Below are positions 1 to 64,000 of a stretch of DNA of 64,000 nt, piece by piece. The position numbers and the translations under genes were made by a program. The notes under the pieces are model-generated. The model was given only the letters and a program-made list of their open reading frames with translations. It had not been told where the DNA came from and made no database searches. The stretch spans positions 1,414,730 to 1,478,729 of the forward strand of contig NZ_KE650771.1 in the NCBI RefSeq assembly GCF_000447295.1. Direction: 5' to 3'. The DNA comes from Fischerella sp. PCC 9431. GTDB taxonomy: Bacteria; Cyanobacteriota; Cyanobacteriia; Cyanobacteriales; Nostocaceae. How positions within the stretch are numbered: the first letter of the stretch is position 1; each line of letters begins with the position of its first letter.

Positions 1-900
1 ATTTGGTAAGCCAAAACTATCAGGATTGATGAACTGATGATAAGTAAAATGCCGATAGTTCATACAAAATCTATCCCAAGCTGCCATCCGAATGCGAAAC
101 AAGACTATTAATAGGTTAGCTAATGAGAAAGACAGGGGGATACGAAAGCCAATTTTTTTACCCAGATAAGCACACACTTCTTCGATCGCTTGATTTGCTG
201 TTAATGGTGCTTGACCTAAAACTAATTGCCTACTTTCGTTTTCTTGAGGTGGATTGTCGATTAAATATCGTACGACTGTAGCAATGTCTTGTGCATGAAT
301 AAAGTGAAAGCTACCGTCTGCTTGAAAAAAACGAATGTAATCTATATATTTTGTAATTTCAGGAATACCGGGTGTTATGTGTGAATACGGTTTATGATCG
401 TCGCCACCCAAAACTAAGGTGGGGAAAACTTCAGTAATTTTAGGTGCGATCGCTAATTTGCTGATTTTCTGCAAGCAATCATATTTAGAGCGGATATAAT
501 CTGTACCCAGTTCTCCTGCTTCTTTTAATGGTTGGTTCTTATTATCTAAAACACTAGCAGTCGAAAAATAAATTACCTGTTCGCAGTTCGCTGGATCTAA
601 ATAATTCAGTAATTCTAGAGTTTTAACGACATTTATATCAAAAGTCGCTGCCCCTCCCCAAGCTGTAGCCGTTAATACTGCAACATCTATTGTTTTCAGC
701 AAGTCTGAAAAATGCCGAATTTCTTGCATATCACCTTGCAAGACATTGACATTAGGACGCACTTGTGTATCTACTTTTAATTTCTCTGGGTTTCTTACCA
801 ACAGAAATAGCTCGTGGTCTGTGTCTTGAATTAACGCTTCACTAAGATAGTGACCAATACAACCACTGGCACCGGTCACAAAAATTCGCTTTTTAGTCAT
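1..900 (-). CDS. NAD-dependent epimerase/dehydratase, extended SDR (partial, 3' end outside window)
   Basis: The frame is open from the ATG at 898-900 to the window edge, giving 300 codons without a stop. The product starts with a Rossmann dinucleotide-binding motif TGASGCIG at residues 9-16 and has the SDR catalytic pair in YIRSK (Y135, K139), preceded by a YFSTAS strand at 111-116. These are the marks of extended short-chain dehydrogenases that act on nucleotide sugars or similar substrates in the cytoplasm. The substrate cannot be told from the sequence. It lies downstream of hemE on the same strand, with a repeat-rich 214-bp gap between them, so co-transcription is uncertain. The C-terminus is missing only because the window ends. 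Confidence 0.85.
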   Translation of the reverse strand, partial: MTKKRIFVTGASGCIGHYLSEALIQDTDHELFLLVRNPEKLKVDTQVRPNVNVLQGDMQEIRHFSDLLKTIDVAVLTATAWGGAATFDINVVKTLELLNYLDPANCEQVIYFSTASVLDNKNQPLKEAGELGTDYIRSKYDCLQKISKLAIAPKITEVFPTLVLGGDDHKPYSHITPGIPEITKYIDYIRFFQADGSFHFIHAQDIATVVRYLIDNPPQENESRQLVLGQAPLTANQAIEEVCAYLGKKIGFRIPLSFSLANLLIVLFRIRMAAWDRFCMNYRHFTYHQFINPDSFGLPN

Positions 901-1008
901 AAAAATTTTTTATTTGTTGCTGGTTGTCCGTTGTTTGGATTTTACTGGAATAGTTGTTAATTAATGGTTATTTGTTTCCAAAGAACCGATATCTAACACC
1001 GAACAACC

Positions 1009-1060
1009 CTTCGGGTTCGCCACTTTGCCTACCCTGGCGGGAAGCCGCTTCGCGTCTACG
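1009..1060. repeat. Small dispersed repeat cluster (GAAGCCGC...GCGTCTACG type)
   Basis: The stretch between hemE and the epimerase contains several small palindromes, including CCCTTCGGG and a copy of GAAGCCGCTTCGCGTCTACG at 1041-1060. Related copies occur at 25164-25190, 32845-32870 and 62651-62677. They share the flanks GAAGCC and GTCTA(C/T) around a variable small hairpin. This fits the small dispersed repeats known from Nostoc-type genomes. Confidence 0.7.
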
Positions 1061-1114
1061 TGCCGGGAACCGCCAAGACGGCAAGTGGACTCACCAACAA
1101 CCAACAACCAACAC

Positions 1115-2170
1115 CTAACAACTAACTGCATTTAGTTGCTTGGCTGTTTCAAAGAAGAAGGCGACATTTTCTTCAGGGGTTTCGGGGAGAACACCGTGAC
1201 CAAGGTTAAGGATGTGACCCCAATTACCAGCTTTGCGAACTGTATCGATGACGCGATCGCGAATAAATTCTTTTGATCCAAACAATACACCAGGATCAAG
1301 ATTACCTTGCACCTTCATGTGTTTGCCCAATCTGGCGCGTGCATCTGCCATGTCTACTGTCCAGTCTACAGTAATAATATCCGCACCGGATTTTGCCATT
1401 CTTTCTAGCAAACCTGCACTACCACTAACTAAAAGAATTAGCGGTGTATCTGGATGAGTTTCCTTAACTTTTTGGAAAACTTTTTGCTGATAAGGTAAAG
1501 CAAAAGTGTCATAATCTTGGGGACTTAATTGTCCTGCCCAAGAATCAAACATTTGCACAACTTGCGCGCCGCAGTCAATTTGATAGCGGACATAGGTGGC
1601 GATCGCATCTGAAAGTTTTTCGAGAAACTGATGCAGAACTGTCGGATCAGAAAACGCCATATTTTTAATAATGGAATAGGTTTTAGAACCTTTTCCTTCT
1701 ACGACGTAAGCTGCTAAAGTCCACGGCGCACCAACAAACCCCAACACCGTTGATTTATTGCCCACTTCTTGGCGCAGTGCTTGCAATATAGTTTTGATAA
1801 ACGGCAGAGATTTTTCCGGTTCTAAGGGAAGCAGGTTGTCAACTTGTGCTTGGGTGCGGATGGGAGATTGAATAATTGGCCCTTTACCTTCCGCAATATC
1901 CATCTCTATGCCCAAACCAGGCAACGGTGTAACGATATCAGAAAATAGAATTACACCATCTGGTTGAAAAGCCCGCCAGGGTTGCAAAGAAACTTCGATC
2001 GCAACTTCTGGAATTTCAGATCGTTCACGAAACGAAGGGTATTTCTCCCTTAAATCCCGATAAGCTTTCATATATCGTCCTGCTTGTCGCATCATCCATA
2101 CTGGCGGACGATCTACAACTTCACCACGAGCTGCTCTAAGGAGAAGAGGATCACTAGAGGAAATACCCAT
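1115..2170 (-). CDS. hemE: Uroporphyrinogen decarboxylase
   Basis: HemE removes four acetate carboxyl groups from uroporphyrinogen III to give coproporphyrinogen III, the branch step towards haem and chlorophyll, in the cytoplasm. The product (351 aa from the chosen start) has the signature [14 protein letters not shown] at residues 21-34 and the invariant catalytic Asp in LFSDIVTP (D78). The length is normal for the family. I chose the ATG at 2168-2170, preceded by an AGGA-type ribosome site, rather than the TTG two codons upstream, because family members begin MG(I/V)SS. It is divergent from the CHAT gene at 2440. Identification is firm. Confidence 0.97.
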
Positions 2171-2439
2171 TAACAACTCATCCTAAACTCTTTATTTATG
2201 TCATTGTTTAGCTTATCATTCTGCTTTGCGGTTTTTCAGACAGTTTACCTGACCAAGTAGAAATCACTAGGCAAAAGTCTTTGTTGATCAGGTTTCATTT
2301 GTTTTTAAATGCATAATTTGGTCTAAATATACCAATTAGATAGTATAGAACACTCGAAGTAGATCTGAAGTCGGAAGACAATAAGAAAAAAGAGGAAAGA
2401 AGTTTTTCCTTGATTGGTTTATGAAGGCTACTTAGCAAT

Positions 2440-3474
2440 ATGAAAAAAATCTTAATATTAGCAGCTAACCCAAAGGATACAAGCTCTTTACGTCTGGGTG
2501 AAGAAGCACGAGAAATTCAGGCGGCGCTGAAGCGATCCAAAAATCGAGAGAATTTTGAAATCTTTACGGAATGGGCAGTGCGAGTTGATGATCTGCGCCG
2601 TGCATTATTGGATCATGAGCCGACGATTGTGCATTTTTCTGGGCATGGGTCAGGAACTACTGGTTTAGTATTAGAAAATAACCTTGGGCAAATGCAATTA
2701 GTTAGTACAGAATCTCTAGCAAGGTTATTTAAATTATTTCAAAACAAAACAGAGTGTGTTTTGCTCAACGCCTGCTATTCAAAAGAGCAGGCTGACGCGA
2801 TTTATCAACACATAGACTATGTGATTGGTATGAATCGAGCTATTGGAGATATAGCTGCAATTCAGTTTGCGGTTGGATTTTATGATGCGCTTGGGGCTGG
2901 GAATTCCTATGAAAATTGTTTTGAAGTGGGTTGCACTTCTATTGATTTAGAAGGGATTCCAGAGTCAGATACCCCAGTTATGAAAGCTAGACCACGTTTA
3001 AATTCTGTTTCTGTTCAGAAAGCAGAACTGAATAACAATATAGAGGCAAAAAATGAAAAACCATACTCTAGTGGTGGAATTTCTCAAAGTGTAAGTGGCG
3101 GCAAAATGTATGGTGGTATGCAGGCAGTACAAGGTAACTATAATCAACAAACTATGAGGATTAAAAATACGAATTCTGAGCATGAAAAACAGCTAAATCA
3201 ACAAGATGTTATGGAATTTTTGTTAAAAATTGAGCAATTAATTCAAGCAAATTCAGATTTGACAATAGCTATCAAAGAAAAATCACTCAGGTATTTAGGA
3301 GCAGCAAAAGAGGAAGTTAAATTAGATGAGCCAGATAAACAATTAATAGCAGGAACTTTGAAAAGAATGGCAGAAATATTAAAAATTAATTTAAATATAT
3401 GGGAAGATATTAAACAAATACTGTTAAAACTATCTGTTTGGCTGGATGTTGATAATAATTTCTTTAGTTTTTAA
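2440..3474 (+). CDS. CHAT-domain caspase-like protease with Gly/Gln/Asn motif and helical C-terminus
   Basis: Residues 1 to about 180 form a CHAT (caspase/HetF-type) domain. The predicted catalytic His is H69 in HFSGHGSG and the Cys is C112 in LLNACYS; the N-terminal ILILAANP strand is also typical. Residues 185-240 are a low-complexity linker ending in a Gly/Gln/Asn-rich motif, GGMQAVQGNYNQQ at 225-237. Residues 245-344 are predicted helical and match no family I can name. It is the first gene of a same-strand cluster, 13 bp before an nSTAND-WD40 gene that has a similar motif near its N-terminus. CHAT proteases are known effectors next to NLR-like sensors. Role as an immune or cell-death effector is inference. 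Confidence 0.85.
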   Translation: MKKILILAANPKDTSSLRLGEEAREIQAALKRSKNRENFEIFTEWAVRVDDLRRALLDHEPTIVHFSGHGSGTTGLVLENNLGQMQLVSTESLARLFKLFQNKTECVLLNACYSKEQADAIYQHIDYVIGMNRAIGDIAAIQFAVGFYDALGAGNSYENCFEVGCTSIDLEGIPESDTPVMKARPRLNSVSVQKAELNNNIEAKNEKPYSSGGISQSVSGGKMYGGMQAVQGNYNQQTMRIKNTNSEHEKQLNQQDVMEFLLKIEQLIQANSDLTIAIKEKSLRYLGAAKEEVKLDEPDKQLIAGTLKRMAEILKINLNIWEDIKQILLKLSVWLDVDNNFFSF

Positions 3475-3487
3475 CAGGAATTAATTT

Positions 3488-6400
3488 ATGAACCAGCCTC
3501 CACATTCAGAAGATAATTCATCACTTGAGCAACAGCCAATTCTTCAGCAGCAGGTAGAAAACGCCACATTGGGTGGTGGAATCCAGGCTATTCAAGGTGA
3601 AAGAAATATTCAGTTCCAGGGTGATAGCAATGTTGTTACCCTCAACCAAACTCAGATTCTGCAAATATCTGTCGAAGAGATTAAAACCCGCGAATTTATA
3701 GAAACTTCACCCTATAAAGGGTTAAAGAAATTTGAATCAGAAGACAAAGATTTATTTTTTGGGCGTGACCAATTTCTTACGGGTTTAGTCAATGAACTAG
3801 AACAAACTAACCTAATTTTACTTTTAGGGGCCAGTGGTAGTGGTAAGTCATCGGTTGTTCGAGCAGGGTTGATTCCTTGGCTGTCGCATAAATGGCGATC
3901 GCATTTAGTCCATCTGATATTTACCCCAGATAGCGATCCTTTTGAATCTTTTTATGCCAGTTTACTTGGAAAATATAAACAAGCAGAAGCCCAAATTGCT
4001 CGTGAGGCGAAAGCTGGGACACTGACTCAGGTTGTAACTAAGCTCAAGCAGTCTGATGATTATTGGTTCATCTTTATTGATCAATTTGAAGAGTTATTCA
4101 CTATTAGTCAACCAGAAAAACGCGACGAATTTATCCACAGCTTGGTGCAATTGAGCAAAACCAAGCAGCCTGGTGTCAAAATTATGGCAACGATGCGGGC
4201 TGATTTTTTGGATCGCTTCAATCCCTATCCTCAATTAGTCAAGGCTACAGATAAACATCGTCCGTTGATAGCTCAGATGCAAAAGGATGAATTGCGGTTG
4301 GCGATTGAACAGCCTGCTGCTCAACATGGAGTAGTGTTTGAAAAAGGATTAGTAGAAGAAATTATCGAAAATGTCCAAGGACAAGCTGGATGTTTACCAC
4401 TACTGCAATACACACTGAATTTGCTGTGGGAAACAGAAGTTAAAAATGGTGACATTCAAGACCGCACTTTAAATATTAATACTTATCGGCGATTGGGCGG
4501 TGTGCGGGGAGCGCTCCATCAACGGGTTGAAGAAATTTATCACGACTTGACAGAATTTGAGCAACTCAGTGTCCAGCGCATCTTTTTAAAGTTAGTGGAA
4601 ATTGGCGGTGATGAAAAGTCGGGAACAGAGTGGAAACCTCTCCGTAGAAGAGCGATGCAATCTGAGTTTAACGACCCACTCGAACAAAAAGTCTTAACTG
4701 AGTTGATAGATCAAAACCTGTTAGTGAGTGATTACCAACCTCAATCACAAGCATCGACAGTAGAAATTAGCCATGAGGTCTTGCTCACCTCTTGGACACG
4801 CTTAAATGACTGGATTCATGAAAACCGTCAAGCGATCGCTCTGCGTAATCGGTTAAATGAAGATGTCGCACAGTGGCATACTACTAAAGCAACTGATGAA
4901 CTGTGGAGTGGTTCCAGACTAGAACGAGTTTTAGAACTCAGACGCAATGAAGCATTTAATCGTGTTTTAGGTGGATTTAGTGACGAAGCGAATCAATTTA
5001 TAGATGCTAGTGTAGGACGACGCGATCGCCAACGTCGCCGAAAAATAATTAGCTTATCTGTGTTTTCTACTGTAGCCCTAGCACTAGCTGCTTTTTCCAC
5101 TATTCAATACTACAGAGCTGAAACAGGTCAGATTACTGCTCTGCGACAAACCTCAGAAGCTCGTTTCACCAGCAACAGAAATACGCTAGATGCTCTGTTG
5201 GTTGGCTTGGATGCAGCTAATCGCTTGCAATCATCAATTTGGAGCAGTTTCAATTCCCAAATACAGGCTGATATGAGTGCAACTTTGGGGGAAGCAGTCT
5301 ACTGGACAAGGGAGCGTAATCGTTTAGAAGGACATAAGAATATTGTGCAGAATATCAGCTATAGTCCAGATGGCAAGATGTTTGCAACAGCCAGTTTTGA
5401 CAACACAGTCAAGTTGTGGCGTCCTGATGGTAGTTTCATCACAACTTTAGCAGGACATACGCAGCCAGTGATGAGCGTCAGTTTTAGTCCAGATGGCCAG
5501 ACAATTGCTTCTGCTAGTCAGGATGGAACAGTCAAGCTTTGGGATCGCAACGGTAAATACAAACAGACTATCAATGCTCATAGTGATGGGGTGACAAGTG
5601 TCCGCTTCAGTCCCGATAGTCAAGCGATCGCCACTGGAAGTTACGATCAAACAGCGAAACTGTGGAGTCTTGATGGTAACTTACTCGCCATACTTCAGGG
5701 ACATAATGGAGCGGTAAGACAGGTAATTTTTAGCCCCGATGGAAACCGGATTTTTACCTTCAGCGAGGACAACACAATCAAGCTGTGGACGCGAACTGGA
5801 AAATTTCTCAAAACTCTCACTCAACATACTGGTGCTATCAAGAGTGCAGATTTTAGCCGAGATGGTCAATTTTTTGTGACTGCTAGTTTAGATAAAACAG
5901 TCAAGCTGTGGAATCAAGAAGGTCAACTCCTAAGAACTCTCAATCATCCTCAAGAGGTATGGAGTGTCAGTATCAGTGATGATGGACAAAAAATTGCTTC
6001 TGGTAGCGCGGATGGAACTATAAAACTTTGGACGCGAGATGGGAGCTTAATTGATACATGGACAGGTCACGACGGATTGATCCCCAGTTTAGATTTCAGC
6101 CCAGATGGAAAGATCCTGGCGACTGGTGGTAATGATAAGTTTACGAAACTCTGGCAAGTAAATCGAAGTTGGTTGACTGTTTTAGCTGGTCACCAAGACA
6201 AAGTAATTAGAGCTAAGTTTACCCCAGATGGTAAGCGAGTAGCCAGTGTAGGCACTGACCAAACTTTAAAGTTTTGGAGTCTACAAGGTAAGCTACTCTC
6301 CAATCATAAAGAAGATCAAGACATTATTTACAGCCTTAGCTTTAGCAAAGATGGAACAATTGTCACTGCTGGCGAAAAGGGAATTATCAAACTTTGGAGT

Positions 6401-7120
6401 GCAGACACAAAAGTATCAAGAACTTTGGGGAGTCATCAAGACAGCATCAATGTTGTCACCTTTAGTCCTGATGGAAAAATTATTGCTTCTGCTAGTGATG
6501 ATGGAACTGCAAAGCTGTGGAATTTAAATGGTACAGTACGTCATACCCTCGGAGAAAAAAAAGACAGAGTATTAAGTGTCAGCTTCAGTCCTGATGGAAA
6601 AATTATTGCGACTGCGGGTGATGATCAGACAGTGAAGTTGTGGAGTCTAGATGGTCAAGAAATCAGAACTATTAAAGGACACATAGGCCGAATTTGGAAT
6701 GTCAGCTTTAGCCCAGATGGAAAAACAATTGCTACTGCTAGTGATGATGGAACTGCAAAACTTTGGAATTTAGAAGGGAAACTAATAGCAACGCTGGATA
6801 ACCATACTGCTGCGGTGCTGGGTGTAAACTTTAGTTCAGATGGAAAAATAATTGCGACTGCGAGTAGCGATCGCACTATCAAACTTTGGCGACAGGATGG
6901 AACTTTAATTACTACTTTGATTGGACATCAATCTGAAGTCAACGATGTGAATTTTAGTCCTACTAATGATCAATTATTAGCTTCTGCTGGCTTAGATGGA
7001 GTTGTATTGCTGTGGGATTTATCAGATATGAATTTGAAGGGATTGCAAGAAAAAGGATGCAGCCACGTTCGTGATTATCTTAAAACTCATCCAAATTTTT
7101 CACACAATTTCTGCAATTAA
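3488..7120 (+). CDS. nSTAND1-type NTPase with 14 WD40 repeats (NLR-like sensor)
   Basis: The 1210-aa product has four parts. Residues 1-60 are a Gln/Asn-rich leader with the motif GGIQAIQGERNIQ at 30-42. A novel-STAND ATPase starts at SPYKGLKKF (74), with Walker A GASGSGKSS at 114-122 and Walker B FIFIDQFEEL around 194-203. A single hydrophobic segment near 520-540 follows an RRR cluster and could be a membrane anchor. From about 610 there are 14 WD40 units, each ending in (K/L)(L/F)W, enough for two seven-bladed propellers. STAND ATPases with repeat sensors oligomerise on ligand binding and switch on a partner. Flanking genes encode a CHAT protease and a papain-like protease, which are the obvious partners. 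The ligand is unknown. Confidence 0.9.
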   Translation: MNQPPHSEDNSSLEQQPILQQQVENATLGGGIQAIQGERNIQFQGDSNVVTLNQTQILQISVEEIKTREFIETSPYKGLKKFESEDKDLFFGRDQFLTGLVNELEQTNLILLLGASGSGKSSVVRAGLIPWLSHKWRSHLVHLIFTPDSDPFESFYASLLGKYKQAEAQIAREAKAGTLTQVVTKLKQSDDYWFIFIDQFEELFTISQPEKRDEFIHSLVQLSKTKQPGVKIMATMRADFLDRFNPYPQLVKATDKHRPLIAQMQKDELRLAIEQPAAQHGVVFEKGLVEEIIENVQGQAGCLPLLQYTLNLLWETEVKNGDIQDRTLNINTYRRLGGVRGALHQRVEEIYHDLTEFEQLSVQRIFLKLVEIGGDEKSGTEWKPLRRRAMQSEFNDPLEQKVLTELIDQNLLVSDYQPQSQASTVEISHEVLLTSWTRLNDWIHENRQAIALRNRLNEDVAQWHTTKATDELWSGSRLERVLELRRNEAFNRVLGGFSDEANQFIDASVGRRDRQRRRKIISLSVFSTVALALAAFSTIQYYRAETGQITALRQTSEARFTSNRNTLDALLVGLDAANRLQSSIWSSFNSQIQADMSATLGEAVYWTRERNRLEGHKNIVQNISYSPDGKMFATASFDNTVKLWRPDGSFITTLAGHTQPVMSVSFSPDGQTIASASQDGTVKLWDRNGKYKQTINAHSDGVTSVRFSPDSQAIATGSYDQTAKLWSLDGNLLAILQGHNGAVRQVIFSPDGNRIFTFSEDNTIKLWTRTGKFLKTLTQHTGAIKSADFSRDGQFFVTASLDKTVKLWNQEGQLLRTLNHPQEVWSVSISDDGQKIASGSADGTIKLWTRDGSLIDTWTGHDGLIPSLDFSPDGKILATGGNDKFTKLWQVNRSWLTVLAGHQDKVIRAKFTPDGKRVASVGTDQTLKFWSLQGKLLSNHKEDQDIIYSLSFSKDGTIVTAGEKGIIKLWSADTKVSRTLGSHQDSINVVTFSPDGKIIASASDDGTAKLWNLNGTVRHTLGEKKDRVLSVSFSPDGKIIATAGDDQTVKLWSLDGQEIRTIKGHIGRIWNVSFSPDGKTIATASDDGTAKLWNLEGKLIATLDNHTAAVLGVNFSSDGKIIATASSDRTIKLWRQDGTLITTLIGHQSEVNDVNFSPTNDQLLASAGLDGVVLLWDLSDMNLKGLQEKGCSHVRDYLKTHPNFSHNFCN

Positions 7121-7183
7121 AATCGATAGCTAAATCTATTAATTACCAATAACAAATAACTTTAGTCAATGAGGGGAAAATAA

Positions 7184-9865
7184 ATGAAAAAGAAAGGAAT
7201 AGGCTGGATACCCGATTATCCTGATATCCATGATTACACTCTAGAGAATAAAGAAATTAAAAATTTAACAAGCAGAATTCAAAGTCAAGGAGATACTGCT
7301 TCGATAGAAGACTTGGCACAGAAAGTTTATGATATTTTGGGTATTTTGGCAGACAAACAAAAAGACGAAAAATTAACTCAACTTCAGGAAGAATTAGAAA
7401 AAGATATTCTGAGTGATTTTTATTTCGTCAACGTAGAACTTCACAAAATTCTCAGACCAGAAATGGCTGACCCAGAAGTTTTATTGATTAAAGATTATCT
7501 ACGGCGCATTATTCAGACATGGGAAAAATATTCTAAATCTGTAAAATATCAACCTGTAATTACCGATACTACATTTGATTCAATTACACACGAAATACTC
7601 AAAATAATCATAGCCGATCAAAAGCAACTATACAACGATGGTTGTGTAGGTAAAGATGATATGGAAGTTCTTAAGCAATTAGCAGAGTTAGCTTCTTATA
7701 TTGAAATTAACGAGAGTAAAGATATCAATTTCTTTCGTGATTGGACTCAAAAATGGCAAGAATATCTGAAACAATCTAAATCAAATAAAATTAATCAGTT
7801 TGAATTTGATGAACTGCTGATTAATCTTTTAATTAACCTTTTTGAACTTGCAGACGAATTATTTAATTTTTTTATATATCTATATGATTATGATGTTTGT
7901 AATTATTCAGGTTACCAATCTTCTAACTATAGTAGTTATACAAAATCAGTAGATACAAAAGAATCAGACAATATAAAAAGAATTCTAGAATGTATTAACA
8001 ATTTACAGAAAGTACAAAAGAAAATTAATCAGAATGATAGCAATTCATTTAAAATTGAATTTTCCCATATTCTAACTAAAAAAATTAATGAAGTCAAAAA
8101 AATCATCCAAGATGAAGATATTGAAATTAAAATTCAAACTAAAGATGATTTTGTGGTGATTTACGATAAAATTTATGAAAGTTACAAGTTTTTTAAGAAT
8201 ATAGTCAAAGAAGTTTATAAATTTTATCCACCACAAATTCCACCTCAGTTACTCAAAACAAAAAGAATAGAATTACCGATCATAACGCCAATACCAAATC
8301 CAGTATTTGAACTACTTGCTCAAAGCGTACTGAATCAAAAGACTTTAGAAACGGAGTATAGTCAATTACAGCCTAATCAAAATTCGCTTCGAGAATTCCT
8401 AAAACTACTTCAAGAGCAAGACAAACCAGTTCAGCAGCTAACAGAATCGATGATTGAAATGTTAGCACAGATGTTGATGCCATTGGGTCAGTATAGTAAC
8501 TTGAGTGAAACAGTAGATAGGGTACTCAAGAAAATTTTTGATTTTTTAGAAGCAGAACCAGCAGAAGTCAATAGAAGAAATCTGATTAGAGAAACCATTG
8601 AAGAATATAACCTTGGCAGAATCAAAGACTTTATCTTCATCGAAGAATTAGATTTTCAAAAAAATATATTACAATCACTGCAATTATTTACAAATGAAAT
8701 TCAATCAAAAAATGGTGAGGAAAAATTTTTACAGAAAACTAAAATATTTTCAGAAAAATTTCAAAATATCTTTGAATTATTACAGTCAAAAACGTTTTCA
8801 AGTTTTATAACCAATACGGAAAATGAGCCTTCTTATGTGTCTCAGTCAGAATATCGAAAAACGAAAACTCCCTTGTTTGAAATTTCCAATGGTGAGTTGA
8901 AAAGATTGAGGGTAATTAACCAGCAAAATAACTCAGTTCATGCAAATAATAATTCTTCTCAATCTATCAAAAATATTTTGCAGTTTCCAATCGGTCAGAA
9001 TCTCCGCACCTTGATTAAAAAGGAACTCGATAATCAAGAGGATGAAAAATTATTTTTATCTCTACCAGAATTTGTTGATTTAAGCTATTGGTGTTCGCCA
9101 ATTGAAGATCAGCGATCGCTAAATTCTTGTACTGCTCATGCTGCGATCGCTTTAATAGAATACGCTGAGAAAAAAAGTTCTGGTGTCTATATTGATGCTT
9201 CTCCTTTGTTTCTCTACAAAGTCACACGCAATCTTATGCAAAGAGAAGGAGATTCCGGAGCATCTGTACGCGACACAATGAAAACAATGGTTGCATTTGG
9301 AGTTTGTCCAGAACAGTATTGGACTTACAACGAAGATAAATTTGATGAGGAACCAACATCTTTTTGTTACTCTTTTGCCGAAAATTACAAAACACTCAAA
9401 TATTTTCGTCTAGACTATGGTCAAATCTCCAGATACACCCTACTTTCGCAAGTAAAAGTGTTACTTGCATCTGAATTTCCTTGTATATTTGGATTTACAC
9501 TTTATAATTCTGTCTACGATGAAGTCAATGTCCTCAAAGGACATATTCCCTTACCCAATGCTCAAGACAAAGTACTTGGTGGTCATACTGTGGTTGCAGT
9601 TGGTTACCATGACCGTAAGGTAATCACAAATTCTGATGGAAAGCAAACAAATGGAGCTTTGCTAATTCGTAATTCTTGGGGAACTGAGTGGGGTCAAGGC
9701 GGGTATGGTTGGCTTCCTTACGATTACATTATTGATGGCTTAACAGCTGATTGGTGGTCGCTCATAAAAGCAGAATGGTTGGCTACTGGACGCTTTGGCG
9801 CTGGAGCGAGTGCTTGGAACGCCGATAAAGGAGATCCAATTGGAAACCGAGGAAAGGGCCAGTAG
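7184..9865 (+). CDS. Papain-like (C1A) cysteine protease with a large helical insertion
   Basis: The last 280 residues of this 893-aa protein are a papain-fold protease. The oxyanion Gln is Q643 (IEDQRSLNSCTA), the nucleophile C649, the His H801 (LGGHTVVAVGYH) and the Asn N830 (IRNSWGTEWGQGGYGW). The N-terminus has GWIPDYPDIHDYT at residues 7-19, a motif that in ordinary bacterial C1A proteins sits close to the catalytic domain. Here about 590 residues separate them. They are rich in Lys, Glu, Asn and Ile, predicted helical, and encoded by AT-rich DNA. There is no signal peptide, so it is probably cytoplasmic. It follows the nSTAND gene by 63 bp and ends before a strong terminator, which supports one transcription unit. 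Function within the cluster is inferred. Confidence 0.85.
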   Translation: MKKKGIGWIPDYPDIHDYTLENKEIKNLTSRIQSQGDTASIEDLAQKVYDILGILADKQKDEKLTQLQEELEKDILSDFYFVNVELHKILRPEMADPEVLLIKDYLRRIIQTWEKYSKSVKYQPVITDTTFDSITHEILKIIIADQKQLYNDGCVGKDDMEVLKQLAELASYIEINESKDINFFRDWTQKWQEYLKQSKSNKINQFEFDELLINLLINLFELADELFNFFIYLYDYDVCNYSGYQSSNYSSYTKSVDTKESDNIKRILECINNLQKVQKKINQNDSNSFKIEFSHILTKKINEVKKIIQDEDIEIKIQTKDDFVVIYDKIYESYKFFKNIVKEVYKFYPPQIPPQLLKTKRIELPIITPIPNPVFELLAQSVLNQKTLETEYSQLQPNQNSLREFLKLLQEQDKPVQQLTESMIEMLAQMLMPLGQYSNLSETVDRVLKKIFDFLEAEPAEVNRRNLIRETIEEYNLGRIKDFIFIEELDFQKNILQSLQLFTNEIQSKNGEEKFLQKTKIFSEKFQNIFELLQSKTFSSFITNTENEPSYVSQSEYRKTKTPLFEISNGELKRLRVINQQNNSVHANNNSSQSIKNILQFPIGQNLRTLIKKELDNQEDEKLFLSLPEFVDLSYWCSPIEDQRSLNSCTAHAAIALIEYAEKKSSGVYIDASPLFLYKVTRNLMQREGDSGASVRDTMKTMVAFGVCPEQYWTYNEDKFDEEPTSFCYSFAENYKTLKYFRLDYGQISRYTLLSQVKVLLASEFPCIFGFTLYNSVYDEVNVLKGHIPLPNAQDKVLGGHTVVAVGYHDRKVITNSDGKQTNGALLIRNSWGTEWGQGGYGWLPYDYIIDGLTADWWSLIKAEWLATGRFGAGASAWNADKGDPIGNRGKGQ

Positions 9866-9891
9866 GTAAGCTAGTAAACTAATGATATACT

Positions 9892-9921
9892 AACCCGGCT
9901 TCTGTGAAAAGCCGGGTTTTT
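9892..9921 (+). terminator. Rho-independent terminator of the CHAT-nSTAND-C1 cluster
   Basis: A perfect 10-bp stem, AACCCGGCTT at 9892-9901 with AAGCCGGGTT at 9909-9918, closes a 7-nt loop and runs into a T-tract. It lies 26 bp after the stop of the papain-like protease gene. Confidence 0.9.
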
Positions 9922-10024
9922 GCATAGTATAAATTTTTCTTAAAAACGCCTGTATTTTTTCTATTTATCTTGATTGTATTTGACTTTGAGCTTTTATACT
10001 TAGATAATTTTGAGCTAAATTATC

Positions 10025-10786
10025 ATGTGGACAGAATCGAGTAAATCTAATACGCCTTCTGAAGAGGCTGTTGTTTTTGATGCTATTAAAGTACAGAAAC
10101 TTTTAATACCGCGATCGCAGCGACGTAAATTTTTTCTCCAATTTACTGTGATGACTTTCACGGGATGGGTTGTAGGAGGAATTACTAGTATCGCCTTAGA
10201 AAATTACTTCCTGCAAATACTCCCGCCTGCTGTACTTCAACAACAACCTTCATCCTATGGATTGGTAAAATTTATAAGTAGTGTTGTTTTTGCAATAATT
10301 TTCGCTGTCGATCAAGCACTTGTCCTGCGCCGGTATTTATCTGCATGGTGGTTGTGGGTGCTTGTTACCAGCTTTGGTTGGTTGGTTGCTAATCATGTCT
10401 CTACAGCATGGATTAACTATATTTCATCAATAGCTCACTCTTTGAATAAAACTTTATCTCTTGAGGATGTAATATTTTTTGGAGGTTTATCAACCCTCTG
10501 CTATGTTTTATCTGGAATTTGGATAGGATTTATCCAATACCTAGTATTACGATGGCATACAGCAGGTGCTTGGTGGTGGAATTTTCTGCCTTCATTTTCG
10601 CATTTGTGCATCAGTATCTTTGTCGGACTGCTTTCTTGTTTACAAGAGCTAATTCCAGTAGTCAGTCGCGCTCAGATATTCTATTTAAGTGGACAAGCAT
10701 TGACCGCAATCATTTTAGGAGTGATTCCAGCCATCGGCTTTTGCAGGTTGAAAATTGACTCCCGTCGTATGATTGCATCAAAGTAG
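10025..10786 (+). CDS. Multi-pass membrane protein of unknown function
   Basis: The 253-aa product has about six hydrophobic segments, near residues 40-65, 80-95, 105-125, 150-175, 185-205 and 220-240. Aromatic pairs such as SAWWLW and AGAWWWNF sit at segment starts. I do not recognise a named family, although Trp-rich multi-pass proteins of this layout are common in filamentous cyanobacteria. No catalytic motif is visible. It starts at an ATG 100 bp after the terminator of the protease cluster and ends 24 bp before the ptrB start, so it may share a transcript with ptrB. Confidence 0.7.
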   Translation: MWTESSKSNTPSEEAVVFDAIKVQKLLIPRSQRRKFFLQFTVMTFTGWVVGGITSIALENYFLQILPPAVLQQQPSSYGLVKFISSVVFAIIFAVDQALVLRRYLSAWWLWVLVTSFGWLVANHVSTAWINYISSIAHSLNKTLSLEDVIFFGGLSTLCYVLSGIWIGFIQYLVLRWHTAGAWWWNFLPSFSHLCISIFVGLLSCLQELIPVVSRAQIFYLSGQALTAIILGVIPAIGFCRLKIDSRRMIASK

Positions 10787-10810
10787 TTGCAGCAAACTCA
10801 GGTGATTAAT

Positions 10811-12880
10811 ATGAACAAAATTGACTCCTCACATCCGACAGTTACTCCACCCGTCGCTGAAAAACAACCCCAGGTGTTAGAGTTGCACGGCGATAAGCGG
10901 ATAGATAATTACTTTTGGATGCGCGATCGCGAAGATCCGAAAACAATGGCTTACCTGGAAGCAGAAAATGCTTACACTCAAGCCAAGATGCAGCATACGG
11001 AAGCTTTCCAAACACAGCTATACGAAGAAATGCTGTCTCGAATTAAGGAAACAGACCTTTCCGTACCTTATCGTAAAGATGAATATTACTATTATTCGCG
11101 CACAGAAGAAGGTAAAGCCTATCCAATTTATTGTCGCAAAAAAGGCAGTCTTGATGCTTCTGAAGAAATACTCCTAGATCAAAATGAACTGGCTAAAGAC
11201 CATGATTTTTTCAGTATCGGAGTCTTACAAGTTAGCCCCAATCATCAAATATTGGCTTATTCAGTAGATACGACTGGTTCGGAAAGATATACGCTATTTT
11301 TCTTGGATTTAAATACTCGTCAAGTTTATCCTGAAAGTATCTCTGATACTTATTTTTCCTTCGCCTGGGCTAATGATAATCAGACGGTATTTTACACAAA
11401 ATTAGATGCTGCGAACCGTCCATATCAGTTGTTTCGACATACATTAGCAACAGATGCCAATGAAGATATTTTGATCTATCATGAACCAGATGATACTTAT
11501 TTTTTAGGAGTGGGCAAAACTCGTAGCCAAGCTTATATTTTGTTGAGTTTGGGGAGTCAAATCACCTCAGAAGTCCACTATTTAGATGCTAATCATCCTA
11601 CAGGAAACTTTCAGTTATTTTATCCACGAACTACAGGAATAGAATACGACATTGATCATCACAGTGATTATTTTTATATAGTCACAAATGAGCAGGCAAT
11701 TAACTTTAAGTTAATGAGAACTCCTGTAAACGCAACTAGTAAAGAAAATTGGCAAACTATTATTCCTCATCGAGAAGATGTGATGTTATCAGGAATTAGT
11801 TTGTTTGCTAATTATTTAGTGATTTACGAACGTCAAGATGGATTACCTGTTGCGAGAGTACAAAATCTCACGAATAGCAAAGAACATAATATTAATTTTC
11901 CTGAACCAACTTACTCATTTTTTGAAGGTAGTAATCCAGAATTTGACACCACTACTTTGCGAATACACTACACTTCTTTGATTACGCCACCATCTGTATT
12001 TGATTACGATCTAGAAACAAATGAGCGAGAATTGAAGAAAGAAACAGAAGTTTTAGGAGGCTATGACAGAACTCTGTATAACAGTGAAAAATTGATGGCT
12101 GTGGCTCTTGATGGTACACAAATTCCCATATCTATTGTTTATAAAAAGGGAATTAAAAAAGATGGCACAAATCCTTTGTATCTGACGGGATATGGTGCTT
12201 ACGGAGTAAATTCTTCAGCATATTTTTCTTCATCGCGATTATCTTTATTAGAGCGGGGAATTGTATTTGCGATCGCTCACATTCGTGGCGGTACAGAAAT
12301 GGGGCGCGAATGGTATGAAAATGGCAAATTTTTGCACAAAAAAAACACCTTTACAGATTTTATTGCCTGTGCAGAATATCTCATTTCTCAAGGCTGGACA
12401 ACAAATAATTCACTTACTATTTCTGGTGGTAGTGCAGGCGGTTTATTGATGGGAGCAGTAGTCAATATGCGCCCTGATTTGTTTAAAGTTGTAGTTGCGG
12501 ATGTCCCTTTTGTAGATGTAGTCACAACCATACTTGATACTTCCCTACCTTTATCAGCAATAGAATGGGAAGAATGGGGAAATCCTAATGATAAAGTTTA
12601 TTACGACTACATGAAATCGTACTCACCCTACGATAATGTCGAGGCAAAAAATTACCCAGACATGTTAATTACAGCAGGTTTAAATGATGCTCGTGTGAAA
12701 TATTGGGAACCTGCAAAATGGACAGCAAAACTCCGAGAACTCAAAACAGATGACAATATTCTCCTGTTGAAAACTAACATGGGTGCAGGACACAGTGGTG
12801 CATCTGGACGTTACGAAAGTTTGCGAGAACTTGCTTTTGAATACGCTTTTATTTTAGATAGGCTGAGTTTATCAGAGTGA
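10811..12880 (+). CDS. ptrB: Oligopeptidase B (prolyl oligopeptidase family S9A)
   Basis: This 689-aa serine peptidase cleaves short peptides after Arg or Lys. The N-terminal half is the beta-propeller, with the typical opening YFWMRDREDPKTMAYL. The C-terminal alpha/beta hydrolase domain has the nucleophile S541 in SGGSAGG, the acid D626 in LNDARV and H661 in AGHSGASGR. There is no signal peptide, so it is cytoplasmic. I chose the ATG at 10811; the frame is open eight codons further to a TTG at 10787 that overlaps nothing useful. The length is normal for the family. Confidence 0.95.
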   Translation: MNKIDSSHPTVTPPVAEKQPQVLELHGDKRIDNYFWMRDREDPKTMAYLEAENAYTQAKMQHTEAFQTQLYEEMLSRIKETDLSVPYRKDEYYYYSRTEEGKAYPIYCRKKGSLDASEEILLDQNELAKDHDFFSIGVLQVSPNHQILAYSVDTTGSERYTLFFLDLNTRQVYPESISDTYFSFAWANDNQTVFYTKLDAANRPYQLFRHTLATDANEDILIYHEPDDTYFLGVGKTRSQAYILLSLGSQITSEVHYLDANHPTGNFQLFYPRTTGIEYDIDHHSDYFYIVTNEQAINFKLMRTPVNATSKENWQTIIPHREDVMLSGISLFANYLVIYERQDGLPVARVQNLTNSKEHNINFPEPTYSFFEGSNPEFDTTTLRIHYTSLITPPSVFDYDLETNERELKKETEVLGGYDRTLYNSEKLMAVALDGTQIPISIVYKKGIKKDGTNPLYLTGYGAYGVNSSAYFSSSRLSLLERGIVFAIAHIRGGTEMGREWYENGKFLHKKNTFTDFIACAEYLISQGWTTNNSLTISGGSAGGLLMGAVVNMRPDLFKVVVADVPFVDVVTTILDTSLPLSAIEWEEWGNPNDKVYYDYMKSYSPYDNVEAKNYPDMLITAGLNDARVKYWEPAKWTAKLRELKTDDNILLLKTNMGAGHSGASGRYESLRELAFEYAFILDRLSLSE

Positions 12881-12912
12881 AATACTACTTAATCGACGCA
12901 GGTGAAGGCGCA

Positions 12913-13194
12913 ATGTCTCAGCAGTATTCAATTGATCAGGTTCCCGTGAACCTCGACACAATTTTTCAGGAAGTTGAACAAGGTAAATCAGTGCAAATTA
13001 CGCGATCAGGGCAGCAAGTTGCTGTTATTCTGTCTGCGGCTGAATACGAACGTTTGCTGTCTAGAAAATCACGTTTTTGGGAATCTATAGAGCGATTACG
13101 TGAAGAAATGGTGGAAGAAGGAACCGAGATTAATCCCGATGAGGTTTGGCAAAATGTACGCGACAAGTCACCTGGACGTAAGGTAATCTTGTGA
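12913..13194 (+). CDS. Phd/YefM-type antitoxin
   Basis: The 93-aa product from the ATG at 12913 has the Phd/YefM N-terminal fold: a strand (QVPVNLDTIF), a helix, then QITRSGQQVAVILSAAEYERL. This is the DNA-binding and dimerisation part. The C-terminal tail would wrap the toxin. The start has the purine-rich AGGTGAAGG just upstream; a GTG at 12877 overlapping ptrB is also in frame but less likely. Its stop overlaps the GTG start of the PIN toxin gene by 4 bp. Such pairs normally repress their own promoter. Confidence 0.88.
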   Translation: MSQQYSIDQVPVNLDTIFQEVEQGKSVQITRSGQQVAVILSAAEYERLLSRKSRFWESIERLREEMVEEGTEINPDEVWQNVRDKSPGRKVIL

Positions 13195-13607
13195 CTCGCT
13201 TTTTACTTGATACTAACATCATCTCTGAACCGTTAAGACCGCAACCGAACACAGCAGTTATCCAAAAATTGCACCAGTATGAGGAGGACATTGTCATTGC
13301 ATCCGTTACGTGGCACGAACTGTTGTTTGGTTGCTATCGTCTACCTGCTTCTAAAAGGCGAGACAGAATTGAGCTGTATCTTAAGGAGATAGTCCAGCCA
13401 AATATTCCCATCCTAGCTTATGATGAGATAGCATCTGAATGGTTTGCTTTGGAAAGAGCGCGATTAGTGAAGATAGGAAAAACTCCCGCATATTCAGATG
13501 GACAGATTGCCGCGATCGCTAAGGTAAATGCTCTGACTTTAGTGACGAATAATGTGTCAGACTATACCGATTTTCAAGAACTTCCAGTAGAAAACTGGTT
13601 TATTTAG
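13191..13607 (+). CDS. VapC-type PIN-domain toxin ribonuclease
   Basis: The 138-aa product is a PIN domain. Acidic metal ligands are visible: D7 in LLDTN, E43 in WHELLFG, D103 in YSDGQIAA and a C-terminal N120/D124 in VTNNVSDYTDF. PIN toxins cleave RNA and are held inactive by the cognate antitoxin, here the gene immediately upstream. Translation probably starts at GTG 13191, coupled to the antitoxin stop. All four acidic positions are present, so the toxin looks intact. Confidence 0.9.
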   Translation: MTRFLLDTNIISEPLRPQPNTAVIQKLHQYEEDIVIASVTWHELLFGCYRLPASKRRDRIELYLKEIVQPNIPILAYDEIASEWFALERARLVKIGKTPAYSDGQIAAIAKVNALTLVTNNVSDYTDFQELPVENWFI

Positions 13608-13617
13608 GAGAATTATC

Positions 13618-14961
13618 TTAACCATGAGTACGATTTTTGTTGTTATCCCAAATCAAATCTAAACGTTCTTGAGCAGTTTTGAGGGCTTTTTCTGGAGATT
13701 CACCCAATAAAGTAGCCTCAATTGCTCTCCCTAAACTATCAGAAAGACGGCTATAACCAGCAATAATCGGTCGAGCGCGTGCTACAGACACTTGCTCTAA
13801 AAACATTTTTAACACTGGCTTTTGCTGAAGAAATTCTTGAAAAGCTTGACTTTGAGCAGATTTAATGTTCACAGGTAAAAAACCTGTGCCAATACTCCAC
13901 TCAGTTTGAAATTCTTCACTCAAGACGTATTCCAAAAACTTAAATGCTGCTTGCTCCCTTTCTGGCGTGGTTTTCATGACAAACATATTTCCTGTACCTG
14001 TGACTGTAGCTTGTTCAACTTCCCCAGGTATGGGAAATACATCAAAATCGACATCAGATTTCATAATATAAGTCCAAGGGCCAGTAATCTGCATCGCCAC
14101 TTTACCAGCGATAAAATTATCTTCCTCATAACCGCGTTCTGGTGCAGATAATTTGGCTGAACCATCTTTCATTAAATCTTGCCAGAATTGTAAGGCTGCG
14201 ATCGCTCCTTGGTTCAGCAAATCTGGGTGATTATCTTTGACAATCTCTCCCCCCGCACCTAATAAAAAGGGAAACCAACTAAATACAGTCCATTCTCCCT
14301 TTCCCAAAGGTAATAACATTCCGTATTGTTCGGGACGTTTGTCACCATTACGATCTATAGTTAATTTTTTCGCAACTTGGCGTAACTCTTCCCAAGTTTT
14401 TGGTAGTTCAGTTATTCCCGCAGCTTTAAATAAATCTGGTCGATAAAAAATCCCCATATTGCTGGTATATAAAGGGATTGACCAAGTTTGACCATTTAAG
14501 CGCAATTCTTCAAATAAACTGGGGAAAACTTCTGACTTTATAGGCGATTTTTCAAGCCATTCATCTAAAGGTTGAATTGCTCCTAATTCTACAAACTGAC
14601 CTGTAACTTGGGGGTAGAATGTCAGAATATCTGGAGGTACATTACCCACAACTGCTGTTAATACTTTTGGTAATCCCTCTGCATAGACAGATTCGACTTT
14701 GATATCAGTATGAGTCTGATTAAATTTATTTACCAGCTTTTGAAAAACATCGCGATTTGTCGGCGGATTGATTGACTGCCATAATGTCAGATGAATAACT
14801 CCAGTGTCTTTAGCTGCTGGTTTCTGACAGCTAGATAATACCAGACACAAACTCAGGATAATTCCCAAAACGAGAGCTTTCCTAGCGTAGCTGGTTAATT
14901 GGTGAAAAAGTTTTTTGATGTGCGATCGCAAAAGCAAAATGATAATATTCATGCCAAGCAT
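13618..14961 (-). CDS. ABC transporter sugar-binding lipoprotein (family 1 solute-binding protein)
   Basis: The product has a lipoprotein signal with lipobox LSSC (modified Cys about C45), followed by a family-1 extracellular solute-binding domain. That domain has the typical HLTLWQ opening, PPDILTFY in the first lobe and TGPWTYIM in the hinge region. It would capture a sugar or oligosaccharide outside the cytoplasmic membrane for an ABC importer. No permease or ATPase gene is adjacent, so the transporter partners are elsewhere. The n-region before the hydrophobic core is unusually long (about 28 residues), so the true start may be internal; an ATG at 14952 is three codons in. It abuts the glycosyltransferase stop. 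Confidence 0.88.
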   Translation of the reverse strand: MLGMNIIILLLRSHIKKLFHQLTSYARKALVLGIILSLCLVLSSCQKPAAKDTGVIHLTLWQSINPPTNRDVFQKLVNKFNQTHTDIKVESVYAEGLPKVLTAVVGNVPPDILTFYPQVTGQFVELGAIQPLDEWLEKSPIKSEVFPSLFEELRLNGQTWSIPLYTSNMGIFYRPDLFKAAGITELPKTWEELRQVAKKLTIDRNGDKRPEQYGMLLPLGKGEWTVFSWFPFLLGAGGEIVKDNHPDLLNQGAIAALQFWQDLMKDGSAKLSAPERGYEEDNFIAGKVAMQITGPWTYIMKSDVDFDVFPIPGEVEQATVTGTGNMFVMKTTPEREQAAFKFLEYVLSEEFQTEWSIGTGFLPVNIKSAQSQAFQEFLQQKPVLKMFLEQVSVARARPIIAGYSRLSDSLGRAIEATLLGESPEKALKTAQERLDLIWDNNKNRTHG

Positions 14962-15624
14962 TTAGCTAGATGAAGAAATTTTTTCTATAACACTCTTAGT
15001 AATACTGGTTTCAGCTCTTGTATAAACGTAAGTTTCTGGTTGAGTTACTTTTTGAGTTTTAAATAATTTTACCGCTCGATGCCAAAAATCTGTATCTTCG
15101 CCATAAGCAATATTTTCAAATCCCTGTAAATCCAAAAATACTTCTCTTTTCCCAAAAAAGGTCGGACCAAGAACACATTCACGCAAATTAATTGTTTTCC
15201 CCGGTTGAAAATAATCCGCTACAAAAATTTCTTCTTCTGTAAAAAATCCCCCTTCGATTAAATCAATATGGGGATTCGCTTTCATAAATTCTAGTCTTGA
15301 CTCTAAATGATTTGGTTTGTAGACATCATCACTATCAATGAATGTTATATATTTGCCAAATGAATTTTTAATTCCAATATTTTTAGAGTATGCAAGTTTC
15401 CGATTTTGATGTTTTATATAACGAATTTGTCTAAATTTTTGTAGATAGATATTGACTATTTCAAAACTATTGTCTTGACTACCATCATCTACTATAATCA
15501 GTTCCCAATCTTTAAATGTCTGCTCAATCACACTATTAATGCAATTATTTAAGTATTTTTCTCGATTATAAGTACAAAGGATAACTGATATTTCAGGAAT
15601 TAAATCAAAAAGCACATTACTCAT
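14962..15624 (-). CDS. Family 2 glycosyltransferase
   Basis: A GT-A fold is clear: SVILCTYNREKYL at residues 13-25, VDDGSQDNS at 45-53 and the metal-binding DSDD at 97-100. A C-terminal GEDTDFWHRA motif (about 177-186) provides the catalytic base region. At 220 aa it is a minimal family 2 enzyme with no membrane segment. It transfers a sugar from a nucleotide sugar, but donor and acceptor are unknown. It is directly upstream of, and adjoining, the solute-binding lipoprotein gene, suggesting co-transcription. Confidence 0.9.
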   Translation of the reverse strand: MSNVLFDLIPEISVILCTYNREKYLNNCINSVIEQTFKDWELIIVDDGSQDNSFEIVNIYLQKFRQIRYIKHQNRKLAYSKNIGIKNSFGKYITFIDSDDVYKPNHLESRLEFMKANPHIDLIEGGFFTEEEIFVADYFQPGKTINLRECVLGPTFFGKREVFLDLQGFENIAYGEDTDFWHRAVKLFKTQKVTQPETYVYTRAETSITKSVIEKISSSS

Positions 15625-16047
15625 TATTAACTTACTCTAACTATTTTTTACTTGTAAATATGGTATCAAATTTCTACTTCTTAAGTAGCTGCCATGAGGT
15701 TTGTACAGCAAAAGGATGAATGAAAACATGACTCTTGCTACATCTTTATTGACATAGTATAATGATGACGCCTAGCAAAAGAACACAAGGTAAGTAAATT
15801 TTGAATTTTACCAAACACTGTTAATCTTTGCTGTAGCTGCTATTAGCAATAATTCACCTATCAGCAGAATATATCTAAAGTTCTGCACACATACTATTTA
15901 ACTTTAATTCTGAAAAAAATCAGGATGAGAGACGTGATTGTTCATTGCTTCTATAAAACTGATTTTGTTCATGTATTTTGTGATGCAAATAAACAAAAAA
16001 TTGCCAGGTTTGGTAACACCATATAAAGCTTAGTACTTATATTTTGT
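15625..16047. other. Intergenic region between divergent glycosyltransferase genes
   Basis: This 423-bp AT-rich stretch must carry promoters for the divergent genes on both sides. A TATAAT is present near 15757. I see no gene, RNA or repeat here that I can support. Confidence 0.4.
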
Positions 16048-17304
16048 ATGATTCATTTTGGCACTATTTGTCCTACTGCAACTGGACATCTTAATTCCAT
16101 GACTGCTTTAGGACGTGAACTAAAAAGGCGTGGTCATCGTGTTACTGTTCTTGGTATGCCTGATGCAGAAACTTACGCTCAAGCTGCGGGTTTAGAGTTT
16201 CGCGCCATATCAGGTTCTGAGTTTCCTGTAGGTACAACAGCTAAATTTTATGAACGATTGGGAAAACTAAATGGGTTGGCTGCTTTACGCTACACAACTA
16301 GCTTATCTCAAAAAACAACTGCTTTATTTTTACAAGATGCACCACAAGTTATTAAAGAAGCAGGAATAGAAGCACTAATCATTGATGAATGTCTATTTGG
16401 AGGAAGTACTGTAGCTGACTTTTCAAATATTCCGTTTGTTACAGCTTGTTCTGCATTAGTAAACGGTTTTGATGATTGTATTCCTCCAGTGTTTACAACT
16501 TGGAAATATAACCCTGCTTGGTGGGCGCGACTGCGGAACGCTGCTGGTTATAAATTAATGCTTAACTCTGCAAAACCCATCCATGATATTATTTCAGAAT
16601 TTCGTCGTCAATCGAATTTACCCGCTTGTTATAATATTAATGATTTTTACTCTGTTTCCAAATTAGCAATAGTAAGTCAGCAACCCGCAGAGTTTGAATA
16701 TCCAAGACCGAAATTGACTGGGTTACTTCATTTCACAGGTCCCCACTTTGACCATACAGGTAGAAAAGCTGTTGATTTTCCCTTTGAAAAATTGAATGGT
16801 CAACCTCTAATTTATGCTTCAATGGGAACATTACAAAATCGCCTCAATCATATTTTTTACAAAATTGCAGAAGCTTGTGTGGGGTTAGATGTTCAACTAG
16901 TAATTTCTTTGGGTGGTGGATTAGAAACAGAAGCATTACCAAACTTGCCAGGAAAACCTTTGGTTGTTAAATATGCACCACAGTTAGAATTGCTACAAAA
17001 AGCTAGTTTAACTATTACCCATGCAGGACTAAATACAACTTTAGAGTCTTTATCTAATGGTGTACCTTTAATTGCTATTCCTATCACAAATGATCAGCCA
17101 GGAGTAGCAGCACGTATTGCTTGGACTGGTGTCGGAAAATTTATTTCTCCTTCTCGTTTAACTACTGCGAGTTTGCGTCAAACTATTCAAGAAGTGTTGA
17201 CACAGAAATCTTACCAACAAAATGCTTTAAGATTACAAACTGCAATTAAGCAAGCAGGAGGAGTAACCCGTGCTGTTGATATTATTGAACAAGTAGTATC
17301 TTAA
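16048..17304 (+). CDS. MGT-family glycosyltransferase (GT1, GT-B fold)
   Basis: The 418-aa product resembles bacterial macrolide/UDP-glucuronosyl-type transferases. The N-terminal acceptor domain opens GTICPTATGHLNSM, with the likely catalytic H14. The C-terminal donor-binding domain has YAPQLELLQKA from 309, THAGLNTTLESLSNGVP around H325, and NDQPGVAARI. Such enzymes glycosylate small hydrophobic acceptors such as carotenoids or sterols. The acceptor here is not known. It is alone on the plus strand and faces the XisI gene, ending 8 bp from it. Confidence 0.88.
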   Translation: MIHFGTICPTATGHLNSMTALGRELKRRGHRVTVLGMPDAETYAQAAGLEFRAISGSEFPVGTTAKFYERLGKLNGLAALRYTTSLSQKTTALFLQDAPQVIKEAGIEALIIDECLFGGSTVADFSNIPFVTACSALVNGFDDCIPPVFTTWKYNPAWWARLRNAAGYKLMLNSAKPIHDIISEFRRQSNLPACYNINDFYSVSKLAIVSQQPAEFEYPRPKLTGLLHFTGPHFDHTGRKAVDFPFEKLNGQPLIYASMGTLQNRLNHIFYKIAEACVGLDVQLVISLGGGLETEALPNLPGKPLVVKYAPQLELLQKASLTITHAGLNTTLESLSNGVPLIAIPITNDQPGVAARIAWTGVGKFISPSRLTTASLRQTIQEVLTQKSYQQNALRLQTAIKQAGGVTRAVDIIEQVVS

Positions 17305-17312
17305 TTTTAAAC

Positions 17313-17648
17313 TTAGGCGACAGCATATCCCGTATGTTGTCTGACATTAGGCGGGTGAAATCCCAAAACAATTTTATCTTTGGGAATACCTGCTGTTACT
17401 AGTTCATAGGTAACACCATCTTCTGTGTCATCTCGTTGCACCCAAATTTTGCCATCAATAATGTCAATATGAACTAAGCAACCGTGAATTCGCTTGACAC
17501 CATCCCAGCCTAGAGTTATCAGCAAATAACTGTCCGAATCGCTATCAAAGACTGCTTTACATTTAATATCTCCGTAGGAATAAGGTATTTGTGTGTAGGG
17601 TACTAATACCTCTTTGATAATGCGTCGATATTTATCTAAGATATCCAT
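17313..17648 (-). CDS. xisI: XisI family protein
   Basis: The 111-aa product matches the XisI family: opening MDILDKYRRIIKEVL, central IHGCLVHIDIIDGKIWVQRD and the C-terminal GIPKDKIVLGFHPPNVRQHT. XisI was named as a controlling factor for excision of the nif-region fdxN element in Anabaena, but copies are numerous in cyanobacteria that lack the element nearby. No nif gene or recombinase is present in this window. The start overlaps the end of xisH by 13 bp, so the two are translationally coupled. Molecular function is unknown. Confidence 0.9.
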   Translation of the reverse strand: MDILDKYRRIIKEVLVPYTQIPYSYGDIKCKAVFDSDSDSYLLITLGWDGVKRIHGCLVHIDIIDGKIWVQRDDTEDGVTYELVTAGIPKDKIVLGFHPPNVRQHTGYAVA

Positions 17649-18052
17649 TGAATAATCCTCTCAGTCTCTGGATTAAAAACGAGCAAATTGAGATTCTCAG
17701 TTTCTATTAAAAGTGTACCAATTGGTTCAGAGAACAAAGCTGTAAATACACTATCGCGCACTGCTAAATATAATGTTCTTTCTAGCTCCAAGCGTTGGAT
17801 AACAGCACGATACATAATAAATCCTCCAATGGCTTCTTTAAGGTCTGCCATTTCTGAAGGACTGACAAAACTTTTAATTTCTACAGCTATTTTTTTCGTT
17901 CCTTGTTCTGCGGCTAAAAGTTGTTTGGCTCCTAAATCTACATACATATCTTTTTGACCCCACTTTAGATGTAAGGGGTCATCTGTAATTATCCAGCCTT
18001 CTTGAATTAAGGCATTCTTAACAGCATCATGATAAATATCTCTTGCAGGCAT
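17636..18052 (-). CDS. xisH: XisH family protein, PD-(D/E)XK nuclease-like
   Basis: The 138-aa product matches XisH: MPARDIYHDAVKNALIQEGW, then KDMYVDLGAK and IAVEIKSF. D39 and the E58-x-K60 pair have the spacing of a PD-(D/E)XK nuclease core. It overlaps xisI, which is downstream. The pair behaves like other overlapping, scattered two-gene modules in cyanobacteria, so a toxin-antitoxin or restriction-like role is possible; that is inference. Confidence 0.9.
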   Translation of the reverse strand: MPARDIYHDAVKNALIQEGWIITDDPLHLKWGQKDMYVDLGAKQLLAAEQGTKKIAVEIKSFVSPSEMADLKEAIGGFIMYRAVIQRLELERTLYLAVRDSVFTALFSEPIGTLLIETENLNLLVFNPETERIIQWIS

Positions 18053-18212
18053 ATATAAATATTTTAATTAAAATACTCTTGACTCGGATTATCAATTCTG
18101 ATAAATCTGGGTTAATAATCAATAGTCAAAATTAATAAAAAGAATTAGTATTGTCAATAAAATTAAAAACATTTTATTAAAATCATTGCTCCCAAGGAAA
18201 AATATTTACACT

Positions 18213-18956
18213 ATGATTCAACAACCTGTTTTACCTTTTTTAAATCGTTATTGGCAAGATTCGTTTAGCTTAAAACAGCATCTCCAAGAATTTCTACATA
18301 TAGATTCAGAAACTCTAGAGAGTAAATTAGCTGCGGGTCAGCAACAAATGGCTGATTTAGGTCATAAAGATTTTGATTGGGAACAAGCAACCACTTTTTA
18401 TCAGGATAAAGTTAAAGAGCTTTATTTATTTGATTTAGGAGCATGGCATTTATCAATTCATGAACGTCTTGGTAATATGCTACGACTAATTGCCGATCAT
18501 GCTCAAGGTAAGGTGTTAGATTTTGGCGGTGGAATTGGTACTCATGCGATCGCTGCTGCTTTTTGTCCTCAAGTTACAGAAGTAATTTATTGTGATATTA
18601 ATCCGATAAATCTTGATTTTGTGCGTTATCGAACTACTCAATTGGGATTGAGTCACAAAATCCGCTTTTGTTCAGAAATACCTACTAACGAAACTTTTAC
18701 AACGATTCTTTGCTTTGATGTTTTAGAACATTTACCAGACCCAAGTCAGCAGTTACTAAAGTTTCATCAAATTCTCACATCTGAGGGTAAGATGATTCTC
18801 AACTGGTTTTTCTTTAAAGGTTTCACTCAAGAACATCCTTTTCACTTAGATGATCCTCAACTAGTAGATGCTTTTTTCCGCACTCTTCAGAGTAATTTTC
18901 TGGAAATTTTTCAACCTTATGACACCTTTGCGCGTTGCTATCGAAAATGGAATTAA
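18213..18956 (+). CDS. Class I SAM-dependent methyltransferase
   Basis: The 248-aa product has SAM motif I KVLDFGGGIGTHAI (about 100-113), an acidic strand end EVIYCDINP and motif IV-like TILCFDVLEHLPDP. The N-terminal 90 residues are helical and may bind substrate. I chose the ATG at 18213; a TTG nine codons upstream is also in frame. The substrate is unknown. It converges with the next gene, leaving 11 bp between stops. Confidence 0.82.
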   Translation: MIQQPVLPFLNRYWQDSFSLKQHLQEFLHIDSETLESKLAAGQQQMADLGHKDFDWEQATTFYQDKVKELYLFDLGAWHLSIHERLGNMLRLIADHAQGKVLDFGGGIGTHAIAAAFCPQVTEVIYCDINPINLDFVRYRTTQLGLSHKIRFCSEIPTNETFTTILCFDVLEHLPDPSQQLLKFHQILTSEGKMILNWFFFKGFTQEHPFHLDDPQLVDAFFRTLQSNFLEIFQPYDTFARCYRKWN

Positions 18957-18967
18957 GTTTACTTTTC

Positions 18968-20074
18968 TTACTTTTCAGCAACTATACAAGTTGCAACGGG
19001 ATAATCTGGATGAAAAGCGTCTAGTTCTTCTGGGGTTAATTCTTCGACAGCGATACCATGATAACTAGCTATGACAGTAATTGGATTGCCGTAAACATAC
19101 AATTTCTGTTGAGAAAAGTTTTTAAACATCCAAGCAAAAGCATCTGGTAAAGGTCGCCAATAATCAACCGGGGTTGCATGAACTCGAATCGAACTTGGAA
19201 CCATTGCAAAACATTTTCCACCATCTTTTAGCCAAGTATGGATATTTTCAATTGCGATCCAAGGTGCGTAACAATGCTCTAAAACATTGAAAATAATTAC
19301 TGAATCTAAAGACTGTGGTTCGATAACAGAGACATCGTGAACATCCCCAACTATATCTACTCCTGGACCTGATTCTAAATTGAGAATCCGATAGGAACTA
19401 CCCGGATTCATTTGATAAAAATCTTTATCTTTGGGAGTACCGCCGATTTCTAAAATATTACCAACTACTTGTGTATGAATATCATCAATAAATTTACGAA
19501 GATAGTAACGATCAACAGGAGTACCTCTTGTTAATCCAAATGCTTGACAAATAGGAACTGTCTTTTTGAGGTCTCCCCAATCAATAGAACCTGTAGCAGG
19601 AGATAATAAACCCAGATTTTCTAGTTTTTCAACTAATTTAGAAAAGTTTTCTATATTCTCAATCTTTTCCAGGTCATCTTCTAATTGGAGATGAGCAAAT
19701 AATTGCGGGAGAACTTGGTAAGTTTCTTGACTTAATGAACCAAGTTCAAACTGCATATCTTTTTCGATAAAACTGCGAAAACCTTTGCCATAAATTGTAA
19801 TTTGGCTATCTGCTAAAAATACTATGGCATCGGCAAGTAAATTTTTATATTTATCTATTTCTTCTATAACTTTATTGACCGTTGGGTCTAATTTAGTTTT
19901 TTGAAATATTTGATAGGCTTTTTCCAGAGAATGTTCGTGAACAAATATCTCCATGACAGTCAGCCATGATTTTGCTGGAACTATTTCCGCTTGTCTTTGA
20001 CTCCAAGCAAAAATAGCATAAAGTTGGTTGTCATACTGCTGTAAATATCCGGTAGATACATATTGTTTTGCCAT
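18968..20074 (-). CDS. Methyltransferase-domain protein with helical N-terminal region
   Basis: Residues 1-180 are mostly helical without a family I can name. Residues about 184-340 look like a class I methyltransferase: NILEIGGTPKDKDFY, a GPGVDIVGDVHD strand, SLDSVIIFNVLEHCYAPW and a KDGGKCFAMVPSS strand. Motif I is degenerate (EIGGT in place of ExGxGxG), so catalysis is uncertain. Its placement beside glycosyltransferases and another methyltransferase suggests a role in polysaccharide or lipid modification, but that is only context. Confidence 0.65.
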   Translation of the reverse strand: MAKQYVSTGYLQQYDNQLYAIFAWSQRQAEIVPAKSWLTVMEIFVHEHSLEKAYQIFQKTKLDPTVNKVIEEIDKYKNLLADAIVFLADSQITIYGKGFRSFIEKDMQFELGSLSQETYQVLPQLFAHLQLEDDLEKIENIENFSKLVEKLENLGLLSPATGSIDWGDLKKTVPICQAFGLTRGTPVDRYYLRKFIDDIHTQVVGNILEIGGTPKDKDFYQMNPGSSYRILNLESGPGVDIVGDVHDVSVIEPQSLDSVIIFNVLEHCYAPWIAIENIHTWLKDGGKCFAMVPSSIRVHATPVDYWRPLPDAFAWMFKNFSQQKLYVYGNPITVIASYHGIAVEELTPEELDAFHPDYPVATCIVAEK

Positions 20075-20155
20075 GCAATTAATTCCTCAAAAAATTCATC
20101 ACTTGAGGACAACTTGGGTATTATAAGCTATTTCTGGATCGCTATTGGCAACTGT

Positions 20156-21163
20156 TTAATTGATAATATCTAATATTCCTTGGTCTGCATCTAAAGTTAC
20201 TTCCACACCGACGGGTAAAGCTGCATTTGGTGCTTCATGACCAAAGGGTAAATCAGAGACAACGGGAATTCCTAAATCACCCAAGCGATCGCGCAAAACT
20301 TCTTCTACACTAAAACTCGGAATACCTACTGGCGCTTCACAGTTAGTAAAGCTACCCAAAGCAATACCACGAACTTTAGACAAAGCACCACTCATTCGCC
20401 ATTGCGTCAGCATTCTATCGATACGATAAGGCGCTTCTGTCACATCCTCAAAAGCCAAAATCACATCATCTAAATTTGGTTGGATGGGTGTACATAAAAG
20501 ATGAGTTGCAACAGTCAGATTGGCTGGTAACAGGATACCATTAGCGACACCACCTCCCCAACCACAACCTTTCAAAGCATTAACAGAACGTCCTTCCACC
20601 CAATCAAATAAGCGTTGAATTGACCACTCTGGTTCATCAGCGATGGTGGTTAACAAAGGCCCATGTACACCAGAAATCCCGATTTTATAAAGACTCCAGA
20701 GTAAAGCAGTGATGTCGGAAAAGCCAATGATCCATTTGGGAGTGAGGGAAGAAGACGCGGGGAGTGAGAGACGCGGTGACGCTTGCGGTGACGCGGAGAG
20801 TATTTCATCTTTATTCCCTCCGTCTCCATGTCCCCGTGTCCCCGTGTCTTCTCTTCCTAATTCCCAATTCCAATTTTCCAAAATTCGGGTGCTACCAAAA
20901 CCACCTCTGGCGCAGAGAATACCACGACATTCAGGATCGTGCCATGCTGATGCTAGGTGATGACGACGATTTTCATCGTTACCAGCGAGATAACCCCATC
21001 TGTCATTGATCTGTGGAATTACTTCTACTCGATAACCACGCGATCGCCAAATTTCTACTCCCCGATCAAATGTCGTCAGTTCTCGCAAAGCACCGCTAGG
21101 TGCAATAACTCGCAGTAAATCACCAGGTTTGAGGGGTGGTGGAACAATGATTTGAGATTTCAT
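20156..21163 (-). CDS. LD-carboxypeptidase (S66 family) with an in-frame repeat insertion
   Basis: S66 peptidases trim the D-Ala from muropeptide tetrapeptides in peptidoglycan recycling, or cleave microcin C-like peptides. The Ser-Glu-His triad is visible: S91 in RGGFGST, E239 in AFEDVTEAPYRID and H309 in PFGHEAPNAALP. IIGFSDITALL at about 145-155 is the conserved segment after the nucleophile. Between the nucleophile and this segment, residues about 103-141 are a Gly/Ser/Pro-rich stretch with no counterpart in the family. It is encoded by repeat-like DNA at 20741-20857. Without it the protein would be about 296 aa, the normal size. The frame is intact, so the enzyme may still fold with a surface loop. 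Confidence 0.88.
   Translation of the reverse strand: MKSQIIVPPPLKPGDLLRVIAPSGALRELTTFDRGVEIWRSRGYRVEVIPQINDRWGYLAGNDENRRHHLASAWHDPECRGILCARGGFGSTRILENWNWELGREDTGTRGHGDGGNKDEILSASPQASPRLSLPASSSLTPKWIIGFSDITALLWSLYKIGISGVHGPLLTTIADEPEWSIQRLFDWVEGRSVNALKGCGWGGGVANGILLPANLTVATHLLCTPIQPNLDDVILAFEDVTEAPYRIDRMLTQWRMSGALSKVRGIALGSFTNCEAPVGIPSFSVEEVLRDRLGDLGIPVVSDLPFGHEAPNAALPVGVEVTLDADQGILDIIN
20741..20857. repeat. Intergenic-type repeat embedded in the LD-carboxypeptidase gene
   Basis: This stretch contains tandem CCCCGTGT units (20830-20848), GACGCGG repeats and GGTGACGC(T/G) direct repeats. Its composition resembles spacer DNA between genes in this window rather than the flanking coding sequence. 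It adds about 39 codons without breaking the frame. Borders are estimated from where the protein stops matching the family. Confidence 0.65.
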
Positions 21164-21214
21164 TGGTTTAGATAAAAATTAATGTTTTTTGTTGGGGTTC
21201 AGGGATTGGGAATT

Positions 21215-21250
21215 GGGGATTCTCCTTACGGAGACGCTACGCGAACGGGG
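21215..21250. repeat. Left copy of a 36-bp perfect inverted repeat
   Basis: The 36 bp starting GGGGATTCTCCTTACGG and ending CGCGAACGGGG are the exact reverse complement of 21621-21656. The two copies flank the 21-nt array. Confidence 0.9.
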
Positions 21251-21306
21251 ATTAGATTTTCATGTCTTGGCTGTGTGATTTATCATATGACCGTCTAGCT
21301 AAACAC

Positions 21307-21537
21307 AGGAAACTCCGAGCTTGAAACGGGAAAATTCAGGTTTCAAACAAGAAAATCCAAGCTTGAAACGGGAAACTTCGGGTTTCAAACAGGAAACTCC
21401 GAGCTTGAAACGGGAAAATTCAGGTTTCAAACAGGAAAATCCGAGCTTGAAACGAGAAACTTCAGGTTTTAAACAGGAAACTCCGAGCTTGAAACAGGAA
21501 AATCCGAGCTTGAAACAGGAAAATTCAAGCTTGAAAC
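21307..21537. repeat. 21-nt minisatellite, 11 units
   Basis: Eleven consecutive 21-nt units begin at 21307, 21328, 21349 and so on to 21517. Two unit types tend to alternate: one ends in GAGCTTGAAAC and the other in CAGGTTTCAAAC. Because GTTTCAAAC is nearly the reverse complement of GCTTGAAAC, neighbouring units can form hairpins. As 21 is a multiple of three, several frames stay open and would encode heptapeptide repeats, but no ribosome site or start supports translation. Confidence 0.92.
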
Positions 21538-21580
21538 AATAAGCATATAAAAAAATCGACCACAGATGTAGACGCGCAAG

Positions 21581-21680
21581 CCAATCCCCGATCTCCAATC
21601 CCCAATCCCCAATCCCCAATCCCCGTTCGCGTAGCGTCTCCGTAAGGAGAATCCCCGATCTCCAATCCCCGATCCCCCAA
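21581..21680. repeat. CCCCAAT heptanucleotide tandem repeat with embedded 36-bp repeat copy
   Basis: Tandem CCCCAAT and CCCCGATCTCCAAT units run almost to the start of the next gene, interrupted by the right copy of the 36-bp inverted repeat at 21621-21656. CCCCA(A/G)T is one of the short tandemly repeated repetitive families known from heterocystous cyanobacteria. Confidence 0.85.
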
Positions 21681-21681
21681 A

Positions 21682-22809
21682 ATGCTTCCAAATATTTCTA
21701 CAATTCCTCTACGCCATATGGCTTCTGGTGATGTTTTATCACTACAAGTATATAAATTTGTTGGTGCTTGTCCAGGCAAAAAAGTTTACATTCAATCTAA
21801 TTTACACGGTGCAGAAATCGCTGGTAATGCAGTAATTCACCAATTAATTGAGTTTCTACTGACGCTCAATGATACTGATTTAGTGGGAGAAATTTGGTTA
21901 GTTCCTGTTTGTAATCTGATGGGAACTAATACTCGTTTGCATCAATTTTCTCCTGGTAGATACTGTAATTATGAGTTTAAAGATTGGAATCGTATCTTTT
22001 GGGATTATGAAAAAGAAGCTGATGATTTAGCTGTGTTTGCTAAATCTCAACTTCATTTAAAATGGGAGGTCGTCAAACAAAATTATCTTGCCTTAATTCA
22101 GCAAAAATTTACCCAACTTTTAGAAAAAATTAATTCTCCTAGTAGTAGACCTTATACTGAGAAGTTTCGCTACAAACTGCAATCTCTGAGTTTAGATGCT
22201 GATTACTTAATTGATTTACATAGTTCTACTAATCAAGGCTTAAATTACCTTTATTACTTCCCAAATCGAGAAGATAGTGCAAAATATTTTTTACTCAATT
22301 TAGGGATTGTGCTTGATGAATATGACGGTGATGCTTTTGATGAAGCATTTATTAAACCTTGGTTAGCATTAGAAAAAACTTTTAGACAACTAGGAAAAGA
22401 GATCAAGTTTGATGTAGAAGCCTGGACACTAGAGTTAGGTATGGGAATGCAAATGAATCCTGATTCTGTAGATAAGGGAATTATCGGTATCAAAAACTAT
22501 TTAGCATCTAAAGGAGTGCTGAAAATTACTGGCTTTCCTTTAGCAAATAGTGAAAATCATGAAATGACTTTTAAAGCTAGGAGTCAGATTCAGAAATATT
22601 ATGCTCCAGTCGGTGGAATGATTCAATCGAGAGTGGAATTAGGAAGTGAAATTAAAGTTGGACAGAAGCTTTATCAAATTCTGAGTTTCAATAAACAAGG
22701 TAAGCTACCTCAAGTCATTGATATTTACTCTGAGCAAAATGGATTAGTATATGATGTAGCAACAAATCAAACTGTGAATGAAGGCGAGTTTGTACTGGGA
22801 ATAATTTAG
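21682..22809 (+). CDS. Succinylglutamate desuccinylase/aspartoacylase family zinc hydrolase
   Basis: The 375-aa product has the zinc site of M14-like deacylases: H42 and E45 in NLHGAEIAGN and H180 in LIDLHSSTNQG. The PVCNLMGTNTR segment at about 75-85 and a C-terminal beta domain (GGMIQSRVELGSEIKVGQKL) also fit. The reaction would be hydrolysis of an N-acyl amino acid or related amide. The exact substrate is unknown. A second, shorter member of the superfamily (aspartoacylase) lies at 60720-61631. The ATG follows the repeat array with no clear ribosome site. Confidence 0.85.
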   Translation: MLPNISTIPLRHMASGDVLSLQVYKFVGACPGKKVYIQSNLHGAEIAGNAVIHQLIEFLLTLNDTDLVGEIWLVPVCNLMGTNTRLHQFSPGRYCNYEFKDWNRIFWDYEKEADDLAVFAKSQLHLKWEVVKQNYLALIQQKFTQLLEKINSPSSRPYTEKFRYKLQSLSLDADYLIDLHSSTNQGLNYLYYFPNREDSAKYFLLNLGIVLDEYDGDAFDEAFIKPWLALEKTFRQLGKEIKFDVEAWTLELGMGMQMNPDSVDKGIIGIKNYLASKGVLKITGFPLANSENHEMTFKARSQIQKYYAPVGGMIQSRVELGSEIKVGQKLYQILSFNKQGKLPQVIDIYSEQNGLVYDVATNQTVNEGEFVLGII

Positions 22810-22833
22810 AACTGCTATAGCATTAAAAAGATC

Positions 22834-22857
22834 CCCGACTTCCTTAAAGAAGTCGGG
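22834..22857 (+). terminator. Possible terminator hairpin after the deacylase gene
   Basis: A perfect 9-bp stem, CCCGACTTC at 22834-22842 and GAAGTCGGG at 22849-22857, closes the loop CTTAAA. It lies 25 bp after the stop. No T-tract follows, so termination is likely but not certain. Confidence 0.5.
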
Positions 22858-23354
22858 AGCTGATATCTTGCACCAACCCCATATCTCACCTCAGAATTAA
22901 TTGGTGAGGCTAATAGCATAAGTCAGTTAAAACGGACTCAAACACTGTCCTAGAAATACTGTCCTAGTCAGATTGATCTGACTTTAGCTATTAGCCAATA
23001 AATAAATTTATTGGCGGGATGAAAAGCTGATGTAAGATCTGATGGATTTAACTCTTATACCTATTGCTATATCTAGACATAATTAAAAAAATATACACAA
23101 ATATATATACTCATCAATAAATATCTACTTCATAGGTAATTAGAACTGGGGTATTATTTAGTTTGGCTTTGTTAGTGAATCTTAACATTGACTAGGCTGT
23201 AAGTTTTGAGATTTGGTGTGTGAAATTTATTTGGTAGTTAAATATATTTAGTAGTGGATTAAACTAAAGCAAAGGCAATAGCTAAAACCTTCAGGGTGAT
23301 TCTATGTTTCTTTTGTCTCTACACACCAAATTACTAATTGCAAACGTAGAGTAA
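22858..23354. other. Intergenic leader upstream of era with two palindromes
   Basis: The 497-bp AT-rich gap contains an 18-bp perfect palindrome AGTCAGATTGATCTGACT at 22966-22983. A second hairpin, CCAATAAA/TTTATTGG, lies at 22995-23014, and a direct repeat CTGTCCTAG flanks position 22950. No gene or known RNA family was recognised. Confidence 0.45.
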
Positions 23355-24323
23355 ATGGAGTCACAGGTGACTAGTAACAATAATGACATCTTCTCTGTTG
23401 CAGGGGAAGTAATGATCCCACAGTCTCCTCCTGGTTTTAAATCAGGTTTTATCGGTATTGTTGGTCGTCCCAATGTCGGTAAATCTACGTTGATGAATCA
23501 ATTAGTAGGACAAAAAGTAGCCATCACTTCACCAGTCGCCCAAACTACACGCAATCGATTGCGGGGTATTTTAACCACAAAAGAGGCACAATTAATTTTT
23601 GTGGATACACCAGGAATTCATAAACCTCACCATCAATTGGGTGAAGTGCTGGTGCAGAATGCCAAAATCGCGATTGAATCTGTGGATGTAGTGCTATTTG
23701 TGGTTGATGCTACAACAATTTGTGGTGCAGGCGATCGCTACATTGCTGATTTGCTGAGTCGCAGCAGTACACCCGTAATTTTGGGTTTAAACAAAATCGA
23801 TCAACAAACAGCAGATTCTCTAGATATAGATGAAAGTTACACCGAATTGGCAAATACTTATGAATGGCAAACAGTAAAATTTTCTGCCAAAACAGGTACA
23901 GGATTGGGCGAACTACAGCAATTACTGATTCAAAATCTAGAACCAGGTCCTTACTACTATCCTCCTGATTTAGTCACAGATCAACCAGAACGCTTTATTA
24001 TGGGCGAGTTGATTCGAGAACAAATTTTGTTATTAACCCGTGAAGAAATTCCCCATTCTGTGGCGATATCCATAGATAAAGTCGAAGAAACAACAACTAT
24101 TACCCGCGTACTCGCCACAATTCACGTCGAACGTGATTCTCAAAAAGGAATTCTGATTGGCAAAGGTGGATCAATGCTGAAAGCTATTGGTAGCAGTGCT
24201 AGAGAACAAATTCAAAAGTTAATTGCAGGCAAAGTTTATCTAGAATTATTTGTGAAAGTGCAAGCAAAATGGCGTCAATCTCGTATTCGTTTGGCAGAGT
24301 TGGGATATCGCGTGGAAGAATAA
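23355..24323 (+). CDS. era: GTPase Era
   Basis: Era binds the 3' end of 16S rRNA and is needed for small-subunit maturation. All GTPase motifs are present: G1 GRPNVGKS at 37-44, G3 DTPG at 84-87 and G4 NKID at 146-149. The C-terminal KH RNA-binding domain has KGILIGKGGSMLKAIG. The first 30 residues before GFIGIVGRPN are longer than usual and low in similarity, so a start at the ATG 23412 (M20) is an alternative. Identification is firm. Confidence 0.97.
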   Translation: MESQVTSNNNDIFSVAGEVMIPQSPPGFKSGFIGIVGRPNVGKSTLMNQLVGQKVAITSPVAQTTRNRLRGILTTKEAQLIFVDTPGIHKPHHQLGEVLVQNAKIAIESVDVVLFVVDATTICGAGDRYIADLLSRSSTPVILGLNKIDQQTADSLDIDESYTELANTYEWQTVKFSAKTGTGLGELQQLLIQNLEPGPYYYPPDLVTDQPERFIMGELIREQILLLTREEIPHSVAISIDKVEETTTITRVLATIHVERDSQKGILIGKGGSMLKAIGSSAREQIQKLIAGKVYLELFVKVQAKWRQSRIRLAELGYRVEE

Positions 24324-24330
24324 TCTAGAG

Positions 24331-24402
24331 TCAATGGTCAATTGTCAATAGTACAAAACCGATGACAATTGACGATGGACACTGGATAATTGACGATTGA
24401 CA
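24331..24402. repeat. TTGTCAA/TTGACGA-type heptanucleotide repeats
   Basis: The gap between era and the response regulator is filled with near-tandem TCAATGGTCAATTGTCAA and ATTGACGATTGACA units. These are typical of the short tandem repeats in filamentous cyanobacteria. Confidence 0.7.
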
Positions 24403-24411
24403 AAATCATTT

Positions 24412-25083
24412 ATGTCTATTGAAACTTCTATTAACCTGTCTCCAGATGCTGCACCATTGCGGGTTTTAATTGTTGAAGATGATCCGATGATGCAATTGGG
24501 TTTAGAACAGTCACTGATGACACATCCTCAATTAGAAATTGTCGGACAAGCTGAAGATGGTTATTTGGGTGTACAAGCAGCACTGAAACTTCAGCCAGAT
24601 GTGGTGGTAATGGATATTGGTTTACCCCGTTTAGATGGGATTGCGGCGACCCAACAAATTAAAGCTGCATTACCCAACACTCACGTGGTGATGCTAACGT
24701 CTCATAAAACAGAAACAGAAATTATTGCTGCTTTATCTAGTGGTGCTGATGCATATTGTATTAAAGGAGCAAGTGTAGAGAGACTTTTAAGTGCGATCGC
24801 AGCTGCTGTTGAAGGTGCAACTTACCTTGATCCCCAAATTGCTAGACAAGTCATCGAAAATCTCAAACCACCTTCCCCGAAAGGAAATATTGCTAACCTT
24901 TCGGAACGCGAATTAGAAGTATTGAAACTGATAGTAGAAGGGTATAGTAACCCAGAAATTGCTGAAAAACTCTACCTCAGTCCCAATACGGTGAAAACCC
25001 ACGTCCGGGGAATTATGAATAAATTATCAGTTGACGATCGCGTACAAGCAGCAGTCGTAGCTTTGCGTTCTGGATTAGTTTGA
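24412..25083 (+). CDS. NarL/FixJ-type response regulator
   Basis: The receiver domain spans residues about 16-130 with the acidic pair in VEDDP (22-24), the phospho-acceptor D68 in VMDIGLPRLDG and the conserved K118 in CIKGA. The LuxR-type helix-turn-helix at about 165-220 contains NLSERELEVLKL and LSPNTVKTHVRGIMNKL. It would bind DNA as a phosphorylated dimer. No histidine kinase is adjacent, so the signal is unknown. I start it at ATG 24412; an in-frame TTG lies five codons upstream inside the repeat. Confidence 0.93.
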   Translation: MSIETSINLSPDAAPLRVLIVEDDPMMQLGLEQSLMTHPQLEIVGQAEDGYLGVQAALKLQPDVVVMDIGLPRLDGIAATQQIKAALPNTHVVMLTSHKTETEIIAALSSGADAYCIKGASVERLLSAIAAAVEGATYLDPQIARQVIENLKPPSPKGNIANLSERELEVLKLIVEGYSNPEIAEKLYLSPNTVKTHVRGIMNKLSVDDRVQAAVVALRSGLV

Positions 25084-25100
25084 ATCAATTATCAGTTATC

Positions 25101-25205
25101 AGCTAGAGACGCGATAAATCGCGTCTGTACAATTATCAGCTAGAGACGCGATGATACTCTTAGGAGAAGCCGCTCTTACGAGCGTCTACGCGTCTGTACA
25201 ATTAT
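25101..25205. repeat. Tandem hairpin repeat, second copy split by a small dispersed repeat
   Basis: The first copy reads AGCTAGAGACGCGAT-AAAT-CGCGTCTGTACAATTAT and is intact. The second copy has the same arms, but in place of AAAT carries about 36 bp including GAAGCCGCTCTTACGAGCG and GTCTACG. The intact neighbour shows exactly what was interrupted. Confidence 0.85.
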
Positions 25206-25285
25206 TAGTTATCGAAAAAAGAAACTGAGATTAGTTAGTGGTTAGTAGTTGTTACCACTAACCACCAACCTACAATAAATTCAAA

Positions 25286-25750
25286 TTAATGATGTATTTC
25301 CAAGTTGAGAATATAACATCCGAGTTGGACTTTTCCTGCCCATAACTCATACTCCAGCCGTAAATGTTCCGGCAGTGAGTTTCCATTGAGGGTCAGGTTG
25401 CGAGTAAAATTACGTAGACGAATTGGTTGATGCGGTTGTAGAGACTCATTCGGCAACCAGTAGCGAGTAATTCCATATACACCTCGTTCCCAAAAATGCC
25501 GATAGCTCAATTGAGCATTTCCTTGCATAGTCATGGTTACTCGGTAGGGGGAAATCTCTAGCCATAATACTCTCGGACTACTAGGGTTTAGCGCTTCTTT
25601 ACTGTTAGTGACAGTCGGTGCTGTCAACAGTAAATGAAAGCGATCGCGGTCTTTTTGATACAATGTTGCGGCAGTTTCAACAACAGACCAAAGTGGCAGA
25701 TCTGTAGAAATCAGTGATAAGCACACGGGCTTGCGGTGATGTGTCAGCAT
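25286..25750 (-). CDS. Conserved cyanobacterial protein of unknown function
   Basis: The 154-aa product has no named domain I recognise. It is beta-rich, with alternating segments such as RVTMTMQGNAQLSYRHFWE and LRLEYELWAGKVQLGCYIL, and has no signal peptide or membrane segment. Codon use is like the neighbouring genes, and the ATG at 25750 gives a complete frame. The gene is alone between two repeat-rich gaps. Confidence 0.65.
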   Translation of the reverse strand: MLTHHRKPVCLSLISTDLPLWSVVETAATLYQKDRDRFHLLLTAPTVTNSKEALNPSSPRVLWLEISPYRVTMTMQGNAQLSYRHFWERGVYGITRYWLPNESLQPHQPIRLRNFTRNLTLNGNSLPEHLRLEYELWAGKVQLGCYILNLEIHH

Positions 25751-26138
25751 GGGAGCGATAAAGGCTAAAAGCTAAGGAGTAAAACGAAATCAATAATCAG
25801 GCGATCGGCAATTAATGGTAAGCAACTGAATGTTCTTTAGCTAGGCTTTGATAAGCTGGACAAATCGGGCTTAAAACAAGTAAGATACCAATCTATAAAG
25901 CCTTCATCAGGCTTTTTCTAAATTTAGCTTCAGCAATGATAGTTTACGTAGTTGCAATGTGTTGTAATCAAAGTAAACACACTTGTGCTTGGGCTGTTTT
26001 CAGCTCAGGGAAACTTGCTGGTTACATTATAAGGAAGTGAGAGTAGTTGTAGAAGCGCAAAGCGTGACTTCCTGAAGTATTCAAATGCTACTGCCCATAA
26101 ACAGGTAAAGTCTTACTGTTTTGTCGAATTAGTGACAA
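25751..26138. other. Intergenic region upstream of aroA
   Basis: No gene is visible. A 7-bp inverted repeat, AGGAAGT and ACTTCCT, spans about 26032-26076 with a smaller GCGC-AAA-GCGT hairpin inside. It could be a leader structure, but I recognise no RNA family. Confidence 0.35.
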
Positions 26139-26244
26139 GTGAACAGTTAACAGTGGACAGTTGACAGTGGACAGTTAACAGTGGACAGTTAACAGTGAAC
26201 AGTTACTAGTTGATAACTGATAACTGATCACTGATAACTGTTAA
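26139..26244. repeat. AACAGT(T/G) heptanucleotide-derived tandem repeat
   Basis: ACAGTTAACAGTGG-like 14-nt units repeat about five times and are followed by TGATAACTGATAACTG units. The array ends about 50 bp before the aroA start. Confidence 0.85.
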
Positions 26245-26295
26245 TACTTTTGCTATTTCTCAACTTCCTATACAATCACAAGTCAGTTTATCCTA

Positions 26296-27648
26296 ATGTC
26301 ACCTTCTGTTATAACCGTAGAAACTAAAGAAAGCGTTTCGCAAAACTTAGTCATTCAGCCGCCTGTTTCTGGATTATCTTTACAAGGTCAAATTCAGATT
26401 CCAGGGGATAAATCTATTTCTCATCGTGCTTTGATGTTGGGTGCGATCGCTCAAGGTCAAACCCAAATCAAAGGGTTACTTTTGGGTGAAGATCCTTGTA
26501 GCACTGCTAGCTGTTTCCAAGCGATGGGGGCTGAAATTTCCGAGTTGAATAGTGAATTAGTCACAGTTACAGGTATTGGTCTGGGAAATTTGCAAGAACC
26601 AGCAGATGTGTTGAATGCTGGAAATTCGGGTACGACAATGCGATTAATGTTGGGATTATTAGCATCCCATCCAGGACGCTTTTTTACTGTTACAGGTGAT
26701 AGTTCTTTGCGATCGCGTCCTATGTCTCGTGTAGTCAAACCACTCCAACAAATGGGGGCGCAAATTTGGGGACGCCAAGGAAATTCTTTAGCACCCTTAG
26801 CAATTTCTGGACAGGCTCTCCAACCTATTCACTATCATTCTCCCATTGCTTCTGCTCAAGTCAAATCCTGTATTTTGCTGGCAGGTTTGTTAACACAAGG
26901 ACAAACCACCGTGACTGAACCAGCCCTTTCCCGTGATCATAGTGAACGAATGCTGAGGGCTTTTGGAGCAAAATTAGATATTGACCCAGAAACTCATAGT
27001 GTCACGATTACAGGTCCTGCTCAACTGGTTGGACAAACAGTAGTTGTCCCTGGTGATATTAGTTCCGCCGCCTTTTGGTTAGTAGCTGGGGCGATCGTAC
27101 CAAATTCAGATTTAGTGATTGAGAATGTCGGTGTTAATCCCACCCGTACAGGCATTTTAGAAGCTTTAGCCATGATGGGAGCAGACATTCAACTGTTGAA
27201 CGAACGGGAAGTTGCTGGCGAACCAGTCGCGGATTTGCGAGTGCGTTCTAGTCGCCTACAAAGTTGTACGATCGCAGGAGAGATTATACCCAGACTAATT
27301 GATGAAATTCCCATTTTGGCAGTAGCCGCAGTATTTGCCGAAGGTACGACTGTAATTGAAGATGCTGCCGAATTACGGGTGAAAGAAAGCGATCGCATTG
27401 CTGTAATGGCACAGCAACTAAATAAAATGGGAGCAAAAGTCACCGAACTACCTGACGGAATGGAAATCACAGGCGGTACTCCCTTAGTAGCTACAGATTT
27501 AGATAGTTATACAGATCATCGAATAGCCATGAGTTTAGCGATCGCTGCTTTAGTTGCCACTGGCACAACTACCATCCACCGTGCAGAAGCAGCAAGTATC
27601 TCTTATCCAAATTTTATTCCCACACTACAAAGTGTTATTAATCAATAG
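26296..27648 (+). CDS. aroA: 3-phosphoshikimate 1-carboxyvinyltransferase (EPSP synthase)
   Basis: AroA joins phosphoenolpyruvate to shikimate 3-phosphate in the shikimate pathway. The 450-aa product has the substrate-binding [19 protein letters not shown] (about 36-54), the loop [26 protein letters not shown] and the C-terminal [13 protein letters not shown]. The first 30 residues precede the core and vary in the family. Length and motifs are complete. The upstream gap is repetitive, so its promoter is probably close to the start or within the repeats. Confidence 0.97.
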
Positions 27649-27727
27649 TCATTGGGGAACAGGGAACAGGGGGGAGATAAGGGAGAAAAATCATCCTTGT
27701 CCTCCTTGTCCCCATGTCCCTCTTCCC

Positions 27728-27760
27728 AATTTTTAATTTTTAATTTTTAATTTTTAATTG
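27728..27760. repeat. TTTTTAA heptanucleotide tandem repeat
   Basis: About four TTTTTAA units run without interruption after aroA. The same heptamer recurs at 32366-32391 and, inverted, at 34181-34214. Confidence 0.85.
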
Positions 27761-27945
27761 ATAAGTCCCCAATCCCCAAACATATAGACAGCCTGCAAGA
27801 AAAATTCTACAATCTTACTAATTGTAGTAAATTAACTCATTGTATAATTAGCATAAACATGGTAGTGATTGTCCTGTAATTAGCTTCGCTTGCGAAATCA
27901 CTTACATAATAGAAGAGAGTATTTTAGTAAAGGACAACAAGCAAA

Positions 27946-28068
27946 ATGGATGTAAAGGTAATATTAATCGCATTGACAGCACTTTTTACTGTATCATGCT
28001 TGTTCTTTGGCACTAAAAACGGTTTCTACGATTCTGACAACTATCATGGCAATGGCTCTGCACATTGA
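27946..28068 (+). CDS. Small single-pass membrane protein, 40 residues
   Basis: The frame ATG 27946 to TGA 28066-28068 encodes 40 residues. A short N-terminal hydrophobic helix (VILIALTALFTVSCLFFG) is followed by a polar tail NGFYDSDNYHGNGSAH. AAAGGA lies about 10 nt before the ATG, and a TATAAT at 27842-27847 could be the -10 box of a promoter. Size and topology resemble small accessory subunits of photosynthetic or respiratory membrane complexes, and the sequence looks like a conserved cyanobacterial peptide. I cannot name it with certainty. The Cys in FTVSC is a poor lipobox. Confidence 0.65.
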   Translation: MDVKVILIALTALFTVSCLFFGTKNGFYDSDNYHGNGSAH

Positions 28069-28431
28069 TAAAAATACAGTCAAAGTAATATCGTTGGCCC
28101 CTAATCTGTCTGATCAGAACTCTTGAAGACTCAAATTGTCTGAAATCAGTAAACAGTTATCAAGCATGGTGCGGAACTTATAAGTACCGCTAACGCTCTC
28201 CACTCTAGGTTTTAGTGGTAGATTTAACCCAGTTCATAAAACTGATAACTGATAACTGATAACTGTTAAATATGTTCTGTGAAGACTTCCTCCCCAATAG
28301 CAAATCCGCTTTCCAAGGGCGTAGGGGCGCAAGTTCGGAAATTAGCCCCTATATAAAGTGATAAATATCCTCGTAACAGTTCTTGGCTTGTCGGAAATAT
28401 TCATCAAAATGAGTGCAATGGGGAGGAAAGC
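28069..28431. other. Intergenic region before the MBL-fold gene
   Basis: It contains three tandem TGATAACTG-type units near 28240-28265 and a hairpin TAGGGGC/GCCCCTA at about 28321-28352. No gene is seen. Confidence 0.45.
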
Positions 28432-30111
28432 ATGAGCGATCGCAACTCAGCATCCTCTCGTATTGATCCAGGGGAAACAGCCAGCGAACTGGAATGTATA
28501 CCCTATGGTGTCAACCATACCGAAGAAGGTGTGTGTCTTTTAGTGCGAATGGGACCACACCGCTTTTTACTGGATTGCGGTTTAGCAGATATTTCGCCAA
28601 TACTCAAAGGAGTTACAAAGCCAGCACGTCGGGGTAGCTCACCTCTACCTGCTGACTTTGTTTTTGTCAGTCATGCTCACCCAGATCACGCCAGAGGTTT
28701 GCTGACGCTACATCAGGCTTTTCCTTTATTACCAATCTATGCTAGCGAAGTCACTAGTAAGTTACTGCCGTTAAATTGGGTTGAGCAAGAAGGTCAACAA
28801 CTGTCACAATTTTGTCAGGCTTTACCTTTGCGATCGCCACTGGAACTCAAAGATGGTCTGGTGGTGGAACTGTTTCAGGCTGGGCATTTACCAGGGGCTG
28901 TAGCAATTCTGTTTACCTACATTACTCCACAGCGTACTTATAAGTTACTGTATACTGGTGATTTTTTCTTATCTAACTCGCGCTTAGTTGAAGGTTTGCG
29001 CTTAGAAGAATTGCGGGGTTTGGAGTTAGACGTGCTGATTATTGAAGGGACTTATGGTACTTCTCGCCACCCCCACCGTCGCAACCAAGAAAATCAACTT
29101 GCAGAAAGAATAAATCGCGCGATCGCTGATCGTTATTCTGTACTCATGCCCACACCTGCTTTAGGATTGGGTCAAGAACTATTAATGCTTTTACGCAGTC
29201 ATCATCATTTTACAGGTCGTGACCTTGATATTTGGGTTAACGGTGATGTTGCTACTGGCTGCGATGCTTACTTAGAATTATTGCCTCACTTTCCGCCCTC
29301 GGTACAAAATTTTGCCCGTCATCAACCGTTATTTTGGGATGAACGAATACGTCCGCGTGTCCGACGCTTGCAGCCACAACAACGTGCAACTGTTGGTAAA
29401 TATCCCTGTATTATTGTCACTGACTCGACAACAGATTTGAGTCATTATATGCAACCTGATACAGGACCCTGGCTGATCCTTTTACCAGAAAAAACTGACA
29501 TAAATATTAATTATGAGCATTTTCCAGGGATAGTCACTATTGAAAACTATCTACTTGCCCAACATAGTGATGGTCCTGGTACAACTCAATTAATTCATAA
29601 TTTGCGACCGCAGCATGTGATCTTTTTTCATGCTACTCCTACCTACTTGGCAGATTTGACTAGCTTGGAGGAGTTGCAAAATCGCTATCACGTCCATTCT
29701 CCAGCAGTAGGTACGCTAGTAGAATTACTGTTTGGTGAGACATTTTTACAACCAGCAGCGCCAGAAACAAATTATGAAGGTGAACTGACCGAGTTAGAGA
29801 CGGTTGTCACGATTGCGCTTCCTGATGCAATTACAGCTGACCCCCGTTGGCAACAATTTGCAGATACTGGTTTAATCGAAGCCCGTTGGCAAGGAGAAGA
29901 ACTGGTATTACGCGGATTGTCACAACGAGAACTTCTCAATCAAAGTAGCGATCGCTATGTGTGGTCTGATGTAGACTGCTGTGGAACCTGCCGACATCAA
30001 AGGGGACAACGGTGCTGGAATCCCGCGTCCCCTTTGTATAATTTCAAAGTTACCCTTGATGGTTACTGTCCGGCTTTTGAGCGTCCAAATGATACCCAAA
30101 ATAGTTCTTAG
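28432..30111 (+). CDS. MBL-fold metallohydrolase, beta-CASP-like, with C-terminal Cys cluster
   Basis: The 559-aa product has the metallo-beta-lactamase motif SHAHPDHARG (H81, H83, D85, H86). YTGDFF and IIEGTYG follow at about 175-210, a layout close to beta-CASP RNA nucleases of the CPSF/RNase J type. The usual GRxQE-type lid motif appears as LGLGQELLML. The C-terminal 50 residues have paired cysteines, CCGTC and RCWNP, then YCPAFER, a likely zinc site. A strong Shine-Dalgarno GGGGAGGAAAG precedes the ATG. A nuclease role is plausible but unproven. Confidence 0.8.
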   Translation: MSDRNSASSRIDPGETASELECIPYGVNHTEEGVCLLVRMGPHRFLLDCGLADISPILKGVTKPARRGSSPLPADFVFVSHAHPDHARGLLTLHQAFPLLPIYASEVTSKLLPLNWVEQEGQQLSQFCQALPLRSPLELKDGLVVELFQAGHLPGAVAILFTYITPQRTYKLLYTGDFFLSNSRLVEGLRLEELRGLELDVLIIEGTYGTSRHPHRRNQENQLAERINRAIADRYSVLMPTPALGLGQELLMLLRSHHHFTGRDLDIWVNGDVATGCDAYLELLPHFPPSVQNFARHQPLFWDERIRPRVRRLQPQQRATVGKYPCIIVTDSTTDLSHYMQPDTGPWLILLPEKTDININYEHFPGIVTIENYLLAQHSDGPGTTQLIHNLRPQHVIFFHATPTYLADLTSLEELQNRYHVHSPAVGTLVELLFGETFLQPAAPETNYEGELTELETVVTIALPDAITADPRWQQFADTGLIEARWQGEELVLRGLSQRELLNQSSDRYVWSDVDCCGTCRHQRGQRCWNPASPLYNFKVTLDGYCPAFERPNDTQNSS

Positions 30112-30171
30112 TTCTTAGTCATTTATCCTTTATGGAAAGCAAATGACTAATGACTAATGACCAATAACTAC

Positions 30172-30483
30172 TTAGTCTGGATTAGAATCTGTGTACCGAT
30201 TGCGGATACGTTCTGCCTCTGGACAGTCTTCAGTTAAGAGAGGTTCAACATTGCCACGTGGCACAGAAGCTAATTTTTGGTTAATGGCACCAATGCTTTC
30301 GAGGCGAATCATTTCCTCCCAAGAGCAAATTTCATCTTCTTCTTCTGTCTCATAGCGTAGGGTCACTAAATCTCCCTCTATGTCGATGATGCGGGCGCGT
30401 TCGATCCAGCGTTGCTGGTCCCGCAAGAACACACATACCTCCCGTCCATCGCAACACAGTTGATAAATCTTGCGGTGTAGCAT
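30172..30483 (-). CDS. Conserved cyanobacterial protein, DUF6679-like
   Basis: The 103-aa product starts MLHRKIYQLCCDGREVCVFL and has a small beta-barrel-like core (ARIIDIEGDLVTLRYETEEED) followed by a CSWEEMIRLESIG helix. I recognise it as a cyanobacteria-specific family, probably DUF6679, with no known function. It converges with the MBL-fold gene. Confidence 0.65.
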   Translation of the reverse strand: MLHRKIYQLCCDGREVCVFLRDQQRWIERARIIDIEGDLVTLRYETEEEDEICSWEEMIRLESIGAINQKLASVPRGNVEPLLTEDCPEAERIRNRYTDSNPD

Positions 30484-31004
30484 CTACTGCTTCTGCCTTT
30501 TTTCTAGTTAAATCTGTTAACATGTGGGTTTTATTCCCCAATTGATAGCAATCTTTCTGGGTTGATAACAATAACCCTCAAAAATGCTTTATCCGATCCA
30601 AACTCAAGATTTGTTTATGGTTATCAACAAATGGGAATTTTGGATCATTAGTTAAAGTTGGCTTGTATTTTATTTACCAACTCACCCTAACCTATTAAGG
30701 TCATTCAGGGAATGTTAACTTCATAGAAGTCACATAATTCAGGAGTTAACCTGAACAGGTTGATAGTATTTACAGGTAATTCCTTAGTACCATTATGTAA
30801 TAAAAGATACTCAAAAACAAGCTTAGGTTGCGGTTGTTGAAGTTGCCTACTTGTATTCATTGGTATTGCTGGGAAGTCTAGGGACTCGGCTTTACTTTTA
30901 CCCCTACGTAATTGATCTTAGCTTATTCTCTAGTAACCTTCATGCTTTTAAACAACTAATGCTGAAAAAATTATGGGTCTTCTCAGTCAATCGTTACTCA
31001 ATGC
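30484..31004. other. Intergenic region, 521 bp
   Basis: AT-rich sequence upstream of the DUF6679-like gene. I see no gene, convincing hairpin or tandem repeat. Confidence 0.4.
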
Positions 31005-31229
31005 TTAATTTTTGAATTTCTTTATATTGTATTTAGGACATTCCATGACCAAATGTGAAGAAGCCTCTCGCTTGATTCGACCTGCGTGAACAGCATCTAA
31101 TAATGTAGAAAGGGCAGTTAAATCTTCTGGGTTATAGCTTTTCGTCGCCAGTATTTGATGAAGAAGACCTTCGGATTCAACACTCAGATATCCTGTTTGA
31201 AAAGCAGATTCAATAAGGGCGCGGATCAT
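31005..31229 (-). CDS. Small conserved helical protein of unknown function
   Basis: The 74-aa product is helical (MIRALIESAFQTGYLSVESE, then TALSTLLDAVHAGRIKREAS). Its ASSHLVMECPKYN C-terminus resembles small cyanobacterial proteins found in many genomes. No catalytic motif is visible. It stands alone with long gaps on both sides. Confidence 0.6.
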   Translation of the reverse strand: MIRALIESAFQTGYLSVESEGLLHQILATKSYNPEDLTALSTLLDAVHAGRIKREASSHLVMECPKYNIKKFKN

Positions 31230-31485
31230 TGTGATTAGGTCATAATATGGCGATTATTTCTTCTACTGTGAAACATATTCGTGTGTGTTGAGTTGATAAA
31301 GATCAGCAAGTAAGAGTGATTCGAGTTTAAATTTAAGGTGATTAAAATCACATTATTGCTCTTTTATACTTTTTAATATTTAATGAACGACCTCAAAGAT
31401 ACAATAAATTGTGTAATATCACGTAATCAAATTAGTTTTTTATTTAAATCTTTACATATACTTAATCATCAAAATCCATAGGGTG

Positions 31486-32289
31486 TCAGCAGATAAATAA
31501 ACGAAAATCCTCATCTTGTTGACTTAACTTTACCCAATCGAGATTTAAAGCACGGAACTTATGCACCAGGCGATCGCAAGCAGGACGTTCAGTGGCATAA
31601 TGACCAGCATCAACTAAAACTAGACCGCGATCGCGACTTTCTTGAAACTGATGAAACTTACAATCAGAAGTTAGATAGACTTGAGCGCCAGTCTTGACGA
31701 CTGCTGAAATAAAACTAGCCCCCGAACCCCCTAAAACGGCTACTCTATCAATTTTTTGCTGTAAATCTGCCGTGGGAGAGACAATCAAAGAGGGAGGATG
31801 TAGTCTATCTTTAATTTTTACTAGTAAATCCTGCAACCCTAAAGCAGGTTCAAGAACACCTACACGTCCGTAGCCCAAACCTGCTTGCGTCGGAACTATA
31901 GGAGAAACTTGGTGAAGTTCCAAAATTTGAGCCAAAACATCAGCAGTACCATCTTGAACTTGATCAAAATTGGTGTGGGCGGTGTAAATTCCAATGTTGT
32001 GGCTAAAAGCTAACCGCGCCATTTCCGCAATCGGGTTTCCACTACATAAAGACTTAGGCGGACTAAAAATCAGGGGATGGTGGGCAAAAATTAGATTTAC
32101 AGGGATACCAGCTTTTTGATAGGCGATCGCTTCCTGCATTACCGCCAAAGTCGGTGTTAGACAAACCAGAACCCTTGCTTGTTCCTTTAAAATACCCGGT
32201 TCAATCTGCCAACCACAATTATCCCAGCTTTCTTGCCAAGCTGGATTTGCCCATTCTTCAAACCAAGCGATTAAATCAGCAATTTTCAT
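31486..32289 (-). CDS. Nif3-like dinuclear metal centre protein
   Basis: The 267-aa product is a full-length NIF3/YbgI family protein. The metal ligands are seen in LIFAHHPLIF (H70, H71), HTNFDQ (D109) and the C-terminal VDAGHYATERPA (H and E). Members form hexameric toroids and bind two metals. The in vivo reaction is unclear, and annotations as GTP cyclohydrolase are not well supported. A TTTTTAA repeat separates it from the yjbQ-type gene upstream. Confidence 0.92.
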   Translation of the reverse strand: MKIADLIAWFEEWANPAWQESWDNCGWQIEPGILKEQARVLVCLTPTLAVMQEAIAYQKAGIPVNLIFAHHPLIFSPPKSLCSGNPIAEMARLAFSHNIGIYTAHTNFDQVQDGTADVLAQILELHQVSPIVPTQAGLGYGRVGVLEPALGLQDLLVKIKDRLHPPSLIVSPTADLQQKIDRVAVLGGSGASFISAVVKTGAQVYLTSDCKFHQFQESRDRGLVLVDAGHYATERPACDRLVHKFRALNLDWVKLSQQDEDFRLFIC

Positions 32290-32365
32290 ACTCTTGTTTA
32301 TTTATCAATAATCATTGGTCATTAGTTATTCTCCCCATCCCCCAAGGCTATTTCCCCTTCTTCTC

Positions 32366-32391
32366 AATTTTTAATTTTTAATTTTTAATTG
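32366..32391. repeat. TTTTTAA heptanucleotide tandem repeat
   Basis: Three TTTTTAA units with AATT ends, the same family as 27728-27760. Confidence 0.8.
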
Positions 32392-32403
32392 TTTTGTCCC
32401 CAA

Positions 32404-32817
32404 CTACCCGGAGATATGCACGACCAATTCTCTATGATGACTATGCTGTCGATGTTCCCAAACATAAATTCCTTGCCAAGTTCCCAAAACTAAGTGACCT
32501 CTGTTAATGGGGATGGTTTCTGAAGTGTGAGTGAGGGCGGTACGTATATGTGCTGGCATATCATCAGGACCTTCAGTATCGTGAATATACTGGGCAGATT
32601 CTGGGACAATTTTGGCCATAAAATTCGCCAAATCTTTGAGTACATCTGGATCAGCGTTTTCTTGAATTAGCAAACTGGCAGAAGTGTGACGCAAAAATAA
32701 AGTGCAAAGTCCCGTTTCAATTCCTGACTCTGCCACTATTGCTTCAATTTTGGCAGTGATGTTGTGCAAAGATTTACCAGTAGTGGAAATCCTCAGCAGC
32801 TTTTGGTAGTGAGTCAT
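32404..32817 (-). CDS. YjbQ family protein (UPF0047, secondary thiamine-phosphate synthase-like)
   Basis: The 137-aa product is a complete UPF0047 protein: FLRHTSASLLIQENADPDV at 42-60, HDTEGPDDMPAHIRTALTHT in the middle, and LGTWQGIYVWEHRQHSHHR near the end. The conserved His and Glu residues form a metal-binding site. Some members complement thiamine-phosphate synthase weakly; the natural role is unknown. Confidence 0.93.
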   Translation of the reverse strand: MTHYQKLLRISTTGKSLHNITAKIEAIVAESGIETGLCTLFLRHTSASLLIQENADPDVLKDLANFMAKIVPESAQYIHDTEGPDDMPAHIRTALTHTSETIPINRGHLVLGTWQGIYVWEHRQHSHHRELVVHISG

Positions 32818-32844
32818 TCGATTTTAGATTTTAGATTACTCTTT

Positions 32845-32870
32845 GAGAAGCCGCACTTCGTGCGTCTATG
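32845..32870. repeat. Small dispersed repeat with a compensated stem
   Basis: GAGAAGCCGCACTTCGTGCG followed by TCTATG matches the family at 25164 and 62651, but the hairpin stem is CGCAC/GTGCG instead of CGCTC/GAGCG. Both strands of the stem changed together. Confidence 0.8.
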
Positions 32871-33032
32871 GATTTTGGATTAACCCACAGGATTTATCCG
32901 AGGGCTTGAAGATTTTGGATTTTGAATTTTCGGATTTATCCCACGGATAAATCCGCTTTCTTGTACCATCAAGGAATGGTTGGTCACACTACGAATTTTA
33001 AACGTTTCAAGATTTGAGGTTGGCGATCGCCA

Positions 33033-34118
33033 TCAACAACCAACAAAACTTAAAATCTCACAGGCAATAGTTTCATTACCATCTTTAGCAATAGGTTGTG
33101 AGAAAAGTGGTTTTTGGAGTGGTTGCAGCAAGAAATCCCAATTACCATCAAATAATTCTGCTGGAGTGAGGATTTGATGTTGGTTATATTTAGAAATTCC
33201 TTCTAATAGAAAAGCTGCTTCTGCGAAATCATCACGAGTAACAGATACAATCGGTACACCCAAGCGAGTGGCTTCAGCAAAAGTACTGAAACCAGGCTTA
33301 GAAACAACTCGCCCACAAATAGGCATAAAATCTACAGGGCGATATTTATGATCACCAATTTTGATGATATTAGGCAAGTCTGGGGCTGATTGATCAAAGG
33401 TAATAAATTGCCAATCAGGGAATCTTTGTAAACTCTCGTAAGGAATTTGTTGCAAGCCCAAACCACCAAAAGTCAGTAAGATAGTTTTTTCTGTCGGTGC
33501 AGTGATTCCCCAAGTTGCTCGAATTTGTGCAGCAGAGTCACAGGGAGAACCACCTGTTAAGCCAACATCAGTGATTGTAGTATTACTGAATGCTGTCATT
33601 GGTTCATAAAAAGGAAGACGAAACAAGCGATCGCATCGGCTGTAACAATCACTAATCCAGTCAGCAATTTCTCTAAAATTATCACCCCAACTCCGGTAAA
33701 TAAAATCAAAACCAAAATTACTCATCATCCAGCAGGGAATACCAGCAGCTTTGCCAAAATTTGTCGCCAAAAAGGGAATATCTGCCAGAATCAACTGCAC
33801 ACGATTTTGACGAATAAAGTTGACTTCTGAAGCAACAATAGAATTTTGATTCTTTTTAATTTCCAGCAACTTTTCTAATGTTGTTGCTTTATCCATAGTC
33901 AAACTATCTTTTTGCACCACACCCACATCAAAGCCACGGGGGCGATGAATAAAATCACCTTTAATGTAAGACTCTAGCAACCAGCGCGGAGCAGTGGACA
34001 CAATAATTAGTAAGACTTCTGGACATAACTTTTGAATAGTCGCTGCAACTGCTGCGGTGCGAGTAGCATGACCAAAACCATGATTGGTAATAGCTATGTA
34101 TATGATTGGACGTTTCAT
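33033..34118 (-). CDS. GT-B glycosyltransferase-like protein
   Basis: From the ATG at 34118 the product is 361 aa and begins MKRPIIYIAITNHGFGHATR, the nucleotide-sugar transferase opening with a His-containing GHATR loop. The C-terminal half has FGGLGLQQIP, then RVVSKPGFSTFAEATRLGVP, which matches the donor-binding part of GT28/GT1-like enzymes. The frame is open 20 codons further upstream into repeat DNA, but the family does not extend there. Acceptor and donor are unknown. Confidence 0.85.
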   Translation of the reverse strand: MKRPIIYIAITNHGFGHATRTAAVAATIQKLCPEVLLIIVSTAPRWLLESYIKGDFIHRPRGFDVGVVQKDSLTMDKATTLEKLLEIKKNQNSIVASEVNFIRQNRVQLILADIPFLATNFGKAAGIPCWMMSNFGFDFIYRSWGDNFREIADWISDCYSRCDRLFRLPFYEPMTAFSNTTITDVGLTGGSPCDSAAQIRATWGITAPTEKTILLTFGGLGLQQIPYESLQRFPDWQFITFDQSAPDLPNIIKIGDHKYRPVDFMPICGRVVSKPGFSTFAEATRLGVPIVSVTRDDFAEAAFLLEGISKYNQHQILTPAELFDGNWDFLLQPLQKPLFSQPIAKDGNETIACEILSFVGC

Positions 34119-34180
34119 AGAAATCAGGGAACGGGGATTGGAAGGGAGTGTGGGGGACAAAGAGGACAAGGGGGACAAAA

Positions 34181-34214
34181 CAATTAAAAATTAAAAATTA
34201 AAAATTAAAAATTG
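34181..34214. repeat. TTAAAAA heptanucleotide tandem repeat
   Basis: Inverted copy of the TTTTTAA array, about four units, in the gap between two minus-strand genes. Confidence 0.85.
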
Positions 34215-34285
34215 GGAATGAGGAAAAGGGGGACAAGGGAGACAAGGAGGACAAGGGAGAATAACCAATGTCCCATGCCCAATGA

Positions 34286-35467
34286 CTATTGACCAACAAC
34301 TAACCATTCCTGAATTCCCTCAATTAGTCGGTCAATTTCCAACTCAAGTGTAAAGTAGTGGACGCAAGCACGTACACAACTCGGATCAGCTATTGTGCGA
34401 GTAAATATTTTTTTAGATTGTAAAAACTCTACTAATTGTCGATGGGCTAGGGGAGTGTTTTGGCTAAGTTGAAATGAAACTAAACCACTTTCAGGAGGCG
34501 AGGTCCGCAAGGGAATCACATTAGGTAAGGCTGCTAGGCGTCGCCACAAATATTCACTGTGATGGCAAATTTGCTGATGGCGTTCTTCTGCTGTTCCCCA
34601 TTGCTGATGAATCGCGATCGCCTCTTTTAAACCTGCGTAAAGAGGATAATTAGAAGTAGCTACTTCATAACGTTTTCCGTCTGGATGCCAATCTACAAAC
34701 TTACCTTGAGTGTCTGTAATAATGCTACGCCAGCCGATGAATGTGGGTTTTAAGCTATCTCTGATTTCCGGTCGCACGTATAAACCACCCACACCACCAG
34801 GCCCACACAACCACTTGTGACCAGTAAAAGCATAAAAATCTACCTCTAATTCAGTTAAATTCAATGGCATTGAACCAACGGACTGGGCAGCATCTACTAA
34901 AAGTCTAGCTTGTTTTTCTATACATAATTTAGCTATTTTGTCAAGAGACAAAAGTTGACCTGTATTCCAGAGGATATGACTCAAAACTACCAAACGAGTA
35001 TTTGGGCGTAAGTGTTGATCAATGACTGCAACTGGATCACCCTCGTTTAAAGTAGCCATCAAACGACAGGTGGTAACTTCAACCGCAAATCTGCGACCAA
35101 TTTCTTCAGCTATAGCCACAATACCGGGGTGTTCGCAGTCAGTTAATAATAGATGATCTCCTGGTTTCCACTCAATACCCCACATAGCAATATTGCAACC
35201 AACAGTCACATCCTCAGTAATTGTGATCGTTTCAGGAGGTACATGTAATTCAGAGGCGATCGCGACCTTAATCGCTTTCGTTTCCTCGTCAATCCACCTA
35301 CCCACCTCAGTACCAAAAGGCCCGATTTCCTGTATGTAAGCTTGGGCTTTAGTCATCGCATCCATCACCACTTGCGGCATTGGACCTTGACCACCGTAGT
35401 TAAAATAAGTTTTATTCTCTAAAGCTGGAAACTGCTGTCGATAAAGATGCAATTTGTTCATAGTCAT
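34286..35467 (-). CDS. Class V aminotransferase-fold PLP enzyme, L-cysteine/cystine C-S lyase type
   Basis: The 393-aa product begins LYRQQFPALENKTYFNYGGQ, an opening I associate with the cyanobacterial cystine C-S lyase (C-DES) that releases persulfide sulfur. PLP contacts are D192 in LVDAAQS and the Schiff-base K218 in FTGHKWLCGPGG. It is fold type I, class V. Related enzymes include cysteine desulfurases and isopenicillin N epimerases, so the precise substrate is not proven. The context (ycf51, glycosyltransferase) does not help. Confidence 0.82.
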   Translation of the reverse strand: MTMNKLHLYRQQFPALENKTYFNYGGQGPMPQVVMDAMTKAQAYIQEIGPFGTEVGRWIDEETKAIKVAIASELHVPPETITITEDVTVGCNIAMWGIEWKPGDHLLLTDCEHPGIVAIAEEIGRRFAVEVTTCRLMATLNEGDPVAVIDQHLRPNTRLVVLSHILWNTGQLLSLDKIAKLCIEKQARLLVDAAQSVGSMPLNLTELEVDFYAFTGHKWLCGPGGVGGLYVRPEIRDSLKPTFIGWRSIITDTQGKFVDWHPDGKRYEVATSNYPLYAGLKEAIAIHQQWGTAEERHQQICHHSEYLWRRLAALPNVIPLRTSPPESGLVSFQLSQNTPLAHRQLVEFLQSKKIFTRTIADPSCVRACVHYFTLELEIDRLIEGIQEWLVVGQ

Positions 35468-35607
35468 TAGTCATTGGTCATGAATCAGTTAACAGTAAAC
35501 AGTTAACAGTGACCAGTTTAATTTGATAACTGATAACTGAGTTAGTTGTCCTCCTTGTCCCCAATCCCCAATCCCCGATCCCTGATTCCCGATCCACCGC
35601 AAACGCA

Positions 35608-35639
35608 ACACCCAGAAATTGTGTAGAATTTCTGGGTGT
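35608..35639 (+). promoter_or_regulatory. Perfect 13-bp hairpin in the ycf51 leader
   Basis: ACACCCAGAAATT at 35608-35620 pairs exactly with AATTTCTGGGTGT at 35627-35639 around the loop GTGTAG. The structure ends 27 bp before the chosen ycf51 start and has no T-tract. It may be a leader control hairpin, a protein-binding palindrome or a repeat. Confidence 0.55.
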
Positions 35640-35666
35640 CATACATTTAGTTTGTTAAGTTACATT

Positions 35667-36197
35667 ATGTTCTCACAAGCTGATTTTATCCAATACGCCC
35701 AATGGTCAGGTATTGCCACCTTGGTATTTGCTGCGTTAACAGCCTTGGGTTTTATTTTCAAATGGGGCCTGCGCTTTCGGCTAGTGGGTTCGACAGGTTT
35801 TATGGTGGTGTTAACGGCTGGTTTATTTACCCTTTCCCTAGCCCCTTTGACACATACAGTTATTCCGGGAGCGGTACGGTATCATTTGGTTTACGACAAT
35901 GGTTCAACACAAACCGTAATTGCCATCTCTCCTCAAATTACTCCCACTCAATTAGAAGCTACTTTGCGCCAAGCAGCCAATGATTTATATTCCTATGGTC
36001 GCTTGGGTAAACCTGGTGACAATCAGTTGACTATCCGCGCCCGTACAATTGTCCATCCCGAACCAGGAGTTTCCAAACCACTTTATTTGGGTCAAGTCAA
36101 GCGATCGCTTGCGAGTCGTGAAGATTCGCAAATGGCAATTGACATTTACCAAGATAAATTTGCCCAACTACCAAAATCCGACAATACCTCATCATAG
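35667..36197 (+). CDS. ycf51: Ycf51 family protein
   Basis: The 176-aa product has two hydrophobic segments (GIATLVFAALTALGFIF and VGSTGFMVVLTAGLFTLSL) and then a soluble domain with IPGAVRYHLVYDNG and SYGRLGKPGDNQLTIRART. It matches the Ycf51/DUF2518 family of cyanobacteria and some plastids. Function is unknown; it is likely in the thylakoid or plasma membrane. I chose ATG 35667, where family members start (MFSQADFIQYAQW). An upstream in-frame start at 35619 would lie inside the hairpin. Confidence 0.9.
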   Translation: MFSQADFIQYAQWSGIATLVFAALTALGFIFKWGLRFRLVGSTGFMVVLTAGLFTLSLAPLTHTVIPGAVRYHLVYDNGSTQTVIAISPQITPTQLEATLRQAANDLYSYGRLGKPGDNQLTIRARTIVHPEPGVSKPLYLGQVKRSLASREDSQMAIDIYQDKFAQLPKSDNTSS

Positions 36198-36260
36198 GAT
36201 AAATTATGAGAGGACAAGGGAGACAAAGAGAACAAGGGAGAATAGTTAACGAGTCTCTTT

Positions 36261-36299
36261 CCCAATGCCCAATGCCCAATGCCCAATGCCCAATGCCCA
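36261..36299. repeat. CCCAATG heptanucleotide tandem repeat
   Basis: Five perfect CCCAATG units and a partial sixth lie between the convergent ycf51 and peptidoglycan-binding genes. Confidence 0.9.
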
Positions 36300-36309
36300 C
36301 TAACTAAAT

Positions 36310-36798
36310 CTATTGCGGAATTTGACTCAAAGTACACCAAGTCACTTCATCAACAATGCCAGTATCAGGGAGATCATTACGCATTTGCCAGCTTTGCAAA
36401 GCTGACTCTGTAACTGGTCCAAATTCTCCATCAACATATCCTACATAGTCTTGTGTAGATTTGAGAACACGTTGTACCTTCATCACTAATTCTCCCTGAC
36501 TGCCTTGCTTCAATTCGGGCAAATTTACGGGTCCACATTTGTACAATGCTTGCCAAGTCTGTTCTCTGACAATACCATCGTCTTGCTGAAAAACTTGGCG
36601 CTGAAATATTTTGACACTTTCTTGTGTCATTTTTGCAAAAATACCATCAGGTTTATCAGTATAAAGCCCCAACTTAATCAACAGATTTTGTAGCTCTACA
36701 ACCGCTTCACCATAAGAACCTAATTGTAATTCTGATTTATTTAGCTCAGACTGTGTTGTTACTGGTATGGTGTCGCCACTATCACTTATCAATTCCAT
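36310..36798 (-). CDS. Protein with two peptidoglycan-binding domains
   Basis: The 162-aa product contains two PG_binding_1 units. The first runs from about 24 to 90 (GSYGEAVVELQNLLIKLGLY ... DGIFAKMTQESVKIFQRQ). The second runs from about 98 to 160 (GSQGELVMKVQRVLKS ... DGEFGPVTESALQSWQMRN). There is no catalytic domain and no signal peptide, so how it reaches the wall is unclear. Confidence 0.9.
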   Translation of the reverse strand: MELISDSGDTIPVTTQSELNKSELQLGSYGEAVVELQNLLIKLGLYTDKPDGIFAKMTQESVKIFQRQVFQQDDGIVREQTWQALYKCGPVNLPELKQGSQGELVMKVQRVLKSTQDYVGYVDGEFGPVTESALQSWQMRNDLPDTGIVDEVTWCTLSQIPQ

Positions 36799-37238
36799 AT
36801 ATTCCTACTCCTTGGGAGCGGTCTTTATTACAGTGTAATTTTTCAAGCACTTAATAGCATCACTCAAGTGGGGTACTTCAAATACGTCATCCAATTTTAG
36901 ATTTTAGGTTTTAGATTTGAGACTGATCAGGGCTTGTAGTATCAAGGTATAATCATCTTAGTACTGGGTACTATATTTAACAATTACTTTATTATTCTGG
37001 TTCTTAGCCTCAGCGATATAAAAAAAATGTATTTATTTTGTGTTTTCTAATACATAATTAATTAATTTTTAGTTAAAATATTAATCTATCTACTAAGACT
37101 GCTACAAAAGCATTGAATTGGGGACAGGTTGTAAAATCTGTCCTCACAGTCATCACAAGCATCAGATTATGAATAGTTGCTTATATTGAAAAGTTTTCCA
37201 AAATATCTGGAAATGTTACTGTTAATTCATAAGTTATT
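36799..37238. other. Intergenic region between divergent genes, 440 bp
   Basis: AT-rich sequence with GATTTTAGATTTTAG-like short repeats near 36893-36922. It should hold promoters for both flanking genes. No gene is visible. Confidence 0.4.
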
Positions 37239-38426
37239 ATGCCTATTCATTTTTCAGAAAAATTGTCTACTCAAACTCCTAATTCATTGATGCAGTTGAC
37301 GGTAGCGCCCGCAAAAGTGATCCGTGGCTCTCAAATATTGACAAAGGTATCTGATGAAATTAATCGTCTGGGTACTCGTCCGTTGATTGTGGCAGGAAAT
37401 CACACCCAAAAAGGCGTTCAATCTCATCTGCAACCACTTTTAGAACAGCAGCAGTTACAATTTGCTTTTGCATACTACACTCCAGATTGTAGTGAAGCGA
37501 GTCTTAAAGCTTTAAGAAAAACTGCAAAGGAACATCAAGCTGATGTCGTTATTGGTATCGGTGGTGGAAAAGCGCTGGATACAGCAAAATTGCTCGCCCA
37601 TCAGTTGCAATTGCCAGTGGTGACAATTCCAACTTCAGCAGCTACCTGCGCTGCTTGGACTGCCCTATCTAACGTGTATTCTGATCAGGGGGCTTTTTTG
37701 TATGACGTCACGTTGGATCGTTGTCCTGATTTATTGATTCTTGATTATGATTTGATTCAAACTGCACCACCACGCACTTTAGTAGCGGGAATTGGAGATG
37801 CGATCGCTAAGTGGTATGAGGCTTCAGTTAGTAGTGGACACTCCGACCAAACTTTAATTATTGCTGCGGTGCAACAAGCACGAGTTTTGCGGGATATTCT
37901 CTTCCAAAAGTCTGCTACCGCCCTCCAACAACCAGGAAGCGAAGTTTGGCAGCAAGTAGTAGATGCCACTGTTTTGTTAGCTGGGGTGATTGGTGGTGTT
38001 GGTGGCGCTCAATGTCGCACTGTCGCTGCCCATGCCGTACATAATGGTTTAACGCACATTTGCAAAAGCGGCAGTATTCATGGTGAAAAGGTCGCTTATG
38101 GAATCTTGGTGCAACTGCGTTTAGAAGAAATGATCCAAGGCAATCAACTAGCAGCCGCAGCACGGCAACAATTATTGAAGTTTTATAGCGAAATAGGACT
38201 GCCGCAAACCTTTAGTGATTTAGGATTGGACTGTGTCACTTTAGGCGAATTGCAAAAAGCTGCCGAAATTGCCCTCGCTCCTAATTCTGACATTCATCGC
38301 TTGCCATTTAAAGTCACACTAGAACAATTGATGGCCGCGATGGTTTCTACTGCTGCACCAGTAGAAAATAAAGACTCTATTCATCGTGTCTCAGCCAAAG
38401 AAATTCAGCAACAAGTTGAACACTGA
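37239..38426 (+). CDS. Iron-containing alcohol dehydrogenase family, glycerol dehydrogenase-like
   Basis: The 395-aa product has the NAD-binding loop GIGGGKALDTAK at 106-117, the PTSAATCAAWTALS segment and the metal ligands D187 (GIGDAIAKWYE), H265/H268 (AAHAVHNG) and H281 (SIHGEKVAYG). This is the glycerol dehydrogenase branch of the family, which oxidises polyols with NAD and a divalent metal. The exact substrate is unproven. Confidence 0.9.
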   Translation: MPIHFSEKLSTQTPNSLMQLTVAPAKVIRGSQILTKVSDEINRLGTRPLIVAGNHTQKGVQSHLQPLLEQQQLQFAFAYYTPDCSEASLKALRKTAKEHQADVVIGIGGGKALDTAKLLAHQLQLPVVTIPTSAATCAAWTALSNVYSDQGAFLYDVTLDRCPDLLILDYDLIQTAPPRTLVAGIGDAIAKWYEASVSSGHSDQTLIIAAVQQARVLRDILFQKSATALQQPGSEVWQQVVDATVLLAGVIGGVGGAQCRTVAAHAVHNGLTHICKSGSIHGEKVAYGILVQLRLEEMIQGNQLAAAARQQLLKFYSEIGLPQTFSDLGLDCVTLGELQKAAEIALAPNSDIHRLPFKVTLEQLMAAMVSTAAPVENKDSIHRVSAKEIQQQVEH

Positions 38427-38427
38427 A

Positions 38428-38582
38428 TGGGGGATAGGGGATTGGGGATCGGGAATCGGGACAAGGGAGATAAGGGAGACAAGGGAGCAGGGAGCAGGGA
38501 GACAAAAGAGAATGACCGATGCCCAATGCCCGATGCCCGATGCCCATTGACCATTGTACAGACGCGAGGAACATCGCGTCTC
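38428..38582. repeat. Compound short tandem repeats
   Basis: GGGATNGGG, GACAAGGGAGA, GGGAGCA and GCCCGAT units follow one another, then a small palindrome ACAGACGCGAGGAACATCGCGTCT at 38557-38580. This is ordinary intergenic repeat material for this genome. Confidence 0.65.
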
Positions 38583-38630
38583 TACTATTGACTAACCACT
38601 AAATTAACTGCATCGGGAACTACTACATCA

Positions 38631-39842
38631 ATGAACTTGCATTGGATCACTCCAGCCGAACGTATACAAAAATTACCAGCATATCCATTTGCCCGTCTGG
38701 ATGAACTCAAAAATAAGGCGCGGGAACAAGGATTGGATTTAATCGATTTGGGCATGGGCAACCCAGATGGTGCAACACCACAGCCAGTCATCGAAGCTGC
38801 TGCGAAAGCTTTGCACAATCCTAGTAATCACGGCTATCCTCCCTTTGAAGGAACTGCAAATTTCCGTCGTGCCATCACTAGTTGGTATGAACGTCGTTAT
38901 GGAGTGGTTTTAGATCCAGACAGCGAAGCTTTACCATTATTGGGTTCCAAGGAAGGATTGGCACACTTGGCACTCGCATATATCAATCCTGGTGATGTGG
39001 TATTAGTACCTTCACCCTCCTATCCAGTTCATTTTCGTGGCCCGTTAATTGCTGGGGGAAATGTCCATAGTTTGGTTCTCAAACCAGAAAATGACTGGTT
39101 AATTGATTTAGCTGCAATTCCTGATGCTGTTGCCGAAAAAGCAAAGATACTATATTTTAACTACCCCAGCAATCCTACTGCTGCCACCGCACCCCGCGAA
39201 TTCTTTGAAGAAATCGTTGCTTTTGCCAGAAAATATGAAATTCTCTTAGTACATGATTTGTGTTACGCCGAGTTAGCTTTTGATGGCTATCAACCAACTA
39301 GTTTGTTAGAAATTCCTGGTGCTAAAGATATTGGTGTGGAATTTCACACGATGTCTAAGACTTACAATATGGCAGGTTGGCGAGTTGGATTTGTGGTTGG
39401 CAATCGTCATGTCATTCAAGGTTTGCGGACACTGAAAACTAACTTGGATTACGGTATTTTTGCAGCCTTGCAAGCAGCAGCCGAAACTGCTTTACAACTA
39501 CCAGATTCTTACTTACAAGAAGTCCAAACTCGCTACCGCACCCGTCGTGATTTTCTCATTCAAGGCTTGACACAATTAGGTTGGAATATCCCCAAAACCA
39601 AGGCGACGATGTATTTGTGGGTTCCTTGTTCTGTGGGAATGAGTTCCACAGATTTTGCCTTGTGGGTACTGCAACAAACAGGTGTCGTTGTCACTCCTGG
39701 TAATGCCTTTGGTAGTGGCGGTGAGGGATATGTGCGAATTAGTTTAATTGCGGATTGCGATCGCTTAGGTGAAGTTTTGCACAGATTTCAACAAGCTAAC
39801 ATCCGTTATCAAGCCGAGGCTGCTGTCTCTAGTTCAAAATAG
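38631..39842 (+). CDS. Fold type I aminotransferase, AlaC-like
   Basis: The 403-aa product matches the AlaC/DapL2-related group: LGMGNPDGATPQPVIEA at 40-56, SKEGLAHLALAYINPGD, and the PLP lysine K243 in MSKTYNMAGWRVGF. NYPSNPTAATAP at 177-188 binds the cofactor. E. coli AlaC makes alanine from pyruvate and glutamate. Cyanobacterial copies are often labelled LL-diaminopimelate aminotransferase, but true DapL has a different N-terminus. Transamination is certain, the physiological substrate is not. Confidence 0.88.
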   Translation: MNLHWITPAERIQKLPAYPFARLDELKNKAREQGLDLIDLGMGNPDGATPQPVIEAAAKALHNPSNHGYPPFEGTANFRRAITSWYERRYGVVLDPDSEALPLLGSKEGLAHLALAYINPGDVVLVPSPSYPVHFRGPLIAGGNVHSLVLKPENDWLIDLAAIPDAVAEKAKILYFNYPSNPTAATAPREFFEEIVAFARKYEILLVHDLCYAELAFDGYQPTSLLEIPGAKDIGVEFHTMSKTYNMAGWRVGFVVGNRHVIQGLRTLKTNLDYGIFAALQAAAETALQLPDSYLQEVQTRYRTRRDFLIQGLTQLGWNIPKTKATMYLWVPCSVGMSSTDFALWVLQQTGVVVTPGNAFGSGGEGYVRISLIADCDRLGEVLHRFQQANIRYQAEAAVSSSK

Positions 39843-39874
39843 AGAAGGTGTACCCTATAACTCGCTTGTGATTA

Positions 39875-40201
39875 ATGCAAACCCCCTCTGTTATCCCCAA
39901 TACCATTATTTCTGGCTTTCACGCTTTATCCGAACCTTTACGGATTAAAGTATTAGAATTGCTACGACAACGCGAACTCTGCGTATGTGATTTGTGTGAT
40001 GCTTTGGGGGTCAGCCAATCAAAGCTATCGTTTCATCTTAAGACTCTTAAGGAAGCTGATTTGGTCCTCTCTCGTCAGGAAGGGCGTTGGATTTATTACA
40101 GTATCAATTTGCCTCAATTTGCTGTTTTAGAAGAGTACTTAGCAAATTATCGCCATTTGTACCAAATATTACCAGCCCGTTGTTGCGAAGACCAATCTTG
40201 A
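39875..40201 (+). CDS. arsR: ArsR-type arsenite-responsive repressor
   Basis: The 108-aa product has a winged helix (residues 15-85) with the arsenite-binding ELCVCDLC motif: C36, C38 and C41 in helix alpha-3. A C-terminal CC pair may add metal ligands. It represses ars genes until As(III) binds. It is first in the arsenic locus, and two candidate operators lie just downstream at 40268 and 40321, ahead of the pstS remnant and acr3. Confidence 0.93.
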   Translation: MQTPSVIPNTIISGFHALSEPLRIKVLELLRQRELCVCDLCDALGVSQSKLSFHLKTLKEADLVLSRQEGRWIYYSINLPQFAVLEEYLANYRHLYQILPARCCEDQS

Positions 40202-40267
40202 GTAAACACCAGCAGATGACATAGATAGTATAGAGTTCCCTGTTCCCTGATTTTGTAAATTTAATAA

Positions 40268-40283
40268 ATCAATTTTTTTTGAT
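40268..40283 (+). promoter_or_regulatory. Candidate ArsR operator 1
   Basis: The sequence is ATCAA-TTTTTT-TTGAT, an exact match to the ATCAA-N6-TTGAT core known for ArsR/SmtB arsenic sensors. It lies 67 bp after arsR and upstream of the genes it would control. Confidence 0.7.
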
Positions 40284-40320
40284 TGATTTTTATAAAATGT
40301 ATTCTAGTTATCAATAATAA

Positions 40321-40336
40321 ATCAACTTTTTTTGAA
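40321..40336 (+). promoter_or_regulatory. Candidate ArsR operator 2
   Basis: ATCAA-CTTTTT-TTGAA matches the same core at nine of ten positions. It is followed by a separate 7-bp inverted repeat ATGATAG/CTATCAT at 40337-40359, which ends 21 bp before the pstS remnant start and may also be regulatory. Confidence 0.6.
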
Positions 40337-40379
40337 ATGATAGAAAGTGTAACTATCATATAAGCAACGAGGAAAAACA

Positions 40380-40644
40380 ATGAGCGCGACAGGAGAGAAA
40401 TTAGTGATCGCGCTTGGGATCTTGGTATTGGCTACTAGTTGCACAACAAAATCCCAAACATCTATGCAAACTTCCCCATCGTCCAACAACAGTAGCTTCT
40501 GTGGGGTATGTACCTTTACCAGAAGAAGCTTATCACCTTGATGAAGTTCACTTTACCAGAGGTAAGGTCGGAACAGTTTTTGCAGGAGAAGCAGAGGTGA
40601 ACTTGACAATTGGAGAGTTGTTAAGAAAACAAGCCAAGTTTTAA
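40380..40644 (+). pseudogene. Remnant of a PstS/SphX-type phosphate-binding lipoprotein gene
   Basis: An intact lipoprotein signal starts at ATG 40380, with a ribosome site AACGAGGA upstream (VIALGILVLATSC, lipobox Cys 21). Its frame ends at a stop at 40539-40541 after 53 codons. In another frame, from about 40490 to 40644, the sequence reads VGYVPLPEEAYHL, then GTVFAGEAEVNLTIGELL, which is the C-terminal end of PstS-type periplasmic phosphate-binding proteins. About 300 central residues are missing. The signal-peptide end and the mature C-terminus are thus joined by a large deletion with a frame change. It sits between arsR and acr3, where intact pstS-like genes occur in other cyanobacterial arsenic loci. 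Confidence 0.82.
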
Positions 40645-40674
40645 GAATTTAATATTTTTTTGAGGGTCATACCG

Positions 40675-41829
40675 ATGGGAACAAATCGTTCGCAAACTAG
40701 TACAGTTCGCGTACAAGCTGGTAGTAATCTGAGTTTTTTTGAAAAATATCTGACTGTTTGGGTGTTTTTGTGTATTTTCATCGGCATCGCTTTGGGTAGA
40801 TTATTTCCAGGAGTGGCGATCGCACTAGACGCGATGAGTATGTATCAAGTATCGATTCCGATTGCAGTCTGTTTATTCTTCATGATGTACCCCATCATGG
40901 TGAAGATAGACTTCACCCAAGCTGCGAATGCTGTGCGCGCACCAAAACCTGTGATTCTCACCTTGGTGGTGAACTGGTTGATTAAACCATTCACGATGGT
41001 GGCTTTTGCTCAGTTTTTCTTAGGATGGTTGTTTCGTTCTTTGATTGTAGGAACAGAGATTATTCGCGGTAGTGAAGTGACATTAGCGAATTCCTACATT
41101 GCTGGCACTATTTTATTAGGAATTGCTCCTTGTACTGCAATGGTGCTGATGTGGGGCTATCTTTCCTACGGTAATCAAGGACACACCTTGGTAATGGTGG
41201 CGGTGAATTCGCTGGCGATGTTGTTTTTGTATGCACCGTTGGGTAGGTGGTTGCTAGCAGCAAATGATTTAACAGTACCTTGGCAAACAATAGTTTTGTC
41301 TGTGCTGATTTATGTCGGGCTACCCCTCATAGCAGGAATGTACAGCCGTTACTGGATTTTAAAACACAAAGGTAAAGAGTGGTTTGAAAGGAAATTTTTA
41401 AAGTATTTGACTCCGGTTGCTATTACTGCTCTATTACTTACTTTAGTGTTGCTGTTTGCGTTTAAGGGAGAATTAATTGTTAACAATCCCTTGCATATTT
41501 TGTTAATTGCTGTTCCACTGTTTATCCAAACTAATTTTATTTTCTTGATTAGTTATGTAGCAGCTTTGAAAATGAATTTATCCTATGAAGATGCTGCACC
41601 TGCTGCATTAATTGGGGCTAGCAATCATTTTGAAGTCGCGATCGCCACTGCTGTGATGTTGTTTGGTTTAAATTCGGGTGCAGCACTGGCTACAGTGGTA
41701 GGAGTTTTAATCGAAGTACCAGTAATGTTGATGCTGGTTGAATTGTGTAAGCGCACAGCAGCTTGGTTTCCACGGGAACCAGAAAAGGCAACTTTACCAG
41801 ATCCACGCTGTTTGAAAGCTTTTGAATGA
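40675..41829 (+). CDS. acr3: ACR3-family arsenite efflux transporter
   Basis: The 384-aa protein has about ten membrane segments. The catalytic Cys of ACR3 transporters is in [14 protein letters not shown], and [18 protein letters not shown] is the conserved segment near the ninth helix. It exports As(III) across the plasma membrane using the proton gradient. I chose ATG 40675 because GAGGG at 40662-40666 is correctly spaced from it; an in-frame TTG lies five codons upstream. It is in the arsR-acr3-arsC locus. Confidence 0.95.
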
Positions 41830-42131
41830 TGAGTTATACCAATTTGAAAAAAGAATGCGACAGATAAATTTTATTGTAGAAACGCGATTTATCGCGTCTC
41901 ATATCCAGATGATCGCGTCTCATATTCTGAATGTGTCGCAAACATTTTTTGAATCGGTATTAATTCATCAAGCGAGCGCAATCAGGAAATCACCTCACAG
42001 ACCGCCACAGCGAACGCAAGGAGAAAGCTGCTAAAGAAGCTATTCGATTAGCAAATAGTGTGTTGGAGATTAATTCTCATCAAAGCTTATAAAAGTTTTC
42101 TGTTAGTAAATCTATTCACAACCAAAAAACC
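41830..42131. other. Gap between acr3 and arsC with degraded sequence
   Basis: Two copies of a (G)ATCGCGTCTCATAT(C/T) unit lie at 41892-41928. Near 42027-42090 a short open stretch would encode KAAKEAIRLANSVLEINSHQ with no start or ribosome site. It looks like the tail of a lost gene rather than a functional one. Confidence 0.4.
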
Positions 42132-42527
42132 ATGAAAAAAATAATGTTTGTTTGCAAAAAAAATTCTCGTCGTTCTCAAATGGCAGAAGGATTTACTCGT
42201 ACATTAGGAAAAGGAAAAGTTGCTGTCACGAGTTCCGGTTTAGAAGGTTCTCATGTAGACCCAATTACAGTGCAAGTCATGTCAGAAATTGGCATTGATA
42301 TTAGTCATCAAACTTCCAAACCTCTAAGTGATTTTAATCCAGAAGATTACGATGCTGTGATTTCTTTGTGTGGCTGTGGAGTAAATTTGCCAGACGATTG
42401 GGTGATTAGAGAAGTATTTGAAGATTGGCAACTAGAAGATCCAGAAGGACAATCAATTGAAAACTTTCGCCGCGTTCGCGACCAAGTAAAAGAACGAGTC
42501 GTAAAATTAATTGCAGAACTTAGCTAA
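42132..42527 (+). CDS. arsC: Arsenate reductase, cyanobacterial hybrid type
   Basis: The 131-aa product has a low-molecular-weight phosphatase fold with the P-loop CKKNSRRSQMAEG (C8 nucleophile) and the redox pair C80/C82 in SLCGCGVNLP. It ends EDWQLEDPEGQSIENFRRVR. This is the Synechocystis-type ArsC, which reduces As(V) to As(III) using glutathione and glutaredoxin. C8, C80 and C82, the three needed there, are kept. The other P-loop cysteine of the Synechocystis enzyme is Arg here. Its product would be exported by ACR3. Confidence 0.95.
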   Translation: MKKIMFVCKKNSRRSQMAEGFTRTLGKGKVAVTSSGLEGSHVDPITVQVMSEIGIDISHQTSKPLSDFNPEDYDAVISLCGCGVNLPDDWVIREVFEDWQLEDPEGQSIENFRRVRDQVKERVVKLIAELS

Positions 42528-42645
42528 AAATCAAAAATAATAATTACTTTAAGTTTGTGGTGAAACCCAAAAGCTCACTACAAACTTTTTGTTTTCTGTC
42601 TCCAGCAAGATGTCAAAAACAAAGATTAAAAATTAATATGTTTAT

Positions 42646-43719
42646 TTGTTATATATTTTAATTTACATATTAACTGTGATTAATCAACATCAAGAAAATA
42701 TTATTAACTCATCAATTGAAAATACTTATACTACTGATAAGTATAAATTTAGTTGGTTTGACTGGTTTTGCCTATGGTATCCTCCTGGTTGGCTAATATT
42801 ATTCAACCGTCACTGGCAACATTATCATTCCGATCCTGATGGGTGGAATTGGCTAGAATACATCTTATTTTTAATTCCTTGCGGCTTTTATTTAGCAATA
42901 TTTATTCGGTGGTTGCGCTTGGGATGTAGAACACCACGGCAAGAAATCACTGAATTTGTTCCTAATTATCAACAAGCTTTTAGTAAAGAAATCCTTGCTC
43001 CTATTGTTGAAAAATACTTTCATGGCGAATTGCATCAAATTGAAAATTTACCAAATACAAAACCATTATTGATAGCCATGAATCATGCAGGAATGTGTTT
43101 TCCTTGGGATTTTTTATCCTTATGTTATTTATTAGGAAAAGAGCGAGGATGGATAATCAGAACCTTAGCTGGTGTTAGTTTATTTGATCATGCTTGGATG
43201 GTTTGGTGGTTGCCACCTGGATGGTCAAAAGTTTTAGGTGGCGTGAGAGCGGAGTTAGACGAATTTACTATAGCTTTGCAAGATAATCCAATTATTTTAT
43301 ATGCACCAGAAGGATTACGAGGCCCAAGAAAAGGCTGGCAAAAACGTTATCAATTAGAAAAATTTGATATCAGTTTTATACAGTTAAGCCAACGTTGTCA
43401 AATTCCGATTTTACCTATAATTTGCCTCGGCAATGAAAACTTACATCCTTGGACTAGTAACCTGCAAAACTTACAACGATTATTCAAATTACCATTTTTA
43501 CCTTTATCGCCTTTAATCCTGTTATTTATTCTTTTTCCTTCTATGGGGGTTTGGGCATCCAAAACTCATCTACGTTATTTTATTCAATCTTTAGAAATAA
43601 TTAACTTACAACAAAATCAGCAAAATTATTCAGATAATAAACGTGTAGTATTTTATCAACAAGCACAAGCACTACGAGAAAAAATGCAAAATCAACTCAA
43701 TAAAATTATTACCGAATAG
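42646..43719 (+). CDS. Lysophospholipid/glycerolipid acyltransferase family protein
   Basis: The PlsC-type motif appears as MNHAGMCFPWD (block I, NH-x6-D spacing) and APEGLRGPRKG (block III), with LPIICLGNENLH as block IV. A hydrophobic segment at about 70-90 should anchor it in the membrane. It would transfer an acyl group to a glycerophospholipid or similar acceptor. The start is uncertain: TTG 42646 gives the longest form, GTG 42676 is another option, and neither has a good ribosome site. It follows arsC but is not part of arsenic resistance by sequence. Confidence 0.8.
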   Translation: MLYILIYILTVINQHQENIINSSIENTYTTDKYKFSWFDWFCLWYPPGWLILFNRHWQHYHSDPDGWNWLEYILFLIPCGFYLAIFIRWLRLGCRTPRQEITEFVPNYQQAFSKEILAPIVEKYFHGELHQIENLPNTKPLLIAMNHAGMCFPWDFLSLCYLLGKERGWIIRTLAGVSLFDHAWMVWWLPPGWSKVLGGVRAELDEFTIALQDNPIILYAPEGLRGPRKGWQKRYQLEKFDISFIQLSQRCQIPILPIICLGNENLHPWTSNLQNLQRLFKLPFLPLSPLILLFILFPSMGVWASKTHLRYFIQSLEIINLQQNQQNYSDNKRVVFYQQAQALREKMQNQLNKIITE

Positions 43720-43901
43720 ATATTTGTGTTGCTCATAAGGATATATGTTTTCTATGATAACATCATCAATCAATAAGCAACCTACTGAATTAGATTAATA
43801 CACACATTTCAGTTAAAACCTTGAAATACAAACTTGTCAGAATTTTGACATAAAAATTTTATGTTTTTAGAGAGCATGTATTTTTTATGCTAATCTTGCT
43901 A

Positions 43902-43936
43902 AAATCCTACAGACTAGTAATAGGATTGTAGGATTT
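43902..43936. promoter_or_regulatory. Inverted repeat upstream of the SagB-type gene
   Basis: AAATCCTAC at 43902-43910 and GTAGGATTT at 43928-43936 form a perfect 9-bp inverted repeat with a 17-bp spacer, 60 bp before the ATG. It could be a repressor or activator site; no regulator gene is adjacent. Confidence 0.4.
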
Positions 43937-43996
43937 ATGACGAAATCATAGCGCCCAGAAATGCCAAGATTGTAGCAGAAGCATATTTAAATTCTT

Positions 43997-45532
43997 ATGC
44001 CAGAACTACGCCAATCTTCTATTGCTCAACACTACCACGAACGCACTAAGTATGACCCTCAGACTATTGCTTCTAGAAGTAAGGGGTTAGACTGGGCAAA
44101 GCAGCCAGTACCGTTTAAAGAGTATAAAATAGGTTCTAGTTTTGAACTTAAACCTTACATTCAAGATAAACTGGAAAATTTTGCTAATCAACCGCAAGCG
44201 CGATGGTGGCAAAGATTATCACGGCTTTTGTTTTGCAGCTACGGACTAACAGCTAAAATCCCTTCAATGGGAAGTGCGGTATATCTTCGTGCTGCACCTA
44301 GTGCTGGTGGGTTATATCCAGCCGAAGTATATCTGATTTCCCGTGGTACATCAGTGTTACCTCCCGGACTTTATAACTACCAGTGTCGAAATCATTCTTT
44401 GATGCATTTTTGGGAAAGTGATGTTTGGCAAGATTTACAAGAAGCTTGTTTTTGGCATCCTGCTTTAGAAAGCACCCAACTAGCTATTATTATTACTGCC
44501 GTATTTTATCGCTCCGCATGGCGTTATGAAGATAGGGCATACCGTCGGATTTTTTTAGATACGGGACATCTATTAGGTAATATCGAGCTAGCTAGTGCGA
44601 TTACTGACTATCGTCCTCACTTAATTGGTGGTTTTGTGGATGAGGCAGTAAATGAGTTACTTTATGTAGATCCTCTACAAGAAGGAGCGATCGCAGTTCT
44701 GCCTTTAGCAGATATGCTAGATATTCAGCAAAACTTACCAACATGGCGAACTGCTTTACCTTCTGCCACAGAAACTAATTATCCTAATATTCCTGATGGG
44801 GAGTTACTGCAATACTTTCACAAAGCAACCTACATCCAAGCAGGTACTACAGGAAAACTCAATTTACCTGAGATCAAACAAGAAAAATCTTTAGAGGATA
44901 AATATAATTTTCCTTTTTGTCAAAAAATTTCTACTGTCACAGTTCCAATTAACTGGGGTGAAAAGCTAATTGATTTAGAAAGTACAATGCTCAAGCGACG
45001 TTCTACCCGTGCTTATTCGGGTGGAGATTTAACTTTTGATGAATTAAAAGCTTTACTTGATTTTACTTACCAACCTCATAACTATATCGACCAAGGTTTT
45101 GATATTTCCCCAGACTACTTTGATCTAAATTTAATCGAAACATTTATTGCTGTTTCTGGGGTAAATGGATTGGAATCTGGTTGTTATTATTACGCACCCA
45201 AAGCCCAAGAATTACGCCAAATCCGCTTTAAAAATTTCCGACGCGAGTTACATTTTCTTTGTTTAGGGCAAGATTTAGGGCGAGATGCAGCAGTAGTCTT
45301 ATTTCATACAGCCGATTTGAAAGCAGCAATTACCCAGTACGGCGATCGCGTTTATCGTTACTTACACATAGATGCTGGACATTTAGGACAAAGAATTAAT
45401 TTAGCAGCTGTTCACCTTGGATTAGGCGTTAGTGGAATTGGTGGCTTCTTTGATGAGCAAGTCAATGAAGTCTTAGGTATTCCCACTGATGAAGCAGTTT
45501 TGTATGTTACTACTTTAGGACGTCCAAGGTGA
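43997..45532 (+). CDS. SagB/ThcOx-type nitroreductase-fold oxidoreductase, tandem domains
   Basis: The 511-aa product has two related FMN-binding nitroreductase-like halves. The first (about 50-250) has SAGGLYPAEVYLIS and GHLLGNIELASAI. The second (about 300-511) has MLKRRSTRAYSGGDLTF and DAGHLGQRINLAAVHLGLGV. SagB-type enzymes oxidise azolines to azoles in peptide natural products, but in cyanobacteria this double-domain form is widespread outside such clusters. No cyclodehydratase or precursor peptide is adjacent, so its substrate is open. Confidence 0.85.
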   Translation: MPELRQSSIAQHYHERTKYDPQTIASRSKGLDWAKQPVPFKEYKIGSSFELKPYIQDKLENFANQPQARWWQRLSRLLFCSYGLTAKIPSMGSAVYLRAAPSAGGLYPAEVYLISRGTSVLPPGLYNYQCRNHSLMHFWESDVWQDLQEACFWHPALESTQLAIIITAVFYRSAWRYEDRAYRRIFLDTGHLLGNIELASAITDYRPHLIGGFVDEAVNELLYVDPLQEGAIAVLPLADMLDIQQNLPTWRTALPSATETNYPNIPDGELLQYFHKATYIQAGTTGKLNLPEIKQEKSLEDKYNFPFCQKISTVTVPINWGEKLIDLESTMLKRRSTRAYSGGDLTFDELKALLDFTYQPHNYIDQGFDISPDYFDLNLIETFIAVSGVNGLESGCYYYAPKAQELRQIRFKNFRRELHFLCLGQDLGRDAAVVLFHTADLKAAITQYGDRVYRYLHIDAGHLGQRINLAAVHLGLGVSGIGGFFDEQVNEVLGIPTDEAVLYVTTLGRPR

Positions 45533-45565
45533 GCCAACATAATCAGGAGGCACAATTGTGTTGAG

Positions 45566-45721
45566 TCAAATGAGTTCCGGAATCATTTCTCGGAGCTTTT
45601 GCGTAAGAACCTCAATTGTAGAAGCTTCTATGACCAATCCTGGCACATCTTTGCTAGTTGTAACCCAAACTTCTGCTTCAGCATCCCAAAATGCTTGAAC
45701 TTTAAATGTCATTTGTTTCAT
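45566..45721 (-). CDS. DUF1902 small protein
   Basis: The frame from ATG 45719-45721 to the stop at 45566-45568 encodes 51 residues: MKQMTFKVQAFWDAEAEVWV, a DVPGLVIEA strand and a helix TQKLREMIPELI. This is a HicB-like half fold of the DUF1902 family, usually an antitoxin-type partner. Just upstream, 45722-45820, an overlapping frame encodes about 32 residues ending QKPAYREVL without a clear start, which may be the rest of a partner gene. No intact HicA-type toxin is visible. Confidence 0.7.
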   Translation of the reverse strand: MKQMTFKVQAFWDAEAEVWVTTSKDVPGLVIEASTIEVLTQKLREMIPELI

Positions 45722-45830
45722 AAAACCTCGCGGTATGCGGGCTTCTGGATGAATTTCTCAAAATTACTGCTGATATGATTCACTTCTGCGGAATGTGGGT
45801 TTAAAGTAAATTTCACTCGTTAAGGTCGTC

Positions 45831-45855
45831 AAAAAAGGCGAACACAAGGTTCGCC
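45831..45855 (-). terminator. Rho-independent terminator of chlN
   Basis: On the minus strand, GGCGAAC-CTTGT-GTTCGCC is followed directly by TTTTTT (plus-strand 45831-45836). It begins 24 bp after the chlN stop. Confidence 0.9.
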
Positions 45856-45878
45856 ACTACTAATGAATCATGATGTTG

Positions 45879-47309
<1,431 letters not shown>

Positions 47310-47404
47310 TTAAGAGTTAAGGGTCAAAAGTCAAGGGTCAATTGTCACTCGTAAATACAAAGGACAATTGACTCTAGACAAATGACAAACTCCTAACTCT
47401 GTAT

Positions 47405-48211
47405 TTACGTGTTGGGGAAGAGACGGGCGATATCCGAATCATCAAAACCGTTATTTGATATTTCTTCCCCAAAAAAATCTGTATTTGATTCACCCTTGAG
47501 GGAACCAGTCTCAGTACTCCAAACATCTGACAACACATCAGCAAATTCGTTTTCTTCAGGCGCAGCTGTGGCGGAGATTGTGTTGTCTGTTTCCTTCATT
47601 CCATCAAAGGAAATGTCGCCAAATTCATCTGCTGCATCTAGGTTAGATTTTTGCTGAAATTCGTCGTCAGAATTGTGATCTTGGGACGGTAAATTCTCAC
47701 TGGAGCTATTGAGATGTTCCGTTGCCATTGCTCTGAGTTCATCCCGTACCATTGTATCGGCAGCCATCAAGGTTTCTTCATGGTCGTGGGTCATTTCCAA
47801 ATCAGGGGCGATCGCATCTCCTGCAAAATCATCTGTTGGTTGAGTTGTCAATGTTTCACCATAAGATGTTGCTTGCATGGCGATCAATGATTCATCCTCT
47901 TCTAGCGATTCCTCTGATTTGGGAGTAACACGGTTCCCCAAAGCAAGATCGGGATCAAAATTTAAGTCCAGTACCTCAACCAAGGTATCTGCATCAGGAT
48001 TCAATTTAGAAAAAGGTAGCATTAACTGTGCTAGCTTCGGTTCTAGCGCGTTAGCCACTCCCAGGATAAGGTAAGATGGTGGTCGCTTGCCGCCATCAGG
48101 CGTGTAAACTGATTCTACCTCCATGTGCAATTTAATCCAGTCGCGATTGACTTGGAAAAATTGTAACCATTTTTGCTTTAATGAATCTGTAAAGCTATAG
48201 AAGAAGGCCAT
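47405..48211 (-). CDS. DUF5331 protein of the chlL-chlN cluster
   Basis: The 268-aa product starts with a folded region of about 90 residues (FFYSFTDSLKQKWLQFFQVN, then RPPSYLILGVANALEPKLA). A long acidic, Asp/Glu/Ser-rich tail that is probably disordered follows. DUF5331 genes sit between chlL and chlN in many heterocystous cyanobacteria. The conserved position suggests a role with dark protochlorophyllide reductase, for example assembly or regulation, but no function is known. It is 23 bp downstream of chlL. Confidence 0.85.
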   Translation of the reverse strand: MAFFYSFTDSLKQKWLQFFQVNRDWIKLHMEVESVYTPDGGKRPPSYLILGVANALEPKLAQLMLPFSKLNPDADTLVEVLDLNFDPDLALGNRVTPKSEESLEEDESLIAMQATSYGETLTTQPTDDFAGDAIAPDLEMTHDHEETLMAADTMVRDELRAMATEHLNSSSENLPSQDHNSDDEFQQKSNLDAADEFGDISFDGMKETDNTISATAAPEENEFADVLSDVWSTETGSLKGESNTDFFGEEISNNGFDDSDIARLFPNT

Positions 48212-48234
48212 ATTCCCATCCTGAGAAAAATGAT

Positions 48235-49101
48235 TTATACAATCATTAAGTCTAATTCTTCTTCCGGATTAGGAACCTGTGGTTTATTCGGATTTAAGTA
48301 AAAATCAGACAATAAAGAGAATAATTCTCTATCTTGAGCATCTTTTGGTACAACACCTTCGGGTAGTGACAAAAGTTGGTCGGCGATGTTTAAGTAATAG
48401 TCGCAAACGTAGTTCAAAGAGGGGTCTGTATCTGCCATTTCAAACAAAGTCTTGCCCTTGACGCGGGAAACACGGATATCTTCAATTAGAGGTAAGACTT
48501 CCAAAACTGGCATTGGTACAGATTCTACGTATTTATCGATCAAGTCACGCTTAGATGTGCGATTCCCAATCAACCCAGCTAGACGCAGTGGGTGAGTTCT
48601 AGCTTTTTCCCGGACAGAAGCAGCGATGCGGTTCGCAGCAAACAAGGCATCAAAGCCGTTGTCAGTCACAATTATGCAATAATCTGCATAATTCAGAGGT
48701 GCAGCAAAACCACCACAAACAACGTCACCTAGAACGTCAAATAAAATAACATCGTACTCATCAAAAGCGTTGAGTTCTTTCAGTAATTTTACGGTTTCGC
48801 CAACTACATAACCACCACAACCAGCACCTGCGGGTGGTCCACCGGCTTCTACGCAATCGACACCACCATAGCCTTTGTAGATTACATCTTCCGGCCAAAT
48901 ATCTTCGTAGTGAAAATCCTTTTCTTGTAAAGTATCAATAATCGTCGGAATCAAGAAACCTGTAAGAGTAAAGGTGCTGTCGTGTTTGGGGTCGCAGCCA
49001 ATTTGCAAGACTTTCTTGCCGCGTTTGGCTAAAGCGACGGAAATATTACAGCTAGTTGTAGATTTACCAATACCGCCTTTTCCGTAAACTGCTAATCTCA
49101 C
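48235..49101 (-). CDS. chlL: Light-independent protochlorophyllide reductase iron-sulfur ATPase subunit
   Basis: ChlL is the NifH-like ATPase that passes electrons to ChlN-ChlB. The 288-aa product has the P-loop [11 protein letters not shown] at 8-18 and the two cysteines that bridge the [4Fe-4S] cluster between subunits, C95 (GAGCGGYV) and C129 (DVVCGGFA). The [16 protein letters not shown] segment separates it from NifH itself. It is first in the cluster and has a 626-bp AT-rich upstream gap. Confidence 0.97.
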
Positions 49102-49727
49102 TGTTTTTTGCCTCTTTATAGTTTTTTTTATAAAACAATTGGCTCAAACACTTGCAGCACCGCGTGCAACAGCGATGTATGAAGTCTTCGAGTGTCATTA
49201 TTGTCCAAAAAAAATTGAAAATAAAGGGGACTGAAAAATGAATTATCTTCTAAAAAGAAGAATTTAAGTAAAATTTTGTGCTTATAAACTTATTTTTACA
49301 ATAAAAACCTATAAATATCTAAAAAACAGTCAATTTATAGTTTAATAATATATAAAATATAAATTAGTTACAATAAACAAAAAGCGATTTCCTTGATTTG
49401 TATGGTTTTCATCGAACATAAATGATGTTAAAAGACTATTAATATTCTGTGCTGACCAAGTGCAACTCAAAACCTAAAGCAAGACGCTCTATCCTTGTAT
49501 CCAAGCATAGACTTGCTATATCAGCTTCAAGCTAGCTAATGATTTCTGTTGTCAAAATTCCAGTGAAGTGTCATTTTGCACTCTCAGTTCACACTCAAAT
49601 GTGATTATCAGCAAAAAAATAGGCAGTTGTAAATTAACTGCCAAGATTAGCGATCGCTTATTTTGAAGCATGACTCAGAAAATATAAAAAATTATTACAT
49701 TTAAAAAATCGAAGTCAATTTTTCAGG
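49102..49727. other. Long AT-rich gap upstream of chlL
   Basis: 626 bp without a gene on either strand. It must contain the chlL promoter and may hold a long leader. The small imperfect palindrome AGCTTCAAGCTAGCT near 49525 is the only structure noted; no RNA family was recognised. Confidence 0.45.
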
Positions 49728-49976
49728 CTATCCAGTCTCTAAAGCCTCAATTTCTTGCAATGATTGCCAACCAGGACACCATTGAGAACGATCTTCCAGT
49801 AGCTTGGCGTTCATCCAAAAGCGGACATTAGGGTCACAAGAAGAAACCATTTCCGCATATACCCACTTACCCTGATTTTTACGGTTGACAACTTGGAAGT
49901 GTCGCCAACCATCTACTTTTTTTTGTGCAGTCCACTTAGAACCAACTAAGTAAGGAAACTTTTGTTTTTTGGTCAT
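49728..49976 (-). CDS. Trp-rich small protein (TIGR02450 family)
   Basis: The 82-aa product has five conserved tryptophans in a short beta-rich fold: GSKWTAQ, GWRHFQV, KWVYAEM, RFWMNAK and QWCPGW. This matches the TIGR02450 Trp-rich family of cyanobacteria and proteobacteria. No function is known. It stands alone between chlL and sppA on the same strand. Confidence 0.85.
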   Translation of the reverse strand: MTKKQKFPYLVGSKWTAQKKVDGWRHFQVVNRKNQGKWVYAEMVSSCDPNVRFWMNAKLLEDRSQWCPGWQSLQEIEALETG

Positions 49977-50108
49977 TGGTCATTCGATTTTAGATTTTAG
50001 ATTTTGGATTTTGGATTAATCAGCCCAAATCATGGGAAAAAAGCCCCTAATTTTAATATATGGGGATTCCCCTATTGCCTATTGCCTTTGGCTTTTAATC
50101 CATTTGAT

Positions 50109-51959
50109 TTACTCTATTTTCAAGTTAAAAGGCAAACGAGCATACACTCCTTGGGGGTCGTTCATTTTTTGGAGAGTTGCAAGTTCACCTTTGAGTTTTT
50201 GTAATTCAACTGCTAGGGAATCGGGTAATTGGAGTTTTTGCTGATCCAAGTTCACAGCAGTGTGTGTTTGTTCTGGAACTTTTCCTAATATGCGTTCTCC
50301 CAAACTTCCATACTTAGGATATTCTTGTATTTCCCAGTTATTTCCCAGTTTTGCTTGTCCAGCAGCGTAAGCAATAGCAGCATCCAAACCACCAATTTCA
50401 TCAACTAAACCAATATTTTTGGCTGCTGTACCCGACCAAACCCGACCTTGAGCAATCTCTGCTACCTTTGTTTGTGGGATGTTCCGACCTTGGGCAACTT
50501 TGCCGAGAAATATATTGTAAATTTTATTGACACTACGTTGGTAAATTGCTAATTCTTCAGGAGTTTTAGGGCGAGAAAGAGTTTGACTATCGGCGTAGCG
50601 TCCAGTTTTTACTGTATCCCAAGTGATGCCGTTGTCATTGGCTAATTTTTGAGCATTAAACAGCAATCCAAATACACCTATTGAACCTGTAATTGTATTC
50701 GGTTCAGCAAAAATACGGTTAGAGTCGCTAGCAATCCAATAACCGCCGGAAGCAGCAACATCACCCATCGACACAACAACTGGTTTTTGATCGCGAGTTA
50801 AGCGCACTTCTCGTTGCATGACTTCTGCTGCTGTCGCACTACCACCAGGACTGTTGATTCTTAAGACGATCGCTTTCACATCTTCATCTTGTCGGAGTTT
50901 GCGGAAAATTCTGGCAAAACTATCGCCACCTATTTCCCCATCGCCACCTTGACCATCAACAATTTCTCCTTCAGCATAAACTACAGCAATTTTGTTTTGA
51001 GAATTGCGTTCTGTTCCTAAAGATTTACCGGGAACTTGAGCGTATTCACTTAGGGAAATTTGCCGGAAGGTTTTGTCATCCTTGTCGCTGTCTGTCAACT
51101 TTTTGAGATCGCTGACTACTTCATCAAAATAGCCAAGTTTATCTACCAACCCATTATTCTTGGCTTGATCTGCTTGTAAAAAGGCTTGATTATCTGCGAT
51201 CGCTTGCAATTTTCCAGGAGTAATTTTACGACTATATCCGACTGAATTACGCCACTCTGTCCAGACATCATCTAATAATTTCTGAGTTTGTTGACGATTC
51301 TCTGGACTGAGCTTGGTAAGTACAAAGGGTTCAACTGCTCCCTTGAACTTTCCGACTCGCACAACTTGCACCCCAACACCATATTTTTGTAATGCGCCAG
51401 CTAAAAACATCGGTTGGGAACTCAAGCCATTGATTTCCATCGCTCCCAAGGGGTTAAGCACAATTGTATCGGCTACCGAACTTAAATAATATTCCCGTTC
51501 TCCCCAGTCCATACCATAGGCTACTACCTTTTTGCCAGCAGCACGAAACTTTTCTAGGGCTTGGCGAATTTCTTTAAAAGTAGCAAAGCCTGCTGTATTT
51601 TCACTTTCAGAAATACGAGTCGCATCTAAATAAATACCAACAATGCGCCGATCGCGCCGTGCTTTTTCGATATTATCCAGAACAGTGCGGAGGCTCATCT
51701 GTTCTTTCTCTTCACCGGATATGACTTTTTGCAGCAATTCACTAGAACTTGGCTCTCCATCAGTAATTTTTGTTGATAAGTCAAACACTACCACTGACTT
51801 ATCTTTAACCACTGGCCCCGTATCTCTAGAAGCTGCAAACAACAGCAATAATAATCCTGTAGTTCCTAAACCAAAAAAAATAAATAATCCTAGGATACTT
51901 CCAACTAAGCTAGCAAAAGTTTGTTTAATAAAATTCCGCATATTGTTTTTATCGGTCAT
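50109..51959 (-). CDS. sppA: Signal peptide peptidase SppA, 67 kDa type
   Basis: The 616-aa membrane protease has one N-terminal membrane segment (about 15-43) and two tandem SppA domains. The Lys-Ser dyad is split between them: K206 in VGKFKGAVEPF and S404 in GDVAASGGYW, the same arrangement as E. coli K209/S409. It degrades cleaved signal peptides. In cyanobacteria, SppA has also been linked to thylakoid and antenna protein turnover. Translation may begin at the ATG at residue 7. Confidence 0.95.
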   Translation of the reverse strand: MTDKNNMRNFIKQTFASLVGSILGLFIFFGLGTTGLLLLLFAASRDTGPVVKDKSVVVFDLSTKITDGEPSSSELLQKVISGEEKEQMSLRTVLDNIEKARRDRRIVGIYLDATRISESENTAGFATFKEIRQALEKFRAAGKKVVAYGMDWGEREYYLSSVADTIVLNPLGAMEINGLSSQPMFLAGALQKYGVGVQVVRVGKFKGAVEPFVLTKLSPENRQQTQKLLDDVWTEWRNSVGYSRKITPGKLQAIADNQAFLQADQAKNNGLVDKLGYFDEVVSDLKKLTDSDKDDKTFRQISLSEYAQVPGKSLGTERNSQNKIAVVYAEGEIVDGQGGDGEIGGDSFARIFRKLRQDEDVKAIVLRINSPGGSATAAEVMQREVRLTRDQKPVVVSMGDVAASGGYWIASDSNRIFAEPNTITGSIGVFGLLFNAQKLANDNGITWDTVKTGRYADSQTLSRPKTPEELAIYQRSVNKIYNIFLGKVAQGRNIPQTKVAEIAQGRVWSGTAAKNIGLVDEIGGLDAAIAYAAGQAKLGNNWEIQEYPKYGSLGERILGKVPEQTHTAVNLDQQKLQLPDSLAVELQKLKGELATLQKMNDPQGVYARLPFNLKIE

Positions 51960-52072
51960 TGGTCATGGTTAAAAGGGAATGGGGAATGGGAAATAGGGAA
52001 CACAGAAATCCCCATAATTCAAATTAGGGGATTTGAACAAAGACGGATTATTTCTGGCACTATACTTAATAC

Positions 52073-53122
52073 TTATTTTATTGGCTCTAAACTCCCTGAA
52101 GATTGTAGTTGTCTAATAGTAGCGTTGCCTGTACAAAATAGCACTGTGGTGATTTCAGCAATTAATACTTCGCCCAAGTCGTAAACAGCAGCTTCTGAGG
52201 AAGCAGCCGCTTGCAAAAATGGCATGGCTAAACCAGCGATATCTGCTCCTAATGCCAAACTTTTTGCTACATCCAGTCCATGACGCAAGCCACCGGAGGC
52301 AATTAAAGGTATTGTTGGTGCAACTGCACGAATAGTGGTGATGCACTCCGCCGTTGGTAAACCCCAATCTGCAAAGGTTCGACCTAAACGGCGTTGTAAG
52401 GGATTTTCTGCGCGCTCACTTTCGACTTTTGCCCAAGAAGTGCCACCCGCACCAGCCACATCAATGGCTTTGATTCCGGCTGCAATCAGTTTCTGTGCCA
52501 TTGTGGCTGAAATACCATTCCCTACTTCTTTGGCGATCACAGGTACTGGTACTTTATTGCATAAAACAGCTATTTTGTCAAATAATCCTCTGAAATTGGT
52601 ATCACCTTTGGGTTGAATACACTCTTGTAGCGGGTTAAGGTGCAAAATCAGGGCATCAGCTTCCAGGATATCAATAACTCGCAGACATTCTTCTAAACCG
52701 TAATCATAGTTGAGTTGAACAGCACCTAAATTGGCAAACAAGAGAATATCCGGCGCATATTTGCGGACGGCGAAGGTTTCAGCCACAGAAGGTTTTTCGA
52801 CAGCTATACGTTGAGAACCGACACCCATAGCAAATTTATAATGTTGAGCAACTTCTGCTAGCCGACGGTTAATCATTCCTGCTTCTGGGGTTCCTCCAGT
52901 CATCGAGGAAATTAACAACGGCGCGCCTAATTGCTTCTCTAGAAAATTAGTAGTGAGATCAATGTCACTGCGATCAAGTTCCGGTAAACAACAATGGCTA
53001 AAACGATATTTTTCTAGTCCATTGGTAGTTTGTTGGAATTGCACATCTTCTTCTAGACAAATGCGGATGTGGTCGGCTTTACGAATTTGAGTTGCGGCGG
53101 ATGGGCTAATGGGGGTATTCAC
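52073..53122 (-). CDS. fni: Type 2 isopentenyl-diphosphate delta-isomerase
   Basis: The 349-aa FMN enzyme interconverts isopentenyl and dimethylallyl diphosphate, feeding carotenoid and chlorophyll phytol synthesis. Motifs include [11 protein letters not shown] at 13-23, [10 protein letters not shown] at 73-82, [13 protein letters not shown], and [14 protein letters not shown] near the flavin site. The family length is matched. It is 53 bp or more from sppA and divergent from hen1. Confidence 0.96.
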
Positions 53123-53267
53123 GAGTAAGGTGTTTTTCTAAGATATTATTTCTATTGTGTCAGTACCAAAGGCATGGTGTGGAATAGGGGAAAATTTTAC
53201 GTAATCAGAGATTTGACAGTGGTAGTATTCATTAATCTTTCTTAATAGTCACCTTAATTGAAAGTGA

Positions 53268-54650
53268 ATGCTGCTGACAATTTCCACTACACATCAGCCT
53301 GCAACAGAGCTAGGCTATTTACTACATAAACATCCAGATCTTTGCCAGTCCTTTACTCTTCCCTTTGGACAGGCACATGTATTTTATCCAGAAGCAGATA
53401 CACAACGCTGCACGGCGGCGCTGCTAGTGGAAGTTAACCCTGTAAAATTAGCACGGAGACGCGGTTCAACTACTGAGCAATATCTCAGCGATCGCCCTTA
53501 TGTTGCTTCTTCGTTTTTAAGTGTGGCGATCGCTCAAGTCTTTAATACAGCTCTTGCTGGTCGTTCTCAAGAGAGATTGCAATTAGCACAAACTCCTATT
53601 CCCTTAGTAGCCAGATTATCTGTTGTACCCTGTCGAGAGGGTGAAGGGTTACTACGGCAATTATTTGAACCTTTGGGCTATTTTGTCAGCACTACAGGTC
53701 ATCTGCTTGATGAAAATTTTCCAGAGTGGGGACAGAGTGATTATTATACTGTTGAACTACAGCACACCCTTACTCTTGCCGAGCTTTTAAGTCATCTCTA
53801 CGTACTTATACCAGTACTAGATGAGCATAAATATAACTGGATTAATGACGAGGAAGTCGAGAAGCTATTGCGTCATGGTGAAAGTTGGCTGAATACTCAT
53901 CCAGCACGAAAACAAATTATCAAAAGCTACTTCCAACGCCCAACTTATCTGACTCGCCCAACTTTAGCTCGATTGCTTCAGGAAGAAAATTTTGACCCAG
54001 ACCAGGCGCAAGAAAAATATACTCAACAAGAAGCAGCGATCGAAACCCCCTTGCACTTCAACGAACACAGAATCAATGCTGTAGTTGCTACCCTGAAGCA
54101 TTATGGTGCAAAACGTGTGATTGATTTAGGATGCGGTCAAGGCGATTTACTGACAGTACTGCTCAAAGATAGCTTTTTTGAACAAGTTACGGGTGTTGAT
54201 GTTTCCTCTTATTCTTTAAAACTGGCTAGAGAAAGACTAGATCGTCTACCCTTACCTCGTAACCAATGGAACCGCTTGCAACTAATTCAAGGCGCACTCT
54301 CTTACCAAGATGAACGCTTTCATGGCTATGATGCAGCTACTGTGATTGAGGTGATTGAGCATCTAGATTTGCCCAGATTGGAAGCATTTGAGCGGGTTTT
54401 GTTCGAGTTTGCCAAACCCAAAATTGTAATTATTACGACACCCAATATTGAATACAATATTAAATTAAAAAATCTAGCACCAGGGAAACTGCGACATCAA
54501 GATCACCGCTTTGAGTGGACACGAGCAGAATTTCAAACTTGGGCAGAGCGCATCGGACAACGTTTTGGTTATACAGTGGAATTTCAAGCGATAGGAGAGG
54601 AAGATTCAGAAGTTGGTTCTCCTACTCAGATGGCTATTTGGCTCGGATAG
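53268..54650 (+). CDS. hen1: 3'-terminal RNA ribose 2'-O-methyltransferase Hen1
   Basis: Bacterial Hen1 methylates the 2'-OH at the 3' end of a broken RNA before Pnkp seals it, so the repaired RNA resists renewed cleavage. The 460-aa product has the bacterial N-terminal domain (ATELGYLLHKHPDLCQSF at about 12-29 and AHVFYPEA) and the C-terminal methyltransferase. SAM motif DLGCGQGD is at 286-293, and the Mn ligands are E361, E364, H365 and H413 in VIEVIEHLD and RHQDHRFEW. All residues look intact. Known bacterial hen1 genes are next to pnkp, but the following 767 bp hold no such gene. Confidence 0.93.
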   Translation: MLLTISTTHQPATELGYLLHKHPDLCQSFTLPFGQAHVFYPEADTQRCTAALLVEVNPVKLARRRGSTTEQYLSDRPYVASSFLSVAIAQVFNTALAGRSQERLQLAQTPIPLVARLSVVPCREGEGLLRQLFEPLGYFVSTTGHLLDENFPEWGQSDYYTVELQHTLTLAELLSHLYVLIPVLDEHKYNWINDEEVEKLLRHGESWLNTHPARKQIIKSYFQRPTYLTRPTLARLLQEENFDPDQAQEKYTQQEAAIETPLHFNEHRINAVVATLKHYGAKRVIDLGCGQGDLLTVLLKDSFFEQVTGVDVSSYSLKLARERLDRLPLPRNQWNRLQLIQGALSYQDERFHGYDAATVIEVIEHLDLPRLEAFERVLFEFAKPKIVIITTPNIEYNIKLKNLAPGKLRHQDHRFEWTRAEFQTWAERIGQRFGYTVEFQAIGEEDSEVGSPTQMAIWLG

Positions 54651-54875
54651 GTGTTTTTGTGTTCCCTTAATTGCTCGGTTTTATCCATTTTATTTACAAC
54701 GCGATCGCCTCACTGAAACCTTTATGGGACAGTAGTTTGAATTTTTGAACTTCGTTAATAGTTTATGATGTGGAAAAATGATTTGCCAAAAAGCAGGATT
54801 TTTGCTGGAAAAAGGAAACCAAGCTCTTCATTTTGGATAAAGTCGATTAGGTAAATACTTAATAATTCGATTTAA

Positions 54876-54904
54876 TTAACCTAAATATAAACTATTTTTA
54901 ACAT
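54876..54904 (+). promoter_or_regulatory. Candidate PHO box upstream of phoA
   Basis: Three 7-bp units, TTAACCT, ATAAACT and TTAACAT, begin 11 bp apart at 54876, 54887 and 54898. The spacing and the TTAACC core resemble PHO boxes bound by PhoB/SphR-type regulators. The surrounding block 54871-54967 is clearly related to 57056-57152 upstream of phoX. Confidence 0.6.
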
Positions 54905-55161
54905 TCATTCTTTAAAGTTTTAATTGTTATCTTTTTCACTAGTTTTCCTGCGTTAAAGCAAGAATACTTAGCTTTTTAGATTATTTGTTTTCCAAGCTTT
55001 TTTAGTTTTCTTGCAATCATCGAATATCTAAATTTAATTTGATTAATTCCTGAATTAATCGTAGAAAGTTTTGGCAGGGAAAAGGAAATAAGTAATAAAG
55101 ATTGTCCCAAAACAATCAAATTTTTAGGGATCATCCCAATTTTTTCAAAATACCGCAAAGC

Positions 55162-55272
55162 AAAGGGTTTCAACCCTTTGATAATAGCGCAATTCGTCTG
55201 AAGACGACTTTATAAAATCAAACAGTCTGCTTTAAGCAGACTTAAGCTATGAGACTGCGATTTCAATCGCAA
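55162..55272. repeat. Cluster of four perfect hairpins in the phoA leader
   Basis: The palindromes are CAAAGGGTTTCAACCCTTTG (55162-55181), CGTCTGAAGACG (55196-55207), AGTCTGC-TTTAA-GCAGACT (55225-55243) and TGCGATTTCAATCGCA (55257-55272). The rest of 54651-55417 is AT-rich without a gene. The cluster has the look of a dispersed repeat element. Confidence 0.75.
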
Positions 55273-55417
55273 GCGTTTTTTGAACATTCGGGATGCTCCC
55301 CAAAATCCAAATGTTTTTGCTAGTGGATTTGTTCGCTGAAATTCGTATTGTTCGACGACTAACTGCAATTTAAAAGTTTCAAGCAATCTCTGAATATTAC
55401 CTACGGTCAACGCAATT

Positions 55418-56782
55418 ATGTTCTCGATCAAACAACGTAAACTTTTCGCTATTACCACAGTTACTGCTATGGTGCTTGCTGTTGCTACAGCAAGTAATAG
55501 CAATGCAAACGACTACCCTAAATTGGTCAGAAAGTCTGTTTTTGGTGGTCGTGCCAAGAATGTTATTTTATTCATTGGCGATGGCATGGGAGATTCAGAA
55601 ATGACCATTGCTCGTAACTACTCCGTTGGTGCTGCTGGTCGTCTGGCGCTTGACACTCTACCACTAACAGGCGAGTACACTACATATGCGCTGCAAGAAA
55701 GTAACCCAAAACTACCTGACTATGTTACTGACTCAGCAGCATCAGGAACAGGTTGGGCAACAGGAAATAAAACTTCCAATGGTCGAATTTCGACTACAGC
55801 TGGTACAGATCAAGATTTAAAAACGATTCTGGAAATTGCTAAAGAAAAAGGCTTCCGAACAGGAAATGTTACAACAGCCGAACTGACCGACGCTACACCA
55901 GCCGTATTAATGTCCCATGTGAGCGATCGCAGTTGCCAAGGTCCACAAGATATGGCTAAGTGTCCCCAAGATAAAAAATCAGACGGAGGCCCTGGTTCAA
56001 TAACCGAGCAAGCAATTGACCATGATGTTGATGTCTTACTTGGTGGTGGTAAACAGCGATTTGATCAAGTGATTGATGGCGGTGAATATAAGGGTAAAAC
56101 TGTTATTCAGGCAGCACAAGCTCAAGGTTATGATGTTGTGACTAGTGCAGCCGAATTGCAATCAGCACAGCCTGGAACAAAATTACTCGGTTTATTTAGT
56201 CCTGGCAATATGAGCCTTGAATGGGGTGGTGAACCAGCGATTCCTTATCCAGGTAGCGGACCACAGCGCTGTCAAGAAAATCTCCGCCCAGCAGATGAAC
56301 CTAGTCTAGCTGATATGACTACAAAAGCAATTAGTTTGCTGGAACGTCAGTCTAGAGGTAAAACTGGATTTTTCCTACAAGTTGAAGGAGCTTCGATTGA
56401 TAAGCGTGATCACGCCGGTAATCCATGTGAACAAATTGGCGAGACTGTCGCATTTGATCAAGCTGTTAAAGCAGGGCTTGAGTATGCTAAACAGCATCCA
56501 GACACTCTAGTAGTTGTGACAGCTGATCACGGACATACCAGTCAAATCATTCCTCAACCAACTGAAACAGACCATAGCCCCGGTGAATTTAGCACCCTCA
56601 TTACTGCTGATAATGCAGAAATGACGGTTAATTATGCAACAAATTTACCTACACGCTCGCAGGAACACACTGGTACTCAAGTACGTATTGCTGCACAAGG
56701 GCCACAGGCTGCAAATGTTGTTGGTGTCATTGACCAGACTGATTTATTTCATATCATTGCCCGTGCTATCGGTGCAGAATAG
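55418..56782 (+). CDS. phoA: PhoA-type alkaline phosphatase
   Basis: The 454-aa product has a Sec signal peptide (KLFAITTVTAMVLAVATAS) and a PhoA-family catalytic core. The nucleophile S106 is in TDSAASGTGWATG, with D55 in FIGDGMGDSE and the zinc and magnesium ligands in VEGASIDKRDHAGN, VVTADHGHTSQI and a late EHTGTQV. It releases phosphate from organic monoesters in the periplasm. It is followed by a phoX-type gene on the same strand with a related upstream block, so both likely belong to the Pho regulon. Confidence 0.93.
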   Translation: MFSIKQRKLFAITTVTAMVLAVATASNSNANDYPKLVRKSVFGGRAKNVILFIGDGMGDSEMTIARNYSVGAAGRLALDTLPLTGEYTTYALQESNPKLPDYVTDSAASGTGWATGNKTSNGRISTTAGTDQDLKTILEIAKEKGFRTGNVTTAELTDATPAVLMSHVSDRSCQGPQDMAKCPQDKKSDGGPGSITEQAIDHDVDVLLGGGKQRFDQVIDGGEYKGKTVIQAAQAQGYDVVTSAAELQSAQPGTKLLGLFSPGNMSLEWGGEPAIPYPGSGPQRCQENLRPADEPSLADMTTKAISLLERQSRGKTGFFLQVEGASIDKRDHAGNPCEQIGETVAFDQAVKAGLEYAKQHPDTLVVVTADHGHTSQIIPQPTETDHSPGEFSTLITADNAEMTVNYATNLPTRSQEHTGTQVRIAAQGPQAANVVGVIDQTDLFHIIARAIGAE

Positions 56783-56848
56783 CCTCAACAGTGGTTATAA
56801 CTTAGCCTAATTCTTTATCCACAACTAAATAATTTTGACAGGCTAATG

Positions 56849-56906
56849 AGGTTTGTAGTAAGCACTTCAGTGCTTGAATGAGGACTAAAGTCCTTACTAC
56901 AAACCT
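56849..56906. repeat. 58-bp inverted-repeat element
   Basis: Perfect 14-bp ends, AGGTTTGTAGTAAG and CTTACTACAAACCT, enclose two smaller palindromes, GCACTTCAGTGC and GGACTAAAGTCC. Related elements are at 60322-60377 and 62602-62688. It carries no coding capacity and lies just after phoA, where it could also act as a terminator. Confidence 0.85.
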
Positions 56907-57015
56907 AAGAGTGCAGACTACACCAATAAAAATTAAATAGGAATCCTATAGATTCAACTTTAGTATTTCACATTTATTTTTTTATAAATATAAAAAATAG
57001 TATTTAAGTTTTATT

Positions 57016-57089
57016 TTAACCTAGAAATAACCTATATTTAATAGTTTTAAATTACTTTAATTAACCTAAATATAATCCATTTTTAATGT
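57016..57089 (+). promoter_or_regulatory. Two candidate PHO boxes upstream of phoX
   Basis: The first set is TTAACCT, ATAACCT and TTAATAG starting at 57016, 57027 and 57038. The second is TTAACCT, ATAATCC and TTAATGT starting at 57061, 57072 and 57083. Both have 11-bp spacing. The second set is the counterpart of the one upstream of phoA. The rest of the 56783-57415 gap is AT-rich, with a repeated GTATTGTTCAA at about 57190 and 57261. Confidence 0.62.
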
Positions 57090-57415
57090 TCACTCCTTAA
57101 ATTGAGATTGTCATCTTTTTCATCCGTATTTACCTGTATAAGCAGAAAATACAATTTTTGCCTTTTTTGTCTCAAACAATATTAACTGTATTGTTCAATT
57201 TATTTAGTATCAAAATAATTTTTTCCCATCAAAGGAACAATAGCTAATAGCCGTATTGTTCAAGAGCTTTATGCAATAGCCTTAGTAACCATCAGTAAGG
57301 TGAAAAATTATCGTTTCTACAGATGTTCACTTTAGAGAGCGAGTCTCTACTGAGATTACCCTACTTTTTTTCAATGAAAAGTTGCTGAAAATAACAATGC
57401 AAGAGAGGAAATTTA

Positions 57416-59812
57416 ATGTCTAAATTTAGTCGCAGACAAATTTTAGTATTTTTTGCTGGTAGCGCTGGTGCTGCTGTAATCGGAGACAAATTAATCAATG
57501 GTGTTTCCAATATTGCCGAAGCAAAAATTGCACCATTGAGGTTTACACCTGTACGTTTACCCCATCCTTTGCCAATTTATCAAGAGCTAAATAGTTATTT
57601 ACCAACAGGAATTGAAAAAGGAGAAATCCGTAAGGCTTCTGGAGATGCAAAATTAAATAGCTACACAGTCATTGATGATGTGGTAGTTCCACCAGAGTAC
57701 GATCGCTATGTCATAGTTAGTTGGGGCGATCGCGTATTTCCTAACGACTATGATTATGTCGGCTACAATTGCGATCACACCAGTTTTATCTCAATTGATA
57801 GAGACTTAAATCCTGACCCTAGCATCAATAAAAATGATGGCTACTTATTTGTAAATCATGAATACGTGAGTTATCCGATTTCGGAATTTGCACCAGAAAC
57901 TCCATCGGATATCAAAGGAAGCGGTTTCCCCACTACATTTAGTCAAGTGATTGGCTGGAATTTACCCTCCCAGAGAAACATTGAATTAGACGGAGAATTT
58001 TTATATAACCTGGGTGCGTCTGTAATCCGCATTTCTCGCCGTAATCGTTCCAATCGTAGCGATCGCTTCCAGGTTGTCAAAGATTCCAACAATCGCCGTA
58101 TTCATGGTCTTTCAGGATTAGGAATCAACAGTCAACGCAGTGATGAATATAAAAACGTTACTGCTTGGGGAAGTCGTCCCCATCAGCAAGGTGATCAAAA
58201 CTATTTAATTGGTACAGGCCCAGGTGCAACTGAAGTTTTTACCATTAGCGCCGATGGACTAGGTAACAAAATTATCGGTACAGCCTACAATTGTTCTGGT
58301 GGTACAACTCCTTGGGGAACCGTATTAACTGCTGAAGAAAACTTCCAAGGAAGCACAGAATTTTTTGTCGGTGTAACTGAGTTTGTTAAACCTGATGGTA
58401 CTCAAGCAAGTTACACCGATGGTACAGTTGGTAAAACCTTTGGTTTAGTAGGGGAAAAATATGGCTGGATGGTAGAAATTGATCCCGCCGATGCAAACTT
58501 CCGTCCCCGCAAACACACTTGGTTGGGTCGTTTCCGTCACGAAAATATTGCTGTCCGCGCCGAAGCAGGTAAAAAATTAATCGGTTACATGGGTGATGAC
58601 AGACGCGGGGGACACACTTGGAAGTTTGTCAGCACAGGTACTATATCTAACCCCACTGATAAAAACAACAGTAAGTTGTGGGAAGATGGTATTTTGTATG
58701 TTGCCCGTTACAATCCAGATGGTACAGGTAGATGGATACCTTTGCTGAAAGATTCTCCTACCGATCCCATCGCACCCAGCGTTATTTCTTCCGTAGAATT
58801 TGCTGCTTTAGGTTCAGCCCAAAGAAATGGTCTGATCAAACTACCCAAACGTAAAGGGATCGCTGCACAAACTAGCGATGGTGGTGCATTTAACTGCGAT
58901 CGCACCAACGAAGGAACAGCACTACCTGATTACCAAGGTAAAAAATTATCTGACTTTTACCCAAATCAAGGTGCTATTCTCTGTGATGCTTTCCTCGCTG
59001 CAAACCTAGCTGGTGGAACTCCCACAGCGCGTCCAGAAGACTTAGAAGTTCATCCACTCACCAAAGAAGTATTTATTTCCTATACCGATGGTGCGCCCGG
59101 AAGTGATGGTTATCCTGATTCTCGCGTTTTCCAAGTTGCGAAATTAAGCACAGATCCAAATGCAACCCAGCAATCAGGTGGACTTTACAAAATTATAGAA
59201 GATAGCAGCGACGGTACAGGTCTGACCTTCCGGTGGGAGAAATTTAAGCAAGGTGGAGAAGCTGGTTCGGAAACCGGGGCCGGTTTTGCGAATGTAGATA
59301 ACCTAGTGTTTGACTTTCGAGGTAATGTTTGGGGTGTGACAGATATGTCCACCGATACCCATAATGGTTTTACTATCGGTGCTACTGGTACTCCCAACAC
59401 CATCAATCATACAGCCAGTGGTAATGTTTCCAGTTTTACAGGCGTTTTCGGTAATAACTGGCTTTTCTTTATTCCTACCGTTGGACCAAATGCAGGAACA
59501 GTAATACCTTTTGCCCAAGGACCAGTGCGTTGTGAAATGACAGGCCCAACCTTCGTCGGTGATACACTGGTGATTTCAGTACAGCATCCTGGCGAAAACT
59601 GCCCAGTCAATGATGGCACAATATTAAACCGTACGATTGAAATACTAGATTTGGATGGCAAGACATTCAACCAGACTCGTACAGTACCCCGTGGAAGCAG
59701 CTGGCCTAACAACATCTCCAAACAAGATGGTGGTAAAGATGATCCTAAAGGATTCCCAATTCCATCTGTAATTGGTATTTACCGCAAAGAAGGTAAAGGC
59801 AGATTTATTTAA
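57416..59812 (+). CDS. phoX: PhoX family alkaline phosphatase
   Basis: The 798-aa product has a twin-arginine type N-terminus (FSRRQILVFFAGSAGAAVIG), so it is exported folded with its metals. The body is a PhoX/DUF839 propeller with WGDRVFP near 109, YNCDHTSFI, FVNHEYVSYP, and the later SGGTTPWGTVLTAEENF and TARPEDLEVHP segments. PhoX uses calcium and iron and hydrolyses phosphate esters outside the cytoplasm. A strong ribosome site GAGAGGA precedes the ATG. It is longer than many PhoX proteins but within the cyanobacterial range. Confidence 0.93.
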   Translation: MSKFSRRQILVFFAGSAGAAVIGDKLINGVSNIAEAKIAPLRFTPVRLPHPLPIYQELNSYLPTGIEKGEIRKASGDAKLNSYTVIDDVVVPPEYDRYVIVSWGDRVFPNDYDYVGYNCDHTSFISIDRDLNPDPSINKNDGYLFVNHEYVSYPISEFAPETPSDIKGSGFPTTFSQVIGWNLPSQRNIELDGEFLYNLGASVIRISRRNRSNRSDRFQVVKDSNNRRIHGLSGLGINSQRSDEYKNVTAWGSRPHQQGDQNYLIGTGPGATEVFTISADGLGNKIIGTAYNCSGGTTPWGTVLTAEENFQGSTEFFVGVTEFVKPDGTQASYTDGTVGKTFGLVGEKYGWMVEIDPADANFRPRKHTWLGRFRHENIAVRAEAGKKLIGYMGDDRRGGHTWKFVSTGTISNPTDKNNSKLWEDGILYVARYNPDGTGRWIPLLKDSPTDPIAPSVISSVEFAALGSAQRNGLIKLPKRKGIAAQTSDGGAFNCDRTNEGTALPDYQGKKLSDFYPNQGAILCDAFLAANLAGGTPTARPEDLEVHPLTKEVFISYTDGAPGSDGYPDSRVFQVAKLSTDPNATQQSGGLYKIIEDSSDGTGLTFRWEKFKQGGEAGSETGAGFANVDNLVFDFRGNVWGVTDMSTDTHNGFTIGATGTPNTINHTASGNVSSFTGVFGNNWLFFIPTVGPNAGTVIPFAQGPVRCEMTGPTFVGDTLVISVQHPGENCPVNDGTILNRTIEILDLDGKTFNQTRTVPRGSSWPNNISKQDGGKDDPKGFPIPSVIGIYRKEGKGRFI

Positions 59813-59881
59813 CAGTTATCAGTTAACAGTTATCAGTTATCAGTTAACTGATATAGCATGAGTAAATCATTTGTGAGATAC

Positions 59882-59922
59882 AAGATCCTCGACTTGTTAA
59901 AGAAAAAAGTCGGGGATCTTTT
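59882..59922 (+). terminator. Rho-independent terminator of phoX
   Basis: A 14-bp stem with one wobble pair (AAGATCCTCGACTT at 59882-59895, AAGTCGGGGATCTT at 59907-59920) is followed by T residues. It is 70 bp after the phoX stop, beyond a short CAGTTATCAGTTAA repeat. Confidence 0.8.
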
Positions 59923-60000
59923 CATAAGGTGAGATCAAGGGGGAAATTTACCTATTTGCTTCCTGACTTTGGCAAAGTGAGTAAACAATATGCCCAAACA

Positions 60001-60252
60001 AGAAAGTAAAATGACCTTTCAAGTGCGTGATTTACCGAAATTAGTGCGTGATCTACTCAAATGAGAAAGTAAAATGGCTTTTCAAGTGCGTGATTCACTA
60101 AAATCAGTGCGTGATCTACTTAAATGAGAAGGTAAAATGGCTTTTCGAGAAGGTAGAATGGCTTTCTAAGTGCGCGATTTACTGAAATGAGAAGGTAGAA
60201 TGGCTTTTTGAGAAGGTAAAATGGCAAAATTAGTAAGTGAAATGGCATTTCA
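60001..60252. repeat. 21-nt minisatellite, 12 units
   Basis: Twelve consecutive 21-nt units start at 60001 and every 21 bp to 60232. Two unit types occur: AGAAAGTAAAATGGCTTTTCA and AGTGCGTGATCTACTTAAATG, with variants. The order forms a 63-bp higher repeat in the first half and is irregular later. One frame gives short heptad-like peptides (for example FQVRDSLKSVRDLLK) broken by periodic TGA, so it is probably not coding. Confidence 0.9.
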
Positions 60253-60321
60253 TCTACTAAATTCGACTTTATGTGTTTTTTTGATGAAGTACACATAAGT
60301 AGAACAGGTTAAATAATTAAA

Positions 60322-60377
60322 GGCTCGTAGTGAGAACTTTAGTTCTCAAAAAAGGACTAAAGTCCTTACTACGAACT
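60322..60377. repeat. Inverted-repeat element related to 56849-56906
   Basis: The ends GGCTCGTAGTGAG and CTTACTACGAACT are related inverted repeats enclosing GAGAACTTTAGTTCTC and AAGGACTAAAGTCCTT. It is intact and serves as reference for the interrupted copy at 62602. Confidence 0.8.
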
Positions 60378-60470
60378 GAATCCAATTTTTTTACATTACT
60401 TAACATAGTTTGGTTTTTTCAAGTCGTTCTACTTAAGTCAAAAAATATAATTGACCTTGGCTTAAATTTG

Positions 60471-60551
60471 GTAGGGTGCGTTATGGACGGAACGTCCTAA
60501 TGCACCGAACACACTGAATGGTGCGTAGATCGGCACGACAACACACCCTAC
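60471..60551. repeat. GTAGGGTG...CACCCTAC inverted-repeat element
   Basis: The ends GTAGGGTGCGTT and its partner AACACACCCTAC form a near-perfect 12-bp inverted repeat around about 57 bp that also contains GGACGGAACGTCC. A half copy (AACACACCCTAC) occurs at 62514-62525. Confidence 0.75.
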
Positions 60552-60599
60552 AAAACGCGGTTTGGTGTGATTTAATCATTTATGTGTACGCCGTAGCTT

Positions 60600-60637
60600 A
60601 AAAAGGGGGGGAAAGCTTCTTAAAGTCCCCCTTTTTT
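60600..60637 (-). terminator. Terminator hairpin downstream of aspartoacylase
   Basis: AAAAAGGGGG at 60600-60609 and CCCCCTTTTT at 60627-60636 pair around a 17-nt loop. Read on the minus strand, it ends in a T-tract and is about 80 bp after the stop of the aspartoacylase gene. It could work in both directions. Confidence 0.7.
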
Positions 60638-60719
60638 CTAGCGTAGCAGCCCGCCAGTGCGGAGATTTAGGGTGATCTAAAACGTTTTGCTACCAATAAA
60701 AGAACTTTTCAAACATCCG

Positions 60720-61631
60720 CTAATAGTGGTCTGTGAAGCTAGATAAGCTAGAGATGTTACTGAGTTCCTGCTTTTGAGTTAAACGCATCGCAATTCCTTT
60801 TTCGTAGTAAGCAGCTTCATTAATAAAGGTTGGATAGACTATTGAATCGCCTTGATAAGTAATTTCTTGACCATCAAAGCTGAGAAAAATACGATCGCCT
60901 GGATGAAGAGGTTCATAATCTCGAAATTGAAGCCGGGGATGGATCATCGCTTGAATTTCTCCCAAATTATTTCTCGGATAGTCTATAGTTCCGATATCTT
61001 GATAAAGTGTCAGTGTGTCATATTTTTTGGGAATTAGATTTTTGTTATATGCTTCTAAATAATCCAAAATGGTGTAAATTAGGCTCTCTGTTTTCAGAAA
61101 TAATTCTGCATTTAAAACACCCTGGGCTACAGGTCCAACTTCAATAACAACACCACAGGGACACAAAGATTTTAGTAAAGAACTTGCTTGATTAGTTGAT
61201 GGTAAACAAACTTTTACTAAAGGATTGATTGCACTTAGATAAGCAGACAATTGTAACGAAAAAAGATTTTTATTACCTATAATAATGCTCAATCCCATGT
61301 TTGCTGTTGTAGTGTGTAAATCTAAAATTACATCTACTTGAGAATTATCTTTTGGTCCTAGTATTTGATTGATAGCTTTTGCTCGAATATCTTCATAACT
61401 AGAAAGTGTGGGATTTTGTAAGTCTTGGTCGAGAAAGCAACGATTCAAGTCTTTGTCAATATAACGCCTACCAACTTTAAAAGCTTCGGGGTTTGCGAGT
61501 AAAGTTTGAGTTTCAAAGCTAGTTCGCCGAATTAATTGGGGAAATTGCTCAAATTTTTTGAGTAGATATCCCCCTGTAAATTCGTTTCCATGAGTTGCAC
61601 CAATGATCGCAACTCGATTAATTTGATTCAT
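60720..61631 (-). CDS. Aspartoacylase (AspA/AstE family)
   Basis: The 303-aa zinc deacylase has H14 and E17 in [12 protein letters not shown], the substrate-binding [12 protein letters not shown] and the third ligand in [11 protein letters not shown]. The C-terminal domain ([18 protein letters not shown]) is typical. It hydrolyses N-acetylaspartate-like amides in the cytoplasm. A distant, longer relative lies at 21682-22809. Confidence 0.9.
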
Positions 61632-61836
61632 AATAGTGATTTTAGTGATTTATATTCTTTTTGTTTGAATACTTATATTATCCATTGGGGTCAATAATTG
61701 GTAATTGGATATTCACAAACTCAGGGGAAAGGTTGCTCAATGGATAAGTTGAATCGGTATCGTCAATTAATTCAGGAGTCAATCTGACTGCTTGAAATTC
61801 GTTTACAATTAAAACTAGCAAAGCCAAGATAAAAGT

Positions 61837-62166
61837 ATGTCAGTTCTTGCAGCTAAATCTTACGTAGAATATCGGAACGAGGGTTATTGGATTGAAGGAA
61901 CTCGGATTTCTCTCGACTCCATTGTCTATGCTTTCCGAAAAGGATTATCGCCTGAGAGCATTGTTCAATCTTTTCCATTGCTGACATTGGAACAAGTTTA
62001 TGGTGCGATCGCATTCTATCTAGCCAATCGTGCTGAGATCGATGTTTACCTAGCAGCAGAAGAAGACGCATTTGATACAATGCCTCAACCACTACAATCT
62101 GCTGATCCTGTTCTATATAGTAAACTCATCGCTGCTAAAGCTACAAAACAGCGGGTAGAATCGTGA
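61837..62166 (+). CDS. DUF433 antitoxin-type protein
   Basis: The 109-aa product matches DUF433: YVEYRNEGYWIEGTRISLDS at 9-28, then IVYAFRKGLSPESIVQSFPLLTLEQVYGAIAFYL, a helix-turn-helix-like part. DUF433 genes are commonly the antitoxin partners of DUF5615 toxins. Its TGA overlaps the GTG start of the next gene by 4 bp, as in the VapBC-like pair at 12913-13607. Confidence 0.9.
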   Translation: MSVLAAKSYVEYRNEGYWIEGTRISLDSIVYAFRKGLSPESIVQSFPLLTLEQVYGAIAFYLANRAEIDVYLAAEEDAFDTMPQPLQSADPVLYSKLIAAKATKQRVES

Positions 62167-62513
62167 ATGTTCGCTACCAAGCTGATGCTGATTTGAATCA
62201 GGTGATCGTAACAGGTGTTTTACGACGAGAACCTGCAATTGATTTCCAAACTGCCTTTGCTGCTGGGTTGAAAGGTGTTAAAGATCCAGAAGTATTGGCA
62301 ATCGCAGCACAACAGAAACGTATTCTCGTCAGTCATGACCGCAAAACAATGCCATTAGAGTTTGCTGAGTTCATCATAGAGAAGCAAAGCTCAGGAGTTA
62401 TCATCGTTTCCAGAAAGCTATCGATTGAGGTCGTTATTGAGGAACTATTACTAATTTGGGCAGCGTCCAGTGCAGAAGAGTGGGTAAATCGCATTGCAAA
62501 ACTACCCCTTTGA
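62163..62513 (+). CDS. DUF5615 PIN-like toxin
   Basis: The 116-aa product has the DUF5615/Mut7-C-like PIN fold: an N-terminal RYQADADLNQ with acidic residues, ILVSHDRKTMPLEFAEF in the middle and SGVIIVSRKLSI. This is the probable RNA-cutting partner of the DUF433 protein upstream. Start is GTG 62163, translationally coupled. The acidic residues are kept, so it looks functional. Confidence 0.88.
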   Translation: MNVRYQADADLNQVIVTGVLRREPAIDFQTAFAAGLKGVKDPEVLAIAAQQKRILVSHDRKTMPLEFAEFIIEKQSSGVIIVSRKLSIEVVIEELLLIWAASSAEEWVNRIAKLPL

Positions 62514-62601
62514 CAACACACCCTACAAAATTTGTTGTTTATAAGATTAATTCACCAATACAGGACTTACGCAAGTGTCACAACAAATAAAAATTTTTTT
62601 G

Positions 62602-62688
62602 CTTGTAGTAAGGGCTTTAGCCCTTATTTTGAGGACTAAAGTCCACCCTTCGGGAAGCCGCTCTTACGAGCGTCTACACTACGAACTT
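62602..62688. repeat. Inverted-repeat element interrupted by a small dispersed repeat
   Basis: The host reads CTTGTAGTAAGGGCTTTAGC, then GAGGACTAAAGTCC, then ACTACGAACTT, as in the intact copy at 60322. Between GTCC and ACTACG, 33 bp at 62645-62677 are inserted (CCCTTCGGGAAGCCGCTCTT, then ACGAGCGTCTAC), in place of the TT in the intact copy. Confidence 0.82.
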
Positions 62689-62723
62689 AAATAATATGCC
62701 AGTTGCGTAAGTCCTACAATAGC

Positions 62724-62761
62724 AGAAACCGAGTTTTTGCAGAAACAAAAACTCGGTTTCT
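62724..62761. terminator. Bidirectional terminator between convergent genes
   Basis: A perfect 16-bp stem, AGAAACCGAGTTTTTG at 62724-62739 and CAAAAACTCGGTTTCT at 62746-62761, encloses CAGAAA. T-rich arms on both strands fit termination of both the DUF5615 gene and the channel gene. Confidence 0.85.
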
Positions 62762-62826
62762 AACCTCTAGTTATAGTACTAGATTAACTGTTTTAAGTTG
62801 TTTAATCAGGCTGCTTGCAAGTTGAG

Positions 62827-64000
62827 TTAGCCTTTATTTTTGAAAGATTCTAGCCATTGCTGGACTTGTTCTCTGGCGATATCGCGAGTTCCTAAGCCAA
62901 AAGCAAGTGCGATCGCCACTGCGATCGCACCGAGTAACAAGCCAAAGGCTAGATTTACAATATCGGGTGCAACACCGATTTGTTGTAGCGCCATTGCTGA
63001 GACTAGCGCAATAATGGCAATTCGTGTGACTTGACCTAAAATTCTCGCTTGGGGATTACCGGAACTGGTAATGATGCTAAACGCAAGATTGGCTAGATAT
63101 AAACCAATCGCAAAGATAATCGCTCCAGCCAAAATCCGCCCTAGTACAATGACAATACCAGTAACCAGTGCAGTCAGAGCAGGGATATTAAGGATATTCA
63201 CTGCTGCTACAGTTGCGAACAGCATGATCCCAACTAATACAATAATCCCCGCAAGTTCTGAAGGTGTGCGGCTAGTAGGAGTTGGCGGTGTCGGTTCTTC
63301 TGCGGGAATGACAATCCGTCTTGAGGGTGTTGATAAACCTAAGACAGACAAAATATTGTTAAAACCGATACTGGTCAAAATGTTGGTGACTAAATCAGCC
63401 ACGAACCGACCTAAGAAGTAGGCAAGAATGAGAATGGCGATCGCTGTAAATATTGCGGGAAGTGCATTGAGAACTTGCTGCAACATGGCGATCGCAGGTA
63501 CGGAAATCGCCTCGATTTGCAGAGTATTCAACGCGGCGATCGCTACAGGAATCAAAATCAGAATATAGACAATTGTGCCAATAATTCTGGAAAGAGGCTG
63601 AGTTCCCGCAGCACGGGATAATCCTAGTTGAGTTCCTAAATTGTCGATTCCTGTTGCTGCTAGTAAATTCGTGACAATCCGTTGTACAACAGTCGCCAGA
63701 AACCAACCTACACCAGCAATGATGATTGCACCGAGAATATTCGGTAGAATCGTCAAAATCTCTGTCACCAGCGCTTCTACTGGTAGTAACGCTCGTTGTA
63801 ACCCCAGAGTATCTAGGATTGGAATCAGAAAGAGTAAAAAGATGAACCAATACAGAGCATTACCAATCGTATCGCTCAGAGGTAATTGATTTTGACTAGT
63901 TGTATTATCTTCTGGCGGATTTAAGCGTTCGTCTACTCTTAACGCCCGTAATCCTCTAATGGTGATGAGTTTGACAACAGTAGCTACTAACCAAGCAACC
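62827..64000 (-). CDS. MscS-like membrane protein with repeated TM-helix units (partial, 5' end outside window)
   Basis: The reading frame has no stop from 62827 to the right window edge (391 codons). The GTG at 63768 is therefore internal, and the true start lies beyond 64000. The product has at least ten hydrophobic segments. It repeats the unit GAIIIAGVGWFLATVVQRIV and LLAATGIDNLGTQLGL that marks the conserved TM-helix region of mechanosensitive channel family proteins. The last third (LGAIAVAIALAFGLGTRDIA) matches the pore-lining helix of MscS-like proteins, but the cytoplasmic beta domain is absent. A channel or membrane-scaffold role is plausible. Confidence 0.85.
   Translation of the reverse strand, partial: VAWLVATVVKLITIRGLRALRVDERLNPPEDNTTSQNQLPLSDTIGNALYWFIFLLFLIPILDTLGLQRALLPVEALVTEILTILPNILGAIIIAGVGWFLATVVQRIVTNLLAATGIDNLGTQLGLSRAAGTQPLSRIIGTIVYILILIPVAIAALNTLQIEAISVPAIAMLQQVLNALPAIFTAIAILILAYFLGRFVADLVTNILTSIGFNNILSVLGLSTPSRRIVIPAEEPTPPTPTSRTPSELAGIIVLVGIMLFATVAAVNILNIPALTALVTGIVIVLGRILAGAIIFAIGLYLANLAFSIITSSGNPQARILGQVTRIAIIALVSAMALQQIGVAPDIVNLAFGLLLGAIAVAIALAFGLGTRDIAREQVQQWLESFKNKG

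Follow-up and report, generated by a model that had tools for sequence, protein, structure and literature searches.

Related signalling systems

The NLR-associated bacterial amyloid signalosomes (BASS) were reportedly described by Dyrka et al. in 2020. In BASS, adjacent NLR and effector genes carry a common short motif, the effectors include CHAT and TIR proteins, and the hosts are filamentous actinobacteria and cyanobacteria, according to the available sections of the source (PMC7889193). Cyanobacterial caspase-WD40 proteins join a caspase-type protease to WD40 repeats, two of them together with NACHT, and the accessible part of their description mentions no papain (PMC2853523). For the EAD/TRADD-N and VMAP conflict systems, the only papains named in the available text are an EAD1-linked peptidoglycan peptidase and a BTLCP domain (PMC7159879, PMC8195603). 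Across the literature covered, no title or abstract opening named a papain beside WD40 or STAND sensors; this is a weak absence, with subscription papers outside the coverage.

The locus considered here lies in the window, the whole 64,000-nucleotide stretch of Fischerella sp. PCC 9431 DNA that was analysed. As in BASS, its neighbouring NLR and effector genes carry the same short motif, but in comparison with the available account of BASS (PMC7889193) it has a third constant gene, encoding a papain, and a sensor that is predicted to be membrane-anchored, and in its relatives the motif slot is also filled by TIR or AAA_35 domains. It shares with the EAD/TRADD-N and VMAP systems, as far as the partial sources describe them, a matching sensor/effector adaptor, swapped effectors, caspases and STAND NTPases (PMC7159879, PMC8195603); as for the MoxR and vWA genes of VMAP systems, neither appears in the listed Pfam hits of the three genes and of the two that follow them (for the sensor, 25 of 76 families). 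A caspase-type protease also accompanies WD40 repeats, as in the caspase-WD40 proteins (PMC2853523, in part). The papain resembles the short xylellain-type C1A peptidases (3ois) in its core, catalytic residues and N-terminal strip (available part of PMC10380794), and differs from them in having a WD40 sensor as neighbour and in the distance from strip to core, which is 334–886 residues in long papains against about 33 in short relatives.

The three-gene locus

The trio of CHAT protease, nSTAND1-WD40 sensor and papain (C1A) protease is real. The CHAT gene (2440..3474; 344 aa), the sensor gene (3488..7120; 1210 aa) and the papain gene (7184..9865; 893 aa) all lie on the + strand, as do all features given below, and the ORF coordinates confirm the same-strand unit with gaps of 13 and 63 bp that a sequence-only reading had described. 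Pfam assigns CHAT (E 2.8e-12) and Peptidase_C1 (E 1.4e-10) to the outer genes, and nSTAND1 (E 3.7e-112, 376 bits) and WD40 (E 2.4e-145, 467 bits, 14 stretches) to the middle one. The same reading was right that both active sites are intact, at H69/C112 in the CHAT protein and Q643/C649/H801/N830 in the papain, and that the sensor keeps its Walker A (GASGSGKS at aa 114). Its closing terminator was recovered by folding, as an intrinsic terminator-like hairpin and U-run 3′ of the papain gene (9892..9921; −17.2 kcal/mol, z −3.7, 1 of 200 shuffles equally good), though the hairpin is absent from the list of a simple terminator scan. That reading did not include the predicted transmembrane helix of the sensor, the motif common to CHAT protein and sensor, or the N-terminal strip of the papain, all described below. 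Flanking repeats of at least 14 bases were found neither within 1000–2440 nor within 9860–10100, each flank being checked against itself.

A place in a defence island, which had been raised for the trio, found no support: 10 other window ORFs scanned with PADLOC-DB contained no clear defence gene and gave one weak LeoBC/LeoA match (at 23355). Within the trio, the CHAT protein matched the chat model (E 7.5e-17) and weaker models, the sensor matched HEAT-ARM_XIII over its WD40 part, and the papain had no match in this database.

Sensor architecture and topology

The sensor comprises an N-terminal motif, the nSTAND1 NTPase domain (3710..4894; aa 75–469), a predicted transmembrane helix (5045..5101; aa 520–538), and 14 cysteine-free WD40 repeats with 14 blade ends present, followed by a tail with the pair Cys1191 and Cys1209 (5345..7117). 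A Walker A-bearing STAND NTPase followed by a repeat sensor is the architecture of a STAND/NLR-like receptor. Seven K/R residues occur in the 12 positions preceding the helix and one after it. Across the sensors, this pattern holds in 43 for hydropathy and in 40 for charge; the exceptions by charge are L192 and L194, where K/R residues are more numerous behind the helix, and L037, which is a tie. The WD40 propellers of the sensors hold 11 cysteines in 24,876 residues. Because a hydrophobic helix stands before almost cysteine-free propellers, the propellers are probably extracytoplasmic (periplasmic), unlike those of a cytosolic NLR, and a cytosolic sensor becomes unlikely.

Shared motif and changing front end

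The motif in the linker of the CHAT protein (GGMQAVQGNYNQQTM, 3112..3156; GGMQAVQG in its tail, aa 225) is common to the sensor N-terminus (GGGIQAIQGERNIQF, 3572..3616; GGIQAIQG, aa 30), and we take it to be RHIM/BASS3-like. An effector motif that recurs at the N-terminus of the adjoining NLR points to a BASS-type pairing; in the window the match has p 0.002, and p is ≤0.006 in 20 of 22 pairs, the weak ones being L156 (p 0.076) and L031 (p 0.148). A locus's own sensor ranks first in just 3 of the 9 representative rows of the comparison, and 6 of 22 sensors, with the same motif type, outscore the window's own sensor against its CHAT tail. Effector and sensor genes have an adaptor in common, which is TIR, AAA_35 or a RHIM/BASS-like motif specific to the locus.

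Behind the motif, the helical C-terminal tail of the CHAT protein (3163..3471) is related to the tail of small proteins that take its place elsewhere. The front ends of the 47 long-papain loci comprise CHAT in trans (6), a small gene (10), a fused TIR (16), TIR-nSTAND1 (4), a fused caspase (1) and unknown types (10), with 8 changes by parsimony; papain occurs together with CHAT or caspase at 11 of the 47 (6 + 4 + 1). The six loci with the order CHAT, sensor, papain include the window and one locus outside the taxonomic order, in a genome of the same class (L136); L066 shows this gene order as well, with its papain gene broken. The gene order does occur in relatives, but CHAT is not a constant partner, and a fixed conserved three-gene unit was rejected. 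Among 20 fetched CHAT relatives, an nSTAND1-WD40 gene lies directly downstream in 11 and papain is also present in 2, and 9 of the 11 co-directional CHAT-sensor pairs do without papain.

The papain gene and its tie to the sensor

The papain has a conserved N-terminal strip (GIGWIPDYPDIHDYTLEN, 7196..7249), in which GIGWIPDYPDIHDY is separated from the catalytic core by about 600 residues. The intervening insert (7250..9043; about 600 aa) is mostly helical in the structure model, and fold matches cover mainly residues 625–869, around the C1A core (9047..9766). The core and its Q/C/H/N residues are those of a xylellain-type C1A peptidase, whereas the short form, with the strip beside the core, is not what is found. 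The idea that the strip plugs the active site is unsupported, the strip having a pLDDT below 50 in the papain model.

A WD40 sensor is the immediate co-directional neighbour at 45 of 47 distinct long-papain loci; of the other two, one has the sensor beyond a small ORF and one ends at a contig edge. Sensor and papain distances also match (Mantel r 0.79), and on these two grounds the papain as a stray neighbour was rejected. The objection that C1 genes might occur mostly without the sensor fails for the long form (46 of 46 judgeable loci have it) and holds for short C1 loci, where 8 of 73 face a WD40 gene in convergent orientation; one further case (L140) proves to be a long form that runs off its contig. 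The papain is dispensable, because its gene is split or truncated in 6 of the 47 loci, broken at L066, and missing at L152, a site otherwise syntenic with L153. When genome contigs were searched with the window papain alone as query, no relative was found. Spread by plasmids was rejected: 19 of 72,556 plasmid records matched, all over the core only, and none covered 80% of the query.

Proposed mechanism and alternatives

On balance we lean towards a modular NLR-like signalling system anchored in the membrane, in which the TM-WD40 sensor and the xylellain-type papain would form the constant core. The WD40 propellers would bind a ligand on the periplasmic side, after which the cytoplasmic nSTAND1 would switch and cluster, as its family suggests. 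The clustered sensor N-termini may then seed or recruit CHAT through the matching RHIM/BASS-like motif and activate it by proximity. A cytoplasmic papain, presumably restrained by its insert and N-terminal strip, would be freed or cleaved at the sensor and act on the cell's own proteins as the common output. In gene organisation, TIR, AAA_35, caspase or a small tail-domain protein replaces CHAT at other loci, while sensor and papain stay. A CHAT-to-papain cascade is not general, because some sensors are TIR-only, with no NTPase detected and with neither CHAT nor caspase. With periplasmic propellers and a cytoplasmic papain, the model gives no route for contact between them, which counts against it. 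More tentatively, the sensor could be a transmembrane, death-receptor-like NLR in which WD40 senses an extracytoplasmic signal and fires a dedicated papain zymogen on the inner side, while CHAT, caspase or other effectors would be brought in through an interchangeable socket for adaptors (TIR, AAA_35 or a RHIM-like motif), in this genome as a cascade joining two unrelated cysteine proteases.

The sensor might instead activate CHAT (or TIR, or caspase) and papain separately once clustered, as parallel outputs with no mutual cleavage. Retention of the papain behind a fused TIR (16 of 47 loci) would fit, and there is no direct counter-evidence, but it does not account for the long insert that separates the strip from the core; we regard this as possible though rather doubtful. 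Neither is the papain likely to serve as a regulator in place of an executioner, one that would trim or shed the sensor or clear away assemblies: it tracks the sensor closely, and L152 lost it yet keeps CHAT and sensor, but CHAT-sensor pairs persist without it at most of the co-directional fetched loci.

Avs and bNACHT systems are precedents for cytosolic bacterial NLRs. An ordinary receptor of this kind for phage proteins, with the hydrophobic helix buried and not membrane-spanning, would share the nSTAND1 and repeat-sensor architecture, and three cysteine-poor WD40 proteins of the same genome have no detected helix (L260, 2 cysteines in 551 residues; L261, 3 in 751; one L257 ORF, 0 in 531). 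We nevertheless think it quite improbable, given the hydropathy and charge patterns and the nearly cysteine-free propellers, and five helix-free WD40 proteins of that genome (L263–L266) have 13–17 propeller cysteines. An automatic split of its WD40 proteins with and without a TM helix (10 against 14) gave 0.66% against 1.55% cysteine, but puts L267 and L268 in the wrong group by manual reading, and single proteins are quoted here. Least probable is a papain that arrives in the envelope and targets proteins linked to the wall by way of PG_binding_1-like modules. Matches to PG_binding_1 inside the inserts of L032, L038 and L043, and the probably periplasmic propellers, would suit it; against it, no signal peptide is seen by eye, the ATG follows immediately on a stop codon, and each long papain contains 5–17 cysteines.

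Significance

Many cyanobacteria keep the papain beside receptors of this kind and exchange the other front-end components. Such gene content suggests a plug-and-play alarm or cell-death circuit in bacteria. The matching-adaptor rule makes its signalling partners directly testable. If the preferred reading is true, bacterial NLR-like switches can span the membrane, reading the periplasm or neighbours and not the cytosol, and a papain protease would be a recurrent receptor partner whichever adaptor is plugged in. One receptor with both a caspase-like and a papain-like protease in bacteria would bear on the origin of protease-driven cell death.

The trio and its genome

The trio consists of three genes in the same direction, each recognised as an open reading frame (ORF) with its Pfam domain: a CHAT protease gene (2440-3474), an nSTAND1-WD40 protein gene, here the sensor (3488-7120), and a papain-family (C1A) protease gene (7184-9865). 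The sequence-only reading had described co-directional genes with gaps of 13 and 63 bp, an intact Walker A, intact active sites and a closing terminator, and this description is borne out by the ORFs and by inspection of the residues, with a hairpin and U-run lying 3' of the papain gene. The codon immediately 5' of the papain ATG is a stop, hence no signal peptide is hidden upstream.

The genome (8 contigs, 7.17 Mb) contains one match to the papain protein, 22 to CHAT and at least 150 to WD40 repeats; because the WD40 matches listed fall in about 28 ORFs (counted by hand), a WD40 neighbour should rarely arise by chance. hemE is found close to the module both in the window (1115-2176) and at locus L033 (2825-3910), in two cyanobacterial families and with 75% protein identity, a closeness that is possibly due to chance. 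Judged by eye, a pair of small overlapping genes at 12877-13607 resembles a Phd/VapC toxin-antitoxin system; these genes had no PADLOC match.

Sampling of relatives

The papain protein query matched in 75 of 388 genomes of the order, an 11-row papain alignment in 91 of 388 genomes of the class, and the CHAT protein in 176 of 217 genomes of the family; a scan of 84,980 species genomes with a 27-row alignment gave 581 stretches, of which 562 encode a relative, and the best 80 were kept. Surroundings were fetched for the better matches only (60 papain and 20 CHAT stretches). Counts leave out the shorter fetches from the searches themselves (L001-L030, L071-L130) and ORFs below 80 aa. The 143 ORFs with a papain core gave 120 distinct cores, with only exact or contained copies merged and close strains counted apart. 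Of these, 47 are long or split-long and 73 are short, the latter including L140, a long form cut by a contig edge. L066, whose papain is too broken to show the core, is not counted among the 47. Domain assignments at these loci come from small HMMs derived from a few members, with Pfam as a check on a subset. Among the named carriers of the long papain are Scytonema hyalinum, Nostoc, Fischerella, Leptolyngbya PCC 7375, Planktothrix PCC 11201, Nodosilinea and Stenomitos.

A stable pair with a changing front end

The long papain lies directly 3' of a co-directional WD40 gene in 42 of 47 loci, at a median gap of 75 bp (n=42), and directly 5' of one in three more. At L192, the papain comes after the WD40 gene with an 82-aa opposite ORF between them, and at L204 the papain sits at a contig edge. 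Sensor and papain distances are correlated over 43 loci (Mantel r 0.787; maximum of 2000 permutations, 0.251). The papain gene is absent from L152, a site otherwise syntenic with L153; a 75-bp stretch, 84% identical between L152 (3631-3705) and L153 (10194-10268), lies on the downstream side of the module in one strain and on the upstream side in the other, and is perhaps a trace of module movement. L133 carries two TIR-WD40 sensor genes with a papain gene between them (5806-15086).

What stands at the effector side of the sensor varies among the 47 long-papain loci: a CHAT gene in trans (6), a small gene of 160-209 aa (10), a fused TIR (16; the small HMM found the NTPase only in the second sensor of L133), a TIR-nSTAND1 with a separate caspase-TIR gene (4), a fused caspase (1), or an unknown partner or contig edge (10). 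Front-end class requires eight parsimony changes on the sensor tree and likewise on the papain tree (37 classified loci), compared with a mean of 18.5 and a minimum of 14 for shuffled classes. Of the three-gene order to be sought in other cyanobacteria, the sensor-papain adjacency is kept, and CHAT is present in six of the 47 loci. The possibility that C1 genes occur mostly without the sensor does not hold for the long papain, which has a WD40 sensor gene as immediate neighbour in 45 of 47 loci; it does hold for the short papains, of which 8 of 73 lie convergent to a WD40 gene. Of the 20 fetched CHAT relatives, 11 had an nSTAND1-WD40 gene directly 3', and a papain was also present at two of the 20. 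The remaining CHAT relatives have other neighbours; among them, the contig stops at L160, and at L162 the sensor gene lies on the opposite flank.

Matching adaptors

The CHAT tail and the sensor N-terminus have a short motif in common, which varies among loci and resembles its partner inside the locus. It is of GGMQAVQG type in the window and most loci, of SIGNITISGNSN type in L136, of NRSVSIGG..SAI..GDSN type in L170, and of VGGDFQIGG.GVTVDMSQ type in most small proteins occupying the CHAT place. Own-pair alignments were better than 500 shuffles in 20 of 22 pairs, with p no higher than 0.006 and L156 and L031 as the exceptions, and the own pairing of nine representatives was matched by 3 of 100,000 permutations. 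A one-to-one code is disfavoured by a motif type common to many sensors, by the window's own sensor ranking 7 of 22, and by the nine-by-nine table, where the own sensor is top in three rows. Behind the motif, the tails are also shared: the CHAT tail of L136 and the tail of the small proteins have 56% identity, and the window-type CHAT tail aligns to the latter with 88.7% probability over 55 columns. AAA_35 occurs in both genes of L185 and of L188, and TIR in both the caspase gene and the sensor of L038 and its relatives. As a rule, then, effector and sensor carry the same socket, and different adaptors occupy it.

Sensor topology

In 43 of 45 sensors, the top 19-residue hydrophobic stretch of the whole protein falls just before the WD40 repeats, and the other two (L131, L172) are truncated where their contigs end. 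Lys and Arg are commoner before than after this helix in 40 of the 43 (L037 ties; L192 and L194 are reversed). Cys is scarce in the WD40 parts (11 per 24,876 residues) compared with the parts before the helix (148 per 18,219). In controls from the same genome, WD40 regions of 538-601 residues hold 13-17 Cys in five helix-less proteins (L263-L266), and that of L267 holds 19 in 538; those with a helix and an nSTAND1 or MID segment (L257, L258, L268, L270) have 0-1. Against this pattern, L260 (2/551), L261 (3/751) and a further ORF of L257 (0/531) are Cys-poor without a detected helix, and an automatic split gave a cruder contrast (0.66% Cys with and 1.55% without a helix). Together, the helix, the charge bias and the Cys scarcity suggest that the propellers are probably extracytoplasmic. 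Two to four Cys follow the helix in 44 of 45 sensors, mostly as a pair in the C-terminal tail (Cys1191 and Cys1209 in the window) that may perhaps form a disulfide.

Short papains

Eight short papains form a second, looser association, being convergent to a caspase-nSTAND1-WD40 gene (L045, L046, L061, L202, L206, L209, L210, L222; at L206 beside a WD40 fragment). This class spans 305-459 aa and has several members in Nostoc. Some other short papains neighbour lanthionine synthetases or a chagasin-type inhibitor: at L049 (8797-9243), an I42 inhibitor gene is directly 5' of a short xylellain-type papain, and at L056, L057 and L058 the papain, perhaps a leader protease, adjoins a gene whose DUF4135 and LANC_like domains resemble those of lanthionine synthetases.

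Mechanism and place among known systems

BASS signalosomes, EAD systems and caspase-WD40 proteins are known kinds that together cover the pieces of the scheme; a papain paired with a TM-WD40 sensor was not found in the portions of the literature consulted. The observed basis of the scheme is the linkage of the genes, the swapping of modules, the matching of motifs, the conservation of active sites and the sequence signs of membrane topology. The most likely scheme is a membrane receptor that gathers, on its cytoplasmic side, effectors with matching adaptors and a papain as output. Such a receptor would respond to a ligand and cluster, possibly with amyloid-like assembly; the papain may be released from a zymogen, and cell death would be the outcome.
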